From Sporichthyaceae bacterium (lineage in GTDB: Bacteria > Actinomycetota > Actinomycetes > Sporichthyales > Sporichthyaceae), in assembly GCA_036493475.1 (NCBI GenBank), contig DASXPS010000217.1, forward strand, positions 1 to 64,000: a stretch of DNA of 64,000 bases, read 5' to 3'. This document shows positions 1 through 64,000 of this stretch, one piece after another (the first letter of the stretch is position 1; each line of letters starts with the position of its first letter). The notes beneath the pieces are model-generated. The model was not told the origin of the DNA and did not search any database. It saw only the letters and a list, made by a program, of their open reading frames with translations. The position numbers and the translations under genes were made by a program.

Positions 1-246
1 GGCGTGTACGAGGGCAAGTGTGCCGAGCTGTGTGGCACCGACCATTCCCGGATGCTTTTCGTGGTGCACGTGGTCAACGACGCCGACTACCTGGCGCACG
101 TGGCCCAGTTGCGCGCCAACGGTCAGTCCGGGGAGCTGGAACGCGGCGATCTGGGGACGGCCGCGGACCGTGCGCACGCGTACACCCTGCACGACCCCAA
201 CCCGGCGCCGGAAGCTGACGAGAACACCCCGGGGAGCAAGCAGTGA
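1..246 (+). CDS. ctaC: Cytochrome c oxidase subunit II, C-terminal end (partial)
   Basis: Only the last 81 residues lie in the window; the gene is cut by the left edge. The segment carries the binuclear CuA site: [12 protein letters not shown] supplies the two cysteines, the histidine and the methionine of the C-x3-C-x3-H-x2-M pattern of subunit II. The CuA centre takes electrons from the cytochrome bcc complex on the outer membrane face and passes them to heme a in subunit I. Its TGA overlaps the GTG start of ctaD (GTGA), so the two are co-translated. A polar tail of about 45 residues follows the CuA domain. Confidence 0.95.
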
Positions 247-1991
247 CGATCACCGAAACCCGACGCGTCGCCGCTGCACCGGCCCCCCGCAAGAAGAGCA
301 TGGGGGCCGCGATTGTCGAGTGGATCACCACCACCGACCACAAGAAGATCGGCTACCTGTACCTGATCACCTCGTTCGTGTTCTTCCTGATCGCCGGCGT
401 GATGGCGATGTTGATGCGCGCCGAGCTGGCCCGGCCGGGCACGCAGTTCCTGTCCAACGACCAGTACAACCAGCTGTTCACCATGCACGGCACGATCATG
501 CTGTTGTTCTTCGCGACGCCGTTGTTCGTCGGCTTCACCAACGTGATCATGCCGCTGCAGATCGGCTCGCCGGACGTGGCCTTCCCGCGGCTGAACATGT
601 TCAGCTACTGGCTGTTCCTGTTCGGTGGCTCGATCACCATGATCGGCTTCATCACCCCCGGGGGCGCCGCGGACTTCGGCTGGTTCGCCTACACCCCGCT
701 TACCAACGCCGTGCACTCGCCGAACATCGGTTCCGATCTGTGGATCATGGGTCTCGCGCTGGCCGGCTTCGGCACCATCCTCGGTGGCGTCAACTTCGTC
801 ACCACCATCCTGTGCATGCGCGCGCCCGGCATGACGATGTTCCGGATGCCGATCTTCACCTGGAACGTGCTGATCACCTCGGTGCTGGTGCTGATCGCGT
901 TCCCGGTGCTGGCCGGTGCACTGCTGTGCCTGGAGGCCGACCGCAAAGTCGGCACGCACGTGTTCGACGCGTCCAACGGCGGAGCCCTGCTCTGGCAACA
1001 CTTGTTCTGGTTCTTCGGCCACCCCGAGGTGTACATCATCGCGTTGCCGTTCTTCGGGATCGTGACCGAGATCCTGCCGGTGTTCAGCCGCAAGCCGATC
1101 TTCGGCTACAAGGGCCTGGTCTTCGCGACGCTGTCCATCGGGGCGCTGTCGGTGACCGTGTGGGCGCACCACATGTACGTCACCGGTGGGGTGTTGCTGC
1201 CGTTCTTCGCGTTCATGACCTTCCTGATCGCGGTGCCCACTGGGGTGAAGTTCTTCAACTGGGTGGGCACGATCTGGCGCGGCGCGCTGACCTTCGACAC
1301 CCCGATGCTGTGGTCGATCGGCTTCCTGGTCACCTTCCTGTTCGGTGGCCTGACCGGGGTCATCCTCGCGGTGCCGCCGATCGACTTCCAGGTCTCCGAC
1401 TCCTACTTCGTGGTCGCGCACTTCCACTACGTGGTGTTCGGCACGGTCGTCTTCGCGATGTTCGCCGGGTTCTACTTCTGGTGGCCGAAGATGACCGGCA
1501 AGATGCTCGACGAGCGGCTGGGCAAGATCCACTTCTGGATGTTGTTCTTCGGCTTCCACACCACGTTCCTGGTGCAGCACTGGCTCGGCGCCGAGGGCAT
1601 GGCCCGCCGGTACGCGGACTACCTGTCCTCGGACGGCTACACCACCCTGAACACGATCTCCACGATCGGTGCCTTCGTGCTCGGCGCCTCCACCTTGCCG
1701 TTCCTGCTCAACGTGATTCTCACCGCCAAGCGGGCGCCGACGGTCACCAGCGACGACCCGTGGGGCTGGGGCCGCTCCCTGGAGTGGGCCACCACCTGCC
1801 CGCCGCCCCGGCACAACTTCCTATCGATGCCGCGCATCCGCTCGGAGAGCCCGGCCTTCGACCTGCACCACCCGGAGTTGGCCAGCGCGCACGATGCGCC
1901 GCGCCGCTCCACCACCCTGCTCGACGAGATCTACGGCGAGCCGGATCTCGAGGGTCACGACCACAGCACCGAAGGGCACGAGCACCAGTGA
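243..1991 (+). CDS. ctaD: Cytochrome c oxidase subunit I (aa3-type)
   Basis: This 582-aa, roughly 12-helix membrane protein is the catalytic subunit that reduces O2 to water and pumps protons. The metal ligands are visible: H82 in FTMHGTIM (heme a), H260 in WFFGHPEVY with E262 of the D channel and Y264 (the crosslinked tyrosine), the H309-H310 pair in WAHHMY (CuB), and H393/H395 in [11 protein letters not shown] (heme a3 and heme a). The GTG start overlaps the ctaC stop. The C-terminal tail after the last helix is soluble and ends His-rich. Length and motifs are those of a full actinobacterial CtaD. Its stop overlaps the GTG of ctaF. Confidence 0.98.
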
Positions 1992-2383
1992 AGGTCGAGG
2001 GCTACATCTTTACCGGCATCGGGATCTTCGTGATCCCGGTGATCCCCATCTACTGGCACTACTCGCAGGACCCGACCGGCACCGCGGCCCTGATCATGAC
2101 CCTCGGCCTGTGTTCCCTGACCGCCTTCTACCTGCTGTTCACCGCGCACCGCATCGACCAGCGCCCGGAGGACGACCCAACGGCCCTGATCGAGGACGCG
2201 GCGGGGGAGTTGGGCTTTTACAGTCCCTACTCCTGGTGGCCGCTGGCGATGGGGTTGAGCGCCGCCATGGGATTCCTGGGGGTGTGCATCGGCTGGTGGA
2301 TGTTCATTCTCGCTGTCCCGTTCTTCGCGGTGTCCACCTACGGACTGGTGTTCGAGTACTACCGTGGCGAGCACGCTCACTGA
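1988..2383 (+). CDS. ctaF: Cytochrome c oxidase polypeptide IV (actinobacterial)
   Basis: This 131-aa protein has four predicted hydrophobic helices in two pairs, separated by a charged loop containing [11 protein letters not shown]. It matches the actinobacterial subunit IV family that follows ctaCD and is a structural subunit of the aa3 oxidase in the bcc-aa3 supercomplex. The GTG start overlaps the ctaD stop, and the family-typical N-terminus ([15 protein letters not shown]) supports it. A short hairpin (CCCCG-CAG-CGGGG, 2401-2413) 18 nt past the stop may end the ctaCDF transcript, but it is weak. Confidence 0.95.
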
Positions 2384-2400
2384 CAGAGCAATCATTGCGA

Positions 2401-2457
2401 CCCCGCAGCGGGGTAGCTTGACGTAACGTCGCCTAGAATTGCCCCGATTTGTCGGGG
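2401..2457 (+). promoter_or_regulatory. Upstream region of the L,D-transpeptidase gene: -10 box, palindrome and 5' hairpin
   Basis: Within the 99-bp gap there are a small hairpin (2401-2413), an 11-bp palindrome GACGT-A-ACGTC (2420-2430), a good -10 candidate TAGAAT (2434-2439), and a 6-bp hairpin CCCCGA-TTTG-TCGGGG (2442-2457) that would lie in the 5' leader 13 bases before the ribosome site GGAGG (2470-2474). TTGACG at 2418-2423 is only 10 bp from the -10 box, so it is not a proper -35; it overlaps the palindrome, which could be an operator. Function is inferred only. Confidence 0.4.
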
Positions 2458-2482
2458 AGGGTCGGCGACGGAGGCTTTGTAC

Positions 2483-3805
2483 ATGCACGGGCGCAGCAAG
2501 CGGCAACGGGTGGTTCGAGCGGGCACCGGGGCCGCTGCCGCCGTGTTGTTGTTGGCTGCCTGCGGATCCGGCGGCGGCGCCGCGATCACTGCCGGAGCGG
2601 CCCCGCCGCCGGTGCCCGCCAACGTCAAGCTGACTGTCAGCCCGGCACCCGGCGCACAGAACGTGCTGACCGACACCCAGCCCGCGCTGTCCGTGGCCGG
2701 GGGCACCTTTGACCAGGTCAGCCTGAGCGACGCCAAGGGGCGGACCGTGTCCGGCGCGCTGGCCGCCAGTCGTAGCGCCTGGCGGGCCTCCGGGCCGCTC
2801 ACCCCCGGCCGCAGCTATTCGCTGGAGTCCACCGGTACGGACGCCGGAGGGCATCCGTTCCACAACACCACGACGTTCTCCACGGTGGACCCGGACCAGA
2901 TTCTCAAGGCCTATGTGAGCCCGCTGGCCGGTATGACCGTCGGGGTCGGGCAGCCGATCGCGGTCAGCTTCTCCCACCCGGTGGCCGACCGCGTCGCGGT
3001 GGAGCGGCAGCTGGTGGTGGACACCACCCCGCAGGTGTACGGCGCCTGGCACTGGATGAGCGACGACGTGGTGCACTGGCGGCCGCAGACCTACTGGCCC
3101 GCGAACACCAAAGTGGTGCTGCACACCAACCTCAAGGACGTCGCGCTGGGCGATGGCCAGGTCGGCGACGCCGACCGCACCATCCCGTTCACCGTGGGCC
3201 GCGAGCAGATCAGCTACGTGGACGTGAAAACGCACAAGATGACCGTCTTCCGGGACGGCAAGCTCGTTCGCACCATCGCGGTGAGCACCGGCAAGCCGGG
3301 CTTCATCACCCGCGGTGGCAAGAAGGTCGTGCTCGGCCTGACCCGGGTCAAGGAGATGAAGGGCGAGTCGATCGGCATCTCCAAGACCGACCCCGACTAC
3401 TTCGACCTCAAGGTGCAGTACGCGGTGCGGGTCACCTGGAGCGGTGAGTTCCTGCACGCCGCGCCGTGGCAGGGTCGCAACCACGGCCGGGCCAACGTCT
3501 CGCACGGCTGCGTGGGCATGGGCACCGCCGATGGCCGCTGGTTCTTCGATCACACGATCGTGGGCGACGTGGTCGACGTGAGCCACTCGAAGCGCAAGAT
3601 GGAACTGCGCAACGGCTACGGCGACTGGAACATGTCCTGGGACAAGTGGCTGGCGGGCAGTGCGCTGCCGCAGCCGTCCATGGACGCCGGCTCCGCGGAG
3701 GTCGGTCAGACCACTACCGACGCGGTCCCGCAGCCGGGCCAGGGCACGCCGCTGTCCGATCACACCACCGGCCAGAAGCAGCCCTCCGCGGTCACCCGCG
3801 ACTGA
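2483..3805 (+). CDS. L,D-transpeptidase lipoprotein (YkuD domain, Ig-like N-terminal domains)
   Basis: This 440-aa exported lipoprotein should make 3-3 peptide crosslinks in peptidoglycan, as mycobacterial LdtMt2 does. A basic N-terminus and hydrophobic stretch end in the lipobox LAAC with lipidated C27. Two Ig-like (bacterial Ldt-type) domains span about 45-240. The YkuD domain follows (about 240-370), with the active-site block NHGRANVSHGCVGM: H341 and nucleophile C343, plus upstream H325. A polar, proline-rich tail ends the protein. ATG 2483 is chosen over the upstream TTG (2477) because GGAGG sits 8 nt before it. It is monocistronic between two terminator-like hairpins. Confidence 0.93.
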   Translation: MHGRSKRQRVVRAGTGAAAAVLLLAACGSGGGAAITAGAAPPPVPANVKLTVSPAPGAQNVLTDTQPALSVAGGTFDQVSLSDAKGRTVSGALAASRSAWRASGPLTPGRSYSLESTGTDAGGHPFHNTTTFSTVDPDQILKAYVSPLAGMTVGVGQPIAVSFSHPVADRVAVERQLVVDTTPQVYGAWHWMSDDVVHWRPQTYWPANTKVVLHTNLKDVALGDGQVGDADRTIPFTVGREQISYVDVKTHKMTVFRDGKLVRTIAVSTGKPGFITRGGKKVVLGLTRVKEMKGESIGISKTDPDYFDLKVQYAVRVTWSGEFLHAAPWQGRNHGRANVSHGCVGMGTADGRWFFDHTIVGDVVDVSHSKRKMELRNGYGDWNMSWDKWLAGSALPQPSMDAGSAEVGQTTTDAVPQPGQGTPLSDHTTGQKQPSAVTRD

Positions 3806-3807
3806 AA

Positions 3808-3860
3808 ACCGTTGCGTCCGGCCAACCCGACGCAGGTGCGGGATGGCCGGACGCAACGGT
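3808..3860. terminator. Bidirectional terminator hairpin between the Ldt gene and qcrB
   Basis: Two 17-nt arms (3808-3824 and 3844-3860) are perfectly complementary across a 19-nt loop. The left arm begins 2 bases after the Ldt TGA and the right arm ends 5 bases before the qcrB stop. A-rich sequence on the left and GTTT on the right give short U tracts in both directions. Position and symmetry fit a shared terminator of two convergent transcripts. Confidence 0.85.
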
Positions 3861-3865
3861 GTTTG

Positions 3866-5470
3866 CTAGTGGTGGCCGTGCCCGCTGGTGAGTTCCTCAT
3901 ATTCCTCGGCCGTGGGCTTGGGCAGGTCGTCGGCGTACCAGAAGCGGGACATGCGCGCGCGCACCTTGCTCGTTCCGCGACCCGGTGCCGGGATGCCGTC
4001 CGCGTCCGTATCGGACCCGGCCTCCAACGGCGCCGGCGTGTTACGGACCATCAGCTTGTAGCGCAGCTCAGCCGAGATCGGTTCGTGCACCTCGATGAAC
4101 TCGCCATTGGGCAGCCGCTTGATGATGCCGGTTTCCCGACCGTGCAGCACTCGGTTGAGGTCCTTGCGCTGCAAGCCCAGGCACGCCCGTTTGGTGACCA
4201 TGAAGACCAGCGGCGGCACGATGATCAACGCCACTTGGGTGAAGCGGGTGATCAGGTTGATCTGGGTACGGAAGGAGTAGGCGATGATGTCGTTCCCGCC
4301 GTTGATGAACAGCAGCACGTAGAACGCCAGCGACATGGCACCCAGCGCGGTGCGCACCGGCGCGTCCCGCGGACGGTCCAGCAGGTGGTGTTCCCGCTTG
4401 TCACCGGTGACGAACGCCTCAATGAACGGATAGAGGGCCATCACGGTCATCATGATCCCCGGCACGATCACAGCGGGGACGAGGATGTTCCACGAGATCG
4501 TGTGACCCCACAGGTTGGTCTCCCAGTTCGGCATCGCACGCATCCCCCCCTCGAGGAACCCGATGTACCAGTCCGGTTGGGAACCGGCGGATATCTGATC
4601 GGGTACATAGGGGCCGTACAACCAGATCGGGTTGATCTGCGCGATGGCGGAGAGCACCGCGCACAGGCCGAACACGATGAAGAAGAACCCGCCGGCCTTG
4701 GCCATGTACACGGGCATCAACGGGAAGCCGACCACGTTGTCGTTGGTCCGCCCCGGGCCGGGGAACTGGGTGTGCTTCTGCACGACCACAAGCATCAGAT
4801 GCACGGTGATCAACGCCAGCATGATGCCGGGCACCAGCAGCACGTGGAGGATGAACAACCGGGGGATGACCGCCTGGCCGGGGAAATCCCCGCCGAGCAA
4901 AAAGAAATTCAGATATGTACCGACCAACGGAACGGACCCGATCACGGCCATGAAGATCCGGAGCCCGGTGCCGGACAGCAGGTCGTCGGGCAGCGAGTAG
5001 CCGCAGAAACCCTCGAGCAGCGCCAGGGTCAGCAGACCGTTACCGATCAGCCAGTTCAGCTCACGCGGCTTGCGGAACGCACCGGTGAAGAAGATGCGCA
5101 TCAGGTGGATGACGATGGCCGCGACGAAGATCAGTGCGGACCAGTGATGGATCTGACGCATCAACAGGCCGCCGCGCACGTCGAAGCTCAGATTCATCGT
5201 CGACTCGTAGGCCTGCGACATCTGCACGCCCTGCAGCGGCACGTACGAGCCGTGGTAGGGCACCTCGGTCATGCTGGGCCGGAAGAACAGGGTCAGGTAC
5301 GTGCCGGACAGCAGCAAAATGATGAAGCTGTACAGCGCGATCTCGCCGAGCATGAACGACCAGTGCTCGGGGAACACCTTGCGCAGGTTCTTCTTGGCCC
5401 CGGCGTTGCTGCCGACGCGTTCGTCGAGATAGGTGGCGATGCCACCGCCAACCTTTGCTGCAGTGCTCAT
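3866..5470 (-). CDS. qcrB: Cytochrome bc1 (bcc) complex cytochrome b subunit
   Basis: This 534-aa membrane subunit holds hemes bL and bH and the quinol sites of the actinobacterial menaquinol:cytochrome c reductase. Heme ligands are visible as H108 and H122 in the RQIHHW...HLMRIFFTG helix and H209 and H224 in ILHVLLVPG...TVHLML. The PDDLLSGTG and WYIGFLEG segments are typical of the family, and a long cytosolic C-terminal extension follows the last helix. The ATG overlaps the qcrA stop (ATGA). The frame stays open upstream of this ATG, antisense to nothing useful and overlapping qcrA, so that extension is rejected. It is last in the ctaE-qcrCAB operon. Confidence 0.97.
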   Translation of the reverse strand: MSTAAKVGGGIATYLDERVGSNAGAKKNLRKVFPEHWSFMLGEIALYSFIILLLSGTYLTLFFRPSMTEVPYHGSYVPLQGVQMSQAYESTMNLSFDVRGGLLMRQIHHWSALIFVAAIVIHLMRIFFTGAFRKPRELNWLIGNGLLTLALLEGFCGYSLPDDLLSGTGLRIFMAVIGSVPLVGTYLNFFLLGGDFPGQAVIPRLFILHVLLVPGIMLALITVHLMLVVVQKHTQFPGPGRTNDNVVGFPLMPVYMAKAGGFFFIVFGLCAVLSAIAQINPIWLYGPYVPDQISAGSQPDWYIGFLEGGMRAMPNWETNLWGHTISWNILVPAVIVPGIMMTVMALYPFIEAFVTGDKREHHLLDRPRDAPVRTALGAMSLAFYVLLFINGGNDIIAYSFRTQINLITRFTQVALIIVPPLVFMVTKRACLGLQRKDLNRVLHGRETGIIKRLPNGEFIEVHEPISAELRYKLMVRNTPAPLEAGSDTDADGIPAPGRGTSKVRARMSRFWYADDLPKPTAEEYEELTSGHGHH

Positions 5471-6525
5471 CCGCGCTCCCAAAAACTCGGACCGACGGGT
5501 TCGTCGAAGTCGCGCTCGGCCACCAGATAGCCCTCGGCGTTCACTGCGATGGCCAACTGCGGCAGATTGCGGGCGGCCGGGCCGAAGATCACCTTGCCGC
5601 CGCGGGACAGGTCGAAGGTCGACTGGTGGCACGGGCACAGCATGTGGTGCGTGGACTGCTCGTACAGACCGAGCGGGCAGCCCGCGTGCGGGCAGATCTT
5701 GGAGAACGCCATGATGCCCTGGTAGCTCTTGGCCAGCTGGCCCGGGCTGGCCACGTCCTCGGGCTTGATGCGGATCAACATGATCGAGGCCTTCGCCAGT
5801 TCCTCCAGCTCCACGGTGCCGCTGGGCTTGGCCGAGACCAGCGACCCGACCTGCAAGTCCGCCGGCTTGATCCGGGCACCGCCGTTGGCGTGCACGAGCT
5901 CGCGCCGGTTCGGGTCCTGCCACAACGTCTCGCGCAGCCGCTTGTGCGGCAGCGGACCGAGGTCGCGCAGCGGCACCAGCAGGGTGATCGGGAATGCGGC
6001 CATGGCACCGGCCAACGACATCCAGATCATCTTGCGGCGCGGCAGCGCCGAATCCGCGGCACCGGCCTTGGCCATCTCCAGCACGTCGGCGGTGTCCCGG
6101 GCGCTGGACTTCATCGGGTGCCGGTAGTCGACGATCTCCTCGGAGTTCATCAACTTGCGGGCCCAGTGGATGGCTCCGACGCCGATACACAGCAGCGCGC
6201 CGCCCAGCGTCAGGCCCAGCCCGAAGTTCAGTGCATTGACCCGGCCCAGCGTCTGCACCCGGATGGCCTTGTCCTTGTCGATGCCCACGTAGCAGGCGAC
6301 GAAGCCGATGGTGCACAACGTGCTGAGGGTGAACAGCGCGGACACCTGGCGCTCGGCCCGCTTCGCGGCCCGCTCGTCGACGTCGGTGCGCCGCGGGAGG
6401 TGGTGCGGCAGGCCGGGATCGGCGAACGGGTCAGCGATGGGTAGCGCCAGCTCGTGCGATGCCCCGTTGGGGTGCGCGGCGTCGGAGTGCGGGCCGCGGC
6501 CGTCGTCGTTGTGGTTGTCGCTCAC
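5467..6525 (-). CDS. qcrA: Ubiquinol/menaquinol-cytochrome c reductase Rieske iron-sulfur subunit
   Basis: This 352-aa protein passes electrons from menaquinol at cytochrome b to the cytochrome c subunit. It has the actinobacterial arrangement of three N-terminal transmembrane segments (around 85-105, 120-140 and 205-225), then a Rieske domain. The 2Fe-2S ligands are in CPHAGCPL and CPCHQST, giving two Cys and two His plus the disulfide cysteines. The GTG start has GGGAGG 8-12 nt upstream. The stop overlaps qcrB by 4 nt. The start is separated from qcrC by 76 nt that hold a repeat and a bridging mini-ORF. Confidence 0.97.
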   Translation of the reverse strand: MSDNHNDDGRGPHSDAAHPNGASHELALPIADPFADPGLPHHLPRRTDVDERAAKRAERQVSALFTLSTLCTIGFVACYVGIDKDKAIRVQTLGRVNALNFGLGLTLGGALLCIGVGAIHWARKLMNSEEIVDYRHPMKSSARDTADVLEMAKAGAADSALPRRKMIWMSLAGAMAAFPITLLVPLRDLGPLPHKRLRETLWQDPNRRELVHANGGARIKPADLQVGSLVSAKPSGTVELEELAKASIMLIRIKPEDVASPGQLAKSYQGIMAFSKICPHAGCPLGLYEQSTHHMLCPCHQSTFDLSRGGKVIFGPAARNLPQLAIAVNAEGYLVAERDFDEPVGPSFWERG

Positions 6526-6605
6526 CGGCGCGCCTCCCGGCCACCCGTGCGCCGAGCTCCCCGGCTTGCACTGTGCTCGATGATTCGGTCGCTGCGCTCG
6601 CTCAT
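6522..6605 (-). other. Bridging 27-codon mini-ORF between qcrC and qcrA
   Basis: An ATG overlaps the qcrC TGA by 4 nt (ATGA), and its 27-codon frame ends in a TGA that overlaps the GTG start of qcrA (GTGA). The peptide starts MSERSDRIIEHSA and is basic; I recognise no domain. Ribosomes could pass from qcrC to qcrA without a break through this frame. The first 35 nt are the intercistronic repeat annotated separately. Whether the peptide matters or only the coupling does cannot be told; it may also be chance. Confidence 0.45.
6571..6605 (-). repeat. Intercistronic repeat, copy 1 (qcrC/qcrA)
   Basis: Read on the minus strand it begins ATGAGCGAGC and ends GAATCATCGAGCACAG. It matches a 34-nt element between the histidine kinase and response regulator genes (19809-19842) at about 29 of 35 positions with one indel. 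In both places its TGA is the stop codon of the upstream gene. I recall similar ATGAGCGAGC sequences recurring between genes in other actinobacteria, but that is from memory. Confidence 0.6.
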
Positions 6606-7387
6606 TTTGCCTTCGCCCCCAACCAGACGGCGGCGGAGATCAGCGCGCCGAGCACGATCGTCCAGAGCAGCAGACCCTCGGAAACCGGGCCGATCCGCCC
6701 CAACGCGTTGCCGCCCGGGTCGGGTTGGTCCTGCAGGTGTTGCAGATAGGTGACGACGTCCTTCTTCTGCTCCGGGGCGAGCACGCCGTCGTTGAACACC
6801 GGCATCGACTGCGGTCCGGTGAGCATGGCCTCGTACATGTGTTTGCCACTGCTCTTGCCCATCGCGACCGCGTACTTGCCGCGGGTCAGCGCAGCGCCGT
6901 GCCCGGCGAAGTTGTGGCAGGACGCGCAGTTGGTGCGGAAGATCTCGCCGCCCTCCTGCATGTCCCCGTCGGTCGAGTACTGGTCCTCGGTCGGGATGGC
7001 GGGCCCGTTGCCCAGCGAGGCCACGTAGGCGGCGATCGCCGAGGTTTCGTTCTGGTTGAACATGATCTTCTTGCGCGGGGCCTGGGCGCTGTGGCCCTGC
7101 AGCGGCATCCGGCCGGTGCCGACCTGGAAGTCCACCGCGGCGGCACCCACACCGATCAACGCCGGCCCGTCGCTGGAGCTCTCGGCGTGCAACCCGTGGC
7201 AGGTGGAGCAACTGGTCAGGAACAAGCTCTTGCCCTCCTCGAGCTGCGCCGAGGGCGATCCGGCCGCGGCCTGCGCGGACCCGGAGGGGGCGAACATCGA
7301 ATAGATGCCGCCGACCGCGCCGAGGGCGAGCAGCAGCACGACGATGGCCGCAAGCGGGTGTCGTCGTCGGCTCGTGAGGCGTTTCAC
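6602..7387 (-). CDS. qcrC: Diheme cytochrome c subunit of the bcc complex
   Basis: This 261-aa protein carries two c-type hemes, at CSTCH and CASCH, in two tandem cytochrome c domains on the outer face. An N-terminal signal-anchor helix (about 12-32) precedes them and a C-terminal helix (about 235-256) anchors the protein. In actinobacteria this subunit replaces soluble cytochrome c and hands electrons straight to CuA of CtaC. The GTG start is followed by a typical basic n-region. No clear Shine-Dalgarno was seen; the gene lies 39 bp downstream of ctaE in the same operon. Confidence 0.96.
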   Translation of the reverse strand: MKRLTSRRRHPLAAIVVLLLALGAVGGIYSMFAPSGSAQAAAGSPSAQLEEGKSLFLTSCSTCHGLHAESSSDGPALIGVGAAAVDFQVGTGRMPLQGHSAQAPRKKIMFNQNETSAIAAYVASLGNGPAIPTEDQYSTDGDMQEGGEIFRTNCASCHNFAGHGAALTRGKYAVAMGKSSGKHMYEAMLTGPQSMPVFNDGVLAPEQKKDVVTYLQHLQDQPDPGGNALGRIGPVSEGLLLWTIVLGALISAAVWLGAKAK

Positions 7388-7426
7388 GTGGCTGAGATCC
7401 GTTCTTTTCGGTGCGGCTGGCGGGAA

Positions 7427-8050
7427 CTACTGCAGGAGATAGATCGCGCCGAACAGGCCGATCCAGACCACATCGACAAAGTGCCAGTAGTACGACACGA
7501 CGATCGCGCTGGTCGCCTGTTCGTGGGTGAACCGCCGTGCGGCGTAGGTCCTCCCCAGGACGAACAGGAACGCGATCAGACCGAGGCTGACGTGCAAGCC
7601 ATGGAAACCGGTGGCCAGGAAGAAGATCGAGCCGTAGGCCGAGGAGGACATCGTGGTGCCCTCGTTGGTCAACTCGGTGTACTCGGTGGCCTGCCCGGCG
7701 ACGAAGAACGCGCCCATCAGGAACGTGATGATGAACCACATCCGCAGCTTGTCCACGTCTCCGCGCTCGGCGGCGAACACGCCCGCCTGGCAGGTGAAGG
7801 AACTGGACACCAGCACGAAGGTGTTGACCGCGGCGAACGGCAGGTTCAGGTGAACGTCGGGCGGCGGCCAGTGGTGGATGCCACCGGACACCGAGCGGAT
7901 CGTGAAGTAGATCGCGAACAGTGCCGCGAAGAACATCAGCTCCGAGGAAAGCCACACGATGGTGCCGACCGCAACCATGTTTGGCCGGTTGACCGCGCCG
8001 TGCGGTGTCGTGCTCTCAATGCTGCCTGCTGCGGTCGCCACGGGCGACAT
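7427..8050 (-). CDS. ctaE: Cytochrome c oxidase subunit III
   Basis: This 207-aa protein with five hydrophobic helices matches the short actinobacterial subunit III (lacking the first two helices of the mitochondrial form), including [21 protein letters not shown] and [10 protein letters not shown]. It stabilises subunit I during proton pumping. The frame is open 13 codons further upstream, but ATG 8050 starts at the family-typical MSPVATA position, with GGGCGG a few bases before. It heads the ctaE-qcrC-qcrA-qcrB operon and is divergent from ctaG across 65 bp. Confidence 0.95.
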
Positions 8051-8103
8051 TATGGCGGTCCGCCCGGCGCACCTTGAGCCCGGGGCCATGCGTGTCTGCG
8101 GGT

Positions 8104-8109
8104 TAGTCT
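8104..8109 (+). promoter_or_regulatory. -10 box of ctaG, leaderless arrangement
   Basis: TAGTCT lies exactly 6 nt before the ctaG GTG at 8116, so transcription would begin at or within a base or two of the start codon. No Shine-Dalgarno precedes the GTG, which fits a leaderless mRNA. No convincing -35 was seen. Confidence 0.5.
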
Positions 8110-8115
8110 CGACCC

Positions 8116-9102
8116 GTGCTTTCCCTGCTGCTGCCGAGCCATTCCGGGCCCAACCTGCCCAGTGCTCCGCTGTCCGGCAGCCGCTGGGTGACCGCGTGGT
8201 CGTTCGCGCCGGTTCCGGTGCTGACGGTGGTGATCAGCGTCACCATTTATCTGTACGGCGTCCACCGGATGAGGGTCGCCGGCAACCGCTGGCCGCTGAA
8301 TCGCACGTTCGCGTTCTGCTGGGGCATGGGGCTGATCCTGCTCGCGATCGCCTCGCCGTTGGACACCTACGACGAGGTGCTGCTGTCCGTCCACATGGTC
8401 CAGCACATGCTGCTGGCCATGGTGGCACCGATTTTCCTGGCGCTCGGTGCCCCGGTGACTTTGGCGCTGCGCACGCTGCCCGCGGGCGGGCGGCGGGTGC
8501 TGCTGTCGGTGGTGCACTCCCGGGTGGCGCAGGCGCTCACCTTCCCGGTGGTGGCCGGGGCGATCTTCATCGCCAACCCCTTCGCCCTGTACTTCAGTGG
8601 GTACTACGAGCAGACGCTGCGCCACCCCTGGCTGCACGACCTCAACCATCTGCACTTCGTGCTGGTGGGCCTGCTCTGGTACGTGCCGCTGCTGGGCATC
8701 GACCCGGTGCGGCGGCGGCCGGAGTACCCGTTCCGCGTTATCGCGGCCTTCATGACGTTGCCGTTCCACGCCTGGCTGGGCGTGGCGATCATGTCCATGA
8801 ACACGTTGATTGCGGGGGACTGGTACACCGCACAACACCGCGCCTGGGGCGCCAGTCCGCTGTCCGATCAGCGCACCGCCGGTGGGATCCTGTGGACCAG
8901 CGGGGACCTGTTCGGGCTGATCGTGTTCGCCGTGTTGTTCGTGCAGTGGATGCACGCCAGCGAGCGCGAGGCCAAGCGGGTGGACCGGCAGCTGGATCGG
9001 CGCGACGCCGAGGAGGCCCGCCGCGCGGCGCTCAACGAGGCGCTGGCCCGGGCGGCAACCCGGGAGGCCGGGGCGTCGCCGGTAGCATTTCCCGACGCGT
9101 AA
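8116..9102 (+). CDS. ctaG: Cytochrome c oxidase assembly protein, CtaG (caa3) family
   Basis: This 328-aa protein has about seven hydrophobic helices and conserved histidines in [10 protein letters not shown] and HDLNHLHF, as in the Bacillus-type CtaG (caa3_CtaG) family linked to assembly of the CuB-containing oxidase. It is not the Cox11 type. The C-terminal 60 residues form a charged, probably helical tail rich in Arg, Glu and Ala. It is divergent from ctaE, which fits a role in maturing the same oxidase. The GTG start follows a -10 box by 6 nt. Confidence 0.85.
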
Positions 9103-9120
9103 TAGGACGAGGAGCACGCA

Positions 9121-9543
9121 GTGTCGGGTACCGAGACACCCGTCGAGACCACGATGAAGGTCCTGGTCTACAGCGACGACGTGAACACCCGCGCGGCTGT
9201 GCGCCTCGCGCTGGGACGCCGGCCCGCCCCCGAGCTGCCCCGGGTGGAGATCCTCGAGGTGGCCACCGAGCCCGCAGTGATTGCGGCGATGGACGCGGGC
9301 GGCATCGACGTCGCCGTGCTGGACGGCGAGGCGGTACCGGCCGGCGGTATGGGCGTGTGCCGCCAGTTGCACGACGAGATTTTTCGTTGCCCGCCGGTGT
9401 TGGTGCTGATCGGGCGCCCGCAGGACGGGTGGTTGGCCACCTGGTCGCGGGCGGAGGCCGTGGTGTCCCACCCGCTGGACCCGATCGCGGTGGCCGACGC
9501 GGTGGCCTCGCTCATGCGCCGCCGGTTGCTGCCGACGCAATGA
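9121..9543 (+). CDS. Degenerate response-regulator receiver-like protein
   Basis: This 140-aa single-domain protein follows the CheY fold pattern: VLVYSDD with the acidic pair after strand 1, VAVLDGE where the phosphoacceptor Asp should be, VLVLIGRP in place of strand 4 plus Thr/Ser, and VVSHPLDP where a receiver normally has Lys (here His). The missing Lys and Thr suggest it does not switch by normal phosphorylation. No output domain is present. The GTG start has GAGGAG 6-11 nt upstream. Its stop overlaps trpD (ATGA) and it lies 18 bp after ctaG. I recall the placement before trpD as common in actinobacteria. Function unknown. Confidence 0.75.
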
Positions 9544-10583
9544 CGCGGACCTGGTCCGCGCTGATCGGGGCGTTGCTGCGGCGCGAGGACCTCGGTGCGG
9601 ACGACACCGCGTGGGCGATGGACCAGATCATGGCCGGCGACGCCACCCCCGCGCAGATCGCCGGGTTCGCGGTGGCGTTGCGCGCCAAGGGAGAGACGGT
9701 CGAGGAATTCGAGGGTCTGGTGCGCACCATGCTGGCCCGCGCGGTGCCGATCTCGGTGCCCGGCCCGATCGTGGACATCGTCGGCACCGGCGGCGACCAG
9801 GCGCACACCGTCAACATCTCCACGATGGCCGCGATCGTGGTGGCCGCCACCGGCGTCCGGGTGGTCAAGCACGGCAACCGGGCGGCGTCCTCGCTGTGCG
9901 GAACCGCCGACGTGCTCGAGGAACTCGGCGTGGTGCTCGACCTGCCGCCGGATGCGGTGGCCGCGGTGGCCGTCGAGGCCGGCGTGACCTTCTGCTTCGC
10001 GCCGATGTTCCACCCGGCGCTGCGCCACGCCGCGGTGCCGCGCCGCGAGCTCGGGGTGCCCACGCTGTTCAACTTCCTCGGCCCGCTGGCGAATCCGGCC
10101 AAGCCCGGCTTCCAGGCCGTGGGCGTGGCCGACAAACGGATGGCCCCGATCATGGCCGGCGTACTGGCCGCCCGCGGCGTGCAGGCATTGGTGTTCCGCG
10201 GCGACGATGGGCTGGACGAACTGAGTACCGCCGCCACCTCCACGTACTGGGAGGTGCGTGGCAGCGACGTGGTCGAGGGCAGCCTGGATCCCGCGGCGCT
10301 GGGCGTGCCCGTCTCCGACCGGGACGCGTTGCGCGGCGGCGCCGCGGCGCACAACGCGGGCGTGGTGCGTGATCTGGTCAGTGGCAAACAAGGCCCGATC
10401 CGCGACACCGTGTTGCTCAACGCCGCCGCCGCGCTGGCGGTGCTGGACGACCGCGACGTCGACCTTCCGGGACGCATACGGGCCGGCCTGTCCACCGCTG
10501 CGGCCGCGGTGGACTCCGGTGCCGCCGCCGTGCTGCTGGACCGTTGGATCGCGGTCAGCCGGCGGCTGGCGGGCAAGGCCTGA
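9540..10583 (+). CDS. trpD: Anthranilate phosphoribosyltransferase
   Basis: This 347-aa enzyme transfers phosphoribose from PRPP to anthranilate, the second step of tryptophan synthesis. It shows the N-terminal helical domain, the PRPP loop GTGGD (82-86), NIST (92-95) and [21 protein letters not shown] (from residue 110), plus the metal-binding acidic segment GDDGLDE. Length is normal. The ATG overlaps the stop of the receiver-like gene. No other trp genes are nearby, as is usual when actinobacterial trpD lies beside the respiratory genes. Confidence 0.97.
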
Positions 10584-10594
10584 GGGTGCTTTCA

Positions 10595-10616
10595 GCCGCC
10601 TCCTACCGTCGGCGGC
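10595..10616. terminator. Candidate terminator between trpD and the Lrp-type gene
   Basis: GCCGCC (10595-10600) and GGCGGC (10611-10616) form a 6-bp GC stem with a 10-nt loop in the 35-bp gap between the convergent genes. There is no U tract, so this is a modest prediction. Confidence 0.4.
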
Positions 10617-10618
10617 CC

Positions 10619-10900
10619 TCAACCCTCCAGGCCGATGGCGAATGCCGCCTCCAGGTCGTGCCGGGAGTAGGTGCGGAAGGCGATGTGCGTCTCCGTGGAC
10701 ATCACGCCGGGGGTGCGATTGACCAGGCCGGGGATGACCTCGGCCAGGCGGTCGTGCTCACGCACCCGCACCATGGCCACCAGGTCGTGTTCGCCGGTGA
10801 CCGAGTAGACCTCGCTGACTCCGTCCAGCTGGGCAATCGCCTCGCCGACCTCCGGTACCCGGCCGACGTCGCACTTGATCAGCACGATCGCAGTGATCAC
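10619..10900 (-). CDS. Stand-alone Lrp/AsnC ligand-binding (RAM) domain protein
   Basis: At 93 aa this protein is only the C-terminal RAM domain of an Lrp/AsnC regulator, with no helix-turn-helix. It shows VTGEHDLVAMVRV, the effector-side segment of RAM domains, and the ending HIAFRTYSRHDLEAAF shared by actinobacterial homologues. Such proteins assemble into rings that bind amino acids and may modulate full-length Lrp proteins or enzymes. The GTG start overlaps the stop of the rhomboid gene (GTGA), so the two are translationally coupled. Confidence 0.88.
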   Translation of the reverse strand: MITAIVLIKCDVGRVPEVGEAIAQLDGVSEVYSVTGEHDLVAMVRVREHDRLAEVIPGLVNRTPGVMSTETHIAFRTYSRHDLEAAFAIGLEG

Positions 10901-11682
10901 ATCGGCCTCGCTTCGCGTCGTAGTGGTGGTCGTTCGCGTCTGTCGCCGATGTACAGCATGGTCAACAACAGGCCCACGGTGAATCCCACCACGTGCGCCA
11001 TGTAGGCGACGTTGCCGTCACCCACCCCGGCGCCGTGCGCGTACACGGCCTGCAGCAGGAACCAGCTGCCCAGCACCATCCACGCGGGCAACGGCAGCGG
11101 CAGGAAGAACAGGAAGGGCACCAGCGCGACCACCTTGGCCCGCGGGTACAGCCACAGGTAAGAGCCGAGCACGCCCGCGATCGCCCCGGATGCGCCGATC
11201 AGCGGCGCGGTGGAACTCGGATCGGTGAACGCGAATCCGTAGGCGGCGACGTAGCCGCACAACAAGTAGAACAACAGGTAGCCGAGGCGGCCCATGCGGT
11301 CCTCGACGTTGTTGCCGAAGATGAACAGGAACAGCATGTTGCCCGCCAGGTGGGCGATGCCACCGTGCAGGAACATCGAGGTGAGTGCGGACAGCGCCGG
11401 GTTTTTGTGGAAACTGGGCGCCGGGCAGCGCACCGCCTTGTCACCCTCGTACACCCGAGTGCGGGTTAACGGCAGTGGCTGATTCTCCGTCAGTTCCTTG
11501 GGGATCGCGGCATAGTGCTGGATGAAGGCGTCCTGTTGGCACGCGGTGGCGGTGCCCTCCGGCAGCCCGTTGTTGCTGAGCGCGGCGCCGAAGAAGAACA
11601 CGAAGAAATTCAGCAGAATCAGCGTCCAGGTGACCCACGGCAACCGACGACCCGGATTGAGGTCGTGAATAGGGATCACCAC
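10897..11682 (-). CDS. Rhomboid family intramembrane serine protease
   Basis: This 261-aa membrane protein has six predicted helices and the Ser-His dyad: S165 in LIGASGAIAG and H230 in AHVVGF. The N-terminal HGGIAHLAGNMLFLF helix is also family-typical. A long loop between helices 1 and 2 (about 37-95, two cysteines) is outside the membrane. The start is one of two adjacent GTGs (MVIP or VIP); the first is used. It is the first gene of a two-gene unit with the RAM-domain protein. Substrates are unknown. Confidence 0.92.
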   Translation of the reverse strand: MVIPIHDLNPGRRLPWVTWTLILLNFFVFFFGAALSNNGLPEGTATACQQDAFIQHYAAIPKELTENQPLPLTRTRVYEGDKAVRCPAPSFHKNPALSALTSMFLHGGIAHLAGNMLFLFIFGNNVEDRMGRLGYLLFYLLCGYVAAYGFAFTDPSSTAPLIGASGAIAGVLGSYLWLYPRAKVVALVPFLFFLPLPLPAWMVLGSWFLLQAVYAHGAGVGDGNVAYMAHVVGFTVGLLLTMLYIGDRRERPPLRREARPM

Positions 11683-11732
11683 ACCGGCATCATTGCCCGG
11701 GCGATCATCCGCTTACCCGGGGACTCTCCGGC

Positions 11733-13472
11733 TCACGGCTGATGCAAAGCCCGGGTGGTCCCATCCAGCCAGTCGCGCCAGCGACCCGCGCCGTGGATGG
11801 GGGAGCTCCAGGTGCCCTCCAGCGACACCAGCCGGGTGCCGGGCTGTTCGAGCCAGCGCAGGATGCACTCGGTCTCCTCGGCCAGGGCGGCCGGCAGCGG
11901 CCCGACGCCGGGCAGCACGGTGGCCGCGGTGACCAGGGCCGCGTCCACCTCGGCACGCACCGCGCGGGTGTTTTCGGCCACTGCCGCGGCCGCCAACCGG
12001 CCGTGGCGGACCACGCCGATCTCCCAGCCGCCGGCGGGCAGCGCCCGAGCGGCAACCAGTTCCGGGCAGCCGGTGAGCCCCTGCAGCCGTTGCAACCGCG
12101 CCGCGGCCCGGGTGAACGCGGCCAGCCGGTCGCGGTGGGTGGCGGCCTCCTCGTAGTGCCCCAGATCGGCCAGCCGCTGGATGCGGGCGTGCAGTCGGGC
12201 CACGATCTCGCGCGCGTCGCACTGCATGGCCGCGCGGGCCGCCGCCACGTGCGTGGCGTACTCGGCCACGGACTCACGGCCCTCGCACGGGGCGTTGCAT
12301 CGCCCCATCTCGGCCAACGCGCAGGCCGGGGACTGTTTGCGCGGGGACAGCGGCGTCCGGCACTGGCGCAGCGGGAATGCCTCGTGCGCCGCGGTCATCG
12401 CCTGCTCGGCCTGCCGACTGGAGGAGAACGGGCCGAGGTAGGTGGCCGCGTCGCCGCGCACCTGACGCACCAGGGACAGCCGGGGAAAGGCTTCGTCGGT
12501 GAGCTTGAGCCAGACCGCACGCTCCGGGTAGCGAGAGCGGCGGTTGTACTTCGGCTTGTGCTCGGCGATCAGCCGCAGCTCCCGGACCTGCGCCTCCAGT
12601 CGGGTGGCGCACACGATCGGCACCACTCGTTCGGCAATCGCCACCATCTCGCCCATCCGAGCGCGCGATTCCGAGGCGGTGAAGTACGAGCGCACGCGGT
12701 CCCTGATGTTGGTCGAGGTGCCCACGTAGAGCACCTCGCCGCGCGCGTCCTCGAACCGGTACACGCCCGGCGCGGTGGGCAATCCCTCGGCCAGGTAACG
12801 CTTGCGGCGCTGCGCGGCGCGCACCCGGGAGGAGAACCTGGTGAGCTCCTCCAGCGACTGCACGCCGAGTGCACCGAGGCGTTCCAACAGTCCGTGCAGC
12901 ACGTCAACGGTGGCCCGGGCGTCGTCCAGAGCGCGGTGGTTGGGCGTGGTCGCCGACCGAAACAGCCGGGCCAGCGTGGCCAGCTTGCAGTTCGGCGCCT
13001 CATCGCGGGTAACCACGTGCCGGGCCAACTTGACCGTGTCCACCACGGTGAACGCGGGCCACTCCCGCTCACCGCGCGCGCAGGCGGCCTTGAGGAATCC
13101 CACGTCGAACGGCGCGTTGTGCGCGACCAGCACGCTCCCCGCGGCGAACTCCAGGAAGGCGTCCAGCGCGGCATCGATCCGCGGGGCCCCGGCGACCATG
13201 GCGTCGGTGATACCGGTGAGCACGGAGATGAACGCCGGGATCGGCGTGCCCGGGTTGACCAACGTGCCGAACTCGCCGAGCCGCTCCCCGCCGCGCACCT
13301 TGACCGCGCCGATCTCGGTGATGCTGTCGGCGCCGCTGCTCCCGGTGGTCTCCAGGTCGACCACCACGAAGGTGACCTCGCGCAGCGGGACGCCGAGCTC
13401 GTCGAAGCTGATTTGGACGGCCGGGGGACCCGCCACGGGCGACGCCCACGTGACCCCGGCGCCGATCTTCAT
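11733..13472 (-). CDS. DnaQ-like DEDDh exonuclease fused to a UvrC-like GIY-YIG nuclease
   Basis: This 579-aa protein joins two nucleases. The N-terminal 3'-5' exonuclease domain (about 30-200) has the DEDDh residues: D39/E41 in VDLETTG, D123 in APFDVGF, and H179 with D183/D184 in NHRALDDA. A UvrC-type GIY-YIG domain follows (about 233-315: PGVYRF, VLYVGTS, KPKYN), then a UvrC-like region with MGRCNAPC. It lacks the UvrC C-terminal RNase H/HhH region, so it is not UvrC. The same fusion occurs in mycobacteria beside NlpC/P60 and PimB genes. Its role is probably in DNA repair or processing. It is divergent from a gene with a DNA-damage-type promoter. Confidence 0.93.
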   Translation of the reverse strand: MKIGAGVTWASPVAGPPAVQISFDELGVPLREVTFVVVDLETTGSSGADSITEIGAVKVRGGERLGEFGTLVNPGTPIPAFISVLTGITDAMVAGAPRIDAALDAFLEFAAGSVLVAHNAPFDVGFLKAACARGEREWPAFTVVDTVKLARHVVTRDEAPNCKLATLARLFRSATTPNHRALDDARATVDVLHGLLERLGALGVQSLEELTRFSSRVRAAQRRKRYLAEGLPTAPGVYRFEDARGEVLYVGTSTNIRDRVRSYFTASESRARMGEMVAIAERVVPIVCATRLEAQVRELRLIAEHKPKYNRRSRYPERAVWLKLTDEAFPRLSLVRQVRGDAATYLGPFSSSRQAEQAMTAAHEAFPLRQCRTPLSPRKQSPACALAEMGRCNAPCEGRESVAEYATHVAAARAAMQCDAREIVARLHARIQRLADLGHYEEAATHRDRLAAFTRAAARLQRLQGLTGCPELVAARALPAGGWEIGVVRHGRLAAAAVAENTRAVRAEVDAALVTAATVLPGVGPLPAALAEETECILRWLEQPGTRLVSLEGTWSSPIHGAGRWRDWLDGTTRALHQP

Positions 13473-13581
13473 GCCCGGACGGTAGGGCGGGGTACCGACA
13501 ACTTTCGGCTGCCGCGCGGCGCGGTGCCTCGACCCGGGGCCGGCGGGGCGATTGTGGCTCCAGTGGCACGGTTCGGGCGTT

Positions 13582-13604
13582 TTGTCGGTGGTCGGTCCTA
13601 GCGT
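13582..13604 (+). promoter_or_regulatory. PafBC-type (RecA-independent SOS) promoter motif
   Basis: TTGTCGGTG at 13582-13590, an 8-bp spacer, and TAGCGT at 13599-13604 fit the published mycobacterial RecA-independent DNA-damage promoter, TTGTCRGTG-N8-TAnnnT, at every defined position. It points to the 71-aa CxxC gene starting at 13640. PafBC should drive it under DNA stress if the motif is functional. Confidence 0.75.
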
Positions 13605-13639
13605 TGCCGACGCAGCGAAACCGCGAGAGGGAGGCCCCG

Positions 13640-13855
13640 ATGTTGATCGACTGCGACCGGTGCACGATGCGGGATATCGCCTGCGCCGACTGCGTGGTGA
13701 CCGTGTTGCTCGGTCCGCCCGGTGCCGCGCGGCCGGGCTTCGATCCGGATGAGGAGGCCGCGTTGGGGGTGCTGGCCGATTCCGGTCTGGTTCCGCCGTT
13801 GCGGCTGACGCTGGTGGAATCGGAGACCGATTCTCGGGCGCGTCGTACTGCCTGA
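13640..13855 (+). CDS. Small conserved protein with two CxxC pairs
   Basis: This 71-aa acidic protein has an N-terminal CDRC...CADC arrangement (Cys 5, 8, 15, 18), which suggests binding of one zinc or another metal, or a redox pair. No known enzyme domain was recognised. ATG 13640 has a strong GAGGGAGG upstream. It lies alone behind a PafBC-type promoter motif and divergent from an exonuclease/GIY-YIG gene. A role in the DNA-damage response is an inference from these two facts. I believe similar small proteins occur next to this nuclease in other actinobacteria, from memory. Confidence 0.8.
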   Translation: MLIDCDRCTMRDIACADCVVTVLLGPPGAARPGFDPDEEAALGVLADSGLVPPLRLTLVESETDSRARRTA

Positions 13856-13981
13856 CGCTGCGTAATCACTCAGAAACACTGTGTGGTAAGAAAAAGCGGC
13901 GAATAGGCTCCTCACGCAACAATCGGCGATTTCACCGAGCCAAGCCCCGGTCAAGGACACGGGAAATCGATTCGGTCTGAA

Positions 13982-14010
13982 TTGAACGCCTCTCGGGTGC
14001 CGGCTAAGGT
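13982..14010 (+). promoter_or_regulatory. Housekeeping-type promoter driving the riboswitch leader
   Basis: TTGAAC (13982-13987), a 17-bp spacer and TAAGGT (14005-14010) match the primary sigma factor consensus well. The start site would lie about 14017, some 50 nt before the riboswitch. The remainder of 13856-13981 in this 391-bp gene-free stretch shows nothing I can identify. Confidence 0.65.
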
Positions 14011-14064
14011 GGCGGAAGAGCGAGGGCGTTACAGCCGCTCCACCCCCGGTGCGGTCGCCGCTCA

Positions 14065-14223
14065 CTCCCGCCGAGTTCGGACATCCGGGTGCCCCCACAG
14101 CACCCACTGTCGGAAGCCGGGGACCCACCTGTAGTTGGGGTGAGTCGGTACACCGTGACACCCGCGGTGAACCGTAGGGCGATCTTCCAGCCCGAACCCG
14201 TCAGCTAACCCGGTAGGCGGAGC
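14065..14223 (+). promoter_or_regulatory. Cyclic di-AMP riboswitch (ydaO-yuaA type)
   Basis: The leader contains the conserved ydaO core: GGGGACCCA, then TTGGGGTGAGTC (14135-14146), a GGTGAACCGTAGGG segment, and GAACCCGTCAGCTAACC (14194-14210), closing with GTAGGCGGAGC. CTCCCGCC at 14065 can pair with GGCGGAG at the 3' end as the outer P1 stem. In actinobacteria this class commonly precedes cell-wall hydrolase genes and turns them off when c-di-AMP is high. It ends 8 nt before the AGGAG of the NlpC/P60 gene. No separate terminator stem was resolved, so the mode of control is open. Confidence 0.9.
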
Positions 14224-14246
14224 AGGGAAGAGGAGTTGCCCCGCTC

Positions 14247-15260
14247 GTGGTCGTCCCCCGCCCGACCCGACGACACGCCCGCACCGCCGCCGTCCTCACC
14301 GGGACCCTGGCGCTGGGGTTGGTCGTTTCACCCGGCACCGGCAATGCCGCGCCGGGCCTCAATCTCGACCAAGCCGAACGGCAGGTCAACGCTCTCTACC
14401 ACCAGGCCGAGCAGGCCACCGAGCGCTACGACGTCGCCCGCATCGCGATGCGTGACGCGGAGCGCGGGCTGGCCCAGGCGCAGCGCAAATCCGCCGCCCA
14501 GCAGACCACGGTCAGCGCGTTGCAGCGCACCGTGGGCGCCTTCGCCGCGGACGCCTACCGCAACGAGGGCATCGACCGCACCCTGCAACTGGTGTTCTCC
14601 GACGATCCTTCGGCCTTCATCGATCGGGCCGCCTCCTTGGACGCACTGTCCAGCCGGCAGGCCGACGCGCTGCGCAAGGTCGTCGAGGCCCGTCGCGAGC
14701 TCAAGGCCAGCCAGGTCGCCGCGGCCCAGCAGTTGACGGTGCTCGAGGCGCAGCGCAAGGCGCTGGCCACCGAGAAGAACAACATCCAGCAGGCATTGCG
14801 CGCCGCCCGCGCGGTGCTCAGCCGGCTGCAGGCCTCCGACCGGGCCAAGTTCGACCGCGCCTCGCGCGACGGCGACCCGCGGGACCTGCTCAAGGGCCTG
14901 CCGTTGCCGACCAGTGACCAGGCCGGCCGGGCCGTGAACTTCGCCGTGGCCCAACTCGGCGACCGCTACGTGTGGTCCGGCGACGGCCCGGACACCTGGG
15001 ACTGCTCCGGGTTGACGATGGCCGCCTGGCGGGCGGCGGGCGTGTCGCTGCCGCACTCCTCGGCCGAGCAGTACGCGGAGGGCCACAAGATCTCCCGGGC
15101 CGACCTGCAGCCGGGCGACCTGGTGTTCTTCTACAGCCCGATCAGCCACGTCGGTCTCTACCTGGGCAACGGTCGCATGGTGCACGCACCGAACCCCAGC
15201 CGCCGGGTAGAAGTCACCTCGATCGACTCCATGCCCTACGCGGGGGCCGTGCGGCCGTAA
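14247..15260 (+). CDS. Secreted NlpC/P60 peptidoglycan endopeptidase with coiled-coil N-terminus
   Basis: This 337-aa exported protein has a signal peptide (about 1-35, ending near GNAAPG), a long coiled-coil region (about 38-200) and a C-terminal NlpC/P60 domain. The catalytic residues appear as C253 in WDCSGLT, H301 in SHVGLYLG and H313 in MVHAPN. It resembles the RipA/Rv2190c group that cuts stem peptides; the coiled coil probably controls access to the active site. GTG 14247 follows AGGAG (14231-14235). The preceding c-di-AMP riboswitch indicates control by turgor or osmotic signalling. Confidence 0.93.
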   Translation: MVVPRPTRRHARTAAVLTGTLALGLVVSPGTGNAAPGLNLDQAERQVNALYHQAEQATERYDVARIAMRDAERGLAQAQRKSAAQQTTVSALQRTVGAFAADAYRNEGIDRTLQLVFSDDPSAFIDRAASLDALSSRQADALRKVVEARRELKASQVAAAQQLTVLEAQRKALATEKNNIQQALRAARAVLSRLQASDRAKFDRASRDGDPRDLLKGLPLPTSDQAGRAVNFAVAQLGDRYVWSGDGPDTWDCSGLTMAAWRAAGVSLPHSSAEQYAEGHKISRADLQPGDLVFFYSPISHVGLYLGNGRMVHAPNPSRRVEVTSIDSMPYAGAVRP

Positions 15261-15323
15261 CGCCCGTCATGGGCGCGCTCTCCGGGCGCGATCTGCGGCT
15301 TTGTACCGGGAGGCGGACATACG

Positions 15324-16676
15324 ATGCCCGGGATGTCTCCCGATGCGCGTCGGTCCAGGGCGCGCCGGCGTGCGCGACTTCTCGCGGCGACTCTGACCGC
15401 GATGGGTGCGATCGCGGTCGGCGCGGTGGTGGTGACCGCGCAGCAGCAGACCGGTCCCGGTACGCCGGGGCCCGGCGGCGGCATCGTGGACCAGGCCACC
15501 ATCACCCGCGGGGACAACCGCCAGGACACCGTCGCGGCGATGCTGGCGCGTCGGTCCGACGCGCTGCGCAATGGGAACCGGTCGGCGTTCCTGGACACCG
15601 TGGACGACTCCGACCCGAGTTTCCGCTCGGCCCAGGCCACCTGGTTCGACAACCTGTCGGCGGTGCCGTTCTCGGCCTGGTCGCTGACCCTGGGTTCCCG
15701 CGCCACCACCGTGGTGCCGCAGGCCGCGCGTGACCTGGCGGATCGACTGGCGGCGGGCAGCTTTGCCGCGGAGATCGACAGCGCTTACCGCGTCGCCGGG
15801 TTTGACAATGCCGACCAGCGGTATGACCGCGTCTACGCGCTGACCCCGCGCGACGGTCGGTGGTATGTCAGCGGGACCTTCGACCCGGCGGATGCCTCGG
15901 CCCACCGGGAGCTCTGGGACGTTGGCAAGGTCCACGTGCTGTCCGCCGAGCACGGATTGATCCTCGGGCTGGATTCGTCCTCGTCCCTGCGCGCCTACGC
16001 CGACGCGGTGGACCGGGCAGTGCCCCGGGTGAACGCGGTGTGGGGGACCGGCTGGTCCCGTCAGGTGCTGGTGGAGGTGACCCGCACCGAGGACGAGATG
16101 TCCGCGATCCTGGGCGGCGCGCCCAGCGCCTACCGGCAGCTGGCCGCGGTCACCCGCGGTGAACTCGGCACCGACGAGGTCAGCTCCGCGGCCGAGCGGA
16201 TCATCATTAATCCCAAGGCCTATCGGGAACTGTCCGACGTGGGCCGTCAGGTGATCATGGGCCACGAGATCACCCATGTCGCGGCGCGGCAGCGCACCCA
16301 GCCCTGGACGCCACGCTGGTTGGCCGAGGGCTTCGCGGATTACATCGGTTACCGGGACAGCGGCCTGTCCGTGCGGGTGATCGCGCAGGAGTTGGTCGGG
16401 GATGTGAACAGCGGGTACCTGCCGGACGCATTGCCCGTCGACGACGACTTCTCCGCCACCAACTCCGCTTTGGCGCAGAGCTATGAGATGTCCTGGCTGG
16501 CCTGCCGATTGATCGCCGAACGCTACGGTCCGGACACCCTGGTGGCCTTCTACCGTGCGGTGGGCAGCCCCGGCGGTGCCAGTGAGGTGAACAAGGCGTT
16601 CACCGACGTACTGGACACCACTCCGGCCGATTTCACCCGGCACTGGCGCGATTACGTCCGCAGCGAGCTGGACTGA
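15324..16676 (+). CDS. Membrane-anchored gluzincin metallopeptidase (peptidase MA-like)
   Basis: This 450-aa protein has one N-terminal signal-anchor (about 17-40) and an extracellular region. Near the C-terminus is the zinc motif HEITH (314-318), followed by the third ligand E335 in WLAEGFADYIG, the arrangement of gluzincins (M1/M4-like, MA family). The middle (about 60-240) looks like a nuclear-transport-factor-like or other alpha/beta region with no motif I can name. ATG 15324 has GGGAGG upstream; ATG 15333 is an alternative. A small hairpin (15261-15275) separates it from the NlpC gene. Substrate unknown. Confidence 0.82.
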   Translation: MPGMSPDARRSRARRRARLLAATLTAMGAIAVGAVVVTAQQQTGPGTPGPGGGIVDQATITRGDNRQDTVAAMLARRSDALRNGNRSAFLDTVDDSDPSFRSAQATWFDNLSAVPFSAWSLTLGSRATTVVPQAARDLADRLAAGSFAAEIDSAYRVAGFDNADQRYDRVYALTPRDGRWYVSGTFDPADASAHRELWDVGKVHVLSAEHGLILGLDSSSSLRAYADAVDRAVPRVNAVWGTGWSRQVLVEVTRTEDEMSAILGGAPSAYRQLAAVTRGELGTDEVSSAAERIIINPKAYRELSDVGRQVIMGHEITHVAARQRTQPWTPRWLAEGFADYIGYRDSGLSVRVIAQELVGDVNSGYLPDALPVDDDFSATNSALAQSYEMSWLACRLIAERYGPDTLVAFYRAVGSPGGASEVNKAFTDVLDTTPADFTRHWRDYVRSELD

Positions 16677-16678
16677 CG

Positions 16679-17980
16679 GTGCGTCAAGGCGCAAGCCGTG
16701 GGCCGGCGATTGCATTCGTGGTGCTGAGCGCGGCTCTCGCAGTGGTCGTCGTGCTCACCACCCCGTGGCAGGCGGTCGGGCGGCCACCCGGTGGACGGGC
16801 TCCGGTGGACGTGGCCGCCGACTTCGACGCGGCGTACCTGCACAAGGAGAACGTCTACCACCATCAGTTGTGGCCGGCGGTGCTCGGCGGGTTGGCGGCG
16901 ACGCTGCTCGCCACGCTGCTGCTCGGGTTGACCCCGCTCGGTGCCCGACTGGTGCGCGCCGCGGCCCGGCCGCTACGCGGCGGTTGGTGGGCCAGGCTGA
17001 TCACCGGCACCGTGGTGATCACCGCGCTGATCCGTGTCGCGAGCCTGCCCTTCGACGTCTGGCGCCAGCACCTGCAACGCAACGCGGGCATCGTGGTGCA
17101 GAGCTGGTCCGGTTTCCTCAGCGACGTCGCGGTCGGCTACGGCATCACCCTGGTCGCGGCGCTGATCGCCACATTGGTTTTCTTCGGCCTGGTGCACTGG
17201 GTGCGCCGCTGGTGGATACCCGGCCTGGCCATCGCGGCCCTGCTGGTGGTGGCCACCTCGTTCGTCTACCCGCTGGTGGTCGAGCCCGCGTTCAACAACT
17301 TCTCTCCGATGCCGGCCGGCGGGCTGCGTACGTCGCTGTTGCAGTTGGCCGCCGATGACCACGTTTCCGTGTCCGACGTGCTGATCGCGGATGAGTCCAA
17401 GCGATCCACGCGGCTCAACGCCTATGTCTCCGGCATCGGCTCCAGCCGCCGCATCGTGGTCTTCGACACCACGCTGAACAAGTTGCCGCCGGAGGAGATC
17501 CGGGCGATCATCGCTCACGAGTTGGGGCACGTGAAGCGCAATGACGTGCTGCACGGCACCGCCGAGGGCGCGTTGGCCGCGAGCGCCGCCGTGTGCCTGG
17601 TGTTCGTGCTGGTTTCCTCGCCGCGGCTGCGTCGACAGGCCGGGATTTCCGACGTGCGCGATCCCAGTTCGTTGGCGCTGTTGCTGGCCCTGGTGGCGTT
17701 GCTCGGCGCGCTGAGCACACCGGTGGAGTTGCTGGTGTCGCGCCGCATCGAGGCACGCGCTGACGCGCATTCGCTGACGCTGACTCACGATCCGGGCACA
17801 CTGATTGCGATGCAGCGTCAGATCGCGGAGAACAACCTGGCCGACCTGGACCCTCCGTGGCCGGAGGTTTGGTTCTACGCCACGCACCCCACCGGGCCGC
17901 AGCGCATCGCGCAGGCGCGGACCTGGGCGAGACTGCACAACCTGCCGGTGCCCCCGCCCACCGTCGGCCACGGTGGCTGA
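16679..17980 (+). CDS. M48 family (Ste24p-like) integral membrane zinc metallopeptidase
   Basis: This 433-aa protein has multiple membrane segments and the M48 zinc motif HELGH (280-284), with a third-ligand glutamate in RRIEARADAHSL. The domain order (several helices, catalytic loop, two more helices) fits the CAAX-protease-1/Ste24 group. In bacteria its role is probably membrane-protein quality control, not prenylation. It starts with GTG 2 nt after the previous metallopeptidase stop and overlaps pimB by 1 nt (TGATG), so the three genes form an operon. Confidence 0.92.
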   Translation: MRQGASRGPAIAFVVLSAALAVVVVLTTPWQAVGRPPGGRAPVDVAADFDAAYLHKENVYHHQLWPAVLGGLAATLLATLLLGLTPLGARLVRAAARPLRGGWWARLITGTVVITALIRVASLPFDVWRQHLQRNAGIVVQSWSGFLSDVAVGYGITLVAALIATLVFFGLVHWVRRWWIPGLAIAALLVVATSFVYPLVVEPAFNNFSPMPAGGLRTSLLQLAADDHVSVSDVLIADESKRSTRLNAYVSGIGSSRRIVVFDTTLNKLPPEEIRAIIAHELGHVKRNDVLHGTAEGALAASAAVCLVFVLVSSPRLRRQAGISDVRDPSSLALLLALVALLGALSTPVELLVSRRIEARADAHSLTLTHDPGTLIAMQRQIAENNLADLDPPWPEVWFYATHPTGPQRIAQARTWARLHNLPVPPPTVGHGG

Positions 17981-19107
17981 TGGGCCGCACGCTGGTGGTC
18001 ACCAACGACTTCCCGCCGCGCACCGGAGGCATCCAGTCGTTCGTGGCGGGCCTGGTGGAACGGCTGCCCCCGGACCAGCTGGTGGTCTATGCCCCCGCCT
18101 GGACCGGTGCCGCGGCCTACGACGCGGCGGCGGACTACCCGGTGGTGCGTCATCCCGGCTCGTTGATGCTGCCGGTGTCCACGGTGGCCCGCCGGGCCCG
18201 GGAGCTGATCCGACAGCACCGCTGCGACTCGGTGCTGTTCGGCGCGGCCGCGCCGCTCGCCCTGCTGGCGCCGAGTCTGCGGGAGGTCGGGGTGCGTCGC
18301 GCGGTGGCCATCACGCACGGCCACGAGGCCGGCTGGGCGCTGTTGCCCGGCGGACGGGCCGGGCTGCGCCGGATCGGGGCCGGCCTGGACTCGCTGACCT
18401 ACCTGGGCGACTACACCCGCCGGCTGATCGGCGACGCGCTGCGCCCGAGTGACCGAGCCAAGCTGGTCCGCCTGCATCCCGGGGTTGACGCCGAGCGGTT
18501 CCGCCCGGACGCCGGCGGGGCGGCCCGCCGCGCCGAGGCGGGGTTGGCCGGTCGTCCGGTGATCGTGTGCGTGTCCCGGCTGGTGCGCCGCAAGGGCCAG
18601 GACACGTTGGTGCGGGCATTGCCCGCGATCCAGAAACGGGTGGCGGGCACGGCGCTGCTCCTGGTCGGCGATGGTCCCGACCGCAGCTACCTGCACGAGT
18701 TGGCCCGCCGGGTCCGGGTGGTCGAGGACGTGGTGTTCGCGGGCGCCGTGGCGGAGACCGACCTACCCGGCTGGTACGGCGCCGGCGACGTGTTCGCGAT
18801 GCCCTGTCGCACCCGGCGCCGTGGCCTGGACGTGGAGGGCCTGGGCATGGTCTACCTGGAGGCGTCCGCCTGTGGGCTGCCCGTGCTGGCCGGGGATTCC
18901 GGCGGCGCCCCGGATGCCGTGCTGGACGGCACCACCGGCCGGGTCATCGACGGGGAGTCCACCGGCGCCGCCTCGCACGTGTTGGCCATGATGCTGACCA
19001 ACCGTCAGATGGCACGCCGGCTGGGCGATGCAGGTCGCGCCTGGACGCTGTCGGAGTGGGGCTGGGATCTGCAGGCGCAACGCCTCGCGGAGTTGTTGAA
19101 CGGCTGA
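17980..19107 (+). CDS. pimB: Phosphatidylinositol monomannoside alpha-mannosyltransferase (PimB-type GT4)
   Basis: This 375-aa GT-B enzyme adds the second mannose to phosphatidylinositol monomannoside on the inner membrane face, using GDP-mannose, by homology to mycobacterial PimB' (Rv2188c). The N-terminus TNDFPPRTGGIQSF carries the acceptor/phosphate loop. The donor domain has VSRLVRRKG and the EX7E motif E-GLGMVYL-E, then ACGLPVLAG. Other GT4 mannosyltransferases are possible, but the gene neighbourhood (exonuclease/GIY-YIG, NlpC/P60 upstream) is that of Rv2188c. The ATG shares one base with the stop of the M48 gene. Confidence 0.88.
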   Translation: MGRTLVVTNDFPPRTGGIQSFVAGLVERLPPDQLVVYAPAWTGAAAYDAAADYPVVRHPGSLMLPVSTVARRARELIRQHRCDSVLFGAAAPLALLAPSLREVGVRRAVAITHGHEAGWALLPGGRAGLRRIGAGLDSLTYLGDYTRRLIGDALRPSDRAKLVRLHPGVDAERFRPDAGGAARRAEAGLAGRPVIVCVSRLVRRKGQDTLVRALPAIQKRVAGTALLLVGDGPDRSYLHELARRVRVVEDVVFAGAVAETDLPGWYGAGDVFAMPCRTRRRGLDVEGLGMVYLEASACGLPVLAGDSGGAPDAVLDGTTGRVIDGESTGAASHVLAMMLTNRQMARRLGDAGRAWTLSEWGWDLQAQRLAELLNG

Positions 19108-19120
19108 ACGACGAAGGTGG

Positions 19121-19765
19121 TCAGCGGTGCGGGTCCTTGTCGGAGGTGATCAAACCCATGCGCAGCGCGGTCATTAAGGCCTGCGCGCGGTTGCCCGCGC
19201 CGAGCTTCTCGTAGACCTTGGAGATGTGGGTCTTGGTGGTGGACTCGCTGATGAACAGTGTCTTGGCGATGCCGGACACGGCCAGCCCGTCCGCCAGCAG
19301 CTTGAGCACCTCCTTTTCCCGCGGGGACAGCGCGGGACCCGAGGGCGCCATCTTGCGCCGCATCGCGTCCGCGAGGTCCGCGGCGGAGAACGAGGCGGGC
19401 GAGGCCGCGGCGTGCCGCGCGGCGGCCAGCACCTCCTCGGCGGGTGAGTCCTTGTTGACGAAACTGGACGCACCGGCCTCCAGTGCGGCGAACAGTTGGT
19501 CGTCCCCGGCGTACATGGTCAGCACGACGATGCCCATGCTCTCCCCGGCCGCGCGCAGCTTCTTCACCGCGTCCAGGCCGTTGCCGTCCGGCAGTCGCAC
19601 GTCCATGATCACGACCTCGGGCGACATAGCCCTGATCACGGCCAGCGCCTCGGCCACCGAGCCCGCCTCACCGACCACCTCGAAATCGGGGTCGCGCTCG
19701 AAGGCCCGACGCAAACCATGGCGGATCAGCTCGTGGTCGTCGACCAGCAGCACTGTCGTACTCAT
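19121..19765 (-). CDS. NarL/LuxR-type response regulator
   Basis: This 214-aa regulator has a receiver domain (acidic pair D9/D10, phosphoacceptor D55 in VIMDVRLPDG, and the conserved Lys in VNKDSPAEE) and a C-terminal LuxR helix-turn-helix (LSPREKEVLKLLADG, then SESTTKTHISKVYEKL). ATG 19765 gives the standard MSTTVLLVDD start; the frame is open upstream but overlaps the bridging region. It is the last gene of the three-gene signalling unit and the obvious partner of the HisKA_3 kinase just upstream. It converges on pimB with only 13 bp between. Confidence 0.94.
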   Translation of the reverse strand: MSTTVLLVDDHELIRHGLRRAFERDPDFEVVGEAGSVAEALAVIRAMSPEVVIMDVRLPDGNGLDAVKKLRAAGESMGIVVLTMYAGDDQLFAALEAGASSFVNKDSPAEEVLAAARHAAASPASFSAADLADAMRRKMAPSGPALSPREKEVLKLLADGLAVSGIAKTLFISESTTKTHISKVYEKLGAGNRAQALMTALRMGLITSDKDPHR

Positions 19766-19842
19766 GACGGCGGCTCGTTCCTCGCCGGCGTCATGAGGCG
19801 CGGTCGGGCTGTGCTCATTGATTCGCTCGCAAGCTCGCTCAT
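19762..19842 (-). other. Bridging 26-codon mini-ORF between the kinase and regulator genes
   Basis: ATG at 19842 overlaps the kinase TGA (ATGA). The 26-codon frame, peptide MSELASESMSTARPRLMTPA..., ends in a TGA overlapping the regulator ATG (ATGA). This is the same architecture as the qcrC/qcrA gap and begins with the same repeat, though an indel in the repeat puts the two peptides in different frames, so the peptide itself is not conserved. A role in translational coupling is an inference. Confidence 0.45.
19809..19842 (-). repeat. Intercistronic repeat, copy 2 (kinase/regulator)
   Basis: On the minus strand it starts ATGAGCGAGCTTGCGAGCGA and ends AATCAATGAGCACAG, matching copy 1 at 6571-6605. 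Its own ATG and TGA serve as the mini-ORF start and the kinase stop. It has internal near-palindromic character (GAGCTTGCGAGC). Confidence 0.6.
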
Positions 19843-21545
19843 CGCGCCTTCTCCTCGGTCCTTCGGCCACGCTTCGGCCCGGACATTAGCTTGTCGTACT
19901 CCTCGGCCTCCGCGTCGTGTGCGGTCGCGGCGAGTCCTACCCGAACTGCAACGTATGTCCCCCGGGGCTGCCGGGCCCGAATTTCCAGCGTCGCCCGGGA
20001 GCGCGCCGCCCGTTCCCGCATGACCTCCAGCCCGTAACTGTCCTCGCGGCCCTTGCCCAGGCCCTGACCGTCGTCCTCGACCACCAGTTCGGCGTCCGGC
20101 GGATGCACCCGGCAGGTGACCCAGAGGTTGTCCGCGGCGGCGTGCTTGCGGGCGTTGTTGATCGCCTCCTGGGCAATACGCAGCAGCTCCGCCTCGGTTT
20201 CCGCGGGCAGCCGGCGGTTGGACTCGTCCAACGTCATGTGCACGGTGAACCCGGCGGTGGTGCCGATCATCCGCAGGTACTCGGACAGCGCGGCACCCAA
20301 CCCGCCGTGACGGTCCACGTCGGAGCGCAGCTCGAAGATGGACAGCCGCAGCTCGCGCACGATGCGGGTCATCTCCTGGCGCAGTCCGGTGAGGTCCTCG
20401 ACGATGTCCAGCTGTCCGGCGTCCGCGGCCACCGAGGAGATCTCGTCGACCATGTAGCCCAGTGAGGCCAATTCCTGCGCGATTCCGTCGTGGATCTCCC
20501 GGGCCAGGCGCCGGCGTTCCTCGGCGGTGGCCAGCTCGCGGATCTGGTCGAACAGCACGCCGGTGTCCAGACGCAGCGCGATGTCCTCGGCGAGGTCGAC
20601 GATCTGCTCGACCACGGCGGACGGATAGGCGTAGGGCTGCTCGGTCTCGCAGGCCAGCAGGCCGCTGATGCGTTCGCCGATGCGGATCGGCACCACCAGC
20701 GAGCTGCCGCCCGGCGGTGGCTCCAGTGAGCCGGCGTCGCGCAGGAACCGGTGATCCCGCAGCTGGGGCGCTTCGGTGGCCCAGACCTCGGCGAACGGGT
20801 TGGCCCCGCCCAGCTCCATCTCCCACTCCAGCCGGTCCTCGCCGCGGCGGGCCAGCGTGGTCAGCCGGTCCCCGTCGCTGCGCATGATTACCGCCGCGGC
20901 ACTGAACCGGGCGACCCGGGCCAACTCCTCGATCAGCGTGTCCGCGGTGGTCACCGGGTCCAGCGACCCCGGCAGTTGACGGGTCACTGCGTAAAGCTGG
21001 GAGAGCAGGTCGTGGGCCTCGGCGTAGACGTTCGTCGCGGTCTCGGTGGCGTCGTCCTGCAGCCGGCGGGCCCAGGCCGCGACCAGCCCGCCCATCAACG
21101 CGATCACCGTCCACTGGGCGGCGGCCACGCTGTAGTCCTTGACGTGCAGGTCCTGCCGGTTGGGCACGGCCAGACCGATCAGCAGCGCGGTGGCCGCGGC
21201 GCCCGCCGCCATGGTCGCCCCGCCCGCCTGGGCCAACAGGCCGCCCGCGAACACCGGAGCCAGCAGGTAGGGCAGCAGCGGGGACAGCTCGTGCCCGGTG
21301 GAGTTCACCGCGATGGCCCACACCGCGACCTCGCCGGTGCGGCCCAGCAATCCGGCGAGGGTAGTGCGCTCCAGCACCGACACCGCGGCGCCGACCACGC
21401 CCATCGCGCCGATCCAGCTGAAGTCCTGACCCGGCTTGTCGCCGAGCACCGCGAGCACGGCGCAGCCGGCCAGCAGCAGGGCACGCAACGCCACCGCCGG
21501 CAGGCCGGGGTAGCGCGCGAGCAAAGCAGCGATGCGCCCGGGCAC
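19839..21545 (-). CDS. Membrane sensor histidine kinase with GAF domain (HisKA_3 / NarL-partner type)
   Basis: This 568-aa kinase has about five or six N-terminal membrane helices (about 15-160), a short coiled coil, a GAF domain (about 190-325), a HisKA_3 dimerisation domain with phosphoacceptor H352 in REIHDGIAQELASLG, and an HATPase_c domain with N-box EAINNARKHA, G1 DDGQGLG and G2 YGLEVMRERA. The stop is coupled to the regulator through a bridging mini-ORF. The start lies 26 bp after the 1017-aa gene, so all three are probably one transcript. The signal sensed is unknown. Confidence 0.93.
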   Translation of the reverse strand: MPGRIAALLARYPGLPAVALRALLLAGCAVLAVLGDKPGQDFSWIGAMGVVGAAVSVLERTTLAGLLGRTGEVAVWAIAVNSTGHELSPLLPYLLAPVFAGGLLAQAGGATMAAGAAATALLIGLAVPNRQDLHVKDYSVAAAQWTVIALMGGLVAAWARRLQDDATETATNVYAEAHDLLSQLYAVTRQLPGSLDPVTTADTLIEELARVARFSAAAVIMRSDGDRLTTLARRGEDRLEWEMELGGANPFAEVWATEAPQLRDHRFLRDAGSLEPPPGGSSLVVPIRIGERISGLLACETEQPYAYPSAVVEQIVDLAEDIALRLDTGVLFDQIRELATAEERRRLAREIHDGIAQELASLGYMVDEISSVAADAGQLDIVEDLTGLRQEMTRIVRELRLSIFELRSDVDRHGGLGAALSEYLRMIGTTAGFTVHMTLDESNRRLPAETEAELLRIAQEAINNARKHAAADNLWVTCRVHPPDAELVVEDDGQGLGKGREDSYGLEVMRERAARSRATLEIRARQPRGTYVAVRVGLAATAHDAEAEEYDKLMSGPKRGRRTEEKAR

Positions 21546-21571
21546 GCCGTCAGAATTTCACAACGGGCGGC

Positions 21572-24500
21572 TCAGCGGCGCCGGTGCGTCCGTTGGTCGT
21601 GAATCTGGCGCGCCACGTCGCGGGTTTCCAGCGTCTCGGCCAGCTCGGCGACGTAGTCCTCGATGTACTCCCCGAAGACCTCGGCGACGTCCCGCTCGAA
21701 CGGCTTCTCCGCGCGCGCAGCGACCAGGATCGAGTTCGCCGCCAGCAGCGGGATGCCGACCAGGTGCGGCCATTGGGCCAACGGCACCCCGGTCAGCTCT
21801 TCGCGCAGGCCGTCCGGGTCGTCGGTGATCTTCGGCTTCTCACGGCCGAGCACCTCGCGGATGAACCAGTGCTCTTCGGAGAGCCGGTAGCGCAGGTCAC
21901 GCGCGCCGATCCCGATGCCGGACGCGGTGCTCCAGGCGTCCCCGTCCGGGATGATCATCGCGACGGCCTCGCACTCCAGATGCTCCATCGCGACGAAGGC
22001 CAGCTCCTCGCACACCTGCGCGGGCGCGGCCAGCGTGTCGGTCATGGCCATCAGCTGGTGCACGAAACCCAGGCCCGGCGGCTCCAACTCCGGCCCGTAG
22101 TACACCGGCCGGTTGGCCAGCATGCGGGCCTCGGCCTCTTCCTCGGCGTTGCGGACGGCCTCGTCGACGATCCGGTCCGCCTCGGCCCTGATCTTGGTCT
22201 GCCGGATCAGGCCCTCGACCCGTTCGATGGTCTCCACCCGGGAGACCTCGGCCTGCAGCTTGGCCGCGATGCGCTGCCGCTCGGCGTCCTCGCGGGCCCT
22301 GATGGCGGCCTGGTGCGCCTCCATCTCCGCCTGCAGCCGGGCGGCCTTGGCCGCCTCGGCGGCCAGTCGGGAGTCGACCTTGGCCTGGGCGTGCGAGGCG
22401 CGCTCGGCGACCACCCGGGCGCGTTCCTCGGCGCGCGCCGCCTCGGCAGCAACCCGCTCGGCCTGCTTCTGAGCCTCCTCGGCGGCCTTGGCTTCGGCCA
22501 CGGCCCGGGCGCGGGCGGCTTTCTCGTCCGCGCGGGCCTGGGCGTCGGCGAGTCGGGCCGCCTCGGCGCGGGCCCGCTCGATGGCTCGGGAGGCCTCGGC
22601 GGCAGCCTTTTGGTCGGCCTCGGCCATCTGCTGGGCAGCCCTCGCGGCCACCGCCGCCGCGCGTTCCGCGGCCCGGTGGGCCTCGGCGTCGGCGCGAGCG
22701 CGGTGTTTCGCCTCGATCTCGGCGGCCCTTGCCGCCTCCATCGCGGCGCGCGCCTCGGCGTCCGCTCGGGTCTTCTCCGCCTTGGCGGCCTCGGCTGCGG
22801 CCCGTTCGGCGGCCTTGATCTCGGCATCCGCGCGGGCCTGCTCGGCGCGCACCGACCCGGTGGCGGCGCGGGCCGCGGCCTTGGCCTCCGCGGTCTGCTG
22901 GGCCTGCTCCAGCCGGGCGGCCTCCTCGGCCATGCGGGTGCGGGCGTCCGGGATCGGGTGGAAATCCGTGGGCTGGGCGGGCACCGGCGGGTGCTCGGGG
23001 CCGAACTCGGCGCGTGCCCGGGCGAGTCGAGCCGCTTCCTTCTCGGCCGCCTTGGCGGCCTTTGCGGCCGCGCGGGCCCGGCTCCGGTCGTGACGCGGGT
23101 CGGCGCCGACGCCCGGCTCCAGCGGCATCGGGGTCAGCGGACCGGCGTAGGCCTGCGGGGCGGCGTACGGCTGCGGGGCGGGGTACTGCTCCGGCGCGGC
23201 GTAGCTCTCCGGTGCGCGGAACGTGTCGGGCGCCGGCTCGGAAGGCAACGGCGGCGCCGGCGGCAGCGGCGGACCGACCTCGCCCTGGCGCGGCCGTGGC
23301 CGCGCCCATGGCGCCAGTCGGTGCTTGAGACTCTCGGTGTCCGGCGCCGGCGGCAGGTCGAACTCGTCGTGCGGCGCGGTGGGGATCGTCGAGGCCGGCG
23401 GCGGTAGGAAGCGCATCCAGTCCGATTCGCCGGTGGTTTCGCCGGGGGAGGTGGCCGGTGCCGAGGACTCCCACGACGGGGTGGGCGGCGGTGCCGGGGA
23501 CAGCGGCGGGCTGGACGGCAGGTACTTCATCCACTCCGGCTCGTCGGCCGGCGCCGGCTCGGTGGGCGCGGGTTGCGCCGGGGCCGGCGTCGACGGCAGG
23601 TACTTCATCCACTCCGGTTCGTCGGCCGGGGCCGGGGCCGGATCGGTGGGCGCGGGGGCCGGGGCCGGGGTCGACCAGGTGGGGCTGGGCGGGAGGAAGT
23701 CGTCGATCGAGGGCCAGGCGTACTCCGCGGACGGGCTGGTGCTCGGCGCCGGCGCGCTCGGCTCGGCTCTGGGTGCCGGCGTGCTCCAGTCGACGCTCGG
23801 GGTGATCGGGAAGCGCTCGGTGTCCGCCGCGGGCGGGGCCTCGGTGACCGGTTCGGGTGCGGTCAGGTCGATGGCGTCCAGCGCTTCCGGGGTGAACGCG
23901 GTGCGCCAGTCCAGGCTCGCGGACTGGGTGAAGGACTCCTTGTCGAACGACGGCCACTCCACGGCCGAGCCACTCGGCGCTTCCGCCGGGGGCAGGTCCA
24001 GCCCGTCGAGGACCGAGGCGACCTCGGGAGCCGCGGGAACCTCGACGGTCGCGGGGACGTCCAGGGCCGCGGGGATATCCAGGGCGGCGGGGATATCCAG
24101 GGCCGCGGGGACGTCCAGGCCCGCCGGGACATCGTCCCCATCCCCGTCAACGTCTCCGTCGTCCCGGGCGCCGTACGCGTTCTGGTGTTCCTCCTCCTCG
24201 CGGGCGGCGGCCAGGTCCACCGCGGCCATGGTGCGGCCGACGGCGCGCAGCAGACGGTCCCGGGTCAACGGCATCGACAACGTCTTCACGTTGCGGTCGG
24301 CCAGCCGCAGGGCGACCAGCCGCGGGCTGTCCGAAACGGACTCCGCGACGATCAGCACCGGCACCTGCACCGACCGGTTGCGCAGCTCGCTCACTACGTC
24401 TACCGCGCGGTCCGCGTCACCCAGGTCGAGCATCAACAGGTGCGCGGCAGAGGCCCAGTCCACCCAGCCGGGAGTCTCGGCAGGGTCGACCGGGATCACG

Positions 24501-24625
24501 TTGAGGTCATCCGCGGCAAGTGCGGCGGTAATCGCAGCATTGCCCGAGATGACGAGCACGTCGCGCAGCGGGGCCTCCAAACCGCCGAGAGGGTCTGGGT
24601 AGACGATACGGCGGGAACGGATCAT
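21572..24625 (-). CDS. 1017-aa pseudo-receiver / Pro-rich / coiled-coil / GAF-like signalling protein
   Basis: No single known family covers this protein. Residues about 20-138 look like a receiver fold (LLMLDLGDA after strand 3, LIVAESVS, TLSMPLTRDRLLRAV) without the canonical acidic pair and Lys. An acidic linker (142-165) and five hexapeptides of the type LDIPAA (170-200) follow. Residues 205-500 are proline-rich and probably disordered, with repeats of EWMKYLP and a variant DWMRFLP. Residues about 512-835 are an Ala/Glu/Arg-rich helix, probably a long coiled coil with a break at 541-561. Residues about 845-1000 resemble a GAF domain. It has no membrane segment and no output domain. It is first in an operon with a GAF histidine kinase and LuxR-type regulator, so a scaffold or input role is likely. 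Confidence 0.85.
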   Translation of the reverse strand: MIRSRRIVYPDPLGGLEAPLRDVLVISGNAAITAALAADDLNVIPVDPAETPGWVDWASAAHLLMLDLGDADRAVDVVSELRNRSVQVPVLIVAESVSDSPRLVALRLADRNVKTLSMPLTRDRLLRAVGRTMAAVDLAAAREEEEHQNAYGARDDGDVDGDGDDVPAGLDVPAALDIPAALDIPAALDVPATVEVPAAPEVASVLDGLDLPPAEAPSGSAVEWPSFDKESFTQSASLDWRTAFTPEALDAIDLTAPEPVTEAPPAADTERFPITPSVDWSTPAPRAEPSAPAPSTSPSAEYAWPSIDDFLPPSPTWSTPAPAPAPTDPAPAPADEPEWMKYLPSTPAPAQPAPTEPAPADEPEWMKYLPSSPPLSPAPPPTPSWESSAPATSPGETTGESDWMRFLPPPASTIPTAPHDEFDLPPAPDTESLKHRLAPWARPRPRQGEVGPPLPPAPPLPSEPAPDTFRAPESYAAPEQYPAPQPYAAPQAYAGPLTPMPLEPGVGADPRHDRSRARAAAKAAKAAEKEAARLARARAEFGPEHPPVPAQPTDFHPIPDARTRMAEEAARLEQAQQTAEAKAAARAATGSVRAEQARADAEIKAAERAAAEAAKAEKTRADAEARAAMEAARAAEIEAKHRARADAEAHRAAERAAAVAARAAQQMAEADQKAAAEASRAIERARAEAARLADAQARADEKAARARAVAEAKAAEEAQKQAERVAAEAARAEERARVVAERASHAQAKVDSRLAAEAAKAARLQAEMEAHQAAIRAREDAERQRIAAKLQAEVSRVETIERVEGLIRQTKIRAEADRIVDEAVRNAEEEAEARMLANRPVYYGPELEPPGLGFVHQLMAMTDTLAAPAQVCEELAFVAMEHLECEAVAMIIPDGDAWSTASGIGIGARDLRYRLSEEHWFIREVLGREKPKITDDPDGLREELTGVPLAQWPHLVGIPLLAANSILVAARAEKPFERDVAEVFGEYIEDYVAELAETLETRDVARQIHDQRTHRRR
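23402..23626 (-). repeat. Tandem WMKYLP-motif repeat inside the 1017-aa protein gene
   Basis: A 26-residue (78-bp) unit is repeated: ADEPEWMKYLPS occurs at residues 334-345 and again at 360-371, and a diverged third copy ESDWMRFLPPP is at 400-410. An aromatic-hydrophobic motif repeated in a disordered linker often means several docking sites for one partner. Confidence 0.8.
24026..24118 (-). repeat. 18-bp tandem repeat encoding LDxPAA hexapeptides
   Basis: Five consecutive units encode LDVPAA, LDIPAA, LDIPAA, LDVPAT, VEVPAA in residues 170-199. The nucleotide repeats are nearly identical (GGGATATCCAGGGC-type on the plus strand), suggesting recent expansion by slippage; copy number may vary between strains. 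Confidence 0.8.
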
Positions 24626-24704
24626 GCCGGCGGGGCTTCGACCGAACTGTTGCGTTCTTCAGACCTGCCAATTCGCCGGCCGACAGGCCCATCCGGTGGT
24701 CGTC

Positions 24705-24710
24705 TAGGGT
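24705..24710 (+). promoter_or_regulatory. -10 box of the metallophosphoesterase gene
   Basis: TAGGGT lies 9 nt before the ATG at 24720, with no Shine-Dalgarno in between, so the transcript would be leaderless or nearly so. No clear -35 is visible. The opposite strand of this 94-bp gap must hold the promoter of the 1017-aa gene; I could not place it. Confidence 0.45.
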
Positions 24711-24719
24711 CGGAACGCG

Positions 24720-25511
24720 ATGCGCATTCACGTGGTCAGTGACGTGCACGGGTCGACGCAGGCTCTGGCGGCGGCAGGGATGGGTGCCGATGTCCTGATA
24801 TGTCTGGGCGATCTGGTGCTGTTCGTCGACTACGAGGACTCTGCCGGCGGAATCTTCGGGGAGATCTTCGGGGTCGAGAAGACCGCCGAATGGATCTCGT
24901 TGCGCACCGCCGGACGGTTCGACGAGGCCCGGTCCTTTTCGCGCGGTTTGTGGGCAAGCATCGACGGCGACCCGATGGATGTGATCACCCAGCAGGTGCG
25001 CACGCAGTACGCCGGCCTGTTCGCGGCCATGCCCGACCCGACCTACCTGACCTACGGCAACGTCGATCTGCCCGCGCTCTGGCCGGAATTCCTGGGCCCG
25101 GCGCACACCGTGTTGGACGGTCAGATCACCACGATCGGGGGACGGGTGTTCGGCTTCGTGGGGGGCGGGCTACCCACTCCTTACCGCACCCCGTTCGAGA
25201 TTCCCGAGGACGTCTACGCGGCGAAGGTAACCGCGGTGTTCGACGCCGCCGCGGCGGCCGGTCGCCGAGTGGACGTGCTGTGCACGCACATCCCGCCGGC
25301 TGTGCCCGATCTCACTTACGACGTGGTGGCCCGTCGCTTTGAACGGGGCAGCGAGGCCATCCTGTCGGCCATCCGGGAACACCAGCCGCCCCTCGCCCTG
25401 TTCGGGCACGTGCACCAGCCGTTGGCGGAGCGCACCCGAATCGGGCGTACCGAGTGCGTCAACGTGGGCCACTTCCGGGGCACCGCCACCCCGTACGTGC
25501 TGACGTGGTGA
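24720..25511 (+). CDS. Calcineurin-like metallophosphoesterase
   Basis: This 263-aa protein has the metal-binding motifs of the family in order: DVHGS near the N-terminus, GDLV, GNVD (in place of GNH), THIP and GHVHQP near the C-terminus. The two-metal site is therefore intact except that the GNH-type histidine is Asp. Proteins of this size usually hydrolyse phosphodiesters or phosphomonoesters of nucleotides or small molecules; the substrate cannot be read from sequence. It stands alone and is divergent from the signalling operon. Confidence 0.88.
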   Translation: MRIHVVSDVHGSTQALAAAGMGADVLICLGDLVLFVDYEDSAGGIFGEIFGVEKTAEWISLRTAGRFDEARSFSRGLWASIDGDPMDVITQQVRTQYAGLFAAMPDPTYLTYGNVDLPALWPEFLGPAHTVLDGQITTIGGRVFGFVGGGLPTPYRTPFEIPEDVYAAKVTAVFDAAAAAGRRVDVLCTHIPPAVPDLTYDVVARRFERGSEAILSAIREHQPPLALFGHVHQPLAERTRIGRTECVNVGHFRGTATPYVLTW

Positions 25512-25524
25512 GAGACGCGAAACA

Positions 25525-25552
25525 TTGGGCCCCTCGGCTCCCGCGATAGCCT
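25525..25552 (+). promoter_or_regulatory. Promoter of the SRPBCC-ArsA operon
   Basis: TTGGGC (25525-25530), a 16-bp spacer and TAGCCT (25547-25552) form a reasonable primary-sigma promoter. The start codon at 25598 has GGAGG at 25586-25590, so this transcript has a normal leader. Confidence 0.5.
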
Positions 25553-25597
25553 GCGGCGGGACGCAGGGGGCTCCTACCGGCAAGCGGAGGATGGGCA

Positions 25598-26035
25598 ATG
25601 GCGGATCAGACCACGGCGAGCATCACCATCGCCGCGGCGCCGCAGGCCGTGCTTGACGTGATCGCCGACTTCGAGGCCTACCCGGAATGGGCCGGCGCGG
25701 TGAAGAAGGCGGAGATCCTCGGCCGGCTGCCCGACGGGCGGGCCGAGCTGGTGCACTACCAACTCGACGCAGGCCCGATCAAGGACGAGTACACCCTGGG
25801 CTACGACTGGTCGCAGGTGCCCGACCTGCTGACCTGGAAGCTCGTCGAGGGCCAGATGCTCAAGATGCTGGTCGGCTCCTACGCGCTGGTGGAAACCGGC
25901 GACGGGCACACCGAGGTGACCTATCACCTGGCGCTGGACGTCAAGATCCCGCTGCTGGGCATGATCAAGCGCAAGGCCGAGAAGGTCATCATCGATCAGG
26001 CCCTCAAGGAGCTCAAGAAGCGCGTGGAGGGCTAG
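25598..26035 (+). CDS. SRPBCC (START-like) lipid/ligand-binding protein
   Basis: This 145-aa protein matches the polyketide cyclase/dehydrase-type SRPBCC fold, with an N-terminal ASITIAAAPQAVLDVIADFEAYPEW block, central beta strands and a C-terminal helix rich in Lys (QALKELKKRVEG). It resembles mycobacterial Rv2185c. The fold binds hydrophobic ligands in a cavity. ATG 25598 is chosen over the out-of-frame ATG at 25591 and has GGAGG 7 nt upstream. It is followed directly by the ArsA-like ATPase. Confidence 0.88.
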   Translation: MADQTTASITIAAAPQAVLDVIADFEAYPEWAGAVKKAEILGRLPDGRAELVHYQLDAGPIKDEYTLGYDWSQVPDLLTWKLVEGQMLKMLVGSYALVETGDGHTEVTYHLALDVKIPLLGMIKRKAEKVIIDQALKELKKRVEG

Positions 26036-26049
26036 CCCTGACTGCTCGA

Positions 26050-27228
26050 GTGCTGTTGTTCACCGGCAAGGGCGGCGTTGGCAAGACGACCGCCGCGGCC
26101 GGCACCGCGACCGCGGCTGCCGCCGCTGGTTACAAGACGCTGGTGCTCTCCACCGACGCCGCGCATTCGTTGGCCGACGCCTTCGACCACCCCGCGGGGG
26201 GCGAGCCCACCGAGGTCGGTCCCCACCTCTACGTGCAACAGGTCGACACGCAGCGCACGTTCGAGCGGACCTGGGTGGAGATCCGCAGCTACCTGCTCAG
26301 CGTGCTGGACTCGGTCGGGGTCGATCCGATCGAGGCCGAGGAGCTCACCGTGCTGCCCGGCGCCGAGGAGGTGCTGGCCCTGCTCGAGGTGCGCGATCAG
26401 GTGCGCTCCGGGCGCTGGGACGTCGTGGTCGTGGACTGTGCGCCGACCGCCGAGACGCTGCGGCTATTGGCCCTGCCCGAGGCGCTGAACTGGTACATGG
26501 ACCGGGTCTTCCCGGTCGAGCGGCGTCTGGTGCGCGCGCTGCGGCCGGTGCTGGGCAAGGTGGCCGGCGTGCCGATGCCCCGGGACAAGGTGTTCGACGC
26601 GGTGGAACGGTTGCACGCGGAGCTGGCCGCGGTGCGCAGCGTGCTCACCGACCCCGGCACCTCGGTGCGCCTGGTGCTCACCCCGGAGGCGGTGGTGGTG
26701 GCCGAGGCGCGGCGCACGCTGACCTCGCTGGCGCTCTACGGGTACCGGACCGATGCGGTGATCGCCAATCGGGTGTTCCCGCAGGCCGGGGCGGATGAGT
26801 GGCGGCGCGGCTGGGTGGCCGCGCAGGCAGCCGTGCTGGCCGAGGTCGAGGCCTCCTTCGCCCCGTTGCCGGTGCTGCGTTCGCCGTACCGTACGTGTGA
26901 GCCGGTGGGACCGGGCGAACTCGCAGCGTTCGCCGAGGAGCTCTACTCTGCGCTGCCCGCGGACCGCTCGGACCCGTGTGCGGTGCTGGCCGGGGCGGAA
27001 CCCATGACGGTCCGTCACACCGAGGACCGGTATGTGCTCTCCCTCGCCCTGCCGCTGGCCGACAAGCGCGAGATGGACCTGCGACGTAAGGGCGATGAGC
27101 TGGTGCTGACGGTGGCCGGGCACCGTCGGCAGTTGGCCTTGCCCGGCTTGCTGGCCCGCCGTGCGATCACCGGTGCGGATCTGGTCGGCGACCGGTTGGA
27201 CATCGGCTTTGCCCGGGATCTGCCATGA
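26050..27228 (+). CDS. ArsA/GET3-like ATPase with C-terminal HSP20-like domain
   Basis: This protein of about 392 aa has a deviant Walker A, TGKGGVGKTT, immediately after the start, then STDAAHSLADAF (switch I), VVDCAPTAETLRLL (switch II) and a C-terminal ArsA_HSP20-type domain (RYVLSLALPLADKREMDL to the end). It has no arsenite cysteine motif, so arsenite pumping is unlikely; a chaperone or targeting role is more plausible. The start is uncertain: GTG 26050 gives MLLFTGKGG, but CTG 26038 (MTARVLLFTG) sits 7 nt after GGAGG and would keep the whole first strand. It overlaps the next gene by ATGA. Confidence 0.88.
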   Translation: MLLFTGKGGVGKTTAAAGTATAAAAAGYKTLVLSTDAAHSLADAFDHPAGGEPTEVGPHLYVQQVDTQRTFERTWVEIRSYLLSVLDSVGVDPIEAEELTVLPGAEEVLALLEVRDQVRSGRWDVVVVDCAPTAETLRLLALPEALNWYMDRVFPVERRLVRALRPVLGKVAGVPMPRDKVFDAVERLHAELAAVRSVLTDPGTSVRLVLTPEAVVVAEARRTLTSLALYGYRTDAVIANRVFPQAGADEWRRGWVAAQAAVLAEVEASFAPLPVLRSPYRTCEPVGPGELAAFAEELYSALPADRSDPCAVLAGAEPMTVRHTEDRYVLSLALPLADKREMDLRRKGDELVLTVAGHRRQLALPGLLARRAITGADLVGDRLDIGFARDLP

Positions 27229-27548
27229 CGGCGTCTGCCGATCCGTTGGGCACGGCCGGCCACGAGGCGGCGCGCCTGTTGGACGCGTTGGGCCAGTGGT
27301 TGGGCGCACGCACCGCGGAATCCTCCGGGTGGTCCGAGCACGTCGCCACCGGGTCCGCGGAGTGCCGGTTGTGTCCGCTGTGCCGGTTGATCGCGTTGGC
27401 CCGGGACACCAGCCCGGAACTGGCGGAGCATCTGGACGATGCGCTGCGTTCGGTGGGCTCGGCGCTACGGCTGGTGAGCGATCAGCTCGGTGCGAACTCG
27501 GGCAACCAGCGCCGCAGCGGTGACTTCGAAACCATCGTCATCAACTGA
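27225..27548 (+). CDS. Conserved small protein with CxxCxxC motif
   Basis: This 107-aa protein has a helical N-terminus, the motif ECRLCPLCRLI (three close cysteines) and a helical C-terminus, suggesting one metal site or a redox motif. The ATG overlaps the ArsA-like stop (ATGA), so it is co-translated with the ATPase and probably acts with it. No named family was recognised with certainty. The last 20 residues are polar. Confidence 0.75.
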   Translation: MTASADPLGTAGHEAARLLDALGQWLGARTAESSGWSEHVATGSAECRLCPLCRLIALARDTSPELAEHLDDALRSVGSALRLVSDQLGANSGNQRRSGDFETIVIN

Positions 27549-27572
27549 CGTACGATCAGATTGCAGCCACAT

Positions 27573-28526
27573 ATGAATGATCTCGCAGTAGGTGTGGACG
27601 TGGGTGGCACCAAGATCGCGGCCGGCTTGGTGGACGGCCAGGGGAAAGTGCTCAACTGCGTCCGGCGGGAATCGCCGGAGGACAGCGAAGAGTTGTTCGA
27701 GGCGATCGTCGCGGCGGTCCGGGATCTCGGCCGGGAGGCCGTTCGGGTGCCCATCGGGGTGGGTGCCGCGGGGTTCGTGGATCTCGACCGATCCACCGTG
27801 CTGTTCGCGCCGAATCTGCCGTGGCGGACCGAACCCCTGGGCAGCCAATTGGGCGATGAATTGAACGCCACCGTGGTGGTGGAGAACGACGCGAACGCCG
27901 CGGCCTGGGCCGAGGCCCGGTTCGGCGCCGGTGTCGGGCACGACCACGTGGTGTGCGTGACTGTCGGCACCGGCGTGGGCGGCGGGATGGTGCAGGACGG
28001 GCAACTGATCCGTGGGGGTCACGGGGTTGCCGGGGAGTTCGGGCACCTGCCGGTGGTGCCGGACGGCATGCCGTGCGGTTGCGGCCAGTACGGCTGTTGG
28101 GAGCAATACGCCGGCGGGGAGGCATTGTTACGCCGGGCCCGCGACCTGGTCCGCGCCAAGCGGCCCGAGGCCGCCCTACTGTCCGCGTCCTGCCACGGAA
28201 AGCCCGAACAGCTGCGGGGTCCGGTGATCACCAAGCTGGCGCGAACCGGCGATTCGGCTGCGATCGAGTTGCTCGCCGAGACAGGCCACTGGCTCGGGGT
28301 CGGCCTGGCCGGATTGGCCGCGGTGCTGGACCCGACCTGCTTCGTGATCGGCGGCGGCGTCGCCGACGCCGGTGACCTGTTGGTGCAACCGGCCCGGCGG
28401 ACCTTCGACCGTCGGCTGCCCGCGGGTGGTACGCGAAAGTCGCCGGTGCTGGTTCCCGCGCTGCTGGGCAACGATGCGGGCATGATTGGGGCCGCCGATC
28501 TGGCCAGAGAGGGGGGCGGTCCGTGA
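27573..28526 (+). CDS. ROK family sugar kinase (glucokinase-like)
   Basis: This 317-aa enzyme has the ATP-phosphate motif GVDVGGTKIAAGLVDG, the catalytic region ENDANAAAWAEARFG, GEFGH (zinc-ligand His) and the ROK zinc motif CGCGQYGCWEQYAGG. It probably phosphorylates glucose or a related sugar at C6 with ATP. ATG 27573 is used; TTG 27561 would add four residues. TACGAT (27551-27556) may be the -10. No Shine-Dalgarno was seen. The next gene overlaps it by GTGA. Confidence 0.9.
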   Translation: MNDLAVGVDVGGTKIAAGLVDGQGKVLNCVRRESPEDSEELFEAIVAAVRDLGREAVRVPIGVGAAGFVDLDRSTVLFAPNLPWRTEPLGSQLGDELNATVVVENDANAAAWAEARFGAGVGHDHVVCVTVGTGVGGGMVQDGQLIRGGHGVAGEFGHLPVVPDGMPCGCGQYGCWEQYAGGEALLRRARDLVRAKRPEAALLSASCHGKPEQLRGPVITKLARTGDSAAIELLAETGHWLGVGLAGLAAVLDPTCFVIGGGVADAGDLLVQPARRTFDRRLPAGGTRKSPVLVPALLGNDAGMIGAADLAREGGGP

Positions 28527-29227
28527 GTGGCGGGGTCACGCCCCTACGGGTGCTCTCCTACGACGTGCGGGGGTTGCGCGGCGACCCGGCCGCGGTCGTA
28601 GGGGTGATCCGCGCCACCCGGGCGGATGTGGTGCTGTTGCAGCAGGCGCCCACCTCCACCCGATGGCGGTCCCGGTGTGCGGCGTTGGCCCGCGAGGCCG
28701 AGCTGCTGGTGGTCGGCGGGGACCGCAAGGCCGCGGGCAACCTGGTGCTGTCCAAGGTGCGCAACAAGGTGCTCGGGGTGATCTCCACGCCGCTGCCCGG
28801 CAGTTGGCGGCGGCGCGCAGGCATGGTGCTCGCCGTGCTGGAGGTCAGCGGCAGCCGCGTGGTGGTGATCTCCACCCGGTTCGGGCTGGACACCACGCAG
28901 CGCAGCCGGCAGGCCGACGCGTTGATCTCGCAGATCGGCGGGTTGGGGGATCAGGTGGTCTGTGGCATCGCGGTCAATGACGACCCCGGTACCTCGGCCT
29001 GGAACACCGTGGCGGCCCGATTGCGCGACGCGTACTCGGTGGTGCCCGAGGGCGGCGGAGCGACGTTCCCGGCGTTCGCGCCCAACCGCCGCATCGACGC
29101 GATCTTCGTCTCCGAGGCGGTCACCGTGCTGGCTGCCGGGGTGCCCCACGGGCTGCCCGCAGCCGCCGCGGCCAGCGACCATCTGCCCGTGCTCGCGCAG
29201 CTCATGCTCGGCCCGTCGCCGGGCTGA
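28523..29227 (+). CDS. Endonuclease/exonuclease/phosphatase (EEP) fold protein, active site degenerate
   Basis: This 234-aa protein follows the EEP fold from LRVLSYDVRGLRGD to the final SDHLPVLAQL, but key residues are changed. The usual SYN is SYD, LQEA is LQQA, the His-bearing strand reads VISTRFGL with Arg, and GDxN reads IAVN with Ala for Asp. RIDAIF and the final SDH remain. In the actinobacterial relatives I recall these positions are intact. It is therefore probably not a nuclease or phosphatase, unless the fold has been re-tooled. The GTG start overlaps the ROK kinase stop. Confidence 0.82.
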   Translation: MSGGVTPLRVLSYDVRGLRGDPAAVVGVIRATRADVVLLQQAPTSTRWRSRCAALAREAELLVVGGDRKAAGNLVLSKVRNKVLGVISTPLPGSWRRRAGMVLAVLEVSGSRVVVISTRFGLDTTQRSRQADALISQIGGLGDQVVCGIAVNDDPGTSAWNTVAARLRDAYSVVPEGGGATFPAFAPNRRIDAIFVSEAVTVLAAGVPHGLPAAAAASDHLPVLAQLMLGPSPG

Positions 29228-29237
29228 GCGCCCGCCG

Positions 29238-29990
29238 TCAGACCACGGCGCCGTTGTCGGGATCGATCTCGTCGCGACCGTCGTCCTTCATCCGGTAGAT
29301 CAACGAGACCGCGCCGCCGATGAAGGCGGCCAGGATCAGCACACTCGCGCCGTAGAACAAGTCGATGCCGAACCAGGCGCGGGCCACGAGGTAGATCGGA
29401 CCGAGGAACACGCCGAGCCAGGCGAGCTTGGTGCGGGGCTCCAGCCGCGGCAACGGGGGCGGTGGGGGCGGCACGAAGTGGTCCTCCGGGTCGTCCGCCT
29501 CCACCGGCGGCCGGGGGATCTCCTGCACCACCAACGGCTCGTCGTCCGCATGCGACCCGGGGCGAACCGCAGCGGGTTCGGCCTGCGCCTCACCCGCGAC
29601 CACGTCCTCGGCCACCGGCCACGGCGGCACCGGGTCGGTGGTGTTCTGCTCCCAACCCGCCACGATCGCCTGCCAGGCCGCGTCCTCCGCCTCGGTCATC
29701 GAAGCCGGCACCGTTGCCCGGGCGGGCGGCTCGGAGAACTCGCCGCGGCGGGACTCCAACAATGCCCGGGCGTCCGCCTCGGCGGCGGCGTCCACCCACA
29801 CCCGGTCGGTGGGCCGGTCCGGCAGGATCACGTCCATGTAAGGGCCGCGCCGGCCGGGCGCGGGCGCTGCGTAGGCGGCCACCCCCTCGGCGCGCAGGGC
29901 TTCCAACAGGGCATCGGCGAAGTGCGGCTGCAGATCCACCAGCGGCGTGTAGCGCACCGCGGGCAGCCCGTTGCTGCGCCCCGGGCTCAT
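29238..29990 (-). CDS. Conserved actinobacterial membrane protein with Pro-rich linker
   Basis: This 250-aa protein has an N-terminal soluble domain (about 13-85, with PTDRVWVDAAAEADARALL, resembling small DUF2007-like signal-transducer domains), an acidic and proline-rich linker containing a run of six prolines (near 173-180), and two C-terminal transmembrane helices (about 188-207 and 213-233) followed by an acidic tail. Function is unknown. Its ATG overlaps the stop of the alpha/beta hydrolase gene (ATGA), so the two are one unit. Confidence 0.75.
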   Translation of the reverse strand: MSPGRSNGLPAVRYTPLVDLQPHFADALLEALRAEGVAAYAAPAPGRRGPYMDVILPDRPTDRVWVDAAAEADARALLESRRGEFSEPPARATVPASMTEAEDAAWQAIVAGWEQNTTDPVPPWPVAEDVVAGEAQAEPAAVRPGSHADDEPLVVQEIPRPPVEADDPEDHFVPPPPPPLPRLEPRTKLAWLGVFLGPIYLVARAWFGIDLFYGASVLILAAFIGGAVSLIYRMKDDGRDEIDPDNGAVV

Positions 29991-30751
29991 GGGCCTTGGA
30001 CCGCTTGCGCGCGCAGTCGGTTCACGAAATCGAGGCTCTCCGCGAAGATGCGCGGGGCGTCATGATCCAGGGTGGCCACGTGGTAGCTGTCGTGCAGCAC
30101 GATCTCGGTGAGGTCGCGGGAGGACACCCGGCTCAGCACCTGACGGGAGCTCTCCGGTTCCACCACGTGGTCGGTGTAGCTGCGCAGCAGCAGCAGCGGC
30201 TGGGTCACCCGGGGCAGGTCGCGCACGACGGTCGGCCAGGCCCGACGCAGCGATTCCAGCGCGCGCAACGGGGTGCGGTCGTAGGCCATCTCGCTGACGC
30301 CGGGCTTGCGGATGTCGTCGCCGATGGCGCCCAAGGAGGGCACAAAGCGGTGCAGTAGCGGCAACGCCCGCAGCCGCGGGTCGTGGGACAGCACCGACGG
30401 GTTCACCACGACCACCCCGGCCACCGCGCCGCCGTGGCGTTGCGCCACCCGCAGGGCCAGCGCCCCACCCATGGACAGCCCCATCACGAACACTTGGTCG
30501 CAGCGCTCGCGCAGCTCCCCGAATTCCCGGTCGACCGCGGTGTACCAGTCGTCCCAGGTGGTCAGGTTCATGTCCCGCCAGTCCGTGCCGTGGCCGGGCA
30601 GGCGGGGTAGCGCGACCGTCAAGGAGGCCGCGGCCAGGTATTCCGCCCACGGGCGCATGCTGTATGGCGAGCCGGTGAAGCCGTGGCAGAGCAGCGCGCC
30701 GACCGAACCTCCGCTGTGGTGGTACGGCTCCGCTCCCGACAGGACTGGCAC
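29987..30751 (-). CDS. Alpha/beta hydrolase (esterase/lipase)
   Basis: This protein of about 254 aa has the alpha/beta hydrolase order: LLCHGFTGSPYSMRPWAEYL (oxyanion HG), nucleophile elbow GLSMGG, an acid in SYTDHVVEP, and a His in DSYHVATLDHD. It resembles carboxylesterase/monoglyceride lipase types, so the substrate is probably a short acyl ester or monoacylglycerol. GTG 30751 (MPVLSGAEPY) is preferred because relatives start there; GTG 30772 would add seven residues. It is divergent from a PlsC acyltransferase, which hints at lipid turnover. Confidence 0.88.
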   Translation of the reverse strand: MPVLSGAEPYHHSGGSVGALLCHGFTGSPYSMRPWAEYLAAASLTVALPRLPGHGTDWRDMNLTTWDDWYTAVDREFGELRERCDQVFVMGLSMGGALALRVAQRHGGAVAGVVVVNPSVLSHDPRLRALPLLHRFVPSLGAIGDDIRKPGVSEMAYDRTPLRALESLRRAWPTVVRDLPRVTQPLLLLRSYTDHVVEPESSRQVLSRVSSRDLTEIVLHDSYHVATLDHDAPRIFAESLDFVNRLRAQAVQGP

Positions 30752-30772
30752 GAAACCATGGTGGCACGTCAC

Positions 30773-30778
30773 TAGAGT
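30773..30778 (+). promoter_or_regulatory. -10 box upstream of the plsC-type gene
   Basis: TAGAGT lies 34 nt before the GTG at 30813, and GGGGAGG precedes that GTG, so this transcript would have a normal leader. It lies in the divergent gap next to the hydrolase start. Confidence 0.35.
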
Positions 30779-30812
30779 TACTGCCGCGTCGGAGAACCGG
30801 TGGGGAGGTGCG

Positions 30813-31517
30813 GTGCTCTACTGGATAGTGAAGTACTTCCTGCTGGGTCCGCCCCTGCGGGCGGCGTTCCGGCCCTGGTCGGAAGGTCTGGAGAACATCC
30901 CGGAGACCGGCCCGGCGATCCTGGCCAGCAACCACCTCTCGTTCAGCGATTCATTCTTTCTGCCCTTGGTGGTGTCCCGGCGGATCACGTTCCTGGCCAA
31001 GGAGGAGTACTTCACCGGCACCGGGCTGAAGGGGCGGTTCAGCGCCGGCTTCTTCCGCGGCGTCGGTCAGATCCCGGTGAACCGGTCCGGGGGCAGCGCC
31101 TCGGACAACGCCCTGGATGCGGGCCTTGGCGTGTTGCGCAGCGGCGCGCTGTTCGGCATCTATCCGGAGGGCACCCGATCCCCGGACGGGCGGCTGTACC
31201 GCGGGCGCACCGGAGTGGCGCGACTGGCCATCAAAGCCGGTGTACCGGTGCTGCCGGTGGCCATGGTGGACACCCACCGGGTGCAGCCGCCAGGCCGGGT
31301 GCTGCCGAAGATCGCCCGGATCGGGGTGAAGATCGGCGCGCCACTGGACTTCTCCCGGTACGCCGGGCTGGAGGAGGACCGGTTCGTGCTGCGCTCGGCC
31401 ACCGACGAGCTGATGTACGAGCTCATGCAGTTGTCCGGTCAGGAATACGTGGATATCTACGCCAGCCAGGCCAAGAAGAACCGCGAACCCCGCGGCCCGC
31501 ACGACCGGGCGGCCTGA
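30813..31517 (+). CDS. 1-acyl-sn-glycerol-3-phosphate acyltransferase family protein
   Basis: This 234-aa protein has the PlsC block I motif NHLSFSDS (HX4D), FLAKEEYF, the block III motif YPEGTRSPDGRLYRGRTG and a valine/proline-rich block IV (VPVLPVAM). It transfers an acyl chain to lysophosphatidate or a related acceptor at the inner membrane; the N-terminus has one hydrophobic stretch. GTG 30813 follows GGGGAGG. A frame continuing upstream overlaps the divergent hydrolase and is rejected. Other acceptors, such as PIM-type lipids, are possible. Confidence 0.9.
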   Translation: MLYWIVKYFLLGPPLRAAFRPWSEGLENIPETGPAILASNHLSFSDSFFLPLVVSRRITFLAKEEYFTGTGLKGRFSAGFFRGVGQIPVNRSGGSASDNALDAGLGVLRSGALFGIYPEGTRSPDGRLYRGRTGVARLAIKAGVPVLPVAMVDTHRVQPPGRVLPKIARIGVKIGAPLDFSRYAGLEEDRFVLRSATDELMYELMQLSGQEYVDIYASQAKKNREPRGPHDRAA

Positions 31518-31524
31518 CTGCGGT

Positions 31525-31530
31525 TAACCT
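31525..31530 (+). promoter_or_regulatory. -10 box of the ABC exporter operon, leaderless
   Basis: TAACCT is 7 nt upstream of the ATG at 31538 with no Shine-Dalgarno, so a leaderless mRNA is likely. It lies 7 nt downstream of the acyltransferase stop. Confidence 0.45.
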
Positions 31531-31537
31531 AGGTCCG

Positions 31538-32443
31538 ATGGATGGAGCAGCAGCGATCCAGCTGCGGGGGTTGCACAAGAACTTCGGGGCGGTGCACGCG
31601 GTTCGCGGCATCGACCTGGGCGTTCCCGCCGGTCAGATGGTGGCCTTTCTCGGGCCGAACGGGGCCGGGAAGACCACCACCATCGACATGATCCTGGGCC
31701 TGTCCAGACCGAGCGCGGGGATCGTGGAGATCTACGGCACCACGCCCGGCCGGGCGGTGCGCAAGGGCCTGGTGGCCGCGGTCATGCAGACCGGCGGGCT
31801 GCTCAAGGACCTCAGCGTGGCCGAGACCGTGGAATTCACCGCGGCGCTGTGCACCAACCCGCGCCCGGTGGGCGAGGTGCTGGAGCGGGCCGGCATCGCC
31901 GGGATCGCCGATCGCATGGTCGGCAAGTGCTCCGGCGGCGAGCAGCAGCGGCTGCGCTTCGCGATGGCGTTGTTGCCGGACCCGGCGCTGCTGATCCTCG
32001 ACGAGCCGACCCAGGGCATGGACGTGGAGGGCCGCCGGGAGTTCTGGCGGGCCATCCGGGCCGATGCCCGCCGCGGGCGCACCGTGCTGTTCGCCACCCA
32101 CTACCTGGACGAGGCCGACGACCACGCCGACCGCATCGTGCTGATCCGCCGCGGCGAGATCGTCGCCGATGGCACCCCGGCGCAGGTGAAGGCCCGGGCT
32201 GCGGGTCGGGCGGTGCGGGCCACGTTGCCCGATCCGGACGTCGCGACACTGCGGGCGCTGCCCGGCGTGAGTTCGGTGGAGGTGCGCGGGAACAGCGTGC
32301 TGGTGACCACCGCGGACAGCGACCTGGTTGCCCGTCACCTGCTCACCCACACCGCGGCCCGCGACCTGGAGATCGCGGCGCTGGACCTGGAGGACGCGTT
32401 TGTCGCGCTTACCTCCGATCAGCCTGCGGAGGTGAGTTCATGA
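31538..32443 (+). CDS. ABC transporter ATP-binding protein (ABC-2 exporter type)
   Basis: This 301-aa ATPase has Walker A GPNGAGKTTT, Q-loop VMQTGGLL, signature CSGGEQQR (in place of LSGGQ), Walker B LLILDEPT and H-loop THYLDEAD. The DrrA-like C-terminal extension (about 215-300) is typical of drug or polyketide exporters. It powers the permease whose ATG overlaps its stop. Substrate unknown; multidrug or lipid export is the family norm. Confidence 0.93.
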   Translation: MDGAAAIQLRGLHKNFGAVHAVRGIDLGVPAGQMVAFLGPNGAGKTTTIDMILGLSRPSAGIVEIYGTTPGRAVRKGLVAAVMQTGGLLKDLSVAETVEFTAALCTNPRPVGEVLERAGIAGIADRMVGKCSGGEQQRLRFAMALLPDPALLILDEPTQGMDVEGRREFWRAIRADARRGRTVLFATHYLDEADDHADRIVLIRRGEIVADGTPAQVKARAAGRAVRATLPDPDVATLRALPGVSSVEVRGNSVLVTTADSDLVARHLLTHTAARDLEIAALDLEDAFVALTSDQPAEVSS

Positions 32444-33240
32444 GCGAGCAGGCCGTCGACGTGGCGGCGGCGCTGCGCCGTCCGGACGCCCGGTTCGGTG
32501 GTTTCTCCCCGACCCTGGTGCGGCTGGAGGTGCGTCGCCTGCTGCGCAACCGGCGCACGCTGATCTTCACGGTGATCGCGCCGCCGCTGTTCTTCCTGAT
32601 GTTCGGGCTCAACGACGTTTACGCCGACCTGCCGCACGGCAACGGCAACGAGTCCGCCTCGGTGCTGATCTCCATGGCGCTCTACGGCGCGGTGCTGGCC
32701 TGCACCAGCGGTGGGGCGATGGTGTCGATCGAACGGGCGGCCGGGTGGAGCCGGCAGCTGCGTGTCACGCCGTTGGTCCCGGCGGCCTACATCGTGGTGA
32801 AGATGGCCACCTCGCTGGTGCTCGGCGGCGCCTCGGTGCTGGTCGTCTACGCCACCGGGGTGGCCGCCAAGAAACCGGACATGCCGTTGTGGGTCTGGGT
32901 GATCAGTGCGTTCAGCGTGTGGATCGGCGCCCTCGTGTTCAGCGCTCTGGGCCTGTTCATCGGCTACCTGCTGCCCTCGGAGAACGTCATGCAGATCCTC
33001 GGCTTCGTGCTGATGCTCTGCTCATTCGGCGGCGGACTGTTCATCCCGCTCAGCCAGTTCTCCGACACCTGGCGCACCGTCGCCGCGTTCACCCCGCTGT
33101 GGGGGCTCAACGGGCTCGTCCACGCGCCGTTGCACGACGGCACCTTCGACTGGGTGTGGCCGGTGAACCTGCTGGCCTGGCTGTGCGTGTTCGTGGCCGG
33201 CGCCGTCTGGCGGATGAGCCGGGACACCGCCCGGGTGTGA
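32440..33240 (+). CDS. ABC-2 type transporter permease
   Basis: This 266-aa permease has six hydrophobic helices and an amphipathic N-terminus (LEVRRLLRNRRTLIF). The pattern AYIVVKMATSLVLGGASVLVVY and the large C-terminal block are ABC-2 family traits. It forms the membrane part of the exporter with the upstream ATPase. The last codons (RDTARV) contain one copy of a 12-bp sequence that recurs at 33754-33765, beyond the next gene. In many relatives a kinase-regulator pair follows; here a foreign-looking stretch follows instead. Confidence 0.92.
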   Translation: MSEQAVDVAAALRRPDARFGGFSPTLVRLEVRRLLRNRRTLIFTVIAPPLFFLMFGLNDVYADLPHGNGNESASVLISMALYGAVLACTSGGAMVSIERAAGWSRQLRVTPLVPAAYIVVKMATSLVLGGASVLVVYATGVAAKKPDMPLWVWVISAFSVWIGALVFSALGLFIGYLLPSENVMQILGFVLMLCSFGGGLFIPLSQFSDTWRTVAAFTPLWGLNGLVHAPLHDGTFDWVWPVNLLAWLCVFVAGAVWRMSRDTARV

Positions 33241-33258
33241 CACGCGCCAGTAGAAGCC

Positions 33259-33320
33259 CGCCCGCATCGGAAGGTCGGGCGATTTCGATCAACGTTCGGG
33301 CATCAGCAGCTATCCGAACG
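33259..33320. terminator. Two hairpins between the ABC permease and the unrecognised gene
   Basis: CGCCCG (33259-33264) pairs with CGGGCG (33276-33281) over an 11-nt loop, and CGTTCGG (33293-33299) pairs with CCGAACG (33314-33320) over a 14-nt loop. They lie in the gap between convergent genes and would serve as terminators, one for each direction. Confidence 0.5.
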
Positions 33321-33333
33321 GGTCCTCATACCC

Positions 33334-33759
33334 CTACGCGCTGTCGCCACCGAAGCAAGCGCCGAAGCGGTTCACGACGTCCTCGAAGCCGGCCAGGTCC
33401 AACCATTCGTTCCAGCCGGGCGACTCGTCGATGAAGCTGTCGCCCTCTCCCGACCAGTAGGTGAAGTCGCACCACCCGCCGGCATAGAGCACGAGGTGAC
33501 CTTCCTGGCGCCCGCGGCGCAGGGCGATCGCACACGAGTAGTCGCCGCGCACCGCCGAGCGATCAGTCGTCACGGCATTCACCGTGGTTTGACCATCTGC
33601 CCAAGTAATTGGTCCTACGGACAGGCCTAACAAGCGCCAAGTCTCCGCGTGACGTGCGAGCAGGCCGGCTGCGGCGTCAAGGTCGATCACCGCGTCCACA
33701 TCCGCAGCCTGCCACGGCAAGAAGCTGGCACAGGTATCGCTGCGCTTTTCCCTGGACAC
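33334..33759 (-). CDS. Unrecognised protein, 141 aa (accessory island)
   Basis: I do not recognise a family. The protein has an N-terminal helix region (DVDAVIDLDAAAGLLARH), a central set of probable beta strands (ITWADGQTTVNAVTT, GHLVLYAGG) and a Trp/Tyr/Asp-rich C-terminal part (WCDFTYWSGEGDSF and ESPGWNEWLDLAGFED). Small acidic Trp-rich proteins of this look include immunity proteins, but that is only a resemblance. The start is a GTG without a clear ribosome site, so it may be wrong. A 12-bp repeat lies at its 5' end and again in the permease tail. Base composition looks slightly less GC-rich than its neighbours. Confidence 0.55.
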   Translation of the reverse strand: MSREKRSDTCASFLPWQAADVDAVIDLDAAAGLLARHAETWRLLGLSVGPITWADGQTTVNAVTTDRSAVRGDYSCAIALRRGRQEGHLVLYAGGWCDFTYWSGEGDSFIDESPGWNEWLDLAGFEDVVNRFGACFGGDSA

Positions 33760-33780
33760 CGCCCGTATCTAGGCCCGCGC

Positions 33781-33861
33781 AACAGGTGGGCAAGGTTGAA
33801 ACGCGAGTGACCGCCTCGCGCCGTAAGTCGCCACATCCTTTTCAACTCGTCCCGTCAGTGG
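33781..33861. repeat. Palindromic element, copy 1
   Basis: GGTGGGCAAGGTTGAAACGC at 33786 onward faces CCTTTTCAACTCGTCCCGTC at 33837-33856, giving an imperfect inverted repeat. It shares the 22-nt stretch at 33788-33809 exactly with copy 2 (34777-34798). The right arm overlaps the stop of the DUF559-type gene, so it probably works as that gene's terminator as well as being a dispersed repeat. Confidence 0.7.
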
Positions 33862-34700
33862 TGTCGTGGCCCGAGGCTGAGCACCCGCGCCACCTGCTCC
33901 AGGACCCAACCCGGCCGGAAGCGGACGTCCTCCCAGGTGAAGCGCAGCAGCACGTAGCCGTGTGCCGCCAGGGCATTGAGGCGTCCGCGGTCCTGACGGT
34001 AGGCCTGTCGGTCGGAGTGGAACTCGAAGCCGTCCGCCTCGACGACCAGCCATCCGTCGAGCACGAAGTCCACGGGTGCGACGACGCCCGGGATGCGCAC
34101 TTGGCTGCGCAACTCGCAATCGAGGATGGTGAGGATGAGTCGAAGAACGGACTCCAGCGGCGATGCGGCGAGTTCGTCGGCGAATCGCACCGCGCGCCGC
34201 AGCGCTGCGGCGCCATGACCACGCGCCGCGTCGGCTGCTGTCTGCAGCGGTCCGCGTCGCACCATGCCGCCGTGCAGCGCTGCATCCATCACGACAAGGG
34301 CTTCGGGCAGTGGCATGATGCGGGCGCAATCGAGCACGGTACGCAGCGTGGCCGTCAGGGGTCGGAACGGATCTATTTCGGCAGGGCACAGGCGCGCTCG
34401 GTGGATCCGGACACCGGGTTGGGGTGAGTGGCTGCCCGCCGCGACGGTGACGTCCAACGTCGGGTCCGGTCGCCACGACCCGAATCCATGTAGCAGGGCG
34501 GCGCTTCCGTGCGAAGCCACCCCACCCACGCGGGCAGCCGTCACCAGCGCTGCCGGGGCGTCCGGCAACGCGAAAGTGCCGCGGGCGATGACGAGTTCCG
34601 GCCCGGCGGATCGCAACACGTGCGCCGACACCCCGAGGCCGCGCAGGGTTTTCCATCGGGCCGCCCCGCCGCACTTCTGCAGTGCCACATCGAGATCCAC
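33855..34700 (-). CDS. DUF559 / Vsr-like endonuclease-fold protein with AbiEi-like N-terminus
   Basis: This 281-aa protein has an N-terminal region resembling AbiEi-type antitoxin or transcriptional regulator domains (GLGVSAHVLRSAG, VASHGSAALLHGFGSW) and a C-terminal DUF559-like fold (FVLDGWLVVEADGFEFHSDRQAYRQDRGR, then NALAAHGYVLLRFTWEDV), the pattern of Vsr-like or PD-(D/E)xK endonucleases, with D/E/D residues present. No toxin partner lies next to it. Proteins of this kind are common and variable in actinobacteria; the role is unknown. It is bracketed by palindromic elements. GTG 34700 has no clear ribosome site. Confidence 0.75.
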   Translation of the reverse strand: MDLDVALQKCGGAARWKTLRGLGVSAHVLRSAGPELVIARGTFALPDAPAALVTAARVGGVASHGSAALLHGFGSWRPDPTLDVTVAAGSHSPQPGVRIHRARLCPAEIDPFRPLTATLRTVLDCARIMPLPEALVVMDAALHGGMVRRGPLQTAADAARGHGAAALRRAVRFADELAASPLESVLRLILTILDCELRSQVRIPGVVAPVDFVLDGWLVVEADGFEFHSDRQAYRQDRGRLNALAAHGYVLLRFTWEDVRFRPGWVLEQVARVLSLGPRHH

Positions 34701-34767
34701 GATGGCAATCTGGCGGGTAGTGGGGCGGGTCGGAGGAGATTCGGCGGCGCTGTGGATAAGCGGCGAA

Positions 34768-34855
34768 ACAACTGCTGGGCAAGGTTGAAACGCGAGTGGC
34801 GGCGCCCTCGGCGTGTCCCGTCACTCTGTTTTCAACCTTGCCCTCCAGTGGTTGG
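34768..34855. repeat. Palindromic element, copy 2
   Basis: The left part (ACTGCTGGGCAAGGTTGAAA, from 34771) and the right part (TTTTCAACCTTGCCCTCCAG, 34829-34848) form inverted arms of about 34 nt, of which about 25 pair, with a loop around 34803-34817. It ends 3 bases before the glpK stop and so should terminate glpK. The left-arm core is identical over 22 nt to copy 1, and the two copies sit about 1 kb apart in the same orientation around one gene. Confidence 0.75.
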
Positions 34856-34857
34856 AC

Positions 34858-36339
34858 TCAGCCGAGCCCGGCCCATCCGCGCGACCGCTGGACCGCGACC
34901 TGCCAGCGGCGGTATGCCGCGTCGTCGCGGGGGCCCGGTTCGAAGCGGCGGTCCAGGCGCCAGGTGTCGGCCAGGGTGGCCGGGTCCGGCCAGACGCCGG
35001 CACCCAACCCGGCCAGGAACGCGGCGCCCAACCCGGTGGTCTCCAGTACCTCGGGGCGTTCCACCGGGATCTGCAACTGGTCGGCCTGTACCTGACAGAG
35101 GAACCCGTTGGCGCTGGCTCCGCCGTCCACGGTGAGCATCGGGATGGTCAGTCCGGCGTCGGCGGTCATCACGTCCACCACGTCACGCACCTGGAAGGCA
35201 ATGGCCTCCAGGGTGGCCCGGGCCAGGTGTGCGGGGGTGGTGCCCCGGGTCAGGCCGAACATGGCGCCGCGAGCCTCGGGGTCCCAGTGCGGGGCACCCA
35301 GGCCGGTGAGCGCGGGCACGAACACCACGCCGCCGGTGTCCGGTACGGAGGTGGCCAACTTCTCGGTTTGCGCCGCGAGTTCGATCAGGCCCAGCCCGTC
35401 GCGCAGCCACTGCACCGCGGCGCCGGTGACGAAGATGGCGCCCTCCAGCGCGTAGGTCAGGGCACCGTGCGGCGCCTGCCAGGCCACCGTGGTGAGCAAC
35501 CCGGCGCTGGACCGGATGAGCTGCGTACCGGTGTTGATGAGGATGAACGAGCCGGTGCCATAGGTGCATTTGGAGTCGCCGGGGGAGTAGCAGGCCTGGC
35601 CGAACAATGCCGCCTGTTGGTCCCCGGCCACCCCGGTGACCGGGAGGCTCAGGCCCAGGAAGGCGTCGGGGTCGGTGCGGCCGAACTCGCCCCAGGACGG
35701 GCGCACGGCGGGCAGGGCGTCCATGGGCACCTGCAACAGCTCGCACAACTCCTGCGACCAGGCGCCCGCGGTGATGTCGTAGAGCAGTGTGCGGGAGGCG
35801 TTGGAGGCGTCAGTAGCGTGCACCTGACCTCCCGTCAGCCGGGCGATCAGGTAGGCGTCCACGGTGCCGACCGCGACCTCGCCCGCGCGCACCCCCGCCC
35901 ACGCCGGGTCGTGCTCGGCCAGCCAGGAGAGCTTGGTGCCGGTGAAGTACGGGTCCAGCCGCAGCCCGGTGAGCTCGGCGACCCGCGGTTCGTGCCCGGC
36001 CTCGATCAGCCGTTCGCAGATCGCCGTGGTGCGCCGGTCCTGCCACACCAGCGCTTTGCGCGGGGAGCGCAGCGTGCGGCGGTCCCAGAGCACCGCGGTC
36101 TCCCGTTGGTTGGTGATGCCGATGCACGTCACCGGCGCGGCGTCGGCGGCGGAGTCCAGCGCGGTCCGGCAGGCGGCCAGCGTGGCCTGCCAGATCTCCT
36201 CGGCGTCGTGCTCCACCCAGCCCGACGCGGGGAAGTACTGGGGGAATTCCTGATACCCCCGCCCGACCACCCTGGCGGTCTCGTCGACCACCAGCGCAGT
36301 GATTCCGGTGGTCCCGGCGTCGATGGCGAGAATGCTCAT
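34858..36339 (-). CDS. glpK: Glycerol kinase
   Basis: This 493-aa FGGY kinase phosphorylates glycerol to glycerol 3-phosphate. It has the N-terminal ATP-phosphate loop AIDAGTTGITALV, the glycerol-binding NQRETAVLWDRRT, YFTGTKLSWL, the ADP-site TYGTGSFILIN, and the C-terminal VDGGASANGFL FGGY signature region. Length is normal (about 500). Its ATG faces a methyltransferase start across 23 bp. A palindromic element right after the stop probably ends the transcript. No glpF or glpD is adjacent. Confidence 0.95.
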   Translation of the reverse strand: MSILAIDAGTTGITALVVDETARVVGRGYQEFPQYFPASGWVEHDAEEIWQATLAACRTALDSAADAAPVTCIGITNQRETAVLWDRRTLRSPRKALVWQDRRTTAICERLIEAGHEPRVAELTGLRLDPYFTGTKLSWLAEHDPAWAGVRAGEVAVGTVDAYLIARLTGGQVHATDASNASRTLLYDITAGAWSQELCELLQVPMDALPAVRPSWGEFGRTDPDAFLGLSLPVTGVAGDQQAALFGQACYSPGDSKCTYGTGSFILINTGTQLIRSSAGLLTTVAWQAPHGALTYALEGAIFVTGAAVQWLRDGLGLIELAAQTEKLATSVPDTGGVVFVPALTGLGAPHWDPEARGAMFGLTRGTTPAHLARATLEAIAFQVRDVVDVMTADAGLTIPMLTVDGGASANGFLCQVQADQLQIPVERPEVLETTGLGAAFLAGLGAGVWPDPATLADTWRLDRRFEPGPRDDAAYRRWQVAVQRSRGWAGLG

Positions 36340-36350
36340 GCCCCGGACTC

Positions 36351-36356
36351 TAGGGT
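36351..36356 (+). promoter_or_regulatory. -10 box of the methyltransferase gene, leaderless
   Basis: TAGGGT is 6 nt before the ATG at 36363, with no Shine-Dalgarno. The glpK start is only 23 bp away on the other strand, so the two promoters overlap each other's 5' ends. Confidence 0.5.
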
Positions 36357-36362
36357 TGGACC

Positions 36363-37121
36363 ATGACCGACGTGGCGAACGCCCGTCGCCGGCTCCGCAC
36401 GGCGGTGGTGTGGGACGGGCTGCGGGCCGCGCTGGACGCGCGGCTGCCCGGCCGGGAGGCCCTCGAGGTACTGGACGTCGGCGGGGGCACCGGCGGCTTT
36501 GCGGTACCCCTGGCGCAGGCCGGGCACGCGGTCACCGTGCTGGACCCGAACCCGGACGCGCTGGCCGCGCTGGAGCGACGCGCAGCCGAGGCCGGGGTCG
36601 GCGACCGGGTGCGGTGGCTGCAGGCCGACGCTGCGGACCTCTCCGGTCTGATCGCGGCCGGTTCCTGCGACCTGGTGCTCTGCCATGGGGTGCTCGAGCA
36701 CGTGGACGACCCGACCGCGGTGCTCAAGGCGGTGGCCGGGGTGCTGCGCCCGGACGGCGTGGTGAGCGTCCTGGTGGCCAACCCGAACGGAGCCGCGCTG
36801 GCCCGGGCCGCGGCCGGTCACCTGGACCAGGCCCGCGCCGTGCTGGCGGACCCGGCGGGCCGGTGGGGGGAGCGGGACCCGCTGCCGCGGCGGTTCACCG
36901 CCGGGCAGGCCGCAGCGCTGTTTGCGGCGGCGGGGCTGACGGTGTTCGCCACCCACGGCGTGCGGGTGTGCGTGGACCTGGTGCCGGGCGGTGTGGTGGA
37001 GGGCGAACCGGAGGCCATAGAGGCGTTGTTGGCGCTGGAAGCGGTGCTTGCCGAGCACCCCGATTTCCACGCCGTGGCCGGTCAACTGCACCTGTTGGCG
37101 ACCGGCTTGCCCGGCTCGTGA
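36363..37121 (+). CDS. Class I SAM-dependent methyltransferase
   Basis: This 252-aa protein has the Rossmann motifs of the family: EVLDVGGGTGGFAVPLAQ (motif I), VLDPNPDALAAL (motif II), CDLVLCHGVLEHVDDP (motif IV) and LRPDGVVSVLV (motif VI). The FLEH/VLEHV pattern recalls UbiG- or UbiE-like enzymes. The acceptor cannot be told; no biosynthetic cluster surrounds it. I recall actinobacterial mraZ neighbourhoods containing such a gene beside DUF3040, so its location is probably ancestral. Confidence 0.9.
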   Translation: MTDVANARRRLRTAVVWDGLRAALDARLPGREALEVLDVGGGTGGFAVPLAQAGHAVTVLDPNPDALAALERRAAEAGVGDRVRWLQADAADLSGLIAAGSCDLVLCHGVLEHVDDPTAVLKAVAGVLRPDGVVSVLVANPNGAALARAAAGHLDQARAVLADPAGRWGERDPLPRRFTAGQAAALFAAAGLTVFATHGVRVCVDLVPGGVVEGEPEAIEALLALEAVLAEHPDFHAVAGQLHLLATGLPGS

Positions 37122-37163
37122 CGAATGCCCGGGCTCGGCTGGGGCATCTGTTAGTCAGGTCGG

Positions 37164-37193
37164 GTTACATGCACGCGGTTGCTTGCTTATCCT
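37164..37193 (+). promoter_or_regulatory. Promoter of the DUF3040 gene
   Basis: GTTACA (37164-37169), an 18-bp spacer and TATCCT (37188-37193) form a plausible promoter 57 nt before GTG 37251, which itself has GGAGG at 37241-37245. Confidence 0.45.
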
Positions 37194-37250
37194 GAGTGGG
37201 GAAGGGTCCGGTCTGGCGCAGGGGCGCGCGGCCGGAAGAAGGAGGTCTCC

Positions 37251-37643
37251 GTGCCGCTCTCCGACCACGAGCAACGTCTGCTGGAGCAGATGGAGCGGGC
37301 CCTCTATGCCGAGGACCCGAAGTTCGTGTCGTCGTTGCGCGGGACCGATCTGCGTAGCCACTACCGCCGGCGCGCCGTGCAGTCGGCGGCGGGATTTGTG
37401 CTCGGCGTGGGCATGCTGATGGCCGGCGTCATCGTCCGCGGCCCGATGATCGCGGTCAGCGTGCTCGGTTTCGTGCTGATGCTGGCCTCCGCCCTGTTCG
37501 CGGTGTCCAGCTGGCGCAAGGTTTCCACCGGCGCCGAGACCCCGCGCCCGGTCCCCGGCCGGACCGCCAAGCGGCCCGTCAAGCGCAGCGTCTCCGACCG
37601 CTTCGAGGACCGGTGGCGCAAGCGCCGCGAGGGCGGCCAGTAG
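37251..37643 (+). CDS. DUF3040 membrane protein
   Basis: This 130-aa protein starts MPLSDHEQRLLEQMERALYAEDPKF, the conserved actinobacterial DUF3040 N-terminus, and has two membrane helices (about 42-60 and 66-85) and a basic C-terminal tail (RDxxRKRR-like). I recall that the family lies beside mraZ and the division cluster in many actinobacteria, but the function is unknown. GTG 37251 has GGAGG 5 nt upstream. It converges on the transglutaminase gene with 7 bp between. Confidence 0.9.
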   Translation: MPLSDHEQRLLEQMERALYAEDPKFVSSLRGTDLRSHYRRRAVQSAAGFVLGVGMLMAGVIVRGPMIAVSVLGFVLMLASALFAVSSWRKVSTGAETPRPVPGRTAKRPVKRSVSDRFEDRWRKRREGGQ

Positions 37644-37650
37644 CTGCCTG

Positions 37651-40068
37651 CTAGCCCTTGGCGCGCTGCGGACGCAGCGCCGCCCGCCGAGTGGCGACGG
37701 CTTTGGCCAGCCGCTCCACGCCGGCGCGCACGGTGAACCAGATCGAGGCCGGGGCCACCACGGCCAGGAACCGCCGCCACTCACCGGCCGCCACCCCGAG
37801 CTGGGTGGACACCACCAGCACCGCGGTGCGCATCCGGGCCGGGTCCACCCCGGCCGGCACGTCGCGGGCGTAGCGGCTGCGCTCCACCGCACTACTGAGC
37901 AGGCCGAGTGCGGCGACTCCCTCCACGGTCAGCCGACCCTCGGCGCTCACCTCGGCCAGCGTGCGGCGTGGGGTGCGCGCCGCCGGCCACAGGATGCCCA
38001 GGTCGACGGCGTCGTCGGCCAGCTCGCGCCAGGCGATCTCGGCCACCTCGGATCCCGACCGCGATCTGCCCGCCACCGCCCAACGGCGCCGCCGGATGAG
38101 CACCCGCAGCACGGCGGGTGCGGCCAGCAACACGAGCAGGCCGAGGCCGGCGAGTTCCCACTTCCACCACCGCTTCCACCAGACGGCGGGGATGTCCTCA
38201 CAGATCTGGGTGTTCTTGTTCAAGCGAGTGCCGGGGTCGCAGGCATCCGAGCCCGGCGCCTGGTCGGGCTGGCCACCACCGTCGCCCAGCCCGGCCCCGC
38301 CGCCCACGGGGGTCGCGTCCTGCGGCTGGGAGGTCGGCTCGTCGCTCTGGTTGTCGTCCTGCGGGTCCTGCACGCCCCGGCCGGTCACCGGCAGCCAACT
38401 CGGTGCGCTGGGATTGGAATTGGCCGAGCCGGGCGTCGGCTCGAACCGCGTCCAGCCCAGGTTCGGAATCCACAACTCCGGCCAAGCGTGTGCGTCGTAG
38501 GCACTGATGGTCCGGCTCAGCCCGTCGGCGGCCAGCCGCCCGGCGGTGAATCCGACGTTCACCCGGGCCGGCACGCCGAGCTGACGCGCCATCACCGCCA
38601 TGGTCGCGGCGAACTGTTCGCAGTAACCGCGCCGGTCGCGCAGGAAGTCGACCAGCGCGCCGTTGCCGCTGCCCGGCGCGGTGCGTAGGTCGTAGGTGAA
38701 GTTGCCCGGTTGCCGGAACCACGCCTGCAGCGCGGCACCGATCTCCAGGGCGTTGTTCGCGCCCTTGGTCTCTCGTAACGCGGTGTCCTTGACCAGCGCG
38801 GGCAGGTTGGCCGGCAGTTGCAGGTAGCTCTGCAGGTACGCGCTGCTGGGCGGGGTGTTCGCGATGTCCCTCTTGGTCGGTGCGAGGTCGAGGCTCTGCA
38901 CGCTCCAGTGCAGACCGGAGATCTGCTTGCGGCCCTTGTGGCTGACCACGTTGTCGGTCAGGTCGTCCAGCCGCCACTCGCCGGTCAGGGTCAGCTTGGT
39001 GGGCGGGAACGGCATCGGCAGGTAGTCCGACTGCAGCGAGGCGTCGGCGGTGAGCTCGGTGACCACGGGGCTGGTGGCCACCGCGGGGGACAGGCCCGCC
39101 ACCTCCGGCAAGTTGTTGAACGCGTGCACTTCGCGGCGTGCCGCCTTCCACTCCACGCCGTCGAACTCATCGAGGGTCACCGTGCGCAGGTACACCTCGC
39201 TGGGGTGCGCGGAGGTGGTGCGCAGGGTGAGCAGGTCCACGTCGGCGGACCGCACCAGGTCCCGGCGCATCGTCACCAACGGGTTCAGGGTGGAGATCGT
39301 CTTGCCCTTGGCATCGCCGACGCCCTTGGCGCCGAACACGCCGTGCGTCAGCCGTGGTGCCGCGGCGGGTATGACCACGGACAACGAGAGCACGGTGACC
39401 CCGATGCGGCGGCTCATCCGGGACATCTGGTTGGGACCGCGACCGACCGGGCCGGCCTCGGTGCGCCCACCGATGGGCACGCCCCAGCCGAGCAACCGGT
39501 CCCGGCTGTCCGCGGCCAGCAGCAACAGGAAGGCCACCGCCGGCGCCAGGAACAACCAGGCGGACACCTCGTCCGGGCGCACCGAGACCGGCACCACATA
39601 CAGGGCCAGCAACGGCAGCCCGGCCAACGCGGTCTGCCGATAGCTCGCGGCCAGCATGTCCACCAGCAGCGCGGCGGCGGCCACCCCGCTCACCGCAATG
39701 AACGTGATCTCCGGGGTGGGGGTGACCGGCGGGACGATCCGGTCGAATTGGTCGAAGCCGCCGGTCCACATCTGGCGGATCCGGTCGAGAGTCTCGTGGG
39801 TGGGCAGGAACCCGTCACGCGCCTGGTCGGAAACGAAGGCGACGACCAGATAGATAGACCCCGCCGCCGCCTGGATCAGCGGGAGCAGCGCCCGGGGCAC
39901 TCGGGCCGCGCGCCCGGCCGCGCCGAGCACCGCGATCACGGTGGCCACCCCGGCCGCGCGCACGAACCAGTCCCGACCGTGCAGCACGGCGAACAGCGAC
40001 GCGGAGGCCGCCAGGGTGGCCAGCCAGCCGGCGAGGCAACGGCGCAGCTCTGCGCCCTGGCTGTTCAC
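37651..40068 (-). CDS. Transglutaminase-like membrane protein (DUF3488 type)
   Basis: This 805-aa protein has about five N-terminal membrane helices (about 15-215), an extracellular region of about 390 residues containing a transglutaminase-like core, one more helix (about 615-640) and a cytoplasmic C-terminal domain. The cysteine-protease-like triad is visible as Cys in RRGYCEQFAATMAVMA, His in SAYDAHAWPELW and Asp/Glu in LGWTRFEPTPG. It is the third gene of the MoxR-DUF58-transglutaminase set widespread in bacteria, probably acting on envelope proteins. GTG 40068 overlaps the DUF58 stop. Confidence 0.92.
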   Translation of the reverse strand: MNSQGAELRRCLAGWLATLAASASLFAVLHGRDWFVRAAGVATVIAVLGAAGRAARVPRALLPLIQAAAGSIYLVVAFVSDQARDGFLPTHETLDRIRQMWTGGFDQFDRIVPPVTPTPEITFIAVSGVAAAALLVDMLAASYRQTALAGLPLLALYVVPVSVRPDEVSAWLFLAPAVAFLLLLAADSRDRLLGWGVPIGGRTEAGPVGRGPNQMSRMSRRIGVTVLSLSVVIPAAAPRLTHGVFGAKGVGDAKGKTISTLNPLVTMRRDLVRSADVDLLTLRTTSAHPSEVYLRTVTLDEFDGVEWKAARREVHAFNNLPEVAGLSPAVATSPVVTELTADASLQSDYLPMPFPPTKLTLTGEWRLDDLTDNVVSHKGRKQISGLHWSVQSLDLAPTKRDIANTPPSSAYLQSYLQLPANLPALVKDTALRETKGANNALEIGAALQAWFRQPGNFTYDLRTAPGSGNGALVDFLRDRRGYCEQFAATMAVMARQLGVPARVNVGFTAGRLAADGLSRTISAYDAHAWPELWIPNLGWTRFEPTPGSANSNPSAPSWLPVTGRGVQDPQDDNQSDEPTSQPQDATPVGGGAGLGDGGGQPDQAPGSDACDPGTRLNKNTQICEDIPAVWWKRWWKWELAGLGLLVLLAAPAVLRVLIRRRRWAVAGRSRSGSEVAEIAWRELADDAVDLGILWPAARTPRRTLAEVSAEGRLTVEGVAALGLLSSAVERSRYARDVPAGVDPARMRTAVLVVSTQLGVAAGEWRRFLAVVAPASIWFTVRAGVERLAKAVATRRAALRPQRAKG

Positions 40069-41351
40069 GCCACCACCGAGTGGTCGATGCCGGGCGTGCC
40101 GCGCCGCGCGGCCAACGGCCACAGGTCGGGTAACCGGTCGCCGACCCGGACCGGGATCACCCGCCACCCGGCGTTGCGCAGCAGCGCCACGTTGTGTTCG
40201 AAGGCCGTCTCCGCGGCGGCGTCGGGGGCGAGCCCGATCCAGGTCTCGGTGCGCAGCAGCACCGCGATCGCGGTGGTGGTGCCCTGCCGGCGATGCGCCA
40301 GGTCGGCCGCGTCCTGGTCGCTGAGCGAGCCGAGCACGGCGATCACCAAGCTGTCGGTGCCCGCCCGGGCCAACGCCAGGCCGGCCTCGCGCAACGACGG
40401 GGTGTTGGTCGGCAGGAGCACGGCCAACGCGTCCAGCAGCAGACCTTCGACGTCGGGCAGCGGGGCGATCACGTCGGAGTTCAACCCGGCCAGGCCATCG
40501 CCGGTCTCGTTCATCACCCGCAACGTGAATTCGCGGCGGGTCAGATGCACGGCCAGCGACGCGGCCGCGGACACCCCCCATTCCAGCGAGGAGTTCCGCC
40601 CCTCGCCGTAATGCGCGCCGCCCCGGGCGTCCAACAGAATCGTCGCGCGGCTCTGTCGGGGGTGCTCCTCGCGGCGCACCATGAGCTCACCGCGGCGGGC
40701 AGTGGAGCGCCAGTGCACGCGGTGCAGCGCGTCGCCGTGCCGGTACTCGCGGGTGCCGATGTCGTCCTCGCCGGCCGACGGGATGGAGCTGGGATGGCTG
40801 TCGTTGCTGCCTGTCCACTCCCCGCCGAGCAGCACCACCGGCAGCGCTTCGACCACCGGGATCACGATCAGGTCATCGACGCCGGGGAAGGCGCGGGCGA
40901 CCTCGCACATCCCGAACGGGTCGGCCACCCGAAGGGTCAGCGGGCCGATGGGGTAGCGACCGCGGACCTGGCTGCGCACCTTGTAGAACACGTCGCGCTG
41001 CCCGCGCGGATCCAGCTGGTCGATGACGAACCGGGGCCGGGCGCTCATCCCGCGGGGCAGGGTGTCCTCGGCCAACAACAGTCCGGTGGGCACCAGCGAA
41101 CTGTTCTCCAGCCGCAGGGTGACCTTGGTTTCCTCGCCCGCCTGTACCCGACCCGGATCCACCGACCGGCTGCAGGTGACGGTGTGTTGGGTACGCCGCA
41201 CCACGATCATGCAGATGAACGGAAGAGTGAGCAGCAGCACCGAAACGCGCAACAGGTCCTGCTGACCGAGCACCAGCGCGCAGATCAACGCGGCGATGCC
41301 CGCGACGAGGAACGACCGACCGCGCACGGTCAGGCCGCGCAATGGCCTCAC
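40065..41351 (-). CDS. DUF58 / vWA-like protein of the MoxR operon
   Basis: This 428-aa protein has two N-terminal membrane helices, an Ig-like segment (about 60-160) and the DUF58 core GTREYRHGDALHRVHWRSTA followed by a von Willebrand-like fold (ATILLDARGGAHYGE). It should be a partner of the MoxR ATPase upstream and the transglutaminase downstream. It overlaps the latter by 4 nt (GTGA) and lies 25 bp after moxR. GTG 41351 starts just before the first helix. Confidence 0.9.
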   Translation of the reverse strand: MRPLRGLTVRGRSFLVAGIAALICALVLGQQDLLRVSVLLLTLPFICMIVVRRTQHTVTCSRSVDPGRVQAGEETKVTLRLENSSLVPTGLLLAEDTLPRGMSARPRFVIDQLDPRGQRDVFYKVRSQVRGRYPIGPLTLRVADPFGMCEVARAFPGVDDLIVIPVVEALPVVLLGGEWTGSNDSHPSSIPSAGEDDIGTREYRHGDALHRVHWRSTARRGELMVRREEHPRQSRATILLDARGGAHYGEGRNSSLEWGVSAAASLAVHLTRREFTLRVMNETGDGLAGLNSDVIAPLPDVEGLLLDALAVLLPTNTPSLREAGLALARAGTDSLVIAVLGSLSDQDAADLAHRRQGTTTAIAVLLRTETWIGLAPDAAAETAFEHNVALLRNAGWRVIPVRVGDRLPDLWPLAARRGTPGIDHSVVA

Positions 41352-41376
41352 CCTCGAGGATCCATCTGATGGGCCG

Positions 41377-42405
41377 TCATCTTCCGGTGGGGAGGGGGAT
41401 GCGCCGGACGATGTCGGCGACCACCGCGCCGGCGGTGCGCCGCGCGATCTGCGCCTCGGCGGTGGTGAGTAGTCGGTGCGCGAGCACCGACTGGGCCAGG
41501 GCCTGGATGTCGTCGGGCAGTACGAAGTCGCGGCCGTCCAGGGCTGCCGTGGCGCGACCGGCGCGGATCAGTTGCAGGGTGGCCCGCGGGGAGGCGCCCA
41601 GACGCAGTTCCGGACTGGTTCGGGTGGCCGCGACGATGTCGATGGCGTACTGCTTGACGCTGGTCGAAACGTGGACCTCGCGCACGGCCCGGATAAGGCG
41701 GACCACCGTGTAGGCGTCAGCGACCGGAGTGAGCTGCTCCAGCGGTGAGCTCTGGCCGTGCCCCTCGATCATCTCCATCTCGGCGGCGGCGTCCGGGTAG
41801 CCCATGGAGACCCGGGCCATGAACCGGTCGCGCTGTGCCTCGGGCAGCGGATAGGTGCCCTCCATCTCGACCGGGTTCTGGGTGGCGACAACCATGAACG
41901 GGGCGGCCAACTCATAGGTCACGCCGTCCACGGTGACCTGGTTCTCCTCCATGCACTCCAGCAGCGCGGATTGGGTCTTGGGGGAAGCGCGGTTGATCTC
42001 ATCGCCGATGACGATGTTGGCGAAGATGGCGCCGGGCTTGAACTCGAAGTCGCGCCTTTCCATGTTCCAGATGGACACCCCGGTGATGTCCGATGGCAGC
42101 AGATCCGGGGTGAACTGGATGCGCCGCACCGTGCAGTCGATCGACCGGGCCAGGGCCTTGGACAGCATGGTCTTGCCGACGCCCGGCACGTCCTCGACCA
42201 GCAGGTGTCCCTCGGCCAACAGCACGATCAACGCCAGCCGCACCGAGTCCCGCTTGCCGATGATGACCCGCTCCACCGCGGCCTGAATGCGGCCCGCCGT
42301 CTCGGTGATGGTGGGCCCGACCGTCACGCCGTAGTCACCCGCCGTCGCCTGCGCCGTGACGCTCGGCAGCGTGGCGCCGGGCCCGTCATAGGGGAAGGCG
42401 GTCAC
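41377..42405 (-). CDS. MoxR-family AAA+ ATPase
   Basis: This 342-aa ATPase has Walker [17 protein letters not shown], Walker [24 protein letters not shown] (the E and N are typical MoxR), sensor 1 [20 protein letters not shown] and a C-terminal lid. MoxR proteins act as chaperones that activate vWA/DUF58 partners. GTG 42405 has GGAGG 5-6 nt upstream. It leads the operon and is divergent from mraZ across 225 bp. Confidence 0.95.
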
Positions 42406-42554
42406 GCGTCCTCCAGGGTCGGGCGGCTACTGCACGGTGAGGCGATGGGGGAGGGTACTCGACCATTCTCTACCGCGACTGCGCACACCGGCAGCGTCCT
42501 GGTGCGGTCGGTGGACGGGACTGCCCCGGATGGGTGGAGACATGCCGTTGCGCA

Positions 42555-42599
42555 TTGACCGCGGTGGGGCAAAGTGGAGTACGGTGGGGCCTGGTGGAG
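42555..42599 (+). promoter_or_regulatory. mraZ promoter with four MraZ operator boxes
   Basis: GTGGGG, GTGGAG, GTGGGG and GTGGAG start at 42564, 42574, 42584 and 42594, an exact 10-bp period, as expected for a MraZ ring binding tandem TGGGN/TGGAG repeats. TTGACC (42555-42560) and TACGGT (42580-42585; 19-bp spacer) may be the core promoter, with the boxes covering the -10. MraZ would then repress its own operon, as in other bacteria. Confidence 0.85.
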
Positions 42600-42630
42600 C
42601 GATTAGGGCTCTACTGGCGGAGGAGGGGCC

Positions 42631-43062
42631 ATGTTTCTGGGCACCCACACCCCGCGGCTGGACGAAAAAGGCCGACTGATCCTTCCGGCGAAATTCCGGG
42701 ACGAGCTCGCGGAGGGACTCGTGATCACCAAGGGTCAGGAACGGTGCCTGTACATCTGGCCGATCGCCGAGTTCGCCCGGATCGCCGATTCCCTGCGGAC
42801 CGCCCCGGTCACCCAGAAGGGGCCGCGTGACTTCATGCGCGTGCTCTACGCCGGCGCCTCGGACGAGGTCCCGGACAAGCAGGGGCGGGTCACGGTACCG
42901 CCGGCGTTGCGCGCCTATGCCGGGCTGGACCGGGACTGCGTGGTGATCGGGGCCAACTCGCGGGTCGAGGTGTGGGACGCCGCGGCATGGGAGTCCTACC
43001 TGACCGCGCAGGAGCAGGCCTTCGCCGACCTCTCCGAGGAGGTGCTGCCTGGACTGATGTAG
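42631..43062 (+). CDS. mraZ: MraZ transcriptional regulator
   Basis: This 143-aa protein has two SpoVT/AbrB-like (MraZ) domains, the first from [24 protein letters not shown] and the second with [18 protein letters not shown]. It forms rings that bind repeated boxes upstream of its own gene and controls the division cluster. ATG 42631 has GGAGGAGG upstream. Downstream is a 177-bp gap before rsmH with one hairpin. Confidence 0.97.
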
Positions 43063-43072
43063 CGCGGCGGCG

Positions 43073-43090
43073 GATCGCGACCGTGCGATC
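43073..43090 (+). terminator. Hairpin after mraZ
   Basis: GATCGC (43073-43078) pairs with GCGATC (43085-43090) over a 6-nt loop, 11 bp after the mraZ stop. Without a U tract it may be only an attenuating structure in the mraZ-rsmH gap. No other structured element was recognised in 43091-43239. Confidence 0.35.
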
Positions 43091-43239
43091 AGGTCTCCCC
43101 CCGCTCGAGCTTCGCCGACTCACTTCCCCGGAGCCGGCCTAGCGAGCGGGCGGGGACCTGAATGCACGGCCGATTGAAGCCCGCTGAGGGAGCGCAACGA
43201 CCGAACACGGGACAGTCCGCGGGGCGGGAGGTGACAACG

Positions 43240-44223
43240 ATGACGGGTCCGGCCCACGGCCATGTCCCGGTGATGCGCGAGCGCGTGCTGGCCGTGCTCG
43301 AACCGGCGCTGGACCGCGCGGATGCGGTCGTCGTCGATGCCACCGTCGGGGCCGGTGGACACAGCGAGGCCATGCTCACCCGCTATCCCCGGGTGCGATT
43401 GGTGGGCCTGGACCGCGACCCGTTCGCGTTGGAGCGGGCCGCGGCCCGGTTGGCCCCGTTCGGGGACCGGGTGCACCTCACCCACGCCGTCTACGACCGA
43501 CTGCCCGACGTGCTCGGTGCACTCGGCGTGGACCGGGTCCACGGGGTGCTGTTCGACCTGGGCGTGTCCTCCATGCAGCTCGACGAGGCCGACCGCGGCT
43601 TCGCCTACGCCCGGGACACCCCGCTGGACATGCGGATGGATCCGACCACCGGGCTCACCGCCGCCGATGTGCTCAACACCTACTCCACGCCGGAGCTGAC
43701 CCGGCTGATGCGCGAGTACGGCGAGGAGCGGTTTGCCCGGCGCATTGCCGAGGCGATCGTGTCCGGCCGGGCGCAGGAGCCGTTCCGTGGCTCCGCCCGG
43801 TTGGTGGAGCTGATCCGGGCGGCGGTACCCGCCCCCGCTCGGCGCACCGGTGGCAACCCCGCGAAGCGGACGTTCCAGGCCCTGCGCATCGAGGTGAACG
43901 GTGAGTTGGCCGCGTTGGCCCGGGCGTTGCCCGCCGCCATCGAGGCGGCGGCACCGCGCCCGGCGGAGGCGGTCTCGGGCGGACGGATCGTCGTGTTGTC
44001 CTACCACTCCCTGGAGGACCGGGTGGTCAAGCGGGTGTTCGCGGCCGGTGCCACCTCCACCGCGCCGGTGGGGTTTCCCGTCGAGTTGCCCGAACACGCG
44101 CCTTTGCTCCGCCTCATCGGCCGCGGTGAGACGCCCGATGCCGCGGAGGTGGCGGCGAACCCGCGGGCCGCCTCGGCCCGGCTGCGGGCCGCGGAGAAAC
44201 TGCGGGAAGCCCGGTGCGCGTGA
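43240..44223 (+). CDS. rsmH: 16S rRNA (cytosine1402-N4)-methyltransferase
   Basis: This 327-aa protein (MraW) has [13 protein letters not shown], the SAM motif [37 protein letters not shown] and the C-terminal [14 protein letters not shown]. It methylates C1402 of 16S rRNA with SAM. ATG 43240 has GGGAGG 8-9 nt upstream; GTG 43231 and further upstream starts are possible but extend into non-conserved sequence. The stop TGA is shared with the next start (TGATG). Confidence 0.95.
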
Positions 44224-45032
44224 TGCGGCGTGGTAACGGCAGCGTGCTGAGCATGCCGCCCCGTTCGCGGCCGACGATTCCGCTGCCCGCTCCGCTCGCG
44301 GCCAGAGCCCGCAGCCGCGCGGACGCTGCGGCGGCGGAACCCGCATCGGCCGAGGGCAAACCCGGCCGGGCCTCCTTCGTGCTGCTGATCGTGCTGCTGC
44401 TCAGCGTCGGGTTGGCCGCGTTGCTCGGGGTGAATACCGCGCTGGCGCAGAGTTCGTTCACCGTCAGCCGGCTGCAGAAGCGCGTCGCCGACCTCGATGA
44501 CCAATCCGCGTCACTGCAGGAGAAATTGGCCCGCTCCAGCTCGCCGGATGCCCTCGCGTCCGATGCCCGCAAGCTCGGCATGGTGCCCGCGGTCAGCCTC
44601 GGATACGTCCAGCTGGCCGACGGCTCGATCAGTGGGCACGCCTCGGTGGCGGGCGGCGCTGCGGTGCCGCTGACCCCGGAACAGGCTGCGGCGGCGGCCG
44701 CCGCCCAGGAGCGGGCCGCGGAGAAGGCGGCGCAGGACCAGATCGAGGCGGAGGCCAAGGCACAGGCCGCGGCCGAGGCGGCGGCCGAGGCAGCGCGGCA
44801 GAAGGCTGCCGAGCAGGAGCGGCAACGGGCCGCCGCGGAGGCCAAGCGCTGGCAGCAGAAACTCGCCAACCAGGACAAGGGCGGGGCGCGCAGTGGAGGG
44901 GAGACCGTGGTGGCCCCGCCGCCGGATGCGACCGCGGTCAATGCGCCCCCCGCCCCGCCGGCACCGGCTCCGGCCAAGGCCCAGCCCACCGAGACCAAAC
45001 CCACCGCGACGAAGCAGAGGCCGCCACGATGA
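44223..45032 (+). CDS. ftsL: FtsL-like septation protein with long Ala-rich extension
   Basis: This 269-aa protein occupies the ftsL position. It has a cytoplasmic tail of about 45 residues, one membrane helix (about 52-74: SFVLLIVLLLSVGLAALLGV), a leucine-zipper-like coiled coil (SSFTVSRLQKRVADLDDQSASL) and the ARKLGMVPA segment common to FtsL/FtsB proteins. Beyond residue about 148 it carries an Ala/Glu/Gln-rich helix and a Pro-rich tail of more than 100 residues; FtsL usually ends near 120-130. ATG 44223 (or GTG 44220) couples it to rsmH; its stop overlaps ftsI (ATGA). Confidence 0.8.
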   Translation: MRRGNGSVLSMPPRSRPTIPLPAPLAARARSRADAAAAEPASAEGKPGRASFVLLIVLLLSVGLAALLGVNTALAQSSFTVSRLQKRVADLDDQSASLQEKLARSSSPDALASDARKLGMVPAVSLGYVQLADGSISGHASVAGGAAVPLTPEQAAAAAAAQERAAEKAAQDQIEAEAKAQAAAEAAAEAARQKAAEQERQRAAAEAKRWQQKLANQDKGGARSGGETVVAPPPDATAVNAPPAPPAPAPAKAQPTETKPTATKQRPPR

Positions 45033-46849
45033 CCGCTCGCCGTCCGGCACCGTCGCGTCGACCGGCACCGTCGCGGCGACCGGCCCGCCGTCCGCAGCGA
45101 CCCCGGGTGCGGGCCCGCTTGGGCGATCCGGCGCGCCGCCTGGGCGTGGCCGCCGGTCTGCTCGGCATGGTCGTCGCGTTGTTGGTGGGCCGGTTGATCC
45201 AGGTGCAGGGCCTGCAGGGGGAGAGCTACGCCGCGGTTGCGCAGAGCGAACGGCTGCGCACCATCGACATCCCGGCCACTCGGGGGGAGATCACCGATCG
45301 CGACGGTGAGGTGCTGGCGCGCAGTGTGGAGGCCCGCACGGTCACCGCCGATCCCCATCTGATCGCCGATCCGGCCGCGTATGCGCACCTGCTGTCCCCG
45401 CAGCTCGGGGTGGACGAGACCACGTTGGCCACCCGCATGGCCGACCGGACCAAGCGCTACGTGGTGCTGGCCCGCGGCGTCGATCCGATGGCATGGCGGC
45501 AGATAGCGGCCACCATCGACCCCGGTACCGGCAAGCCGATCAGCGGGGTGTTCGCGGAGACCACCAGCAAACGGATCTACCCGGCCGACACGTTGGCCGC
45601 CAACGTGCTCGGCTTCGTGAACTCCACCGGCGTCGGTGCCGGCGGGATCGAGCACGAGTTCGACGACGTTCTGGCCGGCGTCGCCGGCAAGCAGACCTAC
45701 GAACGGGACAGCCGCGGCGGTCGCATCGCCACCGCGGGCGGGCGGATCACCGAGCCGATCCCCGGCAACGATCTGCAGTTGACCATCGACCGCGACATCC
45801 AATGGGTGGCGCAGCGGGCCATCGCCTCGCAGGTGCGTCGCACCAAGGCGGACAGCGGCACGGTGATCGTGCAGGACGTGCACACCGGCGAGATTCTGGC
45901 CATGGCTACCGCCCCGACCTTCGACCCGAACAACCCCGGCGCCTCCCCGCCCGAGGACCGCGGCAACCGGGCGGTGTCCCAGGTCTACGAGCCCGGCTCC
46001 ATCGGCAAGGCCATCACCATGTCTGCGCTGCTCGACTCCGGCTCGGCCACCCCGGACACCAAGATTCGCATTCCCGGCACGTTGGCGCGGGCCGGGCACA
46101 CCCTGCACGACGACGTCGACCACGGCCTGTGGCGGCTGACGTTGTCCGGGGTGATGGCCAAGTCCTCGAACATCGGCACCGTGCTGGCCACGGACACGAT
46201 GGGCATCTCAACGCTCTACAAGTACATGAAGGCCTTCGGCGTCGGCGAGCAGAGCGGATTGGGATTTCCCGGCGAGAGCCGCGGCATCCTGGCCGACGTC
46301 GGCGATTGGTCGGGCACGCAGAAGTACACGGTGCCGTTCGGTCAGGGCTACGCGGTGAATACCGTGCAGGTCGCGAGCATCTACCAGACCATCGCCAATG
46401 GTGGGGTACGAATCGCGCCGCGGCTGATCAAGTCGTGGACCGATTCCACCGGGCTCAAGCACGTACCGGAGGCCTCGGCCACCAGCCGGGTGGTCAGCGC
46501 GGCGACCGCGCAGGAGGTCACCCGGATGTTGGAGGCGGTGGTGCACTCCGGCGGTACCGCCCCGGACGTGAAGGTGCCCGGCTACCGGGTGGCGGGCAAG
46601 ACCGGTACCGCGCAGTTCGCCGACCCCAAGTGCGGTTGTTACCGCGGTTACACCGCCTCGTTCGCCGGCTTCGCACCCGCCGACAATCCGGAGGTTGTGG
46701 TCTCGGTGACGCTGCAGCGACCCGCCAAGGGTCACTTCGGTGGCGAGCTGGGTGGTCCGGTGTTCATGCGCACCGTAACCTTCGCGCTGCAGGCGCTGGG
46801 CATCCGTCCGACGGGTGTCCGGTGGGCCCCGGTGACGATCGACTGGTGA
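45029..46849 (+). CDS. ftsI: Septal peptidoglycan D,D-transpeptidase (PBP3 / FtsI)
   Basis: This 606-aa protein has a basic cytoplasmic tail of Arg/Pro repeats, one membrane helix (about 37-58), a PBP dimer-type domain, and a transpeptidase domain with the motifs SIGK (S-x-x-K), SSN (S-x-N) and KTGT. The catalytic Ser is in YEPGSIGKAIT. It makes 4-3 crosslinks at the septum with FtsW. It overlaps the ftsL stop. Only 14 bp after its stop lies the end of the antisense GDPD gene. Confidence 0.96.
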   Translation: MTARRPAPSRRPAPSRRPARRPQRPRVRARLGDPARRLGVAAGLLGMVVALLVGRLIQVQGLQGESYAAVAQSERLRTIDIPATRGEITDRDGEVLARSVEARTVTADPHLIADPAAYAHLLSPQLGVDETTLATRMADRTKRYVVLARGVDPMAWRQIAATIDPGTGKPISGVFAETTSKRIYPADTLAANVLGFVNSTGVGAGGIEHEFDDVLAGVAGKQTYERDSRGGRIATAGGRITEPIPGNDLQLTIDRDIQWVAQRAIASQVRRTKADSGTVIVQDVHTGEILAMATAPTFDPNNPGASPPEDRGNRAVSQVYEPGSIGKAITMSALLDSGSATPDTKIRIPGTLARAGHTLHDDVDHGLWRLTLSGVMAKSSNIGTVLATDTMGISTLYKYMKAFGVGEQSGLGFPGESRGILADVGDWSGTQKYTVPFGQGYAVNTVQVASIYQTIANGGVRIAPRLIKSWTDSTGLKHVPEASATSRVVSAATAQEVTRMLEAVVHSGGTAPDVKVPGYRVAGKTGTAQFADPKCGCYRGYTASFAGFAPADNPEVVVSVTLQRPAKGHFGGELGGPVFMRTVTFALQALGIRPTGVRWAPVTIDW

Positions 46850-46863
46850 GTGCTGACGCTACG

Positions 46864-47718
46864 TCAGCGCAGCACGGCCAGCGCGTTGGGCAGGTTGTTG
46901 GTGAGGAAGCCGTCCACGCCCAGGGATTTGACCTGCTCCACGTTGAGCGGGCGCGAGTCCACCGGGTACACCGCCTGACCACGGGCTTGCGCGGCGCGCA
47001 CCAGTGCCGCGGTCACCGGGGTGTTGAACGGCACCAGAGTCGCGTAGTTCGACGCCCAGCCCTGGGCAGCGTATTTGTTGTTGAAGATCAGCCCGATATT
47101 CGCCGCACCGGCCGCTTGCAATTCGGCGAGGGAGTCCTGCTGGTCGCTGAAGAAGGTGACGTGGTCGCCGCGGTTCAGGCCGTACTTGTTGACGGCCTTC
47201 ATGTATTGGGCGGCCAGGTGGTGTCCGCCGACGGTCTTGACGTGGATGAAGACCCGCTTGCCGGCATCCCGCACCGGTTTCAGCGCGTCGAAAAGGTTCG
47301 GCGCGACCGCGCCGTTCGCCGTGTGGCACTTGCGGTACTGGGCGTAGGTGATCTTGTTCACGTTGCCCTTGCAGTCCACCGTGTTCAGCGCCAGGTCCGT
47401 GTCGTGCAGCACCACCAGTTGGTGGTCTTTCGTTTCCTGCACGTCGAATTCGACGGCGTCGGCCCCGTCTTTGAAGGCTGCGGCCAACGCGGCCGGCGTG
47501 TTCGGGGTGGCCACCGTGACGTCGCCGCGGTGGGCCACGATCTCGGTGGAGAAGCCAACCCACCCGGTGGGCAGGGGCAGTGCCAGAGTGACCGCACTGG
47601 CCGCCGTCGCCGGAGGTGCCGCGGCGGGCATTGGGGCGCCCGCACGGGCCCCGGGCACACTAATGCTGAATACACTCACAGAAATTGCGGCCAACAATCC
47701 GACCCGGCGCCACACCAT
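46864..47718 (-). CDS. Secreted glycerophosphodiester phosphodiesterase family protein
   Basis: This 284-aa protein has a signal peptide (MVWRRVGLLAAISVSVFSIS, cut near ARAGA) and a GDPD TIM-barrel with AHRG, EFDVQETKDHQLVVLHDTDL and a C-terminal GVDGFLTNNLPNALAVL. It would cleave glycerophosphodiesters to sn-glycerol 3-phosphate outside the cell. ATG 47718 is preferred because the signal peptide starts there; GTG 47811 would add 31 polar residues. It is antisense to and interrupts the mur-fts cluster between ftsI and murE, which is not the usual actinobacterial arrangement. Its codon use looks less GC-biased (more Asn, Lys) than neighbours. Confidence 0.88.
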   Translation of the reverse strand: MVWRRVGLLAAISVSVFSISVPGARAGAPMPAAAPPATAASAVTLALPLPTGWVGFSTEIVAHRGDVTVATPNTPAALAAAFKDGADAVEFDVQETKDHQLVVLHDTDLALNTVDCKGNVNKITYAQYRKCHTANGAVAPNLFDALKPVRDAGKRVFIHVKTVGGHHLAAQYMKAVNKYGLNRGDHVTFFSDQQDSLAELQAAGAANIGLIFNNKYAAQGWASNYATLVPFNTPVTAALVRAAQARGQAVYPVDSRPLNVEQVKSLGVDGFLTNNLPNALAVLR

Positions 47719-47740
47719 GCTGAATTGCCCCCGCGAATTC

Positions 47741-47791
47741 CGAACGCCAATGGCGTTCGCAAGATCAATGAATTGACTGCTTTGATTGATC
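47741..47791. promoter_or_regulatory. AT-richer palindromic control region between the GDPD gene and murE
   Basis: A perfect palindrome CGAACGCC-AAT-GGCGTTCG (47741-47759) lies 22 bp upstream of the GDPD ATG. Next to it GATCAAT (47763-47769) and ATTGATC (47785-47791) form a second inverted pair. The stretch 47741-47800 is clearly less GC-rich than the rest of the window. These look like operator sites for the GDPD gene, the murE promoter, or both; no regulator can be named. Confidence 0.5.
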
Positions 47792-47866
47792 GCGTGGTGT
47801 GCGGGTTTCACGTCAATCGGATGGTTTCTCGCTCAGCCGGACGGCTGAGTTCCGATGCCGACCGGA

Positions 47867-47872
47867 TAGCCT
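47867..47872 (+). promoter_or_regulatory. -10 box of murE, leaderless
   Basis: TAGCCT lies 8 nt before GTG 47881 with no Shine-Dalgarno. It gives murE and the downstream mur-fts genes their own start after the interruption by the GDPD gene. Confidence 0.5.
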
Positions 47873-47880
47873 GATCGGTC

Positions 47881-49392
47881 GTGACCCCACCCCCGTTGCG
47901 CCCCGGTACGACCACGCCCGTGGCGCTGTCGGAGTTGGCGGAGTTGTTGGCGCTGCCCGCGCCCCCCGGCGCGGACGTGGCGATCACCGGGATCACCCAC
48001 GACTCCCGCCAGGTCCGCCCCGGTGACCTGTACGCGGCGATGCTCGGGGCGAACGTGCACGGCGCGAGCTTCGCCACCCAGGCCGCGTCGGCCGGCGCGG
48101 TCGCGATCCTCACCGACCCACTGGGCCGGGATCGCTCGAGCGCGGCCGGCCTACCCGTGCTGGCGGTGCCCGACGCGCGCGCGGTACTCGGTCGGTTGTC
48201 CGCGGAGATCTACGGCAACCCCGCGGCCGCGTTGTTGAGCCTGGGCGTCACCGGTACCAACGGCAAGACCACCACCGCGTTCCTGATGGAGTCCGGGCTG
48301 CGCGCGGCCGGGCACATCACCGGCTTGTTGGGCACGGTGGCCATCCGGATCGGAGAGGAGTCCATTCCGTCCGCGCGCACGACCCCGGAGGCCCCCGATC
48401 TGCACGCGTTGCTCGCGGTGATGCGGGAACGCGGCGCGGACTCCGTCTGCCTGGAGGTGTCCAGTCATGCATTGGACATGCACCGCGTGGACGGCGTGGT
48501 GTTCTCCGCCGCGTTGTTCACCAACCTCAGCCAGGACCACCTGGACTACCACTTCACCCTCGAGGCGTACTTCCAGGCAAAGGCTCTGCTGTTCCGCCCG
48601 GAGCACACGCACTGCGGTGTGATCAATCTCGACGACGAGCACGGCGTCCGGCTGGTCGGACTCAGCGCAGTCCCGGTGCTGACCTACTCCGCCGCCGGCC
48701 GGGCGGAGGCCGACTGGCGGGCCACCGAGGTCGTCGCCGAACCGGGCGGTTCCCGCTTCGTGCTGCAGGGGCCGGACGGAGCCGGCGGCGAGGGCTGGGT
48801 GGGGCTGCCCGGCGCGTTCAACGTGGCCAACGCGGTCGGCGCCACGGTTGCGCTGGTCGCCGCCGGGGTGCCGTTGGACGAGGCGCTGACCGGAGTGGCG
48901 GCTTGCCCCGGCGTGCCCGGTCGGATGGAACGGGTGGATGTCGGTCAGCCCTTCCTCGCGGTTGTCGACTATGCGCACACCCCCGACGCGGTGGACACGC
49001 TGCTGACCGCCTTGCGTCCGGTCACCGCGGGGCAATTGATCATCGTGCTGGGGGCCGGCGGGGACCGGGACCGCAGCAAGCGACCGCTGATGGGCGCGGC
49101 CGCGGCGCGTGGCGCGGATGTGGTGGTGCTCACCGACGACAACCCACGCTCGGAGGATCCGCGGGAGATCCTGGCCGCGCTGCGGGCCGGCGCGGACGCG
49201 GTGCCCGCCCGGGCGCTGCACGTCGAGCACGATCGGGCGGCCGCGATCGCCCTGGCCGTCGACATGGCCGGCTTGGGTGACACCGTGGTGGTGGCCGGCA
49301 AGGGACACGAGCAGGGACAGGAGACCGCGGGGGTGGTGCGTCCGTTCGATGACCGCACCGTGCTCGCCGAGGTCATGCAGGCGGGCGAATGA
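47881..49392 (+). CDS. murE: UDP-N-acetylmuramoyl-tripeptide synthetase (diaminopimelate-adding)
   Basis: This 503-aa Mur ligase has the ATP loop GVTGTNGKTTTAF, ARTTPEAPDLHALL, the carbamylated-Lys region (FTLEAYFQAKALLF), and DDNPRSEDP, the motif that recognises diaminopimelate. It adds DAP (meso or LL cannot be told) to UDP-MurNAc-dipeptide. GTG 47881 follows a -10 box by 8 nt. The stop overlaps murF (ATGA). Confidence 0.96.
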   Translation: MTPPPLRPGTTTPVALSELAELLALPAPPGADVAITGITHDSRQVRPGDLYAAMLGANVHGASFATQAASAGAVAILTDPLGRDRSSAAGLPVLAVPDARAVLGRLSAEIYGNPAAALLSLGVTGTNGKTTTAFLMESGLRAAGHITGLLGTVAIRIGEESIPSARTTPEAPDLHALLAVMRERGADSVCLEVSSHALDMHRVDGVVFSAALFTNLSQDHLDYHFTLEAYFQAKALLFRPEHTHCGVINLDDEHGVRLVGLSAVPVLTYSAAGRAEADWRATEVVAEPGGSRFVLQGPDGAGGEGWVGLPGAFNVANAVGATVALVAAGVPLDEALTGVAACPGVPGRMERVDVGQPFLAVVDYAHTPDAVDTLLTALRPVTAGQLIIVLGAGGDRDRSKRPLMGAAAARGADVVVLTDDNPRSEDPREILAALRAGADAVPARALHVEHDRAAAIALAVDMAGLGDTVVVAGKGHEQGQETAGVVRPFDDRTVLAEVMQAGE

Positions 49393-50774
49393 TTCCGCTG
49401 CGGCTGGGCGAGATCGCCGCCGCGTGCGGCGGAGTGATCTGCGACGGCACAGAGGACCTCCTCGTCGACGGTCCGGCCGAGGTCGACTCCCGGTTGGTCA
49501 GCCCCGGCGGGTTGTTCGTCGCGGTGCCCGGCGAACGGGTGGACGGTCACGACTTCGCCGCCGCCGCGACGGCTGCCGGGGCCGCCGCGGTGCTGGCCAC
49601 CCGCCCCGTCGGGGTGCCCGCGGTGCTGGTCGCGGACACCGTGACGGCGTTGGGCCGACTGGCCGGGCTGGTGGTGCCCCGGTTGGCCGCCGAACACGAC
49701 TTGGTGGTGGTCGCCATCACCGGCTCCCAGGGCAAGACCTCAACCAAGGACCTGGTTGCCGCGGTGCTCGAGGCGCGCGGGCAGACCGTTGCCGCGCCCG
49801 GCTCGTTCAACAACGAGATCGGCCTGCCACTGACCGCATTGCGCGCGACGCCGGCCACCCGGCACCTGGTGCTGGAGATGGGCGCCCGCGGCATCGGGCA
49901 CGTCCGCTATCTGTGCGAGATCGCCCCGCCGCGTATCGGCGTGGTGCTCAACGTGGGCGTGGCGCACGTCGGGGAGTTCGGCAGCCGGCAGAACATCGCG
50001 CTGGCCAAGGGCGAATTGGTGGAGGCGCTGCCCGCGCACGGCGCGGCGGTGCTCAACGCCGATGATCCGCTGGTGGCGGGCATGGCGCCGCGGACCAGGG
50101 CGCGCGTGGTCACCTTCGGGCTGCGCGGCGCGCAGGTGACCGCCGCGGACGTCACGCTGGACGCGGGACGAGCCCGATTCGAGCTGGTCACCCCGGCCGG
50201 GCGCGCCCCGGTGGCGCTGCAGCTGCACGGTGCGCACCAGGTCGGCAATGCGCTGGCGGCGGCCGCGGTGGGCCACGAGGCGGGCATGACCGCCGAGGAG
50301 ATCTCCACCGCGCTGGGTGCGGCCGGCCCGCGCAGCCGGTGGCGGATGGAGGTCAGCACCCGCGCCGACGGGCTCACCGTGGTCAACGACGCGTACAACG
50401 CGAACCCGGACTCGATGCGGGCGGCGCTGGCCGCGACGGTGGCCATTGCGGGGGATCGGCGGCGCTGGGCGGTGCTCGGTGAGATGCGTGAACTCGGCGA
50501 GTCCTCCGCCGCAGAACACGAAGCACTGGGCAGGCTGGTTGCGGACATGGACATCTCGCGGCTGCTCGTGGTCGGCGAGGGGGCACGGGCGACCCTCGCC
50601 GGGGCGCAGCGTGCCCGAACGTGGGCGCACGAACCGGCATTCGCGCCCGATGCGGAGGCCGCGCTCGCGATACTGCGTGCGGAGTTGCGCACGACCGACG
50701 TGGTGTTGGTGAAGGCATCCCGGGCGGTCGGCCTGGAACGCATCGCCGCCGGGCTGCTGGAGGAGGGGACTTGA
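49389..50774 (+). CDS. murF: UDP-N-acetylmuramoyl-tripeptide--D-alanyl-D-alanine ligase
   Basis: This 461-aa ligase has the ATP loop [13 protein letters not shown] (Gln in place of the usual Asn), [22 protein letters not shown], a central [12 protein letters not shown] and the C-terminal [17 protein letters not shown]. It adds D-Ala-D-Ala to the UDP-MurNAc-tripeptide. Length is normal. Its stop shares bases with the TTG start of mraY. Confidence 0.96.
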
Positions 50775-51841
50775 GGGGCGTTCTCGCGGCGTCCGCGGTC
50801 TCCCTGGTGATCGCCCTGCTCGGTACCCCGATCGCCATCCGCATCCTGGTCCGCCGGGGCTACGGGCAACTGATCCGCGACGACGGGCCCACCACTCACC
50901 AGACCAAGCGCGGCACGCCCACCATGGGCGGCTCCGTGATCATCATCGCGGTGCTGCTGGGCTACATCGCGGCGCACATCGTGCTGCACGACAAGAGCCC
51001 CACCGCCTCGGGCCTCTTGGTGCTGTATTTGATGACCGGCCTGGGCGCGGTCGGCTTTCTGGACGACTACATCAAGGTCAGTAAACAGCGCAGTCTGGGG
51101 CTGCGGGCCAAGGCCAAGCTGTCCGGGCAGTCGCTGGTCGCGTTGTCCTTCGCGGTGCTGGCCCTGCACCACGCCGACAACCGCGGACTGAACCCGGCCA
51201 GCAAGGACATCTCCTTCATCCGGGACACCACCGTCGGTCTGGGTGCGGTCGGGTTCGTCATCTGGGCCTACCTGATGATCGCGGCCACCTCCAACGGGGT
51301 GAACCTCACCGACGGTCTGGACGGTCTGGCCACCGGGGCTTCCGCGATGGTGTTCGGCGCGTACGTGCTGATCGGGGTGTGGCAGTCCGGCAACCAGTGC
51401 GGCTCGTCGGTGGTGCGCCGGTTGGGGCGCTGTTACGACGTGCCCAACGCCCTGGATCTGGGCATCGTGGCGGCAGCGGTGATGGGCGCCTGTTTCGGTT
51501 TCCTGTGGTGGAACGCGTCCCCGGCCAAAATCTTCATGGGCGACACCGGGTCGTTGGCGTTGGGTGGTGCGCTGGCCGGGTTGGCCATCACCACCCGCAC
51601 CGAGTTGCTGCTGGTGCTGCTCGGCGGACTGTTCGTGCTGATCACTGTCTCGGTGATCGTGCAGGTCGGATTCTTCAAGATGACCAAACGCCGAGTGTTT
51701 CGAATGGCACCGCTGCAGCATCACTTCGAACTCGCGGGCTGGAACGAGGTCACCATCGTGATCCGGTTCTGGATCATCGCCGGGTTGTTCGTTGCCGGCG
51801 GTCTGGGCGTGTTCTATGCCGAATGGTTGTCCGGGACCTGA
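50771..51841 (+). CDS. mraY: Phospho-N-acetylmuramoyl-pentapeptide-transferase
   Basis: This 356-aa, ten-helix membrane enzyme makes lipid I from undecaprenyl phosphate and UDP-MurNAc-pentapeptide. Family motifs are [27 protein letters not shown] (catalytic Asp pair), [15 protein letters not shown] and [14 protein letters not shown]. The start is TTG, overlapping the murF stop (TTGA), with GGAGG at 50762-50766; no ATG or GTG at the N-terminus would keep the first helix. The rare start codon may lower MraY yield. Confidence 0.96.
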
Positions 51842-51843
51842 CG

Positions 51844-53265
51844 ATGCTTCAGTTGAGTCGGGACTCCGACTGGTCCGGTGTGCACGTCGTGGTCGCGGGC
51901 ATCGGCGTGTCCGGGTTTGCCGCGGCCGACGCCCTGCTCTCCCTCGGCGCCCGGGTCAGTGTGGTGGACGCCAAAGCGGAGAACGAACGCGCCGCGGTGC
52001 TGGAGAACCTGGGTGCGACGGTGCGGCTGGGCGATGCGGAGACGCTGCCCGCCGACGCCGACGTGGTGGTCACCTCGCCGGGCTGGCGGCCGGACGCCCC
52101 GCTGCTGACCGCGGCCACCGCGGCCGGCATCGAGGTGTGGGGCGAGGTGGAGTTGGCCTGGCGGCTGCGGCCCTCGGTCGGCGCCGCGCCTTGGCTGGCG
52201 ATCACCGGGACCAACGGCAAGACCACCACGGTGCGCATGCTCACCTCGATGCTGAACGCCGCCGGGCTGCGTGCGGTGGCCGCCGGGAACGTGGGCACGC
52301 CGCTGCTCGAGGTGGTGATGGCCACCGGCTACGACGTGATCGCGGTGGAGCTGTCCAGCTTTCAGCTGCACTGGTCGTCCTCGATCCGCGCGCACTCCGC
52401 GGCCATCCTGAACATCGCCCCGGACCACGTCGACTGGCACGGCAATCTCGATTCCTACGCCCGCGCCAAGGGCCGTATCTACACCGGCGCGCAAGTGGCC
52501 TGCGTGTACAACGCGGCGGACGAGCGCACCGCGCAGTTGGTGCGCGACGCCGAGGTCACCGACGGCGCCCGGGCGATCGGGTTCACCTTGGGCGCGCCCG
52601 GCCCGGCGCAATTGGGCGTCATCGAGGACCTGCTGGTGGACCGGGCGTTCACTGACACCGGGGAGCGAGCTGACCCGGCCGCCGCGGTGGAGTTGGCGTC
52701 CGTGGCCGACGTCGTGCCACTCGCGCCGCACAACGTCGCCAACGCGCTGGCGGCGGCCGCCTTGGCTCGCGCCTACGGAGTGCCCGCCGCCGCAATCCGC
52801 GAGGGGCTGCGCACCTTCCGTCCGGACGCGCACCGCATCGCCGAGGTCGCCGTGCTCGACGAGGTGCGCTGGGTGGACGATTCCAAGGCCACCAACCCGC
52901 ATGCCGCCTCGGCCTCGCTGCGGGCCTACGACTGCGTGGTGTGGATCGCCGGTGGCCTGGCCAAGGGCGCGGTGTTCGACGACCTGGTCGCCGAGGCCGC
53001 GCCGCGGTTGCGCGGTGCGGTGCTGATCGGCGCCGACCGCGCCGAGATCGCGGCGGCGCTGGCCGCGCACGCGCCCGACGTGCCGGTCGTGGAGATCAGC
53101 CGGACCGATGCGGGCGCCATGGAGACTGTGGTGGCGGCGGCAGCGAAGCTTGCGCGGCCGGGCGACACCGTGCTGCTCGCCCCGGCGTGCGCGTCGATGG
53201 ACATGTTCGCCAACTACGGCGAGCGCGGCGACCGCTTCGCTGCGGCGGTGCTGGCGAGGACCTGA
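51844..53265 (+). CDS. murD: UDP-N-acetylmuramoylalanine--D-glutamate ligase
   Basis: This 473-aa ligase has an N-terminal Rossmann-like domain (VVVAGIGVSGFAAADALLSLG), the ATP loop ITGTNGKTTTVRML, VELSSFQLHW, APDHVDWHG and C-terminal VDDSKATNPHAA and LLAPACASMDMFANYGERG. It adds D-Glu to UDP-MurNAc-L-Ala. ATG 51844 is 2 bp after the mraY stop. A 77-bp gap follows before ftsW. Confidence 0.96.
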   Translation: MLQLSRDSDWSGVHVVVAGIGVSGFAAADALLSLGARVSVVDAKAENERAAVLENLGATVRLGDAETLPADADVVVTSPGWRPDAPLLTAATAAGIEVWGEVELAWRLRPSVGAAPWLAITGTNGKTTTVRMLTSMLNAAGLRAVAAGNVGTPLLEVVMATGYDVIAVELSSFQLHWSSSIRAHSAAILNIAPDHVDWHGNLDSYARAKGRIYTGAQVACVYNAADERTAQLVRDAEVTDGARAIGFTLGAPGPAQLGVIEDLLVDRAFTDTGERADPAAAVELASVADVVPLAPHNVANALAAAALARAYGVPAAAIREGLRTFRPDAHRIAEVAVLDEVRWVDDSKATNPHAASASLRAYDCVVWIAGGLAKGAVFDDLVAEAAPRLRGAVLIGADRAEIAAALAAHAPDVPVVEISRTDAGAMETVVAAAAKLARPGDTVLLAPACASMDMFANYGERGDRFAAAVLART

Positions 53266-53342
53266 TCCTCGACCTGAGGTTGAGACTCGCGACACGCCCG
53301 GATGTGCGCGTGATTGGCCCGGCGGCCCAACAAACTTGCCCG

Positions 53343-54608
53343 GTGAGCACGACCGTCCGTCCCGCTGAGCTGAGCCTTCTCGGTCTCGGCATTCGTGCCC
53401 GGCTGCGCTCCCTGGATCGCCCGCTCACCTCCTACTACCTGGTGTTGATCTCCGGGTTGTTGTTGATCGGGCTGGGCCTGGTCATGGTGCTGTCCGCGTC
53501 CAGCGTGGAGTCCTACCGGCACAACGGGTCGGTGTTCGCGATCGCGCAGAAGCAGGCGGTCTGGGTGGCCGTCGGGCTGCCGCTGATGTGGCTCACCTCG
53601 CGGATGCCGCCGGTGGTGTTCCGTCGCATGGCGTTCCCGGCGCTGATCGGCTCGCTGGGTCTGCTGGCGCTGGTGCTGGTGCCGGGCGTGGGTCGCGAGG
53701 TCAACGGCAACCGCAACTGGATCTACCTGGGCGGGCCGCTGGAACTGCAGCCGTCGGAGGCGGCCAAGCTCGCCCTGGTGCTGTTCGGCGCGCACGTCCT
53801 GGCACGTAAGCAGAAGCTGTTGAACCGGCCCGGGCACCTGTGCGTCCCGTTCCTGCCCGCCTCCGGCCTGGTGGTCGCCATGGTGCTGTTCGGGCACGAC
53901 CTGGGCACCACGATCGTGCTGCTGTCCATCATCGTCGCGTTGCTGTTCTACGTCGGCACCCCGATGCGCTACTTCGGCATGCTGCTCGCCCCGGTGAGTC
54001 TGATGGTGCTGGCGCTGGTCACCGCGGACCCCGACCGGATGCGCCGGGTGTCCTCGTTCCTGCATCCGTTCGCCACCTACCAGGGCACCGGGTGGCAGGG
54101 CGCGCAGAGCATCTTCGCGCTGGCCTCCGGCGGGTTCACCGGGGTGGGTCTGGGCGCCAGCCGGGAGAAGTGGGGCTACCTGCCCGAGGCGCACACGGAC
54201 TTCATCTACGCGATCATCGGCGAGGAACTCGGCCTGATCGGTGCGTTGGGCGTGCTGGTGGTGTTCGCGACCTTGGTCTTCGCCGGCTTCCGGATCGCCG
54301 CGCGCAGCCGGGACATGTTCACCACGTTGGCCGCCGCCGCGATCACCACGTGGATCGCGGTGCAGGCCGCGGTGAACATCGGCACCGTGTTGGGTCTGCT
54401 GCCGATCACCGGTATTCCGCTGCCGCTGGTGTCGTACGGTGGCTCAGCACTGCTGCCGGTCATGGTTGCGTTGGGCATGTTGCTGTCCTTCGCACGCCGC
54501 GAGCCGGGAGCGGCGGCGGCGTTGCGTGCCCGGGGACCGAACCCGCTGCGCGAGGCTGTCGGCCGGGTCTTCCGGCGCCCACGTGTCCGACGACGCCTGC
54601 GCAAGTAG
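53343..54608 (+). CDS. ftsW: Septal peptidoglycan glycosyltransferase FtsW (SEDS family)
   Basis: This 421-aa protein has ten membrane helices and the SEDS motifs GREVNGNRNWIYLG, QPSEAAKLALV, EAHTDFIYAIIGEELG and PLPLVSYGGSALLP. It polymerises glycan strands with FtsI at the septum. GTG 53343 (VSTTVRPAELS) is used but no ribosome site is visible; an in-frame GTG upstream in the murD-ftsW gap (VRVIGPAAQ) is an alternative. The C-terminal tail is basic and cytoplasmic. Confidence 0.94.
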   Translation: MSTTVRPAELSLLGLGIRARLRSLDRPLTSYYLVLISGLLLIGLGLVMVLSASSVESYRHNGSVFAIAQKQAVWVAVGLPLMWLTSRMPPVVFRRMAFPALIGSLGLLALVLVPGVGREVNGNRNWIYLGGPLELQPSEAAKLALVLFGAHVLARKQKLLNRPGHLCVPFLPASGLVVAMVLFGHDLGTTIVLLSIIVALLFYVGTPMRYFGMLLAPVSLMVLALVTADPDRMRRVSSFLHPFATYQGTGWQGAQSIFALASGGFTGVGLGASREKWGYLPEAHTDFIYAIIGEELGLIGALGVLVVFATLVFAGFRIAARSRDMFTTLAAAAITTWIAVQAAVNIGTVLGLLPITGIPLPLVSYGGSALLPVMVALGMLLSFARREPGAAAALRARGPNPLREAVGRVFRRPRVRRRLRK

Positions 54609-54620
54609 GGGAGCGATCTG

Positions 54621-55706
54621 TTGCACGTGGTCCTGGCCGCCGGGGGGACCGCGGGTCACATCGAACCCGCCCTCGCGTTGGCCGACGCGTTGCGTCGTCG
54701 CGATCCGAGCGTGGGTATCACCGTGCTGGGCACCGCCACCGGCATGGAGAACACCTTGGTGCCCGCCCGCGGTTATCCGGTGGTGCACGTGCCGCGGGTG
54801 CCGCTGCCGCGGCGGCCGACGGTGGACCTGCTGCGTCTGCCGGGGCGGTTGCGCGGCGCGGTGCGCACGGCCGGGGAGTTGTTCGACGAGCTGAGGCCGG
54901 ACGTACTGGTCGGCTTCGGTGGCTATGTGTGCGTGCCCGCGTATCTGGCCGCCCGTAAGCGAAAACTGCCGATCGTGGTGCACGAGGCCAACACGCCGGC
55001 CGGCGTGGCCAACCGGATCGGCGCGCGGTTCACCCCATTCGTGGCCACCACTGCGCGCGCCGACGACCTGCCGCACGGACGACTGATCGGGTTGCCGTTG
55101 CGGCGCAGCATCGCCACGTTGGACCGGCCGGCGCTGCGCGCCGAGGCCCGCGCGCAGTACGGCCTGCAACCCGACCTGCCCACGCTGCTGGTGTTCGGTG
55201 GCTCGCAGGGCGCGCGCAGCATCAATCGGGCCGCGTCGGAATCCGCATCGGCGTTGCGTACCGCCGGTATCCAGGTGTTGCACGCCGTGGGGCGGGACAA
55301 TGTGGGGTCGGTGAGGGTGGACGAGTCAGGGAAGGGTGCGCCGTACGTGATCGTGCCCTACCTGGAGCGGATGGACCTGGCCTACGCGGCCGCGGACCTG
55401 GCACTGTGCCGCAGCGGCGCGATGACCTGTGCCGAGTTGGCCGCGGTCGGCCTGCCCGCTTGGTACGTGCCGCTGCCCATCGGCAACGGCGAACAGCGTC
55501 GCAACGCCAAGCCGGTGGTGGACGCGGGCGGTGGCGGCATCGTCGAGGACAGCGACCTCACCGCGGCCTGGGTCGAGGCGAACGTGGTGCCGCTGCTGCG
55601 TGACGCGGACGGAATCGCGGCGATGAGCCGCGCCGCCGCGCAGCACGGTCGCCCGGATGCCGACGAAGTGTTGGCCGACCTGGTGTACGAGGCGGTCGGT
55701 CGATGA
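54621..55706 (+). CDS. murG: Undecaprenyldiphospho-muramoylpentapeptide beta-N-acetylglucosaminyltransferase
   Basis: This 361-aa GT28 enzyme makes lipid II from lipid I and UDP-GlcNAc. Motifs are [19 protein letters not shown] at the N-terminus, [27 protein letters not shown] and the C-terminal [24 protein letters not shown]. The start is TTG 54621 with GGGGAG upstream; no ATG or GTG would retain the glycine loop. It overlaps murC by 4 nt. Confidence 0.96.
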
Positions 55707-57127
55707 CGCTGACCGCTGCCGACGTGCCCGCCGCAGATCGGCTCGGGCGCGTGCATTTCATCGGCATCGGCGGCGCCGGCATGTCCGGCATCGCGCGCAT
55801 CCTGCTCGCCCGCGGACTGTCGGTGTCCGGCAGCGACGCCAAGGACTCCACCGCGCTGGCCGCACTGCGCGCGCTGGGCGCGAGTGTCTACGTCGGGCAC
55901 GCCGCCGACCAGGTCGGCGCCGCGGACACCGTGGTGGTCTCCAGCGCGATCCGGCAGAGCAACCCGGAGTACGTGCAGGCGCGCGAACGCGGGTTGCGCA
56001 TCCTGCCGCGCGCTGCGGCGCTGGCCGCGGTGATGGCCGGGCGGCGGGCGGTCGCGGTGGCCGGCACGCACGGCAAGACCACCACCACCTCGATGCTCAC
56101 CGTCGCGTTGCAGCACTGCGGCGCGGACCCCTCGTTCGCCATCGGCGGCAGCCTGAATGAGTCCGGGGCCAACGCCCACGACGGCAGCGGCGACGTGTTC
56201 GTGGCCGAGGCCGATGAATCCGACGGCTCGTTCCTGCTCTACACCCCGCACGCGGCCATCGTGACCAACGTCGAGGCCGATCACCTGGACCATTACGGCA
56301 CACCGGCGGCCGTGGACGAGGCGTTCGTCCGCTTCTCCGGGCGGATCGAGCCGGGTGGGTTCCTGGTGGTGTGCGCGGATGACCCCGGCGCCGCCAAACT
56401 CGGGCAGGTGGCCGCCGCGGCCGGGGTGGATGTGCGCACCTACGGCGTCACCGAGACCGCCGACGTGCGCGTCGAGTCGCTGACCGTGCTGGCCGGTGGT
56501 TACGGCTTCGAGCCGGTGGCCAACGGGCGGCGACTGGGCCCCGTGCAGTTGCAGGTGCCCGGCATGCACAACGTGCTCAATGCCGCTGCCGCGCTGTCCG
56601 TCGGGCTCGGCTTGGGGTTCCCCGCCGGTGAGCTGCGCGAGGGACTGTCCGGGTTCACCGGCACCCGGCGCCGGTTCGAGCTGAAGGGCAGCGGTGGGGG
56701 GGTACGGGTCTACGACGACTACGCGCACCACCCGACCGAGTTGATCGCGGTGCTCCGCGCGGCCCGTGAAGTGGTGGCCGGGGGACGCATCATCGCGGTG
56801 TTCCAACCGCATCGGTATTCGCGCACTGCGGCGTTCACCAAGGAGATGGGTTCCGCGCTGGGGCTGGCCGACCGCGTGGTGGTGATGGACGTCTACGCCG
56901 CCGGGGAGGACCCGATTCCCGGCGTGACCGGGGCCTCGGTGGCCGCCGGCGTGCCGTTGCCGGCCGGGGACGTGTTGTTCGAGCCGTCCTGGTCCTCGGT
57001 GGCCGGTCGGCTGGCGGACTTCGCCGAGGCCGGCGACATCGTGCTCACGTTGGGCGCCGGCGACGTGACGATGATCGGGCCGGAGGTCCTGGAACTGCTC
57101 GCCGCTCGGGACGGGGTGGACGCGTGA
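55703..57127 (+). CDS. murC: UDP-N-acetylmuramate--L-alanine ligase
   Basis: This 474-aa ligase has [54 protein letters not shown] and [11 protein letters not shown] (the AHHP motif). It adds L-Ala to UDP-MurNAc. The ATG overlaps the murG stop and its stop overlaps ftsQ (GTGA). Full length. Confidence 0.97.
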
Positions 57128-57891
57128 AGGGTCGCACCGTCCTCGCCGCGCGGCCCTCGACGCCGGCCGCGGCCGTGGCGGCATCGGTACGGTCCGCCGC
57201 CGCGCTGCGCGCCCGGCGGCGGGGTCGGTGGATCCGCGCCGGGTTGGCGGTGCTGGTGGCCGGTGTGGTCGCGGCGCTGGTCTGGGCGGTGTTCTTCTCC
57301 GCGCTGATCGCGGTGCGCACGGTGAACGTGGCCGGCACCTCGCGGTTGACCCCGGCGGAGGTGAGCGCCGCGGCCAACGTGCCCCGGGGTGGGTCGCTGG
57401 CGTTGCTGGACACCCGCGCGGTGGCGGCCCGCGCCCGGTTGTTGCCCGCAGTGCAATCGGTGCGGGTGGAACGGCGGCTGCTGCACACGGTGCGGTTGGT
57501 GGTCACCGAACGCACTGCGGTGCTGGTGCTGGACACGGTTACCGGCCGGCAGCTGGTGGATGCCTCCGGGGTGGTCTTCGCAACGGCCACCGCCGCGGAC
57601 GCCGCCGGGCTGCCGGTGGTGCGCACCGCGCTGTTGACGTTGCCGCAGAGCACGTTGGTGTCCATCACCGCGATGCTCGCCGCGCTGCCCGCGCCGGTAC
57701 GCGCCGACGCGCAGGTGGTGCGGGCGGATTCCGCCGACGCGATGTCGGTGGAACTGAGCGGTGGCCGGTTGGTCATCTGGGGGGACGACACCCGTCAGGC
57801 GTTCAAGGCGCAGGTGCTCACCGTGCTTCTGCACCGCAAGGGCCGTGCCTACGACGTGAGCACGCCCGAGGCCCCGGCCATCAGTCGCTGA
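57124..57891 (+). CDS. ftsQ: Cell division protein FtsQ (POTRA domain)
   Basis: This 255-aa protein has a cytoplasmic tail of about 38 residues (Ala/Arg-rich), one membrane helix (about 39-60), a POTRA domain (VRTVNVAGTSRLTPAEVSAA, ALLDTRAVAARA, VRVERRLLHTVRLVVTER) and a C-terminal beta domain. It links FtsL/FtsB to the divisome. GTG 57124 overlaps the murC stop. 146 bp separate it from ftsZ. Confidence 0.93.
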   Translation: MKGRTVLAARPSTPAAAVAASVRSAAALRARRRGRWIRAGLAVLVAGVVAALVWAVFFSALIAVRTVNVAGTSRLTPAEVSAAANVPRGGSLALLDTRAVAARARLLPAVQSVRVERRLLHTVRLVVTERTAVLVLDTVTGRQLVDASGVVFATATAADAAGLPVVRTALLTLPQSTLVSITAMLAALPAPVRADAQVVRADSADAMSVELSGGRLVIWGDDTRQAFKAQVLTVLLHRKGRAYDVSTPEAPAISR

Positions 57892-57979
57892 CGAACCGTC
57901 AGTTGTTGCTGCGCGACACGCCCCCGAATGTCCTTGGTGCGGTGCAGACCGGGCTCTAGTTTCTGCAACTGTCGTCAGG

Positions 57980-58017
57980 TTGACATAACTCTAAACCTCA
58001 ACTTGAGGGTAAGAGTT
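57980..58017 (+). promoter_or_regulatory. ftsZ control element: TTGACA beside a 31-bp palindrome
   Basis: TTGACA (57980-57985) is followed one base later by a 31-bp near-palindrome (arms 57987-58001 and 58003-58017; 13 of 15 positions pair, centre C58002). It runs from AACTCT to AGAGTT around CCTCAA-C-TTGAGG. A repressor or activator dimer site covering the ftsZ promoter is the simplest reading. No good TAnnnT box 17 bp from TTGACA is visible. I recall a similar conserved block before ftsZ in other actinobacteria, but not in detail. Confidence 0.65.
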
Positions 58018-58037
58018 GAGAGTGAGAGGCACCGGCC

Positions 58038-59234
58038 GTGGCAGCTCCGCAGAACTACCTTGCAGTGATCAAGGTCGTCGGCATCGGTGGCGGTGGCGTC
58101 AACGCCATCAACCGGATGATCGAGGTCGGCCTCAAGGGTGTCGAGTTCATCGCGATCAACACCGATGCCCAGGCGCTGCTGATGTCCGACGCGGACGTCA
58201 AGCTCGACGTCGGCCGCGAGCTCACCCGCGGCCTCGGCGCGGGCGCGAATCCGGAGGTCGGCCGCAAGGCCGCCGAGGACCATCGCGATGAGATCGAAGA
58301 GGTGCTGCGCGGCGCGGACATGGTGTTCGTGACCGCCGGCGAGGGTGGCGGCACCGGCACCGGTGGTGCCCCGGTGGTGGCCAACATCGCCCGCTCGCTC
58401 GGTGCGCTGACCATCGGCGTGGTCACCCGTCCGTTCAACTTCGAGGGCCGCCGGCGCAGCACCCAGGCCGAGGACGGCATCGGCCGACTGCGCGAGGAGG
58501 TGGACACGCTCATCGTCATCCCGAACGACCGACTGCTGTCCATCTCCGACGCCACGGTCAGCGTGCTGGACGCGTTCAAGTCCGCCGACCAGGTACTGCT
58601 GTGCGGCGTGCAGGGCATCACCGACCTGATCACCACGCCGGGTCTGATCAACCTGGACTTCGCTGACGTCAAGTCGGTGATGTCCGGTGCCGGGTCGGCG
58701 CTGATGGGTATCGGTTCGGCGCGCGGCGAGGACCGGGCGATCGCCGCGGCCGAGGCAGCCATCGCCTCTCCGCTGCTGGAGGCCTCCATCGAGGGCGCCC
58801 GTGGCGTGCTGTTGTCCATCTCCGGCGGCTCGAACCTGGGCCTGTTCGAGATCAACCACGCCGCTCAGTTGGTCGCCGAGGTCGCGCACCCCGAGGCCAA
58901 CATCATCTTCGGCGCGGTCATCGATGACGCGCTGGGCGACGAGGCGCGGGTCACCGTCATCGCGGCCGGCTTCGACGCGGGCGTGCCCACCCCGTACCAG
59001 GAGCACTCCGGGCGGCGCCCGTCGGAGGTGCAGCCGACCAACGACCCCGGCGACGTGCCCACGCTGATCTCCGACGGCGCCCAGGGCGCGCCGGACCGTC
59101 AGTCGATGCCCGGCCCGCGGGAGTACCCGGAGCCGCGGCGCCGCGAGCCCGCGCGCAGCGTGCCGGTGCAACACGGCCGCCGCGCCCCGGAGCTCGGCCC
59201 GGACGAGTTGGACATTCCCGACTTCATGAAATGA
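58038..59234 (+). CDS. ftsZ: Cell division protein FtsZ
   Basis: This 398-aa tubulin homologue has [16 protein letters not shown], the GTP-binding tubulin signature [18 protein letters not shown] and the T7 loop [14 protein letters not shown]. After about residue 318 comes a disordered linker and the conserved C-terminal tip [10 protein letters not shown], which binds SepF and FtsW-like partners. GTG 58038 has GAGAGG upstream. It polymerises into the Z-ring. A strong terminator-like hairpin follows the stop. Confidence 0.98.
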
Positions 59235-59242
59235 CCCACCCC

Positions 59243-59272
59243 GGCCCCGGCGGACCCCACCCCGCCGGGGCC
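59243..59272 (+). terminator. Terminator after ftsZ
   Basis: GGCCCCGGCGG (59243-59253) pairs perfectly with CCGCCGGGGCC (59262-59272) over an 8-nt loop, 9 bp after the ftsZ stop. There is no U tract, as is common for actinobacterial terminators. Confidence 0.7.
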
Positions 59273-59294
59273 CGGTCATCAGCTGCGCAAGTCC

Positions 59295-59355
59295 CCCGAG
59301 TGTGTAGTTGTGCAGGCTCCACGCGCCGGAAAACCTGCACGAGTGCACACTCGGG
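59295..59355. repeat. Long palindromic element between ftsZ and pgeF
   Basis: Two 22-nt arms (59295-59316, 59334-59355) pair at 19 positions, with two further G-T wobbles, over a 17-nt loop. The arms read from CCCGAGTGTG inward to TGCAGG and back. It lies 23 bp after the ftsZ terminator and 33 bp before pgeF. It looks like a second terminator or a dispersed palindromic repeat. Confidence 0.7.
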
Positions 59356-59388
59356 TGAGTTAAGGGCGCGACCGCGGGGGGTGAGGAC

Positions 59389-60126
59389 GTGCTGCCGTTG
59401 CTGAGGGCGACATGGCCGGCCGGGGTGCGCGGCGTGTTCACCACCCGGGCCGGCGGGGTCAGCATGGCGCCCTACGCCGACCTGAACCTGGCCCTGCACG
59501 TGGGTGACGACCGGCGGGCCGTGGCGGACAACCGGGCCAGGGCCGCTGCCGCGATCGGTCTGCCCCCGGAGCACCTGGCGTTCGCCGAGCAGGTGCACGG
59601 CAATGCCGTCGCGCTGCTGGACGCGGCGCCGGACACGCCCCCGGCGGTCGACGCGATGGTGACCACTACGCCCTGCTTGGCCCTGGTGGTGATGGTCGCC
59701 GATTGTGTCCCGGTGCTGTTGGCCGACGCCACGGCCGGGGTCGTCGCAGTGGCCCACGCCGGTCGCAAGGGCCTCGAACTCGGGGTGGTGGCGGCCGCGG
59801 TGCGCGCCATGGTCACCTGCGGTGCCGACGTCGAGCGGGTGGCCGTCTGGCTGGGACCGTCGATCGGCGGATGCTGCTACGAGGTGCCCGCGGACATGCA
59901 GGCCGCGGTGGACGCGGCCGCCCCCGGCGCGGCCTGCCGCACCACCCGCGGTACGCCCGGTTTGGATTTGCGGACCGGCCTGGAGGCCCAGTTGACCGCG
60001 CTGGGCGTGACCCGGGTCGGCCGGGTGGGCGGCTGCACCGCGGAGACCGACGACCTCTTCTCCTACCGGCGGGATGCCACCACGGGCCGCTTCGCCGGGC
60101 TGATCTGGCGGGACGCCGCCGGATGA
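59389..60126 (+). CDS. pgeF: Peptidoglycan editing factor / multicopper-like purine nucleosidase (YfiH family)
   Basis: This 245-aa protein has the family motifs FTTRAGGVSMAPYADLNLALHVGD, FAEQVHGNAV, MVADCVPVLLAD, AVAHAGRKG and GPSIGGCCYEV, with the conserved zinc ligands His, Cys and His. E. coli PgeF corrects UDP-MurNAc-L-Ser errors, and related LACC1 proteins act on purine nucleosides. It follows ftsZ, as in many actinobacteria, and overlaps yggS. GTG 59389 is preceded by GTGAGG. Confidence 0.9.
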   Translation: MLPLLRATWPAGVRGVFTTRAGGVSMAPYADLNLALHVGDDRRAVADNRARAAAAIGLPPEHLAFAEQVHGNAVALLDAAPDTPPAVDAMVTTTPCLALVVMVADCVPVLLADATAGVVAVAHAGRKGLELGVVAAAVRAMVTCGADVERVAVWLGPSIGGCCYEVPADMQAAVDAAAPGAACRTTRGTPGLDLRTGLEAQLTALGVTRVGRVGGCTAETDDLFSYRRDATTGRFAGLIWRDAAG

Positions 60127-60824
60127 CGTCGCGGCGCGACGAACTGGCCACCAACCTCGCCGCGGTGCGAGCCCGCATCGAGGCCGCGGCCGTCGCAGCG
60201 GGGCGTGACCCGGCAGAGATCACGCTCATCGCGGTCACCAAGACCTATCCGGCCGCGGACATCGCGCTGCTGGCTGAGTTGGGCGTGGCCGACGTGGGGG
60301 AGAGCCGCGCCCAGGAGGCGGGGGGCAAAGCGGCCACGCTCGGCGACCTGCCGGTGCGCTGGCACTTCGTGGGCCAACTGCAGACCAACAAGGCCCGATC
60401 GGTGGCCCGCTACGCCGATGTCGTGCACTCGGTGGATCGCACCGGCCTGGTCGACGCGCTGCGCCGCGCGGCGAGAGATCGGGCGGTGGAGTTGGACGTG
60501 CTGGTGCAGCTGAACCTGGACCCGGAGCCCGACGGCGACCGTGGCGGGGTGCGCCCGGTGGACCTGCCGCGGCTGGCCGACGAGGTGGCCGCCGCGCCCG
60601 GGCTGCGGCTGCGTGGGGTGATGGTGGTCGCTCCGCCGGGGATGGACCCGGCGCCGGTGTTCGCCCGGTTGGCGCAAGCCGCGGCCCGGCTGCGGGTGGA
60701 CCACCCGCACGCGGACTGGATCTCGGCCGGGATGAGCGGGGATCTGGAGGCTGCGGTGGCCTCCGGAGCGACACACGTGCGTGTCGGGTCCGGGTTGCTC
60801 GGTGCGCGCCCGGGTAAGCGCTAG
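60123..60824 (+). CDS. Pyridoxal-phosphate homeostasis protein (YggS family)
   Basis: This 233-aa PLP-binding protein of alanine-racemase-like fold has LIAVTKTYPAADI (PLP lysine), VGESRAQEAGGKA, WHFVGQLQTNKARSVA and SAGMSGDLEAAVASGATHVRVGSGLLGAR. It controls PLP and amino-acid balance and sits beside sepF in most Gram-positive bacteria. ATG 60123 overlaps the pgeF stop. Confidence 0.95.
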   Translation: MTSRRDELATNLAAVRARIEAAAVAAGRDPAEITLIAVTKTYPAADIALLAELGVADVGESRAQEAGGKAATLGDLPVRWHFVGQLQTNKARSVARYADVVHSVDRTGLVDALRRAARDRAVELDVLVQLNLDPEPDGDRGGVRPVDLPRLADEVAAAPGLRLRGVMVVAPPGMDPAPVFARLAQAAARLRVDHPHADWISAGMSGDLEAAVASGATHVRVGSGLLGARPGKR

Positions 60825-60914
60825 CGTCGCCACAGAGGCACCAACAGTGCACTCCGGCCGCGAGTGGGATGCACGTCCCGGCAGTCGAATTCGGACCTGA
60901 AAGGGCAGGCGCAC

Positions 60915-61397
60915 ATGGGCGCGATGCACAAGTTCGGCGTCTACCTGGGCCTCGTCGAGGACGAGGAGCGCTACCCCGAGGACGACCACCGCGACGAGAT
61001 CCGGGAGGAACGACCGATGCGCGAGACCCGCATGCACGAGCCCGTGGCCCGCCATGTGGCCGTCGCCGAGCGGCGCGCCGTCCTCGCCCCGATGGGCTCC
61101 ACCGCGGTGGCCGTCGACCCGTACCGCATCACCACGCTGCACCCGCGCACCTACAACGAGGCCAAGCTGATCGGCGAGGAGTTCCGTCAGGGCGTCCCGG
61201 TGATCATGAACCTCACCGAGATGGACGACGTGGACGCCAAGCGACTGGTCGACTTCTCCGCCGGACTGGTGTTCGGCTGCCACGGCACGATTGAGCGGGT
61301 CACCCAGAAGGTGTTCCTGCTCTCGCCCGCGGACGTGCACGTTACTGCCGAGGACAAGGCCCGGATCGCGGGCGGTGGCTTCTACAACCAGAGCTGA
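60915..61397 (+). CDS. sepF: Cell division protein SepF
   Basis: This 160-aa protein has an N-terminal membrane-targeting amphipathic helix ([19 protein letters not shown]) and the SepF domain (about 78-160) with [51 protein letters not shown] and KVFLLSP. It links FtsZ to the membrane. ATG 60915 is chosen because it starts the targeting helix; the frame is open 17 codons upstream but that sequence is not conserved. Confidence 0.95.
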
Positions 61398-61483
61398 TCC
61401 GGGGTCGTGCAGCGCGATTCCGGGGAGCCGGGCAGGATGGGCAGTGTGACCGGGGGAACGGGGTTTCGGCGTGAGGCGCGGCT

Positions 61484-61768
61484 GTGCACCAGGTAGGGAT
61501 CGCACTGGTCTATATCCTGACTATTTTTCTGGTTTTGCTCGTCGCCCGCATGGTTATGGACTATGTGTTCATGTTCGCGCGGTCCTATCAGCCCAAGGGT
61601 CCTGCGGTCGTGGCGCTCGAAGTGCTGTACTCGTGCACCGATCCGCCGTTGAAATTCCTGCGGCGGTTCATCCACCCCCTGCGACTTGGTGGAGTAAGCC
61701 TTGACCTGTCGTTTCTTGTGTTATTTGTCATCGTCATTCTTGGGCGGGACGCCGCGCTGCGCTTGTGA
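61484..61768 (+). CDS. YggT family membrane protein
   Basis: This 94-aa protein has two helices (about 5-30 and 72-90) with the YggT-like segments LVARMVMDYVFMF and CTDPPLKFLRRFIHPLRLGGVSLDLSF. It is usually next to sepF and divIVA and may help envelope or division functions. GTG 61484 has no clear ribosome site. Confidence 0.92.
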   Translation: MHQVGIALVYILTIFLVLLVARMVMDYVFMFARSYQPKGPAVVALEVLYSCTDPPLKFLRRFIHPLRLGGVSLDLSFLVLFVIVILGRDAALRL

Positions 61769-61816
61769 CGCGGTACGGCCTATCCCGAACGTCGACGATC
61801 TCTCTGAGGTGACCAG

Positions 61817-62572
61817 ATGCCGCTGACCCCCGAGGACGTGCGGAACAAGCAGTTCACGACCGTCCGTCTGCGAGAGGGCTACGACGAGGATGAGGTTGAC
61901 GCCTTCCTCGACGAGGTCGAGACCGAGCTGAGGCGACTCATCCGGGAGAACGACGAGCTGCGTGCCAAGCTCGCCGCCGCTACCCGGGCTGCCTCGACCG
62001 CGCCCGCCACCACGGCGCCGCAGGCTGCGGTTGAGGCCGAGAAGAAGGACGAGGCCGCCAAGGCCGAGCCCGAGACCACGCCCGAGCCGCCCAAGTCCGT
62101 GGCCGAGCCGCCCGCGCCGATCGCCGTCGAGGCCCACAGCGGCGCGGACAGCGCCGCCCGCGTGCTCGCGCTGGCCCAGCAGACCGCTGACCAGGCGATC
62201 GCCGAGGCTCGTGGCGAGGCCAACAAGATCGTCGGCGACGCCCGTTCCCGTGCGGAGGCAATCGAGCGCGAGGCCCGGAACAAGGCCGACGCGCTGGAAC
62301 GCGACGCCCAGGACAAGCACCGCTCGATCATCGGTGTGCTCGAGACCCAGCGGAACGCGCTGGAGGCCCAGCTCGACCAGCTGCGTCAGTTCGAGCGGGA
62401 GTACCGCAGCCGCCTCAAGAGCTTCCTCGAGGGCCAGCTGCGTCAGCTCGAGGCTCCGGCCGAGAGCGAGAACCTCTCCAACGGCCCGCGGGCCTCGGCC
62501 GGGTCCAGTGCCCGGGCCGGCGCGCCGCGTCAGCCCATGCGCGGCTTCCTGATCGACGAGGACGAGAGCTAA
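61817..62572 (+). CDS. divIVA: DivIVA / Wag31 polar growth protein
   Basis: This 251-aa protein begins MPLTPEDVRNKQFTTVRLRE and continues EGYDEDEVDAFLDEVE, the DivIVA membrane-binding start. It has an Ala/Pro/Glu linker (about 55-110) and a second coiled coil (about 115-215), then a polar tail ending in MRGFLIDEDES. It recruits wall synthesis to cell poles in actinobacteria. ATG 61817 has GAGGTGA 6-12 nt upstream. It ends the division block and has a strong terminator. Confidence 0.96.
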   Translation: MPLTPEDVRNKQFTTVRLREGYDEDEVDAFLDEVETELRRLIRENDELRAKLAAATRAASTAPATTAPQAAVEAEKKDEAAKAEPETTPEPPKSVAEPPAPIAVEAHSGADSAARVLALAQQTADQAIAEARGEANKIVGDARSRAEAIEREARNKADALERDAQDKHRSIIGVLETQRNALEAQLDQLRQFEREYRSRLKSFLEGQLRQLEAPAESENLSNGPRASAGSSARAGAPRQPMRGFLIDEDES

Positions 62573-62587
62573 GCACCAAGCACGCTG

Positions 62588-62616
62588 AGGCCCGGTGGAC
62601 ACCGTCCACCGGGCCT
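62588..62616 (+). terminator. Terminator of divIVA
   Basis: Arms 62588-62600 and 62604-62616 pair perfectly over 13 bp with an ACC loop, followed by CTTGG. The stem, loop and position 15 bp past the stop give a strong intrinsic-type terminator. Confidence 0.85.
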
Positions 62617-62639
62617 CTTGGCGTTCGTGGGGGCGGGTC

Positions 62640-62679
62640 GTGCGCTCCGCTCATTCATGATCTGGGCGAGCTCTCTCAT
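62640..62679 (-). repeat. Diverged copy 3 of the ATGAGCGAGC intercistronic repeat
   Basis: On the minus strand it reads ATGAGAGAGCTCGCCC then ATCATGAATGAGC, resembling copies 1 and 2 but with substitutions and length changes. It is between two terminators, not between co-transcribed genes. The match is weaker, so this is tentative. Confidence 0.35.
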
Positions 62680-62736
62680 ACGCGGGGCGTCACTTTGGGG
62701 GCCGAAATGGGCCGCGAAATGACGCTCCGCGTATGA
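62676..62736. terminator. Long hairpin ahead of the ileS end (bidirectional terminator or palindromic repeat)
   Basis: Two 28-nt arms (62676-62703 and 62709-62736) match at 23 positions, some of the rest as G-T wobbles, over a 5-nt GAAAT loop. They start TCATACGCGG and end CCGCGTATGA. It lies between divIVA and the convergent ileS, 22 bp past the ileS stop, so it should terminate ileS. Confidence 0.75.
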
Positions 62737-62758
62737 CAGTGCTGAGCGCGAGGGCTCG

Positions 62759-64000
62759 TCAGGCCTTGGTGACGGTCAGCGTCAGGCCGAGGTCGGGGTC
62801 GGCGGCCAGGTCGGCGGGGGCGGGGAGTTCCTCGATCAGGGTGGCGAGCACCTCGCCGGCGATCTCCGCGGCGTGTTCACGCAGGGCGGCGGCGGCCTCG
62901 GGGTCGGTGGTGTGCCAGCCGAGCGTGATGCGGTCGGAGACCTCCAGGCCGGTGGACTTGCGGGCCTCCTGGATGGCGCGAATGGCCTCGCGGGCCAGCC
63001 CCGCCCGACGCAATTCGTCGGTGATGGTCAGGTCCAGGGCGACGGTCTCGCCCTCCCGGGCCACCGCCCAGCCCTCGCGTGGCGTCTCGGTGACGATGAC
63101 CTCGTCCGGGCCGAGTTCGATGGACTCGCCGTCCACCACCACCGTGGCGGTGCTGCCGCCGCGTAGTGCGACGGCCAGACCGGCCGCATCGGCGGCGGCG
63201 ATGGCGGCGGCCACCGGCTGGGTGCCCTTGCCGAAGCGCTTGCCCAACGAACGGAAGTTGGCCTTGGCGGAGTAGTCGACCAACTCGCCGCCGGCCTCGC
63301 CGAGAGACTCCAAACGGGTGACGTTGAGTTCCTCGGCGATTTGGGTACGCAGATCCTCGGTGAGGCCCGCCCAGCCGTGTGCTCCGACCAGCGCCCGGGA
63401 CAACGGCTGGCGGGTCCTCACCCCACTGTCCGCGCGGGCCGCCCGGCCCAGCTCCACCAGCCGCCGGGACAGCGCCATCTGTGCCGCGAGGCCGTCGTCG
63501 ATCAGCGACCCATCAACCCTCGGCCACGTGGCCAGGTGCACCGACTCGGGCAGCCCACCCGCATCGTCGCGGAAGAGGTCCTGCCACACCCGCTCGGTGA
63601 TGAACGGGGTCAGCGGGGCCATCAGCAGGGTCACCACGTACAGGCACTCGTGCAGGGTGGCCAGCGCCGCGGCGTCCCCGGCCCAGAACCGCCGCCGGCA
63701 GCGTCGCACGTACCAGTTGGACAGGTCATCGACGTAGGCCGCGAGCAGCCGCCCGGCCTTCTGGGTGTCGAAGTCCTCCAACGCCGCGTCGACGTCGCGG
63801 GCCAACCGGTGTGCCTCGGACAGCGCCCAGCGGTCCATGGCCGGACGCTGCGCCACCGACGGGGCCGGGGTGCCCGGCGTCCAGCCCGCGGTGCGGGCAT
63901 AGAGGGACTGGAAGGCGACGGTGTTCCAGTAGGTGAGCAGCGTCTTGCGCACCACGTCCTGCAGCGCGGTGTGCCCGATCCGGCGGGCCGACCACGGCGA
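62759..64000 (-). CDS. ileS: Isoleucyl-tRNA synthetase, C-terminal part (partial)
   Basis: The frame is open to the right edge (SPWSARRIGHTALQDVVRKT at the border), so only the last 413 residues are present. They cover the anticodon-binding domain (KTLLTYWNTVAFQSLYAR, NWYVRRCRRRFWAG, LLMAPLTPFITERVWQDL) and a C-terminal domain (DELRRAGLAREAIRAIQEARK) like that of eukaryote-type IleS common in actinobacteria. The catalytic HIGH and KMSKS motifs lie outside the window. It ligates isoleucine to tRNA-Ile. Convergent with divIVA. Confidence 0.96.
   Translation of the reverse strand, partial: SPWSARRIGHTALQDVVRKTLLTYWNTVAFQSLYARTAGWTPGTPAPSVAQRPAMDRWALSEAHRLARDVDAALEDFDTQKAGRLLAAYVDDLSNWYVRRCRRRFWAGDAAALATLHECLYVVTLLMAPLTPFITERVWQDLFRDDAGGLPESVHLATWPRVDGSLIDDGLAAQMALSRRLVELGRAARADSGVRTRQPLSRALVGAHGWAGLTEDLRTQIAEELNVTRLESLGEAGGELVDYSAKANFRSLGKRFGKGTQPVAAAIAAADAAGLAVALRGGSTATVVVDGESIELGPDEVIVTETPREGWAVAREGETVALDLTITDELRRAGLAREAIRAIQEARKSTGLEVSDRITLGWHTTDPEAAAALREHAAEIAGEVLATLIEELPAPADLAADPDLGLTLTVTKA

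Follow-up and report, generated by a model that had tools for sequence, protein, structure and literature searches.

Judged by profile matches and gene order, the 1017-residue protein encoded in the window (the whole 64,000-nucleotide stretch of Sporichthyaceae DNA that was analysed) is a stretched member of an undescribed family of Tad/Flp-pilus operon proteins, in which a pseudo-receiver at one end is combined with a GAF domain at the other (pREC-GAF). No family in Pfam or NCBIfam covers this protein, and its compact relatives likewise have no Pfam family that spans them as a whole. The arrangement, the gene, and the operon are not described in the open-access literature that was searched, and two-component genes go unmentioned in a 2011 survey of type IV pili in Gram-positive bacteria. 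We class the protein, in kind a known one, as accessory to a two-component system and tied to a pilus operon. Both the membership of the family in Tad/Flp operons and its compact core had been missed in the initial annotation. There is good support for the assignments of family, locus, and domains.

The locus and the domains of the 1017-residue protein

The three genes of the locus (Table 1) are separated by 26 nt (between the gene of the 1017-residue protein and that of the kinase) and by about 73 nt (between those of the kinase and the regulator). The regulator most likely starts at the ATG at 19765 and not at the GTG at 19870, since its orthologues begin at the equivalent Met. The open reading frame of the 1017-residue protein is uninterrupted and coding, with GC3 of 0.88–0.94 in all four of its segments. 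In pairs of relatives dN/dS is 0.03–0.41 for the GAF part, 0.20–0.27 for the receiver-like part, and 0.24–0.46 for the helical part, and all three segments are under purifying selection. The order of the three genes is kept in all five Sporichthyaceae genomes. Complete proteins, 1017, 1213, and 990 residues long, are available from three of them (that of the window and those of L013 and L015), with the other two truncated by contig ends. One of the five is a Sporichthya MAG (locus L021, NZ_JACDFE010000286.1, the same contig as G004); a first scan of genome contigs with the window GAF as the query gave no match, and an alignment of family members used as the query led to this one named relative.

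Table 1. Features of the locus in the window, with residue numbers of the 1017-residue protein except for the GAF domain of the kinase
Feature	Residues	Position	Strand	Evidence or occurrence
pREC-linker-helix-GAF protein	1017 aa	21572..24625	minus	ORF, orthologues in 5/5 family genomes, purifying selection, GC3
Pseudo-receiver	about 22-135	24221..24562	minus	PDB receiver matches 7.9e-7; compact-family profile 2.6e-9
Five LDxPAA-type hexapeptides	170-199	24029..24118	minus	window-specific; absent from L013 and L015
Linker motif A, VEWPSFDKESF...DWRTAFT	222-245	23891..23962	minus	in all three complete Sporichthyaceae proteins
WMKYLP repeats	339-408	23402..23611	minus	window-specific
Linker motif B, DLPPxPxxxxxKHRLAPWARPRP	423-445	23291..23359	minus	in all three complete Sporichthyaceae proteins
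Predicted helical stalk	606-837 (232 residues)	22115..22810	minus	no gaps across family, period 3.63
GAF-like domain	about 851-1012	21590..22075	minus	profile matches
GAF-HisKA_3-HATPase_c histidine kinase, membrane-anchored	568 aa	19839..21545	minus	Pfam; orthologues; hydrophobic N-terminal segments
GAF domain of the kinase	201-327 (kinase)	20565..20945	minus	Pfam
NarL/LuxR-type response regulator, Response_reg + GerE		19121..19765	minus	Pfam; ORF 19121-19870

A profile of the N-terminal domain built from 11 members matches receivers in the PDB over the whole domain, the best credible match being PhoP (7.9e-7). Two designed TIM barrels that ranked above it were 30-residue artefacts. The acidic pair of strand β1 and the Lys of strand β5 are replaced in all 11 members, and the position of the phosphoacceptor is occupied by Asp in the window protein and by Asp, Glu, or Ala across the family. 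Weak matches to FleQ, OKR_DC_1_N, and TopJ were set aside; the N-domain of FleQ is itself receiver-like, and TopJ matches the low-complexity helix. The GAF end of the window protein, taken alone, matches nothing in Pfam. Among its family, six of the 12 members, compact homologues, match GAF_2 (best 2.3e-8), and the family profile of the C-terminal domain matches the GAF of the partner kinases (95%, E 1.9e-8), with E of 0.04 or worse for four control profiles. No set of Cys or His residues for haem or Fe-S is found among the near-invariant positions in the alignment of the GAF domains. AlphaFold models of residues 19–140, made from a single sequence (pLDDT 48), and of the GAF end, made from two (pLDDT 40), were left unused, and since the pLDDT reached only these values, both folds rest on profile evidence.

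Much of what the initial annotation had proposed for this locus is thus confirmed. The tightly linked trio on the minus strand is borne out by the open reading frames, the Pfam domains, and the orthologues in all five family genomes, and the receiver-like domain lacking the acidic pair and Lys by the profile match and the 11-member alignment. The GAF-like domain is corroborated through the GAF_2 matches of the compact homologues and the match to the GAF of the kinases, and its presence in both the 1017-residue protein and the kinase is likewise upheld, the two domains being detectably related (E 1.9e-8). A membrane segment had been described as missing from the 1017-residue protein, and its highest 19-residue Kyte-Doolittle mean is indeed only 1.46; the proposal of an adaptor-type protein with neither an output domain nor a membrane anchor is supported.

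In the part between the two end domains the earlier description stands less completely. Five LDxPAA hexapeptides had been listed, of which three are exact, whereas the other two read LDVPAT and VEVPAA; similarly, two of the WMKYLP repeats are exact, whereas the third copy is WMRFLP. Both kinds of repeats are absent from the two other complete proteins of the family. The length of the Pro-rich linker varies widely in Sporichthyaceae, with motifs A and B retained across genera in the shared forms VxWPSFDKxSF...DWRTAF and DLPPxP...KHRLAPWARPRP. As for the claimed coiled coil of about 300 residues, a helical region is real, but it has no heptad periodicity. The alignment of the stalk contains no gaps in the three complete proteins, with 135–164 identities per pair, and this ungapped similarity reaches back from the GAF domain for ~240 residues, beyond which it is at background level. 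Hydrophobic and charged residues of the stalk recur with a period of 3.63 in all three proteins, while the power at 3.5 is near background, and a canonical heptad coiled coil was rejected on the latter ground. The 3.63 peak was reached by 1, 31, and 3 of 500 shuffles for the three proteins, so that the periodic signal is weak in L013 alone. These properties fit a straight amphipathic or hendecad-like helix of locked length. Since the core of the family is compact, the region previously described as a coiled coil, the Pro-rich linker, and the repeats are lineage-specific, and the long middle region as a whole is, on this comparison, a Sporichthyaceae elaboration.

Compact relatives in Tad/Flp-pilus operons

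A search of the class, made with the GAF end first and then with a profile built from the distant matches, identified compact relatives in other actinobacterial families. These proteins, 288–476 residues long, carry both end domains, with a linker whose length varies from one to another. The window protein matches their profile with 4.5e-26 in the GAF half and 2.6e-9 in the receiver half. Both end domains occur together in Sporichthyaceae and in nine further genomes of the class. Wherever the tadC side is sequenced, the gene lies directly after tadC, the operon running cpaE/tadZ, cpaF/tadA, tadB, tadC, and the gene itself (L016–L020, L022, L023, L025, L026, and L027); it overlaps tadC by 4 nt in L017 and is 3 to 8 nt away from it in L018, L019, and L065. 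In the tad loci of the class the kinase and the regulator are present, and the Flp pilin mostly comes next, with an ATPase of the DnaB_C type usually placed between the genes on the opposite strand. Possible Streptomyces counterparts are SCO2120/SCO2121.

Several other features of these loci may be recorded here. In both classes in which the pREC-GAF gene was found, it is neighboured by a gene on the opposite strand that encodes a DnaB_C/KaiC-like ATPase (L016:4462-5649, L017:5046-6044, L064:4463-5515, and L065:2347-3399). TadB has, according to Pfam, a von Willebrand factor A domain fused to T2SSF (L017:7920-9914 and the equivalents in other tad loci), a make-up absent from the descriptions of Tad in the literature examined. 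Similar-looking polytopic membrane proteins are found near the loci (L016:248-1603, L065:3403-4758, and L066:731-2605), the L016 copy having no match in Pfam.

The kinase is present at the locus in all 14 genomes of the class that have GAF-half matches (the best five candidates per genome were scored). This count includes G062, where the gene is split over two contigs, and excludes G044, with a partial match at a contig end; it was drawn from GAF-half matches only because the N-terminal half of profile A1 also matches ordinary receivers. The kinase is commoner than the pREC-GAF gene, occurring in 55 of 148 genomes at E of 1e-40 or better. In many genomes it directly follows tadC with no pREC-GAF gene, elsewhere neither that gene nor tad is present, and the pair of kinase and regulator is often found where the pREC-GAF gene is not. 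Across the class this pair is anchored between genes of ROK, ArsA-like, SRPBCC, (FadD), and phosphoesterase proteins and a glycosyltransferase (GT) gene (window 24720-28526 and L031–L059), and this anchoring persists even where both tad and the pREC-GAF gene are missing.

In a second class the pREC-GAF gene is found in three genomes, all of one family. The copy in G419 (L065:4908-8387) follows tadC and has a DnaB-like ATPase nearby and no kinase adjacent to it, and the best kinase matches in these three genomes are partial and about 30% identical. This copy encodes 1159 residues, with a Pro/Ala/Gly-rich linker of ~850 residues and no long helix, and lengthening of the linker has therefore occurred more than once. 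By the standard set in the initial annotation, homologues without the pair of kinase and regulator would refute its reading. That refutation is partial: co-occurrence holds for 14 of 14 genomes in the first class but not in the second, where the gene is linked to tadC without the pair. Since the link to tadC exists there without the pair, coupling to the kinase is not universal; the oldest partner of the gene is therefore the pilus operon, with the kinase a frequent one.

Absence of the pilus genes and the proposed role of the signalling unit

The window locus includes no Tad gene, no flp, and no DnaB-like neighbour. The CpaF protein of L016 used as a query finds copies that are 72–88% identical in tad-bearing genomes, whereas its matches in the window genome are limited to distant ATPases of the PilB/PilT-like kind, located on one contig. 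Beside those ATPases lies the single protein of the window genome that belongs to the T2SSF family (TadB/TadC/PilC), and no CpaF, TadB, or TadC of the Tad type was found there, only type IV pilus genes. In other Sporichthyaceae, additional Tad-like ATPases of more distant kinship are encoded elsewhere in the genome. The evidence for the absence of Tad is strong but not absolute, coming from a draft assembly of 4.27 Mb in 217 contigs, rated 100% complete. As the Tad ATPase, TadB, and TadC are missing, the signalling unit seems to have outlived the pilus genes. L017, L018, and L024 also have, close to the locus, the glycosyltransferase that neighbours the window regulator, and thus the locus in the window resembles theirs minus its pilus genes. 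The occurrence in the second class suggests that the pilus was lost in the window lineage rather than gained elsewhere; a tree of the kinase and the regulator leaves gain versus loss unsettled, because gene-positive and tad-positive loci are scattered in it and deep support is weak. Separately, the type IV pilus cluster of the window genome (L028, contig 77), with PilB/PilT-like ATPases and one PilC, may be noted as a possible new client of the unit.

The Tad-operon ancestry of the protein makes it probable that it was once an adaptor linking the pilus machine to the kinase. On balance we favour the view that it is a non-catalytic adaptor kept after the loss of Tad, with the pseudo-receiver docking on a machine and the GAF end modulating the kinase. 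We infer the docking, the modulation of the kinase, the target genes, and the present service to another structure along the following lines. The 1017-residue protein would be cytoplasmic, and its pseudo-receiver, not phosphorylatable in the ordinary way, would use a surface to dock on a component of the machine, originally the assembly platform or the motor of Tad. The GAF end would bind the neighbouring GAF-HisKA_3 kinase and alter its autokinase activity, and the kinase would then phosphorylate the LuxR-type regulator, whose original target was plausibly the flp pilin gene, located downstream of the regulator in other genomes. In Sporichthyaceae, the Tad genes, flp, and the DnaB-like neighbour would have been lost from the locus and the three signalling genes retained, and the end domains would have been separated by an insertion consisting of a disordered Pro-rich linker with two motifs and a length-locked helix of ~240 residues (about 36 nm if fully helical). 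We can suggest, more tentatively, that actinobacterial Tad pili have a three-component relay, with a dead receiver that senses the state of the machine and a GAF domain that signals to the kinase, and that this relay was not only retained on loss of the pilus but rebuilt with the fixed-length ~36-nm stalk to read another structure.

The same protein could instead be a factor for the positioning or assembly of pili, similar to TadZ or FrzS, that plays no direct role in kinase control and shares its locus with the kinase only via the pilus operon; in Sporichthyaceae it would have been reassigned, for example to the type IV pilus, which the window genome retains. Its strictest and oldest link, that to tadC, holds in the second class without an adjacent kinase, and pseudo-receivers with long helices are known to serve polar pilus proteins (PMC1974792, PMC11580455; TadZ/CpaE, PMC13170226). 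Nevertheless, the three-gene order kept in Sporichthyaceae despite the absence of Tad genes from the locus is easier to explain by partnership with the kinase, and the GAF end is similar to the GAF of the kinases themselves, and we regard a positioning or assembly factor as rather unlikely. Less probable still is a soluble sensor that binds a small molecule of the cytosol with its GAF domain and signals to the kinase, while the pseudo-receiver and the stalk only oligomerise it. GAF domains often bind small ligands, and the stand-alone GAF protein CvnF8 has been proposed as the sensory input of a kinase (PMC13343842), but the GAF alignment lacks the near-invariant Cys or His residues that haem or Fe-S would call for, and both the position after tadC in the operon and the locked length of the stalk would be left unexplained.

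That the gene is a relic decaying after the loss of the pilus, its low-complexity middle a product of drift, we consider very improbable: the widely varying length of the Pro-rich linker and the repeats found in the window protein only would agree with decay, but not the purifying selection on both end domains and the helix, the 232-residue stalk free of insertions and deletions, or the two linker motifs retained across genera. The adaptor model itself has to contend with a kinase that carries its own GAF domain and with a pair of kinase and regulator that is common without the pREC-GAF gene. The Sporichthyaceae, with the pilus genes gone and the presumed relay kept, offer a natural experiment for testing input and output separately.

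Comparison with known systems

How pili enable bacteria to sense a surface is not settled, and signalling at actinobacterial Tad pili seems to be little known. The family described here provides a concrete candidate, a cytoplasmic protein encoded between the pilus platform and a pair of kinase and regulator. FrzS of Myxococcus xanthus likewise starts with a pseudo-receiver that has no phosphorylation site and continues into a long helical region. Its pseudo-receiver acts through the output face and binds a partner, its coiled coil targets the pole, and control of the type IV pilus is exerted through protein contacts and polar targeting (PMC1974792, PMC11580455). However, FrzS ends in the coiled coil, with no GAF domain described, whereas in the window protein a helix free of heptads precedes a GAF domain. 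TadZ/CpaE is, in turn, a Tad-operon protein with an atypical receiver domain that localises parts of the pilus (PMC13170226). It differs in including a ParA/MinD ATPase, while no ATPase family is found by Pfam in the 1017-residue protein, and it is encoded by a separate gene within the same operons as the compact pREC-GAF proteins; a profile comparison of the N-domain with the TadZ receiver gave no specific match.

The pair of window kinase and regulator has all the domains usual for GAF-HisKA_3 kinases and NarL/LuxR-type regulators, but a third, non-enzymatic partner gene is added to it in the window and in 13 other genomes of the class. Such a partner recalls the CvnF accessory proteins, which belong to the G-protein systems of actinobacteria and are stand-alone, non-catalytic GAF proteins encoded with a histidine kinase; one of them, CvnF8, binds its kinase and stimulates it (PMC13343842). 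The window protein differs from them by the added pseudo-receiver and stalk, and its kinase by having its own GAF domain and an adjoining LuxR-type regulator. Conservon genes (roadblock, CvnC-type, and GTPase) were not recognised among the window neighbours, judged by reading of the open reading frames, which were read as phosphoesterase, SRPBCC, ArsA-like, ROK, and GT. FrzS, TadZ, and CvnF8, likened here by function and not as relatives, may thus serve as precedents that make each step of the proposed mechanism plausible.

Follow-up and report, generated by a model that had tools for sequence, protein, structure and literature searches.

What ties a putative nuclease gene to the two related palindromes that enclose it? 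The question was raised by a short interval in 64,000 nt of DNA from a Sporichthyaceae bacterium (GenBank assembly GCA_036493475.1, contig DASXPS010000217.1, positions 1 to 64,000; the whole stretch is called the window here). A preliminary description, made from the letters alone, had suggested that the interval could be a repeat-flanked cassette that moves or is swapped by homologous recombination. We compared the locus with related genomes and with known systems, and the features discussed below are as follows.

33334-33759, minus strand: 141-aa ORF between the exporter and palindrome A
33778-33864, strand not assigned: degenerate palindrome A, located downstream at the stop codon of the DUF559 gene, with arms of two types
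33787-33809, plus strand: 23-nt identical core, copy in A
33855..34700, minus strand: AbiEi-DUF559 fusion gene, 281 aa, putative palindrome-acting nuclease (Pfam, PADLOC, AlphaFold2 model)
33858..34169, minus strand: Vsr/homing-endonuclease-like half, residues 178-281 (fold matches; putative catalytic E183, D211, E221 and D223)
34176..34700, minus strand: AbiEi-like putative DNA-binding half, residues 1-175 (6y8q fold match, PADLOC AbiEi)
34765-34856, strand not assigned: palindrome B, the copy in the gap that separates glpK from the DUF559 gene, about 70 bp upstream of the DUF559 start
34776-34798, plus strand: 23-nt identical core, copy in B

The window locus and its protein

The cassette was neighbored by an ABC-2 exporter, the 141-aa ORF and glpK. 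Both palindromes were found where the preliminary description had placed them (33781-33861 and 34768-34855) and in the same orientation; a 35-nt direct repeat common to A and B (89%) gave the start-to-start distance of 989 bp that it had reported. It was also right that the two share an exact core, but the longest identical stretch measured 23 nt and not 22. Over the full elements, 61/87 positions were identical (70%). As had been described, both palindromes were located at 3' ends of minus-strand genes: B stops just short of the glpK stop at 34858, and the DUF559 stop at 33855 falls within A. The 13-mer GGCAAGGTTGAAA, searched with at most two mismatches, had three matches in the window against 0.40 expected, and three were reached in 0/100 shuffles.

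Palindrome B has 36-nt arms, 81% complementary, around a 15-nt spacer. Its predicted DNA fold had an energy of -30.5 kcal/mol, compared with -13.6 in shuffled sequence (z -7.2), whereas the fold of A was no better than its shuffles (z +0.6). The left arm of A was of the copy B type (score 23); its right arm scored up to 16 against palindromes flanking the homologues in the relatives G001 and G004, and 7-9 against the A-left and B arms. Palindrome A looks chimeric from these arm scores, and B is probably an operator that doubles as the cognate element of the DUF559 gene. At the gathering threshold, no Rfam family matched the palindromes in the window and seven further loci. Elsewhere in the window Rfam models placed a c-di-AMP riboswitch (14062-14234, plus strand, RF00379, 77 bits) and an mraW RNA motif (43075-43179, plus strand, RF01746, 66 bits). 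Exact repeats of at least 20 nt also occurred at 23514/23592 and 48256/52210.

The 281-aa protein matched Pfam DUF559 (PF04480) with an E value of 4.6e-7 (30.1 bits, cut-off 20.6), and its N-terminal half matched the PADLOC AbiEi models at 3e-10, in agreement with its first assignment as AbiEi/DUF559-like; no curated NCBIfam family was matched. The AlphaFold2 model had a mean pLDDT of 92.8. Folds were compared with VIA-align, and families missing from its list may match as well. Residues 1-175 resembled AbiEi (6y8q, Z 9.8 over 165 residues), and residues 178-281 resembled 3hrl (Z 13.6), I-Bth0305I (3r3p, Z 12.8) and Vsr (1cw0, Z 10.5). All 104 homologues had E183, D211 and an acidic residue (D or E) at position 223, and 103 of them had E221. 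We used this 104-homologue set for conservation figures, since a 14-protein alignment over-stated invariance because its loci had been picked by peptide patterns including EADGFEFH. As modelled, the protein is an AbiEi-type domain fused to a Vsr/homing-type nuclease with conserved catalytic residues.

AbiEi proteins are described as binding a pair of 23-bp inverted repeats, with 3 or 13 bp between them, before their own genes (PMC7319586), a size close to that of the upstream palindrome. No AbiEii nucleotidyltransferase toxin was found among the near neighbors in the window. The exporter ATPase gave an AAA_21 match, labelled 'putative AbiEii toxin', and its best match was ABC_tran. The gene between the exporter and glpK that had gone unrecognised corresponds to the 141-aa ORF, and it had no Pfam or PADLOC match.

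The preliminary description had also proposed searching for other genomic copies of the core and comparing the interval in relatives. In the window genome the core had no copies beyond the two. The element was absent from the rest of the 4.27-Mb draft, where the next matches had E values of 0.004 or worse, and the palindrome of a DUF559 paralogue on contig C12 of the same genome showed no amplification and no solo copies. The system is thus small in the window organism, with two tested cassettes that each have their own two palindromes only. The window copy is an unamplified unit, and its interest comes from what relatives show.

The gene order of the interval did differ among relatives, so that of the two observations which the preliminary description had named as refuting its idea, an unchanged order in all relatives and a core without further genomic copies, only the second was made. 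Lysophospholipase, acyltransferase and glpK were kept in 4/4 relatives of the order (G001-G004), and the exporter, the 141-aa ORF and the DUF559 gene were missing from the interval in all four. The acyltransferase-glpK interval (31520-34857 in the window) is variable: it holds the exporter, the 141-aa ORF and the cassette here, one different gene in G003 (an MGH1-like glycoside hydrolase by Pfam) and in G004 (a similar ORF; same family as the window genome), and a gap of similar size in G002. In G001, of the same genus as the window organism, it was only about 100 bp long and contained a 62-nt near-perfect palindrome of another type. The closest DUF559 homologue, 77% identical, was located on contig C126 of G001, outside this interval. 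The window interval is an island.

Paired and dispersed palindromes in related genomes

Homologues of the window protein were found in 78/98 genomes of the class. To compare flanks, each 300-bp upstream flank was aligned with its own gene's 300-bp downstream flank and with those of every other gene, in a set of 49 class-wide genes (loci L028-L087, minus duplicates and loci with short flanks). The own flank pair exceeded the 99th percentile of cross-gene pairs at 25/49 genes in direct orientation and at 20/49 in inverted orientation, with 0.5 expected in each case; 24/49 were below the direct threshold. Shifted windows of the same contig, used as a second control, left 21/47 class-wide genes above the 99th percentile. 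The paired palindromes were about 56-90 nt long, and their sequence differed from gene to gene and was specific to the own gene. DUF559 homologues were found in 1/72,556 plasmid records and 1/50,697 phage records, and this near absence is as expected for a chromosomal resident. A palindrome of a species-rich genus of the same class (g5, probably Mycobacterium) had no match in plasmid and phage records, one query being possibly incomplete. The phage record was an 8.6-kb entry named Bacteriophage sp., which may not be a phage; it held a 39% identical homologue at MT837367.1:3944-4741.

The palindrome in the G001 interval recurred at no fewer than 40 genomic places (80 matches on both strands; 40 of 64 candidates scored). 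Two copies on contig C88 (88058-88119 and 89094-89155) bracket a DUF559 gene at 88360-89085 that had been found independently. In an alignment of 22 copies the repeated unit measured about 60 nt and the sequences on either side of it were unrelated; arm covariation among these 22 was not above that of shuffles (89.0 vs 88.5%). The same palindrome had no match in G000 and G002, one weak match in G003 and three in G004. For the L063 palindrome of G004, few weak relatives only were found. A solo palindrome of G004 (L070:2203-2280) was akin to copy B, 77% over 69 nt; its neighbors read like comEC and holA genes.

Genus g5 gave the largest numbers. Its flanks were paired above the 99th percentile of shifted same-contig controls at 31/47 genes, and most pairs had the outer end GAGCAGAC in common and differed in the inner arm. 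Among 34 upstream copies, 0.90 of inner cells were paired against 0.61 with partners shuffled between species; centers had been chosen to maximise pairing, which favors the observed value somewhat. The arm GAGCAGACGCRAAAGCCCC, with at most two mismatches, had 219 matches in G157 (108+111), 185 in G103 and 178 in G082, against 0-2 per strand for its reversed pattern, and at least one match in 59/78 g5 genomes. In this genus, palindrome numbers rise to roughly 100 per genome.

Arm matches were more numerous where a close DUF559 homologue was present, with a median of 9 in 55 genomes against 0 in the 23 without one (p 7.5e-5). Of the genomes with a close gene, 28/55 had fewer than 10 matches, and 6/23 without one still had 4-90 and carried remote DUF559 genes only. 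None of 20 remote-gene loci scanned (L376-L395) had the GAGCAGACGCRAAAGCCCC-arm palindrome type beside the gene. At most of these 20 loci, the remote gene was flanked on one side or on both by a different palindrome of its own, usually about 54-75 nt long. Of the upstream flanks in g5, 20 fell in one orthologous locus, nine and six in two others, which indicates that the gene is often inherited in place. The close homologues at L140 (G105) and L146 (G160) each had one in-frame TAG and are perhaps decaying; L140 had no matched flank pair.

Palindrome type and the resident gene

A second core type, TCGCA, was counted in the same 78 g5 genomes, and gene flanks were classified at 70 loci, 62 of them with a GAGCAG-type arm, from 47 genomes. 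These genomes comprised 18 with T-type flanks, 19 with G-type flanks, five with both and five unclassified; the other 31 gave no such gene. After the gene's own arms had been subtracted, the median log2(T/G) of solo copies was +3.6 in the T-gene genomes and -2.3 in the G-gene genomes (p 2e-6, uncorrected for phylogeny). T copies outnumbered G copies in 16/18 of the former, and G copies outnumbered T copies in 15/19 of the latter; the mismatches were 2/18 and 4/19, two of these four being ties. Under a strict selection, which left 12 and 9 genomes, p was 1.7e-4, likewise uncorrected for phylogeny. Species are not independent, and this weighs against the type-matching statistics. At the commonest orthologous locus (n=14 species), own palindrome pairs reached 35.8 against 23.1 for mixed pairs (p 5e-5). 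Judged from these alignments, matched own pairs at one orthologous locus have the appearance of concerted evolution.

Exchange at fixed sites was followed in G157, whose gene flanks are G-type, and G117, whose gene flanks are T-type; 600 kb of each were compared, of which 236 kb aligned at 84.4%. All four GAGCAG-type sites with alignable flanks were occupied in both species, which indicates that insertion is slow or old. At three of the four, the core type differed, the outer ends were retained and the flanks were 86-96% identical; the remaining one had the same core. The exchanged cores included the loop and were replaced as a block. A fifth shared site, of outer type GAGGGTG, was identical.

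Empty sites were sought by joining the flanks of six G161 sites and comparing them with 198 genomes, of which 183 matched, with two candidates scored per genome. At site L221 the palindrome was missing in 28/28 genomes besides G161, with 9-36 nt in a place where an occupied site has 80, and at L225 a short remnant was present in the one relative seen. For the other four sites, no usable relative was found among 30 loci. No target-site duplication was evident in 20 solo-site flanks and the 28 empty L221 counterparts, where intergenic flanks were too diverged for exact boundaries, and no exact insertion boundary was seen in them. By inspection, the G161 solo palindromes were often directly 3' of stop codons, and no T-run followed the G161 hairpins.

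Explanations and known systems

DUF559 genes and palindromes are associated. We think it rather probable that the window locus belongs to a gene-plus-palindrome system that resembles REP/RAYT, has an unrelated nuclease at its base, and both spreads and overwrites the palindromes cognate to it. The binding, cutting and copying, and the nuclease as their agent, are inferred. The fusion protein would be encoded between two cognate copies, the upstream one probably serving also as operator, as in AbiE. Its AbiEi half may bind the palindrome and its Vsr/homing half may nick or cut palindromes, after which repair would place copies of the cognate palindrome in further intergenic sites and on top of palindromes already present. 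The gene would be copied along rarely, so that its spread is rarer than that of the palindrome. With time, palindromes of the resident type would come to fill such a genome, and the two beside the gene would continue to match. As a speculation, the constant outer ends may act as short homologies for repair. In related bacteria, tens of copies carry the palindrome type of the resident gene, and this points to a self-spreading DNA element of a little-known kind.

A more far-reaching proposal, which we put forward tentatively and judge possible but doubtful, is that the AbiEi-Vsr nuclease overwrites cores genome-wide, converting hairpins at fixed sites to the type of a new gene, and represents a previously undescribed selfish class. 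Palindrome A of the window would then be half-converted, with one arm of the older GACGAGTTG type.

It is also conceivable, though we find it unlikely, that the palindromes are operators or terminators selected by the host, with DUF559 an AbiEi-like regulator that co-evolves with many sites and the flanking pair an autoregulatory operator and a terminator. This would accord with the similar-size inverted repeats bound by AbiEi before its own genes, as described in PMC7319586, with the frequent position of palindromes just 3' of stop codons, and with the abundance of hairpin terminators (TRIT) modelled in mycobacteria (PMC3526491). However, point mutation under selection would not replace cores as blocks at 3/4 sites between near-identical flanks. 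In addition, 103-104 of 104 homologues keep the putative nuclease residues, other species lack the palindrome at solo sites, and the G161 hairpins are without a T-run.

That the cassette is passive, its repeats being insertion leftovers or homology for general recombination and its nuclease without a role, is improbable in our view. The direct repeats 989 bp apart and the absence of the cassette from the interval in 4/4 relatives speak for it, and on the latter ground the preliminary idea of a movable cassette holds as far as an island goes. The plain recombination-arm reading is only partly right because the palindromes are gene-specific, are amplified to tens of copies in related genomes and change type with the resident gene. 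Moreover, unrelated DUF559 genes throughout the class have matched, gene-specific pairs as well, the type of the solo copies follows that of the gene, and the identity shared by A and B is short (23 nt; 70% overall) and poor for general recombination. We give as little credence to a defence or toxin-like nuclease derived from AbiE, with palindromes that mark self DNA or control expression; the relationship to AbiEi and weak matches to defence nucleases point that way, but the gene has no AbiEii partner beside it in the window, and amplified, type-switching solo copies would be left unexplained.

In the open-access literature searched we found no paper linking DUF559 to palindromes and no known role of DUF559 homologues. 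A tie between the two would explain both common genes and common hairpins, and would mean that REP/RAYT has a counterpart with a different nuclease. It would also be a natural case of numerous dispersed repeats whose type tracks that of one gene, and thus a direct test of concerted evolution.

The feature resembles several known systems in part. TRIT elements are likewise abundant hairpins near gene 3' ends, a likeness by description with sequences uncompared; in PMC3526491 they are described as terminators, with no DUF559 link in the portion consulted. With the homing endonuclease I-Bth0305I (3r3p) and with Vsr (1cw0) the protein shares, in the model, the nuclease fold and conserved acidic residues, so that a nuclease fold with an intact active site, as in homing endonucleases, appears to be present. 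In contrast to homing genes, the DUF559 gene is not intron-borne as far as seen, its site lies unsplit on both sides, and what is copied is mostly the short palindrome and not the gene.

Residues 1-175 have the fold of the AbiE type IV AbiEi proteins (S. agalactiae 6y8q; M. tuberculosis Rv2827c, 1zel), and AbiEi too binds paired inverted repeats of similar size before its own gene, as described in PMC7319586. AbiE differs in that it lacks the nuclease domain found here and has an adjoining AbiEii toxin, which was not found beside this gene; here, moreover, a second repeat follows the gene, and relatives have dispersed copies. We filed the feature under neither RAYT nor AbiE because the gene encodes no HUH enzyme and no toxin partner was found next to it.

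Each end of an IS200/IS605 element carries an imperfect palindrome, and the two are oriented alike, as they are here, but the present locus has no HUH transposase and each of its end palindromes is far larger than theirs. RAYT (TnpA-REP) is a Y1 HUH enzyme, encoded between two REP palindromes that have short extragenic copies of matching type. The present gene encodes an AbiEi and Vsr/PD-(D/E)XK fusion (Pfam DUF559, AbiEi plus Vsr/homing fold in the model) without the HUH tyrosine enzyme, and its palindromes are 56-90 nt long with cores exchanged at fixed sites. It agrees with REP/RAYT in that one chromosomal nuclease gene is located between two palindrome copies, the only copies in the window genome, and that in relatives matching palindromes both flank the gene and are dispersed as many extragenic copies of its type.
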